In this document: one piece after another, positions 1-11,872 of the stretch
How the letters are laid out: each line of letters starts with the position of its first letter
Numbering within the stretch: position 1 is the stretch's first letter
Assembly (NCBI GenBank): GCA_026985515.1
Contig: JALSQH010000133.1
Location: 1-11,872, forward strand
Direction of reading: 5' to 3'
Length of the DNA stretch: 11,872 bases
Origin: a bacterium
GTDB lineage: Bacteria; JALSQH01
Translations under genes and position numbers: made by a program
Notes under the pieces: model-generated
What the model was told of the DNA's origin: nothing
What the model saw: the letters and a program-made list of their open reading frames with translations, nothing else
Databases searched by the model: none

Positions 1-260
1 TCTTTATACTTTTTCATTAAATACCAAGTGGAACCTTTAAACTCATTTATCTTTGCTGTCTTAACCAGATAAATTACTCCATTATCACCATAGCCCCAGT
101 GCAATTGTTCTTTAAATTCCCCGCTTATGTATCCCTGATAAGCCCTAAAATTTACCAGATCAACAGGAGGAAATCTCTCCGGTTTCTCTCTTTTCTCTTC
201 ACAAGAAACTGCTATAAATATCACTACTGTAACTGTCATGATTTTCAAAACCTTTATCAT
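1..260 (-). CDS. Putative lipoprotein of unknown function (C-terminus beyond window)
   Basis: An open reading frame starts at ATG 260-258 on the minus strand and runs off the left edge without a stop, giving 86 visible residues. A good ribosome binding site (AGGTGG) lies about 10 bases upstream. The N-terminus has a Lys, a hydrophobic stretch (about residues 4-18) and a lipobox ending A-V-S-C, so Cys20 should be lipidated after cleavage by signal peptidase II. After Cys20 comes a charged linker (E-E-K-R-E-K-P-E-R) and then a sequence rich in Tyr, Trp and Gly. I do not recognise the family and assign no function. It is divergent from the phosphatase-like lipoprotein gene at 556, and the two may share a regulatory region. 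The reading frame and lipoprotein export are well supported; the rest is unknown. Confidence 0.75.
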   Translation of the reverse strand, partial: MIKVLKIMTVTVVIFIAVSCEEKREKPERFPPVDLVNFRAYQGYISGEFKEQLHWGYGDNGVIYLVKTAKINEFKGSTWYLMKKYK

Positions 261-555
261 TTCCGTTTCACCACCTAAATTATTTCTCATTTCTCTTATA
301 ATTTATCATCACTATATCATCCCCCCACGTCATCCCTATAAATTGTTCGCATTCAAAAGCACAAAAACCTCAAACTTATTGAAATAACTCTGCTTATATA
401 CTACTGCAAATATGCGTTTGATGTCAAATTCTCTAATTGCAGAGGAACCCCTAACATTTCAAAACATCATTCATAACGAACAACAAAAGGATTAACCCCC
501 TTCTCTTGTCAACCTGTTCTTTTTGAGATAGAATATCTCCAAAAAGGAGAGATAG
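261..555. other. Divergent intergenic region
   Basis: This AT-rich stretch of 295 bases lies between two divergently transcribed lipoprotein genes. It holds the ribosome binding site of the left gene (minus strand, near 269-276) and the promoter and ribosome binding site of the right gene (506-551). I found no convincing -35/-10 pair for the leftward gene, although several A/T-rich possible -10 boxes occur between 295 and 340. No structured RNA, terminator hairpin or credible small gene was seen. Confidence 0.6.
506..534 (+). promoter_or_regulatory. Sigma70-type promoter of the phosphatase/HEAT/HD-GYP unit
   Basis: A -35 box TTGTCA (506-511) and a -10 box TAGAAT (529-534) are separated by 17 bases. 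Each matches the TTGACA/TATAAT consensus at five of six positions. Transcription would start near 541, leaving a leader of about 15 bases that contains the ribosome binding site AAGGAGAG before the ATG at 556. No operator repeats were evident around it. It is read from sequence only. Confidence 0.65.
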
Positions 556-3117
556 ATGAATAGAAATATCAAGAAGATTTTTTCTTTCCTGATACCTTTC
601 ATTTTTTCATTCTCCATTGTATCCTGCAATCTTCAGGAAGATAACTTCTGCAAGGGGGAACCAGTTACCGACGAAGCATTCTACAAAACTGAAATAGTTG
701 ATCCTGCAAAAAAAATTGCAGTCATGGTAAATGGGAGGAAAATTACCCCCTACCACGAAGATGGAGCAATTCTCACAGCAGGTCTGGGAGTTTATCCAAT
801 TGGCGCAGCAATTTCTCCCAATGACAGAATTGTGGCAGTTTCAAACAATGGAATAAAGGATGTGTTTTTCCTGAGAGATAAAGTTCCCGGCGTTGAAGAG
901 AGTAAAGCAGAGTTCTACTACAACAAAAAGTATCAGTCCATAACTTTCATTGATATGAAGGAAAAGAAGGTTATTTACAAGTTGCCTCTTCAGTCCCTCT
1001 TCATAGGCATAGTTTTCTCCCCCGATGGCCGCTACCTCTATGCAGCTGGTGGTGGCAGAGATGTTGTGAGGGTTGTCAGAATAAAGAACTACCCGGATGA
1101 AGGAACCGGTTTTGCAGTTGAGGTATCAGCTCCCATTCCTGTTCCCCATTATCCAACTGGTCTTGCAATCTCTAAAGATGGAAAAAGGTTGTATGTTACA
1201 CAGCTTCAGCACCACAACCTGAGCGTGGTAAATGTTGACCACTCCTCACCTGACTATGGGGAGATAATCACAACCTACACCACACAGTCTTATCCTTACG
1301 CTGTAATCCTGAGCGATGATGAAAAATACGCCTATGTTACAAACTGGGGTGGAAATTCTGTGACAGTAATAAACCTTGAGTATGGCAAGGCAGTTACAAA
1401 CATTCCTGTGGGGAAAAATCCGGAAGGTATGGTAATTTATGACGGAAAACTCTTTGTTGCAAATAGCGGTGATGATACCATCACAGTTATTGACCTCTCC
1501 ACCCTTGAAATTGAGAAAGTTATTTCGCTTCTCTCATCGCCTCAGGATAGAATTGGTATAACTCCTGTAGACCTTAAAGTTGATCCAGAGAGAAAATATC
1601 TCTATGTGGTATGCGCAGGGGACAACAAGGTAGACGTATTTGATATTGAGACCTACCAGAAAATTGGAAGCATTCCCGTGGGGTATTATCCCTCTGAAAT
1701 TGAGATCACCCATGATGGTAGCTACGCTGCTGTGGTAAATTCCAAGGGAAAAATGAGAAAGGATGCCTTTTACAATGTCGAATATGATGAAAATGGTAAA
1801 TTCAAGAAAGATTCTGAGGGAAATGTAGAATTCGTTCACATCGCTTCGCTCATTCAGGGAATGGTAAACATATTCAAAGTTCCAGACAGAGAAAAATTGA
1901 AAGAACTTGAAGAGGTGGTGGAGAAGAACAACTCCACAGCAAAAAGATTCTACAGTGACAGAGGATGTGATGTGTGGGACAACCCCATTCCATACAAACC
2001 GGGTGGTTACTCCCCGATTAAACATGTTGTCTACATTGTTAGAGAGAATAAAACCTACGATGTTGACCTGGGGGATCTGGGAACGGGCGATGGTGCACCG
2101 GAACTTGCACTCTTTGGAGAAAAGGTAACACCAAATCTCCATGCCCTTGCAAGGGAATTTGCCAATTTTGACAACTTCTACAGCGAACCTGAGCAATCTG
2201 TTCAGGGACATATCTGGATAGCGGGTGGATGGTCCACAGATTTTGATGAAAAAGTATGGATGGCAATGTGGGGAAGAGAGGAGGAACATCAGGTTTTTCT
2301 CCCCGTTATGCAACCAGCCAGCAAGCCACTTACAGGTTCCCTCTTTGAGTACTTCTATTCTCAGGGTGTGGACTTCAGAATTTATGGTGAAGTCACAGGG
2401 GTTCTGGATAATGCCTCTCAGAAGTTCTATGATCACATTGACTGGAAATACCCATCCTGGTCCCTCCACATAAACGATACAGACAAGGCAAAAGAATTCA
2501 TAAGGGAATTACAGGAAGGGATCTTTCCATCCTTTGTGTATATCTGGTTACCCAATGACCATACCTACGGGGCTACTCCGGGTAGACCCGATCCTGTCTG
2601 GATGATAAGCAACAACGATGAAGCAACAGGCATGATTGTTGAGGCTATCAGCCACAGCAAATTCTGGGATTCAACCCTCATTTTCATTTTTGAAGACGAT
2701 CCCCAGAGCTCTCCGGATCATGTCGATGCCCACAGAAGCATTTTGGTGGCAGTAAGCCCATTTGTAAAACATGGATACGTTTCACACGTTCACTACAGTA
2801 TCCCAAGTATTCATCACACAACAGAATTGATACTTGGTATCCCTCCAATGAGCAGGTACGACCAGTTAGCAGCACCCCTCTATGATGCCTTTACCATGAA
2901 AGCTGATTATTCAACATATACTCACATTCCCTCCCAGATACCTTTTTCCATCGTTCCTGAAGGCGCTCCCGGCTCAGAAGAAAGTAAAAAGATGAATTTC
3001 GACAAACCTGATCAGGCACCTGGACTTGGAAAAGTTCTCTGGAAATATGTAAAAGGTGAGGAACCCTTTCCTTCCCATATTGCCACTATGGATGAAGAGG
3101 ATGAGAGTGATAGGTGA
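556..3117 (+). CDS. Lipoprotein: YncE-like beta-propeller fused to AcpA-type phosphoesterase
   Basis: This 853-residue exported protein begins with a lipoprotein signal peptide: Lys/Arg-rich start, hydrophobic core and I-V-S-C with Cys24. Residues about 70-395 form a YncE/cytochrome-D1-like beta-propeller. Repeated strands of the kind S-P-D-G-R-Y-L-Y recur near 155, 200, 250, 290, 340 and 380, followed by segments such as N-S-V-T-V-I-N-L and D-T-I-T-V-I-D-L. A charged linker (about 430-460) leads to a phosphoesterase domain (about 485-800). Its likely metal and catalytic residues match the pattern known for acid phosphatase AcpA: E497-N498 (R-E-N-K-T-Y-D), Ser548 (E-Q-S-V-Q-G-H) as nucleophile, and D714-D715 (F-E-D-D-P-Q-S). 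N-D-H-T-Y-G (667-672) and H-V-D-A-H-R (722-727) also fit the family. The ATG has a strong ribosome binding site (AAGGAGAG). The family is known as a bifunctional YncE/alkaline-phosphatase fusion, but its substrate is not established. It probably hydrolyses a phosphoester at the cell envelope. It is the first gene of a three-gene unit. Confidence 0.9.
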   Translation: MNRNIKKIFSFLIPFIFSFSIVSCNLQEDNFCKGEPVTDEAFYKTEIVDPAKKIAVMVNGRKITPYHEDGAILTAGLGVYPIGAAISPNDRIVAVSNNGIKDVFFLRDKVPGVEESKAEFYYNKKYQSITFIDMKEKKVIYKLPLQSLFIGIVFSPDGRYLYAAGGGRDVVRVVRIKNYPDEGTGFAVEVSAPIPVPHYPTGLAISKDGKRLYVTQLQHHNLSVVNVDHSSPDYGEIITTYTTQSYPYAVILSDDEKYAYVTNWGGNSVTVINLEYGKAVTNIPVGKNPEGMVIYDGKLFVANSGDDTITVIDLSTLEIEKVISLLSSPQDRIGITPVDLKVDPERKYLYVVCAGDNKVDVFDIETYQKIGSIPVGYYPSEIEITHDGSYAAVVNSKGKMRKDAFYNVEYDENGKFKKDSEGNVEFVHIASLIQGMVNIFKVPDREKLKELEEVVEKNNSTAKRFYSDRGCDVWDNPIPYKPGGYSPIKHVVYIVRENKTYDVDLGDLGTGDGAPELALFGEKVTPNLHALAREFANFDNFYSEPEQSVQGHIWIAGGWSTDFDEKVWMAMWGREEEHQVFLPVMQPASKPLTGSLFEYFYSQGVDFRIYGEVTGVLDNASQKFYDHIDWKYPSWSLHINDTDKAKEFIRELQEGIFPSFVYIWLPNDHTYGATPGRPDPVWMISNNDEATGMIVEAISHSKFWDSTLIFIFEDDPQSSPDHVDAHRSILVAVSPFVKHGYVSHVHYSIPSIHHTTELILGIPPMSRYDQLAAPLYDAFTMKADYSTYTHIPSQIPFSIVPEGAPGSEESKKMNFDKPDQAPGLGKVLWKYVKGEEPFPSHIATMDEEDESDR

Positions 3118-4616
3118 ATAGACAGGAATTAGAATCTTTTCTGATTGATCTGAACAGGGGATTGAGGGTTTTTAGCTTTTACCCTCTCTCCCATCCCGTC
3201 ACAGGTAAAGTGGCGGAGGAACTCTATCAGAAAGTCGATTCCCTCATAAAGAAGTATGATAAACTCATTGAACTTGAAATATCGAGAAATTCCTTCTCCG
3301 CAGAGGGGGAAACGATTGAGAATCATCCCGCCCTTTCACCTCTTGCCTATGAATTCTTCAAAAGAAGAATTAAGAAACTCTTTATTCTCCCGGGAGTCAC
3401 TCCTCAGGAAATAAAATCTCTTCTCCTTGCCCTTTCAATGGACATTGACACCATTGAGAGAAGCGGAGGAATTGATAAGATTCTCATACAGTACAAGGTG
3501 CAGAACATCTGGATTAATGAAATAGACTTCTCCCTCAGACAGGAACTAAAGGAGCAGGGACCCCCAGTAAATCTAAACAACATCATAAAAACACCCCGTA
3601 CCGATACTGCAGAGTCAAAGGAACTACAGAATCTTCTTAATTCCTTACAGGACTACATTGACACACCCCGGTTCAAAGAAGCACTTAAAAGAATTAGAAG
3701 AATGGTTCTTCCATTTATTGAAAGCAAAGACTGGTATCAGGTTCTTTCGGTCCTCGAAGTTTTAAGCCACATTGCATCATCACCGTACATTTCAGATGAA
3801 AGCCGGGAAGTAGCGAGAAAAACTATCCTCTCAATAGTAAACAGAGATGTCATAGAGTTCCTTCTCCAGGAGTATCTTGCCTCACCACCGTTGAGGGCAC
3901 ATGAAATTGTTCTGATTTTTCAGCAACTTGGAAAAATCTCTTTCCCTTTTATTTTAAGGGAACTGATGGAAAATGAAGATAAATCTGAGAGAAAAAAATT
4001 GATCCAGTTATCATCAAAAATGGGGAAACCGATCCTGGACTACCTCTACAGATTGCTTGAGGATAAGAGATGGTATATCCTTAGAAACGTTCTGCTCATT
4101 ATAGGAGAAATTGAAGACCCGGAATCACTGCCATTTATTGAAGATTTCCTGTATAATCCAGATCTCAGAGTAAGCAGAGAAGCAATAAGAGCCTACACCA
4201 GGATTTCCCAGTCGAAGGGAATTGAAAAGCTGAGAGAAATATACAGGAAAAGCCCAAAGGAGAAGAAAAAAATTATAATCAATTCTCTGAAGATGATAAG
4301 AGATGATGCAGCCCTTGATTTTGCCGTGGAACTCTTTGACTTGGAGAAGAATAGAGAGTTGAAAGAAGCAATAGTAAAAAATATTCCCTACCTGAAGGAA
4401 AACGATAAGGCCACAAACTTCCTGAAATCTGTGATACTTAAAGACATAAAAAAAATTTCAGGTAAACCTGGAAATCTCGCCCTTGCAGGAATAGAGGCTC
4501 TATCTAAAATGGGAGAAAAGGGACTCAACACCCTGGAGGAGTTGAAGAGGGAAGGCAGGGGAAAGCTCCGAAGCCACATTGATCTGGTTCTGAAGAATGA
4601 GAGAACAGTATCTTGA
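3114..4616 (+). CDS. HEAT-repeat protein with an N-terminal domain shared with the adjacent HD-GYP protein
   Basis: This 500-residue protein has no signal peptide or membrane segment and is probably cytoplasmic. Residues 1 to about 145 form a domain also visible at the start of the next gene's product. Shared landmarks include F-Y-P-L-S-H-P (against Y-Y-P-E-G-H-P) and G-V-T-P-Q-E-I-K-S-L-L (against G-V-T-V-D-E-L-K-T-L-L). Residues about 180-490 are alpha-helical repeats of HEAT type. The clearest is around D317-K-R-W-Y-I-L-R-N, followed by I-G-E-I-E-D-P and then D-L-R-V-S-R-E-A. HEAT repeats usually act as protein-binding scaffolds. The start is GTG at 3114, overlapping the upstream stop by four bases (GTGA). 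An in-frame TAG lies directly before it, so no earlier start is possible, and alignment with the next protein supports this start. The ribosome binding site is weak, which suggests translational coupling. The likely role is as a partner or adaptor of the HD-GYP enzyme; this is inference. Confidence 0.8.
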   Translation: MNRQELESFLIDLNRGLRVFSFYPLSHPVTGKVAEELYQKVDSLIKKYDKLIELEISRNSFSAEGETIENHPALSPLAYEFFKRRIKKLFILPGVTPQEIKSLLLALSMDIDTIERSGGIDKILIQYKVQNIWINEIDFSLRQELKEQGPPVNLNNIIKTPRTDTAESKELQNLLNSLQDYIDTPRFKEALKRIRRMVLPFIESKDWYQVLSVLEVLSHIASSPYISDESREVARKTILSIVNRDVIEFLLQEYLASPPLRAHEIVLIFQQLGKISFPFILRELMENEDKSERKKLIQLSSKMGKPILDYLYRLLEDKRWYILRNVLLIIGEIEDPESLPFIEDFLYNPDLRVSREAIRAYTRISQSKGIEKLREIYRKSPKEKKKIIINSLKMIRDDAALDFAVELFDLEKNRELKEAIVKNIPYLKENDKATNFLKSVILKDIKKISGKPGNLALAGIEALSKMGEKGLNTLEELKREGRGKLRSHIDLVLKNERTVS

Positions 4617-5925
4617 ACTGATAAAGAATCTCGTTTCATCCATTAAAGGTTACAACTACTACCCTGAGGGACATCCCGCAAGGGAAAAACCAATTTACAG
4701 AGTACACGAATTCCTCACAAAATACCTCAACGATTCTCCCTCTCTTCGTATTGCAATTGTGGAGGATACACTGGTGGTGGAAGATATTCCACTATTTGAT
4801 GCGCAACCAGGTGTAATGGATCTCTACAACTCAATGGACCAGAGAAAAATAGGTGAAATCCTTTTCTTCAAAGGTGTAACAGTTGACGAACTGAAAACAC
4901 TCCTACATATTCTCGCCATGCCGGTAGAAGAATTTAAAAGTGTTGATGTTGACGAATACTTTCTCCAGAAAGGTGTCAAATTTATCGAGATTATTGACAA
5001 AGAGAGAGATCTGAAAAAGAAAAGCAAGAGGGTCTACACTCACGCAAAAAAATTCATTGTGGAAGCAATGAATGAAATAAGGCTGGGAAGAGTTCCCAGG
5101 ATAGAGGTGGCAGAGAGCATTGTTGCATCCTTTGACAGAATCCTGAAGAGAGATGAAAGTGCAATAATGGCACTTGTTATGCTTTCAGATTACGACAACT
5201 ACACATTCAACCACTCTGTTAATGTGGGTATCCTGACCCTAGCACTTGCACGGGAACTCCGCTGGAGCGATGCTGAGGAGGTGGGAATTGCAGGTCTTCT
5301 TCATGACATAGGCAAGACAAAAACACCAATTGAAATAATCAATAAACCCGGCAAATTAACACCGGAAGAGTGGGAAATAATGAAAAAACATCCCATTGAT
5401 GGTGCCAAAATAGTTCAGCAGATGGATAAATTCAAAACGGATGTGTCACTGATGGTGCTGCAGCACCATGTTAGATATGACAGAAGTGGATACCCCGATA
5501 TAAAAAATTCAAAAATGATAGAGGGAACGCACCTGATAACTATTTCCGATACATACGACTCCATGACGACACTCCGTCCATATCAGAGACGATACGATCC
5601 AAAGGAGGCTCTCGACATAATGGTGAACAAACTCAGAGGAAAAGCGCTTCATCCCCGCTATCTTGACACCTTTGTGGATATGCTGGGAATATATCCAGTT
5701 GGCTCATGTGTAAGACTGAAAAGTGGAGAAATAGCAATTGTTACAGGTTTAAACAGAAGCGACCCACTTCATCCTTCAGTTAAAATCATTCTCGGGAAAG
5801 ACGGGAAGTATCTTCCGAAACCAGTTGAGATTGATCTGACAGATAAAAGCGAAAGGAAAAAGAGGGAAATAATAACCCTGGTAAATCCCACCCTTCTCAA
5901 CATAGATGTAACGCGTTACCTCTAA
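4597..5925 (+). CDS. HD-GYP domain phosphodiesterase (probable cyclic di-GMP hydrolase)
   Basis: This 442-residue, probably cytoplasmic protein has three parts. Residues 1 to about 145 resemble the N-terminus of the preceding HEAT-repeat protein. Residues about 165-365 form an HD-GYP domain with the expected metal ligands: H206 (N-H-S-V-N-V), H236-D237 (L-L-H-D-I-G-K), H265 (K-K-H-P-I-D-G), H290-H291 and D318 (I-S-D-T-Y-D-S-M-T). The GYP signature reads H-H-V-R-Y-D-R-S-G-Y-P rather than the common H-H-E-R-x-D-G-x-G-Y-P. Residues about 365-442 match the C-terminal segment common in these proteins (G-I-Y-P-V-G-S-C-V-R-L). HD-GYP enzymes break cyclic di-GMP to pGpG or GMP. There is no receiver domain, so control probably comes through the N-terminal domain. 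It overlaps the upstream gene by 20 bases. An in-frame TGA six bases before the ATG fixes the start, and no strong ribosome binding site is present, again suggesting coupling. Confidence 0.9.
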   Translation: MREQYLELIKNLVSSIKGYNYYPEGHPAREKPIYRVHEFLTKYLNDSPSLRIAIVEDTLVVEDIPLFDAQPGVMDLYNSMDQRKIGEILFFKGVTVDELKTLLHILAMPVEEFKSVDVDEYFLQKGVKFIEIIDKERDLKKKSKRVYTHAKKFIVEAMNEIRLGRVPRIEVAESIVASFDRILKRDESAIMALVMLSDYDNYTFNHSVNVGILTLALARELRWSDAEEVGIAGLLHDIGKTKTPIEIINKPGKLTPEEWEIMKKHPIDGAKIVQQMDKFKTDVSLMVLQHHVRYDRSGYPDIKNSKMIEGTHLITISDTYDSMTTLRPYQRRYDPKEALDIMVNKLRGKALHPRYLDTFVDMLGIYPVGSCVRLKSGEIAIVTGLNRSDPLHPSVKIILGKDGKYLPKPVEIDLTDKSERKKREIITLVNPTLLNIDVTRYL

Positions 5926-6500
5926 GCATCCAGTTCCCCCAGAGCCTCAACAGCCGCCATCTTAATTCCCCTGTGTCTGGAACCAGCCAGTTTTATCAGG
6001 TATGGTTCAACTCTTGGATCTCCAAGTTTCCCCAGAACTCTTATGAGCTCTATTAAATAATCTGCATCTCTTGAGGAAAGTTCTTTGAGTAAAATTCCGG
6101 TTCCTCTTCTATCCTTCCATTTTTTCAACAACTGAAAAAGCTCTACCTTAACAACTTTCTCCTTCTCAAGCTGAAACACTTTCCAGAAAAATTTCATGCT
6201 ACGTGGATCATCAATCTCACTCAGAGCCCTTGCAGCTGCCGCCCTTTCATCCACATCGCTATCCACCGACCATAGAGAGTAGAGAGCATTGATCGCCTTT
6301 TCGCCACCTATTTTTCCCAGAGAATAGATTGCCTGTAACCTTATTACCTTATCCCCGTGCCTCAGGTTATCAATAACAAGTGGAAGCGACATCTTACCTT
6401 CCACTTTATTGAGAGACTCTGCAGCTGCTCTTCTGAGCTCTTCATCCCCTGATTTATCAATAATTTCCATGAGAACTTTTTTTCTTTCTTCAAGTCCCAA
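5922..6500 (-). CDS. Small HEAT-repeat protein
   Basis: This 192-residue protein is made almost wholly of HEAT-like helical repeats, about five in number. Examples are A-A-E-S-L-N-K-V, Q-A-I-Y-S-L-G-K-I-G, A-A-A-R-A-L-S-E-I-D-D-P-R, L-I-R-V-L-G-K-L-G-D-P-R and A-A-V-E-A-L-G-E-L. There is no signal peptide. I chose TTG 6500-6498 as the start because a strong ribosome binding site (GGAGGAGAG) lies seven to eight bases before it and the overlap with the upstream peptidase gene is then only 11 bases. An upstream in-frame ATG at 6569 would add 23 residues with no repeat character, overlap the peptidase gene by 80 bases, and has a poor ribosome binding site. It is the last gene of the rpsU-led unit and meets the HD-GYP gene tail to tail. 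Such proteins are scaffolds or, in some cases, lyases of the phycobilisome or E-Z type; nothing here supports the latter. Function is unknown. Confidence 0.8.
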   Translation of the reverse strand: MGLEERKKVLMEIIDKSGDEELRRAAAESLNKVEGKMSLPLVIDNLRHGDKVIRLQAIYSLGKIGGEKAINALYSLWSVDSDVDERAAAARALSEIDDPRSMKFFWKVFQLEKEKVVKVELFQLLKKWKDRRGTGILLKELSSRDADYLIELIRVLGKLGDPRVEPYLIKLAGSRHRGIKMAAVEALGELDA

Positions 6501-7434
6501 CTTCTCTCCTCCAGTCAGATACAGAAGGCACATTTCCACAGGAAGACGCTGAGGAAATGGCATCTTCAATTGCTCTTCCAGTTACTTCAATGGCTGCATA
6601 ACCAGCCACATCGGGAAGAACCCTTTTTTCTCCCGCTGAAACCATTATGAGAACATCCCCATCGGCGCTGGAACTTGGTGGAGAAAAAAATCTTCCAAAG
6701 GACCCCGAGGCAATTCTTCCGGCAATGAGCAGATCCTCCCTCTCCATAGTACCATCTGTTATTATCACAACAAGATTTGTGTTTTCCAGGGGGGAATAAA
6801 AAGGAGCTGTCTCAGATAAATTTACAAATTCCTTTTCACCCCTGATTCCTGCTATTATTTCGCCTGATGATCCCAGAACATTGCCAAAATTATTTACAAC
6901 CACAAGAGCAAAAACTGTTACGTCCCCCACCCTCTTCCATGCAGCCCCAAAACCGCCTTTGGTCGCTCTTTCATACCCGAAAATTTTCCCGGCAGTGGCT
7001 CCTGTTCCCGCACCAACACTGCCGGTTTCAAACTCCTCCTTTGCAGAGGCTGCAGCCAAATATCCATCCTCAACATCAGGATAGCTTTCTTTACCAACAA
7101 GAAGATCAAAAATTGCAGCAGTGGGAACAATGGGTACCCTGATCCTGTTTCTTATCAGTAATCCCCGCCCCTGCTCCTTCATATACAACTGTACCCCTAT
7201 GCCACTTCCAAGACCAAAGGCGCTTCCGCCTGTGAGACATATTGCATCAATTTTCCTCACAGAGTGACCCAGAAAGAGGGAATCAAATTGCCTGGTGGAT
7301 GAGGCGCTACCTGTAAAGGCAGCTACAGCTTTAACAGGCTTATCAAAGATTATGGCTGTTACGCCTGTTCCATCTTCGCATCTGGTCTGATGACCAATTT
7401 TTACCCCATTAATGGGGGAGACTTTTTTGCCCAT
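6490..7434 (-). CDS. P1 family peptidase (DmpA-like aminopeptidase / amidase)
   Basis: This 314-residue protein matches the P1 (DmpA/L-aminopeptidase-D-esterase) family, Ntn-fold enzymes that cleave themselves into two chains to expose a catalytic N-terminal residue. Recognisable motifs are G-V-K-I-G-H near the start, C-L-T-G-G-S-A-F-G-L-G (about 66-76), T-G-S-V-G-A-G-T-G-A-T-A-G-K (about 137-150) and K-G-G-F-G. The likely self-cleavage point is within L-E-N-T-N-L-V-V, making Thr219 the nucleophile of the second chain, followed by I-I-T-D-G. The nucleophile is a prediction by family comparison. Family members hydrolyse N-terminal amino acids, amides or beta-peptides; the natural substrate here is unknown. 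ATG at 7434 overlaps the rpoD stop codon by one base (TGATG), with GAGGA just upstream, so it is preferred over the adjacent in-frame TTG at 7437. There is no signal peptide, so it is probably cytoplasmic. Confidence 0.9.
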   Translation of the reverse strand: MGKKVSPINGVKIGHQTRCEDGTGVTAIIFDKPVKAVAAFTGSASSTRQFDSLFLGHSVRKIDAICLTGGSAFGLGSGIGVQLYMKEQGRGLLIRNRIRVPIVPTAAIFDLLVGKESYPDVEDGYLAAASAKEEFETGSVGAGTGATAGKIFGYERATKGGFGAAWKRVGDVTVFALVVVNNFGNVLGSSGEIIAGIRGEKEFVNLSETAPFYSPLENTNLVVIITDGTMEREDLLIAGRIASGSFGRFFSPPSSSADGDVLIMVSAGEKRVLPDVAGYAAIEVTGRAIEDAISSASSCGNVPSVSDWRREVGT

Positions 7435-8978
7435 CAATCCTCAACAAAATCTCTCAGCTCTTTGATCACATCCGGATGTCTCAATTTTTTAAGTGCCTTC
7501 CCCTCAATCTGTCTGATTCTTTCCCTCGTTACATTGAAAAGTGCACCAACCTCTTCCAGGGTTTTATCATCAGCCTTTCTATCCAGTCCAAACCTCTCCT
7601 TTATTATGGCCCTTTCCCTGGGTTGCAGATGTTCCTGAAGAAGCTGGCTTACCTTCCTCTGAAGATCCCTTTTAATTGCAACTTTTTCAGGAGTGGGAGT
7701 CGTTATATCCTCAATAAAATCCTGTATCTGACTGTCACCATCATCTCCTATGGGTGCATCGAGCCTCACAATACTCTGATTTGCCATCATAATTTTCTCA
7801 ACTTTCTCTGGCGTGAGCCCAACTTTATCAGCAATTTCCTTGGGATCAGGATTTCCACCCATTTCCTGAGCTTTCTCCTGGGTTACCCTGTTTATCTTAT
7901 GAATATTCTCTATCACATGTACAGGAATTCTAATTGTCCTTGACTGATCAGCAATGGCTCTTGTTATTGCCTGTCTTATCCACCATGTTGCATAGGTGCT
8001 GAACTTAAAGCCCTTTTCGGGATTGAACTTTTCCACTGCCCTGAGCAATCCCATATTTCCTTCCTGAATCAGGTCGCTTATGTCAAGTCCCTTGTTGATA
8101 TATTTTTTGGCAATACTCACCACAAGTCTCAGGTTACAGCTTACAAACCAGTTCTTCTGCTCCTCAAGAGAATCAAGCAACTTAAAAAGGGAAAGTACAT
8201 AACTCTCAAACTTTGAGGGATTCTGTTCAATCTCTCTCTCAAAAACCTCCTCTTCATGTTTGGCAGAAAAATAATCAAGCATCAACTTTTCAAATTCCTC
8301 CTGCTCCACCCCATACTGCATCAGAAATTCCCTTTTATCCAGCAACCTGTTGTAATTACCGAAGAAATCATCAAGGTCCTTTTCCTTGATCTTGAACCTT
8401 TCTGCAATTTTTCTTTTTGTATTCTGTATCTCCTCGTATCGCCTGTAATAATCTTTTACGGTCTCAGCAAATTCCCTCAAAACTCTGTGATCAAATTTTA
8501 TCTTCCTCAGATGATTTGCCATGTGCTCCTTAACTTTTTTTGCTCTTAACTTCAGCTGCTTCCTGGCTTCCTTTGTGAGGTTTTCGCTGTGAAGTTTTTC
8601 CTGAATTTCTCTCCACTCTGCATACCATTTTTTGGCTTTTTCCATATGCTTGAGAAGTTCCTCTTTCTTTTTGCCTTCCTCCACATCTCCCTCTTCGTCC
8701 TCACCTAAATCGGCAAAGATTTCTTTCAATTTTTTCCTTCCTGCCACGATATCATCATACAGTTTTATCACTTCCCGGATCACAACAGTCAGTCTCAACA
8801 TAAAATTCCATACCTTCCTTCTTTTCTCCTCAATATCCTCTGCAAGTTTTTTCTCATCTTCAGGGGAGAGGACCGGCAAATTTGACATCTCCTTAAAATA
8901 TGACTCAAGGCTATTGTAACTCCGATCCTCTTCTTCTTCATAGATCTCAAAATCATCCCTGAATTCAAAATCATCCAT
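7434..8978 (-). CDS. rpoD: RNA polymerase primary sigma factor (sigma70 / RpoD)
   Basis: This 514-residue sigma factor directs RNA polymerase to housekeeping promoters. Region 1.2 lies at about 20-55 ([12 protein letters not shown]). A Lys/Glu-rich, helical non-conserved region follows, to about 265. Region 2 is at 275-345 ([14 protein letters not shown] and [11 protein letters not shown]), region 3 at about 345-405, and the sigma finger at about 406-430 (L-D-A-P-I-G-D). Region 4, with its helix-turn-helix, is at about 445-505 (T-L-E-E-V-G, then [10 protein letters not shown]). Only about 20 residues, very acidic, precede region 1.2, so a normal region 1.1 is missing. I chose ATG 8978 because AAGGGG lies at good distance and a gap of 20 bases separates it from dnaG. 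A GTG at 9020 would add 14 residues and overlap dnaG. It is co-transcribed with rpsU, yqeY and dnaG. Confidence 0.97.
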
Positions 8979-8998
8979 ACTGCGCACCCCTTTTCTGG

Positions 8999-10750
8999 TT
9001 ACAATTCTCCCCCACTCCACACACCAGCTCTCAGGTCATTGAGAATCTGCTGCTTCTTTTTCAAAAGCTCCTTTGCCTTTCTGTGGTCGCCCATTCTCTC
9101 AGCCTGCTGAATTTCCCTGGAAAGTTTTTCCTGCATGAGCTTTATCTTTCTCCTCTTCATACCCTCAATCAGATCACCAATCAGCTCCTCAGTAGCGGCA
9201 AACTCCTTTGAGAGGAGATAACTCACAATCTCAGGCATCCTTTCATTATCGCTGCTCACAAGATAGCCAGGAGAATCTTTTCCAGACTTAACAAGGGTAA
9301 ACCATTTTTCAAGAAGATCTCTTAAAATGGGAGAAATGAGGTATCTACCTGCATCCCTCAACTCGCTTTCCTCAACAAGGGATGGATTCTTAAGAAAAAG
9401 CGCCACAAACATCTCCTCTTCAGGGTAAAAATTCCACTTCTCCACTTTTTCTGGACTGGATGAACTTCCCTTTTCCAGCTTTACCTTCACTTTGAGAGAT
9501 TCCTCACTTATCCCCAGAAATTCTGAAGCTCTTGCAATGTAAAGTTCCCTCAAGACGGGATCCTTTACCTTACCAATCAGTTCAGCAACAATACCTGCAC
9601 ATTTTGCAACTCCTTCAGGTGTTTTTCCATATCTGTGGAGATGATAACCCAGATAAAAATCAAAACCATGAAGAGCCTTATCTCTGACGCTTTTCCACCC
9701 TTCTATACCCTCTTTTCTGATAAATGAATCGGGATCCTCACCTTCGGGCAGTCTCATCACAAAGTGTTCCACTCCCTCCACCGTAAGCAACTCAATGGCT
9801 CTCAGAGTTGCCTTTACTCCGGCATTATCACTGTCAAAAGTGATATAAACTCTCCCTGCCAGTCTGGAGAGAATTTTTATCTGGTCTTCCGTAAGCCCGG
9901 TACCAAGAGGAGCAACGCTGTTCTTCACCCCATTCTGCCAGAGGGAGATAACATCCAGATATCCCTCAACCAGAAACACCTCACCTGTTCTGGATATTTC
10001 AGATGCTGCTTTATTTAACCCGAAAAGGGTTTTACTCTTGTTGAAGAGAGGTGTCTCTGGAGAATTCAGATACTTGGGAGAATCACTGCTCTCCGTTATT
10101 ATCCTTCCACCAAAACCTACTATTCTGTTTCTCTGATCATAAATCGGGAAAATTATTCTATCTCTGAACCGGTCATAATAACTGTCTCTACCTGCTATGA
10201 TAAGCCCTGCCTTTTCGGCAAGTTCGTCGCTTATCTTCTGCTTTCTCAGATATTCCCTCAGATCCCTCCATCCCGGTGAAGCATAACCGATTCCCCATTC
10301 TCTTATTACCTCTTCAGTCAATCCTCTTTTTCTGAGATAATCCCTTGCCTTTTCTCCTGCCGCGGTTCGCAGATTGTCCTGGAAAAATTTTTCTGCCACC
10401 TTCAGTACATTCTGAAGTGTGGCTCTTTTAAGTTCATTCTCCCTCTCTCTTCTGGAAAATGTAAGCTCAACACCTGCCTGATCAGCCAGCTCCCTGACAG
10501 CCTCAATAAAACTCAGACCCTCAATCTGCATCAGAAAGGTTATGGCGTTACCCCTTGCACCGCATCCGAAGCAGTAGTAGAGCTGTTTTTCCGGACTTAC
10601 CGAAAATGAAGGAGTTTTTTCAGAGTGGAAGGGGCAGAGACCAAAGTAATTTTTCCCCACCCGCTTCAGCGTTACATATCTGGAAACCAGATCAACTAAA
10701 TCGATTCTTTCAAGTATTTCCTCTATTTTGTCATCAGGAATGGAGCCCAA
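8999..10750 (-). CDS. dnaG: DNA primase DnaG
   Basis: This 583-residue primase makes the RNA primers for DNA replication and is recruited by the replicative helicase. The N-terminal CHC2 zinc-binding domain is complete, with C39, H42, C60 and C63 (C-P-F-H and C-F-G-C). The RNA-polymerase basic motif is seen near 191-216 ([12 protein letters not shown] and G-F-G-G-R). The Toprim domain carries E262 and D266 (V-E-G-Y-L-D) and D306/D308 (F-D-S-D-N-A-G), the acidic residues that bind magnesium. The last 150 or so residues are the helical helicase-interaction domain and are less conserved. The start is TTG at 10750: the same frame has a stop codon 12 bases upstream, there is no ATG nearby, and AGAGGT provides a ribosome binding site. 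The length is usual for the family. It lies 9 bases downstream of yqeY. Confidence 0.97.
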
Positions 10751-10759
10751 AGGCGACCT

Positions 10760-11215
10760 CTACCTGCTTTCTTTTTCAAGAAGTTCCCTCACAAGGAGGT
10801 TTACTTCCTTACCGTCCGCCCTTCCCTTAACTTTTGCCATCACGGCTCTCATCACCTTTCCAAAATCTTTCTGAGAATGGGCTCCCAACTCCTCCATTGT
10901 TTCTTTAATCAGAGAAATGAGTTCCTCACGACTGAGCTGTGGTGGTAACAATTCCTGGAGGATGGAAATCTCCTCTTCTTCAGCCCTGGCAAGATCCTCT
11001 CTCCCGCCCTCGCGATACTGCTCCACAGATTCTCTTCTCTTTTTTATCATGGATGAAATTACCTGCATCACCTCATCATCACTGAGGGGATGCATTACTT
11101 CTACTTCCCTGTTCCTGATCTCAGATTTTAAGAGACGATAAACGCTTACCCTTTTCTTATCTCCAGATTTTAGAGATTCCTTCAATAATCTGTCTATTTC
11201 TTCCTTTAAAGCCAT
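10760..11215 (-). CDS. yqeY: GatB/YqeY domain protein
   Basis: This 151-residue protein matches the full length of the YqeY family, which resembles the C-terminal tRNA-binding helical tail of the GatB amidotransferase subunit. Signature stretches are K-R-x-S-V-Y-R-L-L-K-S-E-I near the start, K-K-R-R-E-S-V-E-Q-Y-R-E-G-G-R (about 59-73), E-L-L-P-P-Q-L-S (about 87-94) and the terminal F-G-K-V-M-R-A-V-M followed by G-R-A-D-G-K-E-V. By family comparison it may take part in tRNA-dependent amidation or tRNA handling; its exact role is not settled. ATG at 11215 is preferred over the neighbouring TTG at 11218, with AGGGA upstream. It sits 10 bases after the rpsU stop. YqeY between rpsU and dnaG is a known arrangement in many bacteria. 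Confidence 0.93.
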   Translation of the reverse strand: MALKEEIDRLLKESLKSGDKKRVSVYRLLKSEIRNREVEVMHPLSDDEVMQVISSMIKKRRESVEQYREGGREDLARAEEEEISILQELLPPQLSREELISLIKETMEELGAHSQKDFGKVMRAVMAKVKGRADGKEVNLLVRELLEKESR

Positions 11216-11225
11216 CAAACTTTCC

Positions 11226-11429
11226 CTACTGAAGTTGCTGCATCTTTTTCAATCTCTTAAGGAGTCTCTTCCTGGCAGCTATCATCTTTTTCTTTCTCTT
11301 GACACTGGGCTTTTCATAAAACTCCCTCTTCCGCACCTCAGAAAGAACACCAGCTTTCTCAACCTGTTTTTTAAATCTCTTGAGAGCACTCTCAAAAGAT
11401 TCTCCTTCGCGGACAATAACTCCTGGCAT
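11226..11429 (-). CDS. rpsU: 30S ribosomal protein bS21
   Basis: This 67-residue, highly basic protein is bS21. It carries the family start ([11 protein letters not shown]), the A-L-K-R-F-K-K-Q core, [12 protein letters not shown] and a Lys/Arg-rich tail. In other bacteria bS21 sits near the 3' end of 16S rRNA and helps initiation on mRNA. The ATG has a strong ribosome binding site (AAGGGGTG) 6 to 12 bases upstream. It is the first gene after the leftward promoter and so leads the rpsU-yqeY-dnaG-rpoD unit. Confidence 0.97.
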
Positions 11430-11470
11430 CTAAATCACCCCTTTCTTTTCTGATTTTTCCGCTATTTTAT

Positions 11471-11498
11471 ATAGTAGGAGTTAAAAATGTGCTGTCAA
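11471..11498 (-). promoter_or_regulatory. Sigma70-type promoter of the rpsU operon
   Basis: On the minus strand a perfect -35 box TTGACA (11498-11493) is followed after 16 bases by TACTAT (11476-11471), a four-of-six match to the -10 consensus. Adjacent A/T-rich TATATA could serve instead at a longer spacing. Transcription would start near 11464, giving a leader of about 35 bases before the rpsU ATG. Later genes probably depend on this promoter, because gaps in the operon are 20 bases or less, though internal promoters cannot be excluded. Confidence 0.6.
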
Positions 11499-11505
11499 GT
11501 GACTC

Positions 11506-11533
11506 TTGCAAAAAAGTTTACTTTTCCTATCAT
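11506..11533 (+). promoter_or_regulatory. Promoter of the UbiA-family prenyltransferase gene
   Basis: A -35 box TTGCAA (11506-11511) and a -10 box TATCAT (11528-11533) are separated by 16 bases. They lie directly back to back with the rpsU promoter; the two -35 boxes are 7 bases apart. The predicted start near 11540 leaves a leader of about 17 bases holding the AGGAGGT ribosome binding site. Confidence 0.55.
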
Positions 11534-11556
11534 GTATTTTAGAAACAGGAGGTCAG

Positions 11557-11872
11557 ATGTCAATGGAGAGAGCAAAAATTTATTTCCTGGAGACAAGACC
11601 GCAGTTTCTATTTCTCTCAGTAATTCTGGTTCTTCTTGGAGGGAGTGTTTCACTGATATTGAGGGGTAAAATCATACCTTTTGACTTCATACTGGCTCTG
11701 ACAGGACTCGTGCTTCTTCACATAAGTGTTAATGTTCTCAATGATTATTTCGACTACAGGTCTGGAATAGATTTTCACACCCGGAGAACCCCATTTAATG
11801 GAGGAAGTGGAATTCTCACCTCCGGACTGATGAAGCCAGAGGAAGCCTTCTGGTTCGGGATAGTGGCTTTTA
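11557..11872 (+). CDS. UbiA-family prenyltransferase, probably MenA-type (C-terminus beyond window)
   Basis: An open frame from ATG 11557 runs off the right edge, with 105 residues visible. A perfect ribosome binding site, AGGAGGT, lies four bases or so before the ATG; a second in-frame ATG two codons on is also possible. Two hydrophobic helices (about 17-35 and 43-60) precede the metal/diphosphate-binding motif N62-D63-Y-F-D66-Y-R-S-G-I-D72. Its D-x2-D-x5-D spacing matches MenA, which prenylates 1,4-dihydroxy-2-naphthoate in menaquinone synthesis. The following T-P-F-N-G-G-S-G-I-L is typical of MenA-like members. It would be an integral inner-membrane enzyme. UbiA members acting on other aromatic acceptors cannot be ruled out from this fragment. 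It is divergent from the rpsU operon and shares its control region. Confidence 0.85.
   Translation, partial: MSMERAKIYFLETRPQFLFLSVILVLLGGSVSLILRGKIIPFDFILALTGLVLLHISVNVLNDYFDYRSGIDFHTRRTPFNGGSGILTSGLMKPEEAFWFGIVAF

Follow-up and report, generated by a model that had tools for sequence, protein, structure and literature searches.

HD-GYP enzymes are common, and the means by which they are controlled are often obscure. The locus studied here raises the question of why a predicted HEAT-repeat protein and a predicted HD-GYP protein, encoded by overlapping genes, begin with similar unnamed domains, and what this may mean for the enzyme. The window, the whole stretch of 11,872 nucleotides that was analysed, is contig C133 of a 2.36-Mb draft genome, from a phylum with only two genomes in the searched set. 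The features discussed below are as follows; the two paired genes were confirmed at the coordinates first given for them.

3114-4616, + strand: gene of the HEAT protein, 500 aa
3114-3533, + strand: unnamed N-terminal domain, copy 1, residues ~1-140 of the HEAT protein (BLASTP, profile-profile comparison, AlphaFold2)
3534-4613, + strand: linker and C-terminal HEAT repeats of the HEAT protein (HEAT_2)
4597-5925, + strand: gene of the HD-GYP protein, 442 aa
4597-4616, + strand: overlap of the HEAT gene end with the HD-GYP gene start, 20 nt; relatives also have an overlap or a minimal gap here
4597-5028, + strand: unnamed N-terminal domain, copy 2, residues ~1-144 of the HD-GYP protein (BLASTP, profile-profile comparison, AlphaFold2)
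5179-5628, + strand: HD-GYP-type catalytic domain (HD_5, alignment with 4mcw, conservation)
5922-6569, - strand: convergent HEAT-only gene, 215 aa, TTG start uncertain (HEAT_2 E 8.8e-34)

Upstream of the pair lies a gene for a predicted lipoprotein (556-3117, + strand) with a YVTN/lactonase-type beta-propeller and a PF04185 phosphoesterase domain; this gene overlaps the HEAT gene start by 4 nt and precedes the pair in the sister genome (L006) as well. A row of S58 peptidase, rpoD-type sigma factor, dnaG and yqeY genes occupies 6490-11218 on the minus strand.

Homology of the two N-terminal domains

We found that the N-terminal ~140 residues of the HEAT and HD-GYP proteins are homologous. An alignment by eye had originally suggested a similarity of ~145 residues, and BLASTP bears this out (E 9e-8; 148 aa aligned, 22% identical). 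The N-terminal regions reached a Smith-Waterman score of 94, whereas 5000 shuffles averaged 31 and never exceeded 68; a separate set of 2000 shuffles had one outlier at 84, and C-terminal control segments scored only 28-32. Upon comparing profiles of 43 HD-GYP relatives and 44 HEAT relatives, a check that the original prediction had proposed, 134 columns were aligned with a probability of 99.3 and E 3.8e-20. Additionally, the profile of each set recovered the other set, and the remaining matches were only further HEAT- or HD-type genes.

AlphaFold2 models of each domain singly, the second proposed check, reached mean pLDDT values of 90.8 and 88.9. Both models have their secondary-structure elements in one common order (helix-helix-strand-strand-helix-strand-helix-helix-helix-strand), the HEAT copy having one additional short strand relative to the HD-GYP copy. 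The first two helices are long, with the Y-P-x-x-H-P loop between them, at Y23-P24-x-x-H27-P28 in copy 1 and Y22-P23-x-x-H26-P27 in copy 2. The features first described are present: this motif, a strand close to residue 55 and the G-V-T-x-x-E-(I/L)-K-x-L-L helix. The BLASTP result, the shuffles, the profile E value and the matching models together indicate that the similarity is real and not due to chance. Chance or a merely general helical resemblance, to which a pairwise identity of just 22% might point, can be practically dismissed in the face of the profile E value, the shuffle scores, the common predicted fold and the mutual recovery of the two profile sets.

The C-terminal parts also agree with the original reading, in which one copy is joined to HEAT repeats and the other to an HD-GYP-type domain. 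The product of 3114-4616 is a HEAT-repeat protein by its tandem repeats, which exceed the curated cut-off of Pfam HEAT_2 (E 2.8e-18, 66.4 bits vs 27.7) and fall in three stretches, the best at residues 312-382. The HD-GYP protein matches HD_5 with E 8.2e-25 (87.9 bits vs a curated cut-off of 27.2).

Relation of the domain to known families and folds

Next, we investigated whether the N-terminal domain belongs to a known family. None of the 43 + 44 domain copies scanned against Pfam rose above a curated cut-off, and only scattered weak matches were seen; NCBIfam gave no model match in the N-terminal part of either protein, and the PADLOC scan gave no name for it. DUF3391 (PF11871), which precedes HD-GYP in V-cGAP-type proteins, is likewise an uncharacterised domain ahead of HD-GYP, but it differs by sequence: just 3/43 domain copies match it, the best at E 0.07 and far under the cut-off, so we reject membership of DUF3391.

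Domain profiles searched against solved structures gave scattered matches and no convincing relative, and those to Octarellin V.1, a designed protein (E 5e-6), and to a linked cytochrome c555 trimer (E 2e-4) were judged spurious. Upon searching with both models, the best Foldseek E was 0.026 and the best VIA-align Z 3.8-3.9, the latter to unrelated proteins, which is not proof of a new fold. PelD of Pseudomonas aeruginosa, a GAF-domain receptor of cyclic di-GMP, was the top Foldseek row for both models (E 0.026-0.062, TM-score <0.2), and GAF domains were frequent among the Foldseek rows, none of them significant. A distant relation to GAF domains is conceivable, and the lack of GAF rows from VIA-align does not count against it. 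Across ~110 diverse copies, the loop is conserved at Tyr (90%), Pro (67%), His or Asn (93%) and Pro (66%); the other most conserved features are a G-x-x-x-I/L/V-x-x-F strand, G-(L/V)-(T/S)-x-E-E/D-L and a final G-I-x-H-I-x-V strand.

Distribution of the domain and conservation of the gene pair

We observed the domain by profile search in 91/386 sampled bacterial genomes, about a quarter, which span the bacterial domain and mostly represent different families, and in 51/192 genomes of an unselected set. The named records that contain it include Geobacteraceae and other Desulfuromonadales, a Dadabacteria bin, Nitrospirota and a deltaproteobacterial bin that is Myxococcota by taxonomy. A profile search of the window's own genome found two copies only, both in the HEAT/HD-GYP pair.

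The original prediction had asked whether the two genes are neighbours elsewhere, and this is the case: among the 99 HD-GYP genes with the domain in the fetched loci, 84 immediately follow a domain-HEAT gene on the same strand, counts that include two genomes twice under different locus numbers (L006/L120 and L007/L135). In most of the 84 pairs the two genes share 1-14 nt or are no more than 5 nt apart, and the larger overlaps arise because starts were taken mechanically and are over-extended. Every upstream partner scanned by Pfam has HEAT repeats, all but one above the cut-off. HEAT plus HD-GYP is the commonest two-gene form of the domain in this sample. Furthermore, in L146 and L177 HD genes with a weak domain signal also follow a domain-HEAT gene; in L177 (3936-9012) Ser/Thr kinase, domain-HEAT and HD genes stand in a row, overlapping on one strand.

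Seven of the 15 HD-GYP genes without a partner are explained by loss of the partner at contig ends (L048, L067, L137, L164), by a partner in pieces (L008, L165) or by the window itself in a short locus (L005). The other eight are truly unpaired (L039, L042, L040, L050, L051, L055, L057, L064), and six of them (L040, L050, L051, L055, L057, L064) constitute one 440-aa Desulfuromonas-type subfamily. We also note that in L040 and L050 a response-regulator gene, encoded on the same strand, stands ahead of the unpaired gene (near 5990 and 5974, respectively). The unselected set of 192 genomes contained no unpaired HD-GYP copy among those with readable upstream sequence and an unbroken partner. Analogously, a domain-HEAT protein occurs at about 20 loci without an HD-GYP neighbour. 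Together with the eight unpaired HD-GYP copies, this indicates that pairing is not strictly needed by either protein.

The domain is also found in other architectures. A 1204-aa protein (L121:3340-6954) has the order GGDEF, AAA_16, shared domain, HEAT, which places the domain and a diguanylate cyclase in one chain. A DUF4388 protein (L160:4975-6558) has the domain at residues ~257-384, with no HEAT or HD found there. HEAT without HD-GYP and the GGDEF-AAA and DUF4388 contexts thus mark the domain as a general signalling part.

Age of the duplication and co-inheritance

Upon building a tree of 116 domain copies, we observed that the HEAT and HD labels need 4 changes vs 37.6 in shuffles, and 2 changes without eight long-branch rows, in which case a single HD-linked clade is not rejected (p-AU 0.67). 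The tree rests on 146 columns and many forks are open, so single branches are not to be read. HEAT-linked and HD-linked copies form essentially two groups, which implies that the split is old and that both copies have been inherited together, one of each kind per locus. The duplication originally proposed for the domain thus stands, as an old event; a recent local duplication is rejected on the label changes.

Additionally, the divergences of the two N-terminal domains are correlated over 45 pairs (r 0.51, with 0/2000 permutations as high), and the partial r is 0.39 when the HD domain is controlled for. Common descent alone can account for part of this correlation.

The HD-GYP enzyme

We next examined the catalytic part. 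The product of 4597-5925 is predicted to be an HD-GYP protein: in addition to passing the HD-superfamily cut-off, it contains all of the metal ligands (H206, H236, D237, H265, H290, H291, D318) and an HHxxxxxxGYP motif, HHVRYDRSGYP. A generally inactive HD-GYP part is rejected, since all seven ligands are complete in 91/99 relatives. The paired HD-GYP proteins of L129, L130, L166 and L167 have altered metal-ligand or GYP residues, and perhaps these degenerate partners bind rather than cleave.

The domain aligns with that of PmGH from Persephonella marina (4mcw) at E 6.6e-27. PmGH, V-cGAP3 (5z7c) and Bd1817 (3tm8) have the same catalytic domain, with its HD, metal-ligand and GYP residues, but alignment does not extend beyond the HD-GYP part, and all three are without the N-terminal domain and the HEAT partner. 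The position aligned with E185 of PmGH, which we take to be its third-metal glutamate in the structure numbering, is Tyr202 in the window and Tyr in 91/99 relatives, and a two-metal site is therefore expected.

From family membership, we infer hydrolysis of cyclic di-GMP, with c-di-GMP or cGAMP as candidate substrates, and the protein probably destroys a cyclic-dinucleotide signal. The same genome has 7 GGDEF and 4 PilZ matches, so cyclic di-GMP signalling is likely present.

A third, convergent HEAT-only gene

The original account did not include the HEAT-only gene at 5922-6569, whose stop overlaps that of the HD-GYP gene by 4 nt. Most Desulfuromonadales loci, as well as the sister genome (L006) and L168, have a homologue at this position and in this orientation, often with an overlap of 4-14 nt; within Desulfuromonadales the gene is thus a third conserved member of the neighbourhood. 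Because any HEAT repeats tend to align readily, the conserved position is the stronger evidence for this third gene.

The same repeats as in the C-terminus of the HEAT partner and in the whole third gene occur in HEAT_2 scaffolds such as NblB and phycobilin-lyase-like proteins. The NblB equivalog score is 14 vs a cut-off of 300. To our knowledge, this N-terminal domain has not been described in any of the known HEAT_2 proteins of bacteria.

Discussion

Conserved neighbouring genes with a common domain suggest an undescribed two-protein signalling unit. We propose that the products of the two genes form an intracellular signalling unit of two subunits, an HD-GYP cyclic-dinucleotide phosphodiesterase and a HEAT-repeat protein. 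Both would begin with a common alpha/beta domain of ~140 residues that arose in an old duplication and has been co-inherited since. The two N-terminal domains would most likely form a heterodimer, perhaps one that holds a ligand at the conserved Y-P-x-x-H-P loop, and the HEAT arm would bind a further protein and thereby control or position the enzyme. What the data establish is the homology, the conserved pair with its gene order and its adjoining or overlapping genes, the ancient two-way split, the correlated divergence and the complete set of active-site residues. We regard a unit in which the paralogous domains pair and the HEAT protein controls or places the phosphodiesterase as evenly balanced between right and wrong, its contact, ligand, substrate and effect being what we infer. 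The fusion to GGDEF in L121 and the GGDEF and PilZ matches of the genome also speak in its favour. Counting against it are the eight unpaired HD-GYP copies, the about 20 domain-HEAT genes without HD-GYP and the few degenerate HD sites.

The main rival reading, which appears rather unlikely to us, is that the domain is a small-molecule or protein sensor that reads the same cue separately in both proteins, which would not touch. Its occurrence with HEAT alone, DUF4388 and GGDEF-AAA is what a general input domain would display, and the conserved loop may be a binding site; a separate sensor alone, however, leaves the near-constant HEAT-linked neighbour directly upstream of the HD-linked copy unexplained, and Foldseek and VIA-align matched no ligand-binding fold. 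We consider it improbable that the domain is mainly a homodimerisation module, with the genes kept together through a common pathway and perhaps the same membrane or polar target. HD-GYP proteins are commonly dimeric, and gene pairs are often conserved through common function without contact, yet two separately kept paralogue groups, each tied to one partner, are a better fit to a heteromer.

Returning to the two-subunit reading, the kinds of enzyme and scaffold are known, and no description of the common domain or of the conserved pair was found in the literature searched, outside which most subscription journals lie; three papers that mention both HEAT repeats and HD-GYP were judged unrelated. 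A broader version, which we put forward tentatively and at somewhat under even chances, is that the ancient duplicated domain builds an obligate heteromer of HEAT scaffold and cyclic-dinucleotide phosphodiesterase in many bacterial groups, and has been recruited to a diguanylate cyclase and other signalling proteins. Overall, if the proposal is true, a domain present in about a quarter of the sampled genomes would give HD-GYP enzymes a testable HEAT control subunit, and it would provide a name and a likely role for many genes that are listed only as HEAT-repeat or HD-domain proteins, including those of culturable Geobacter relatives.
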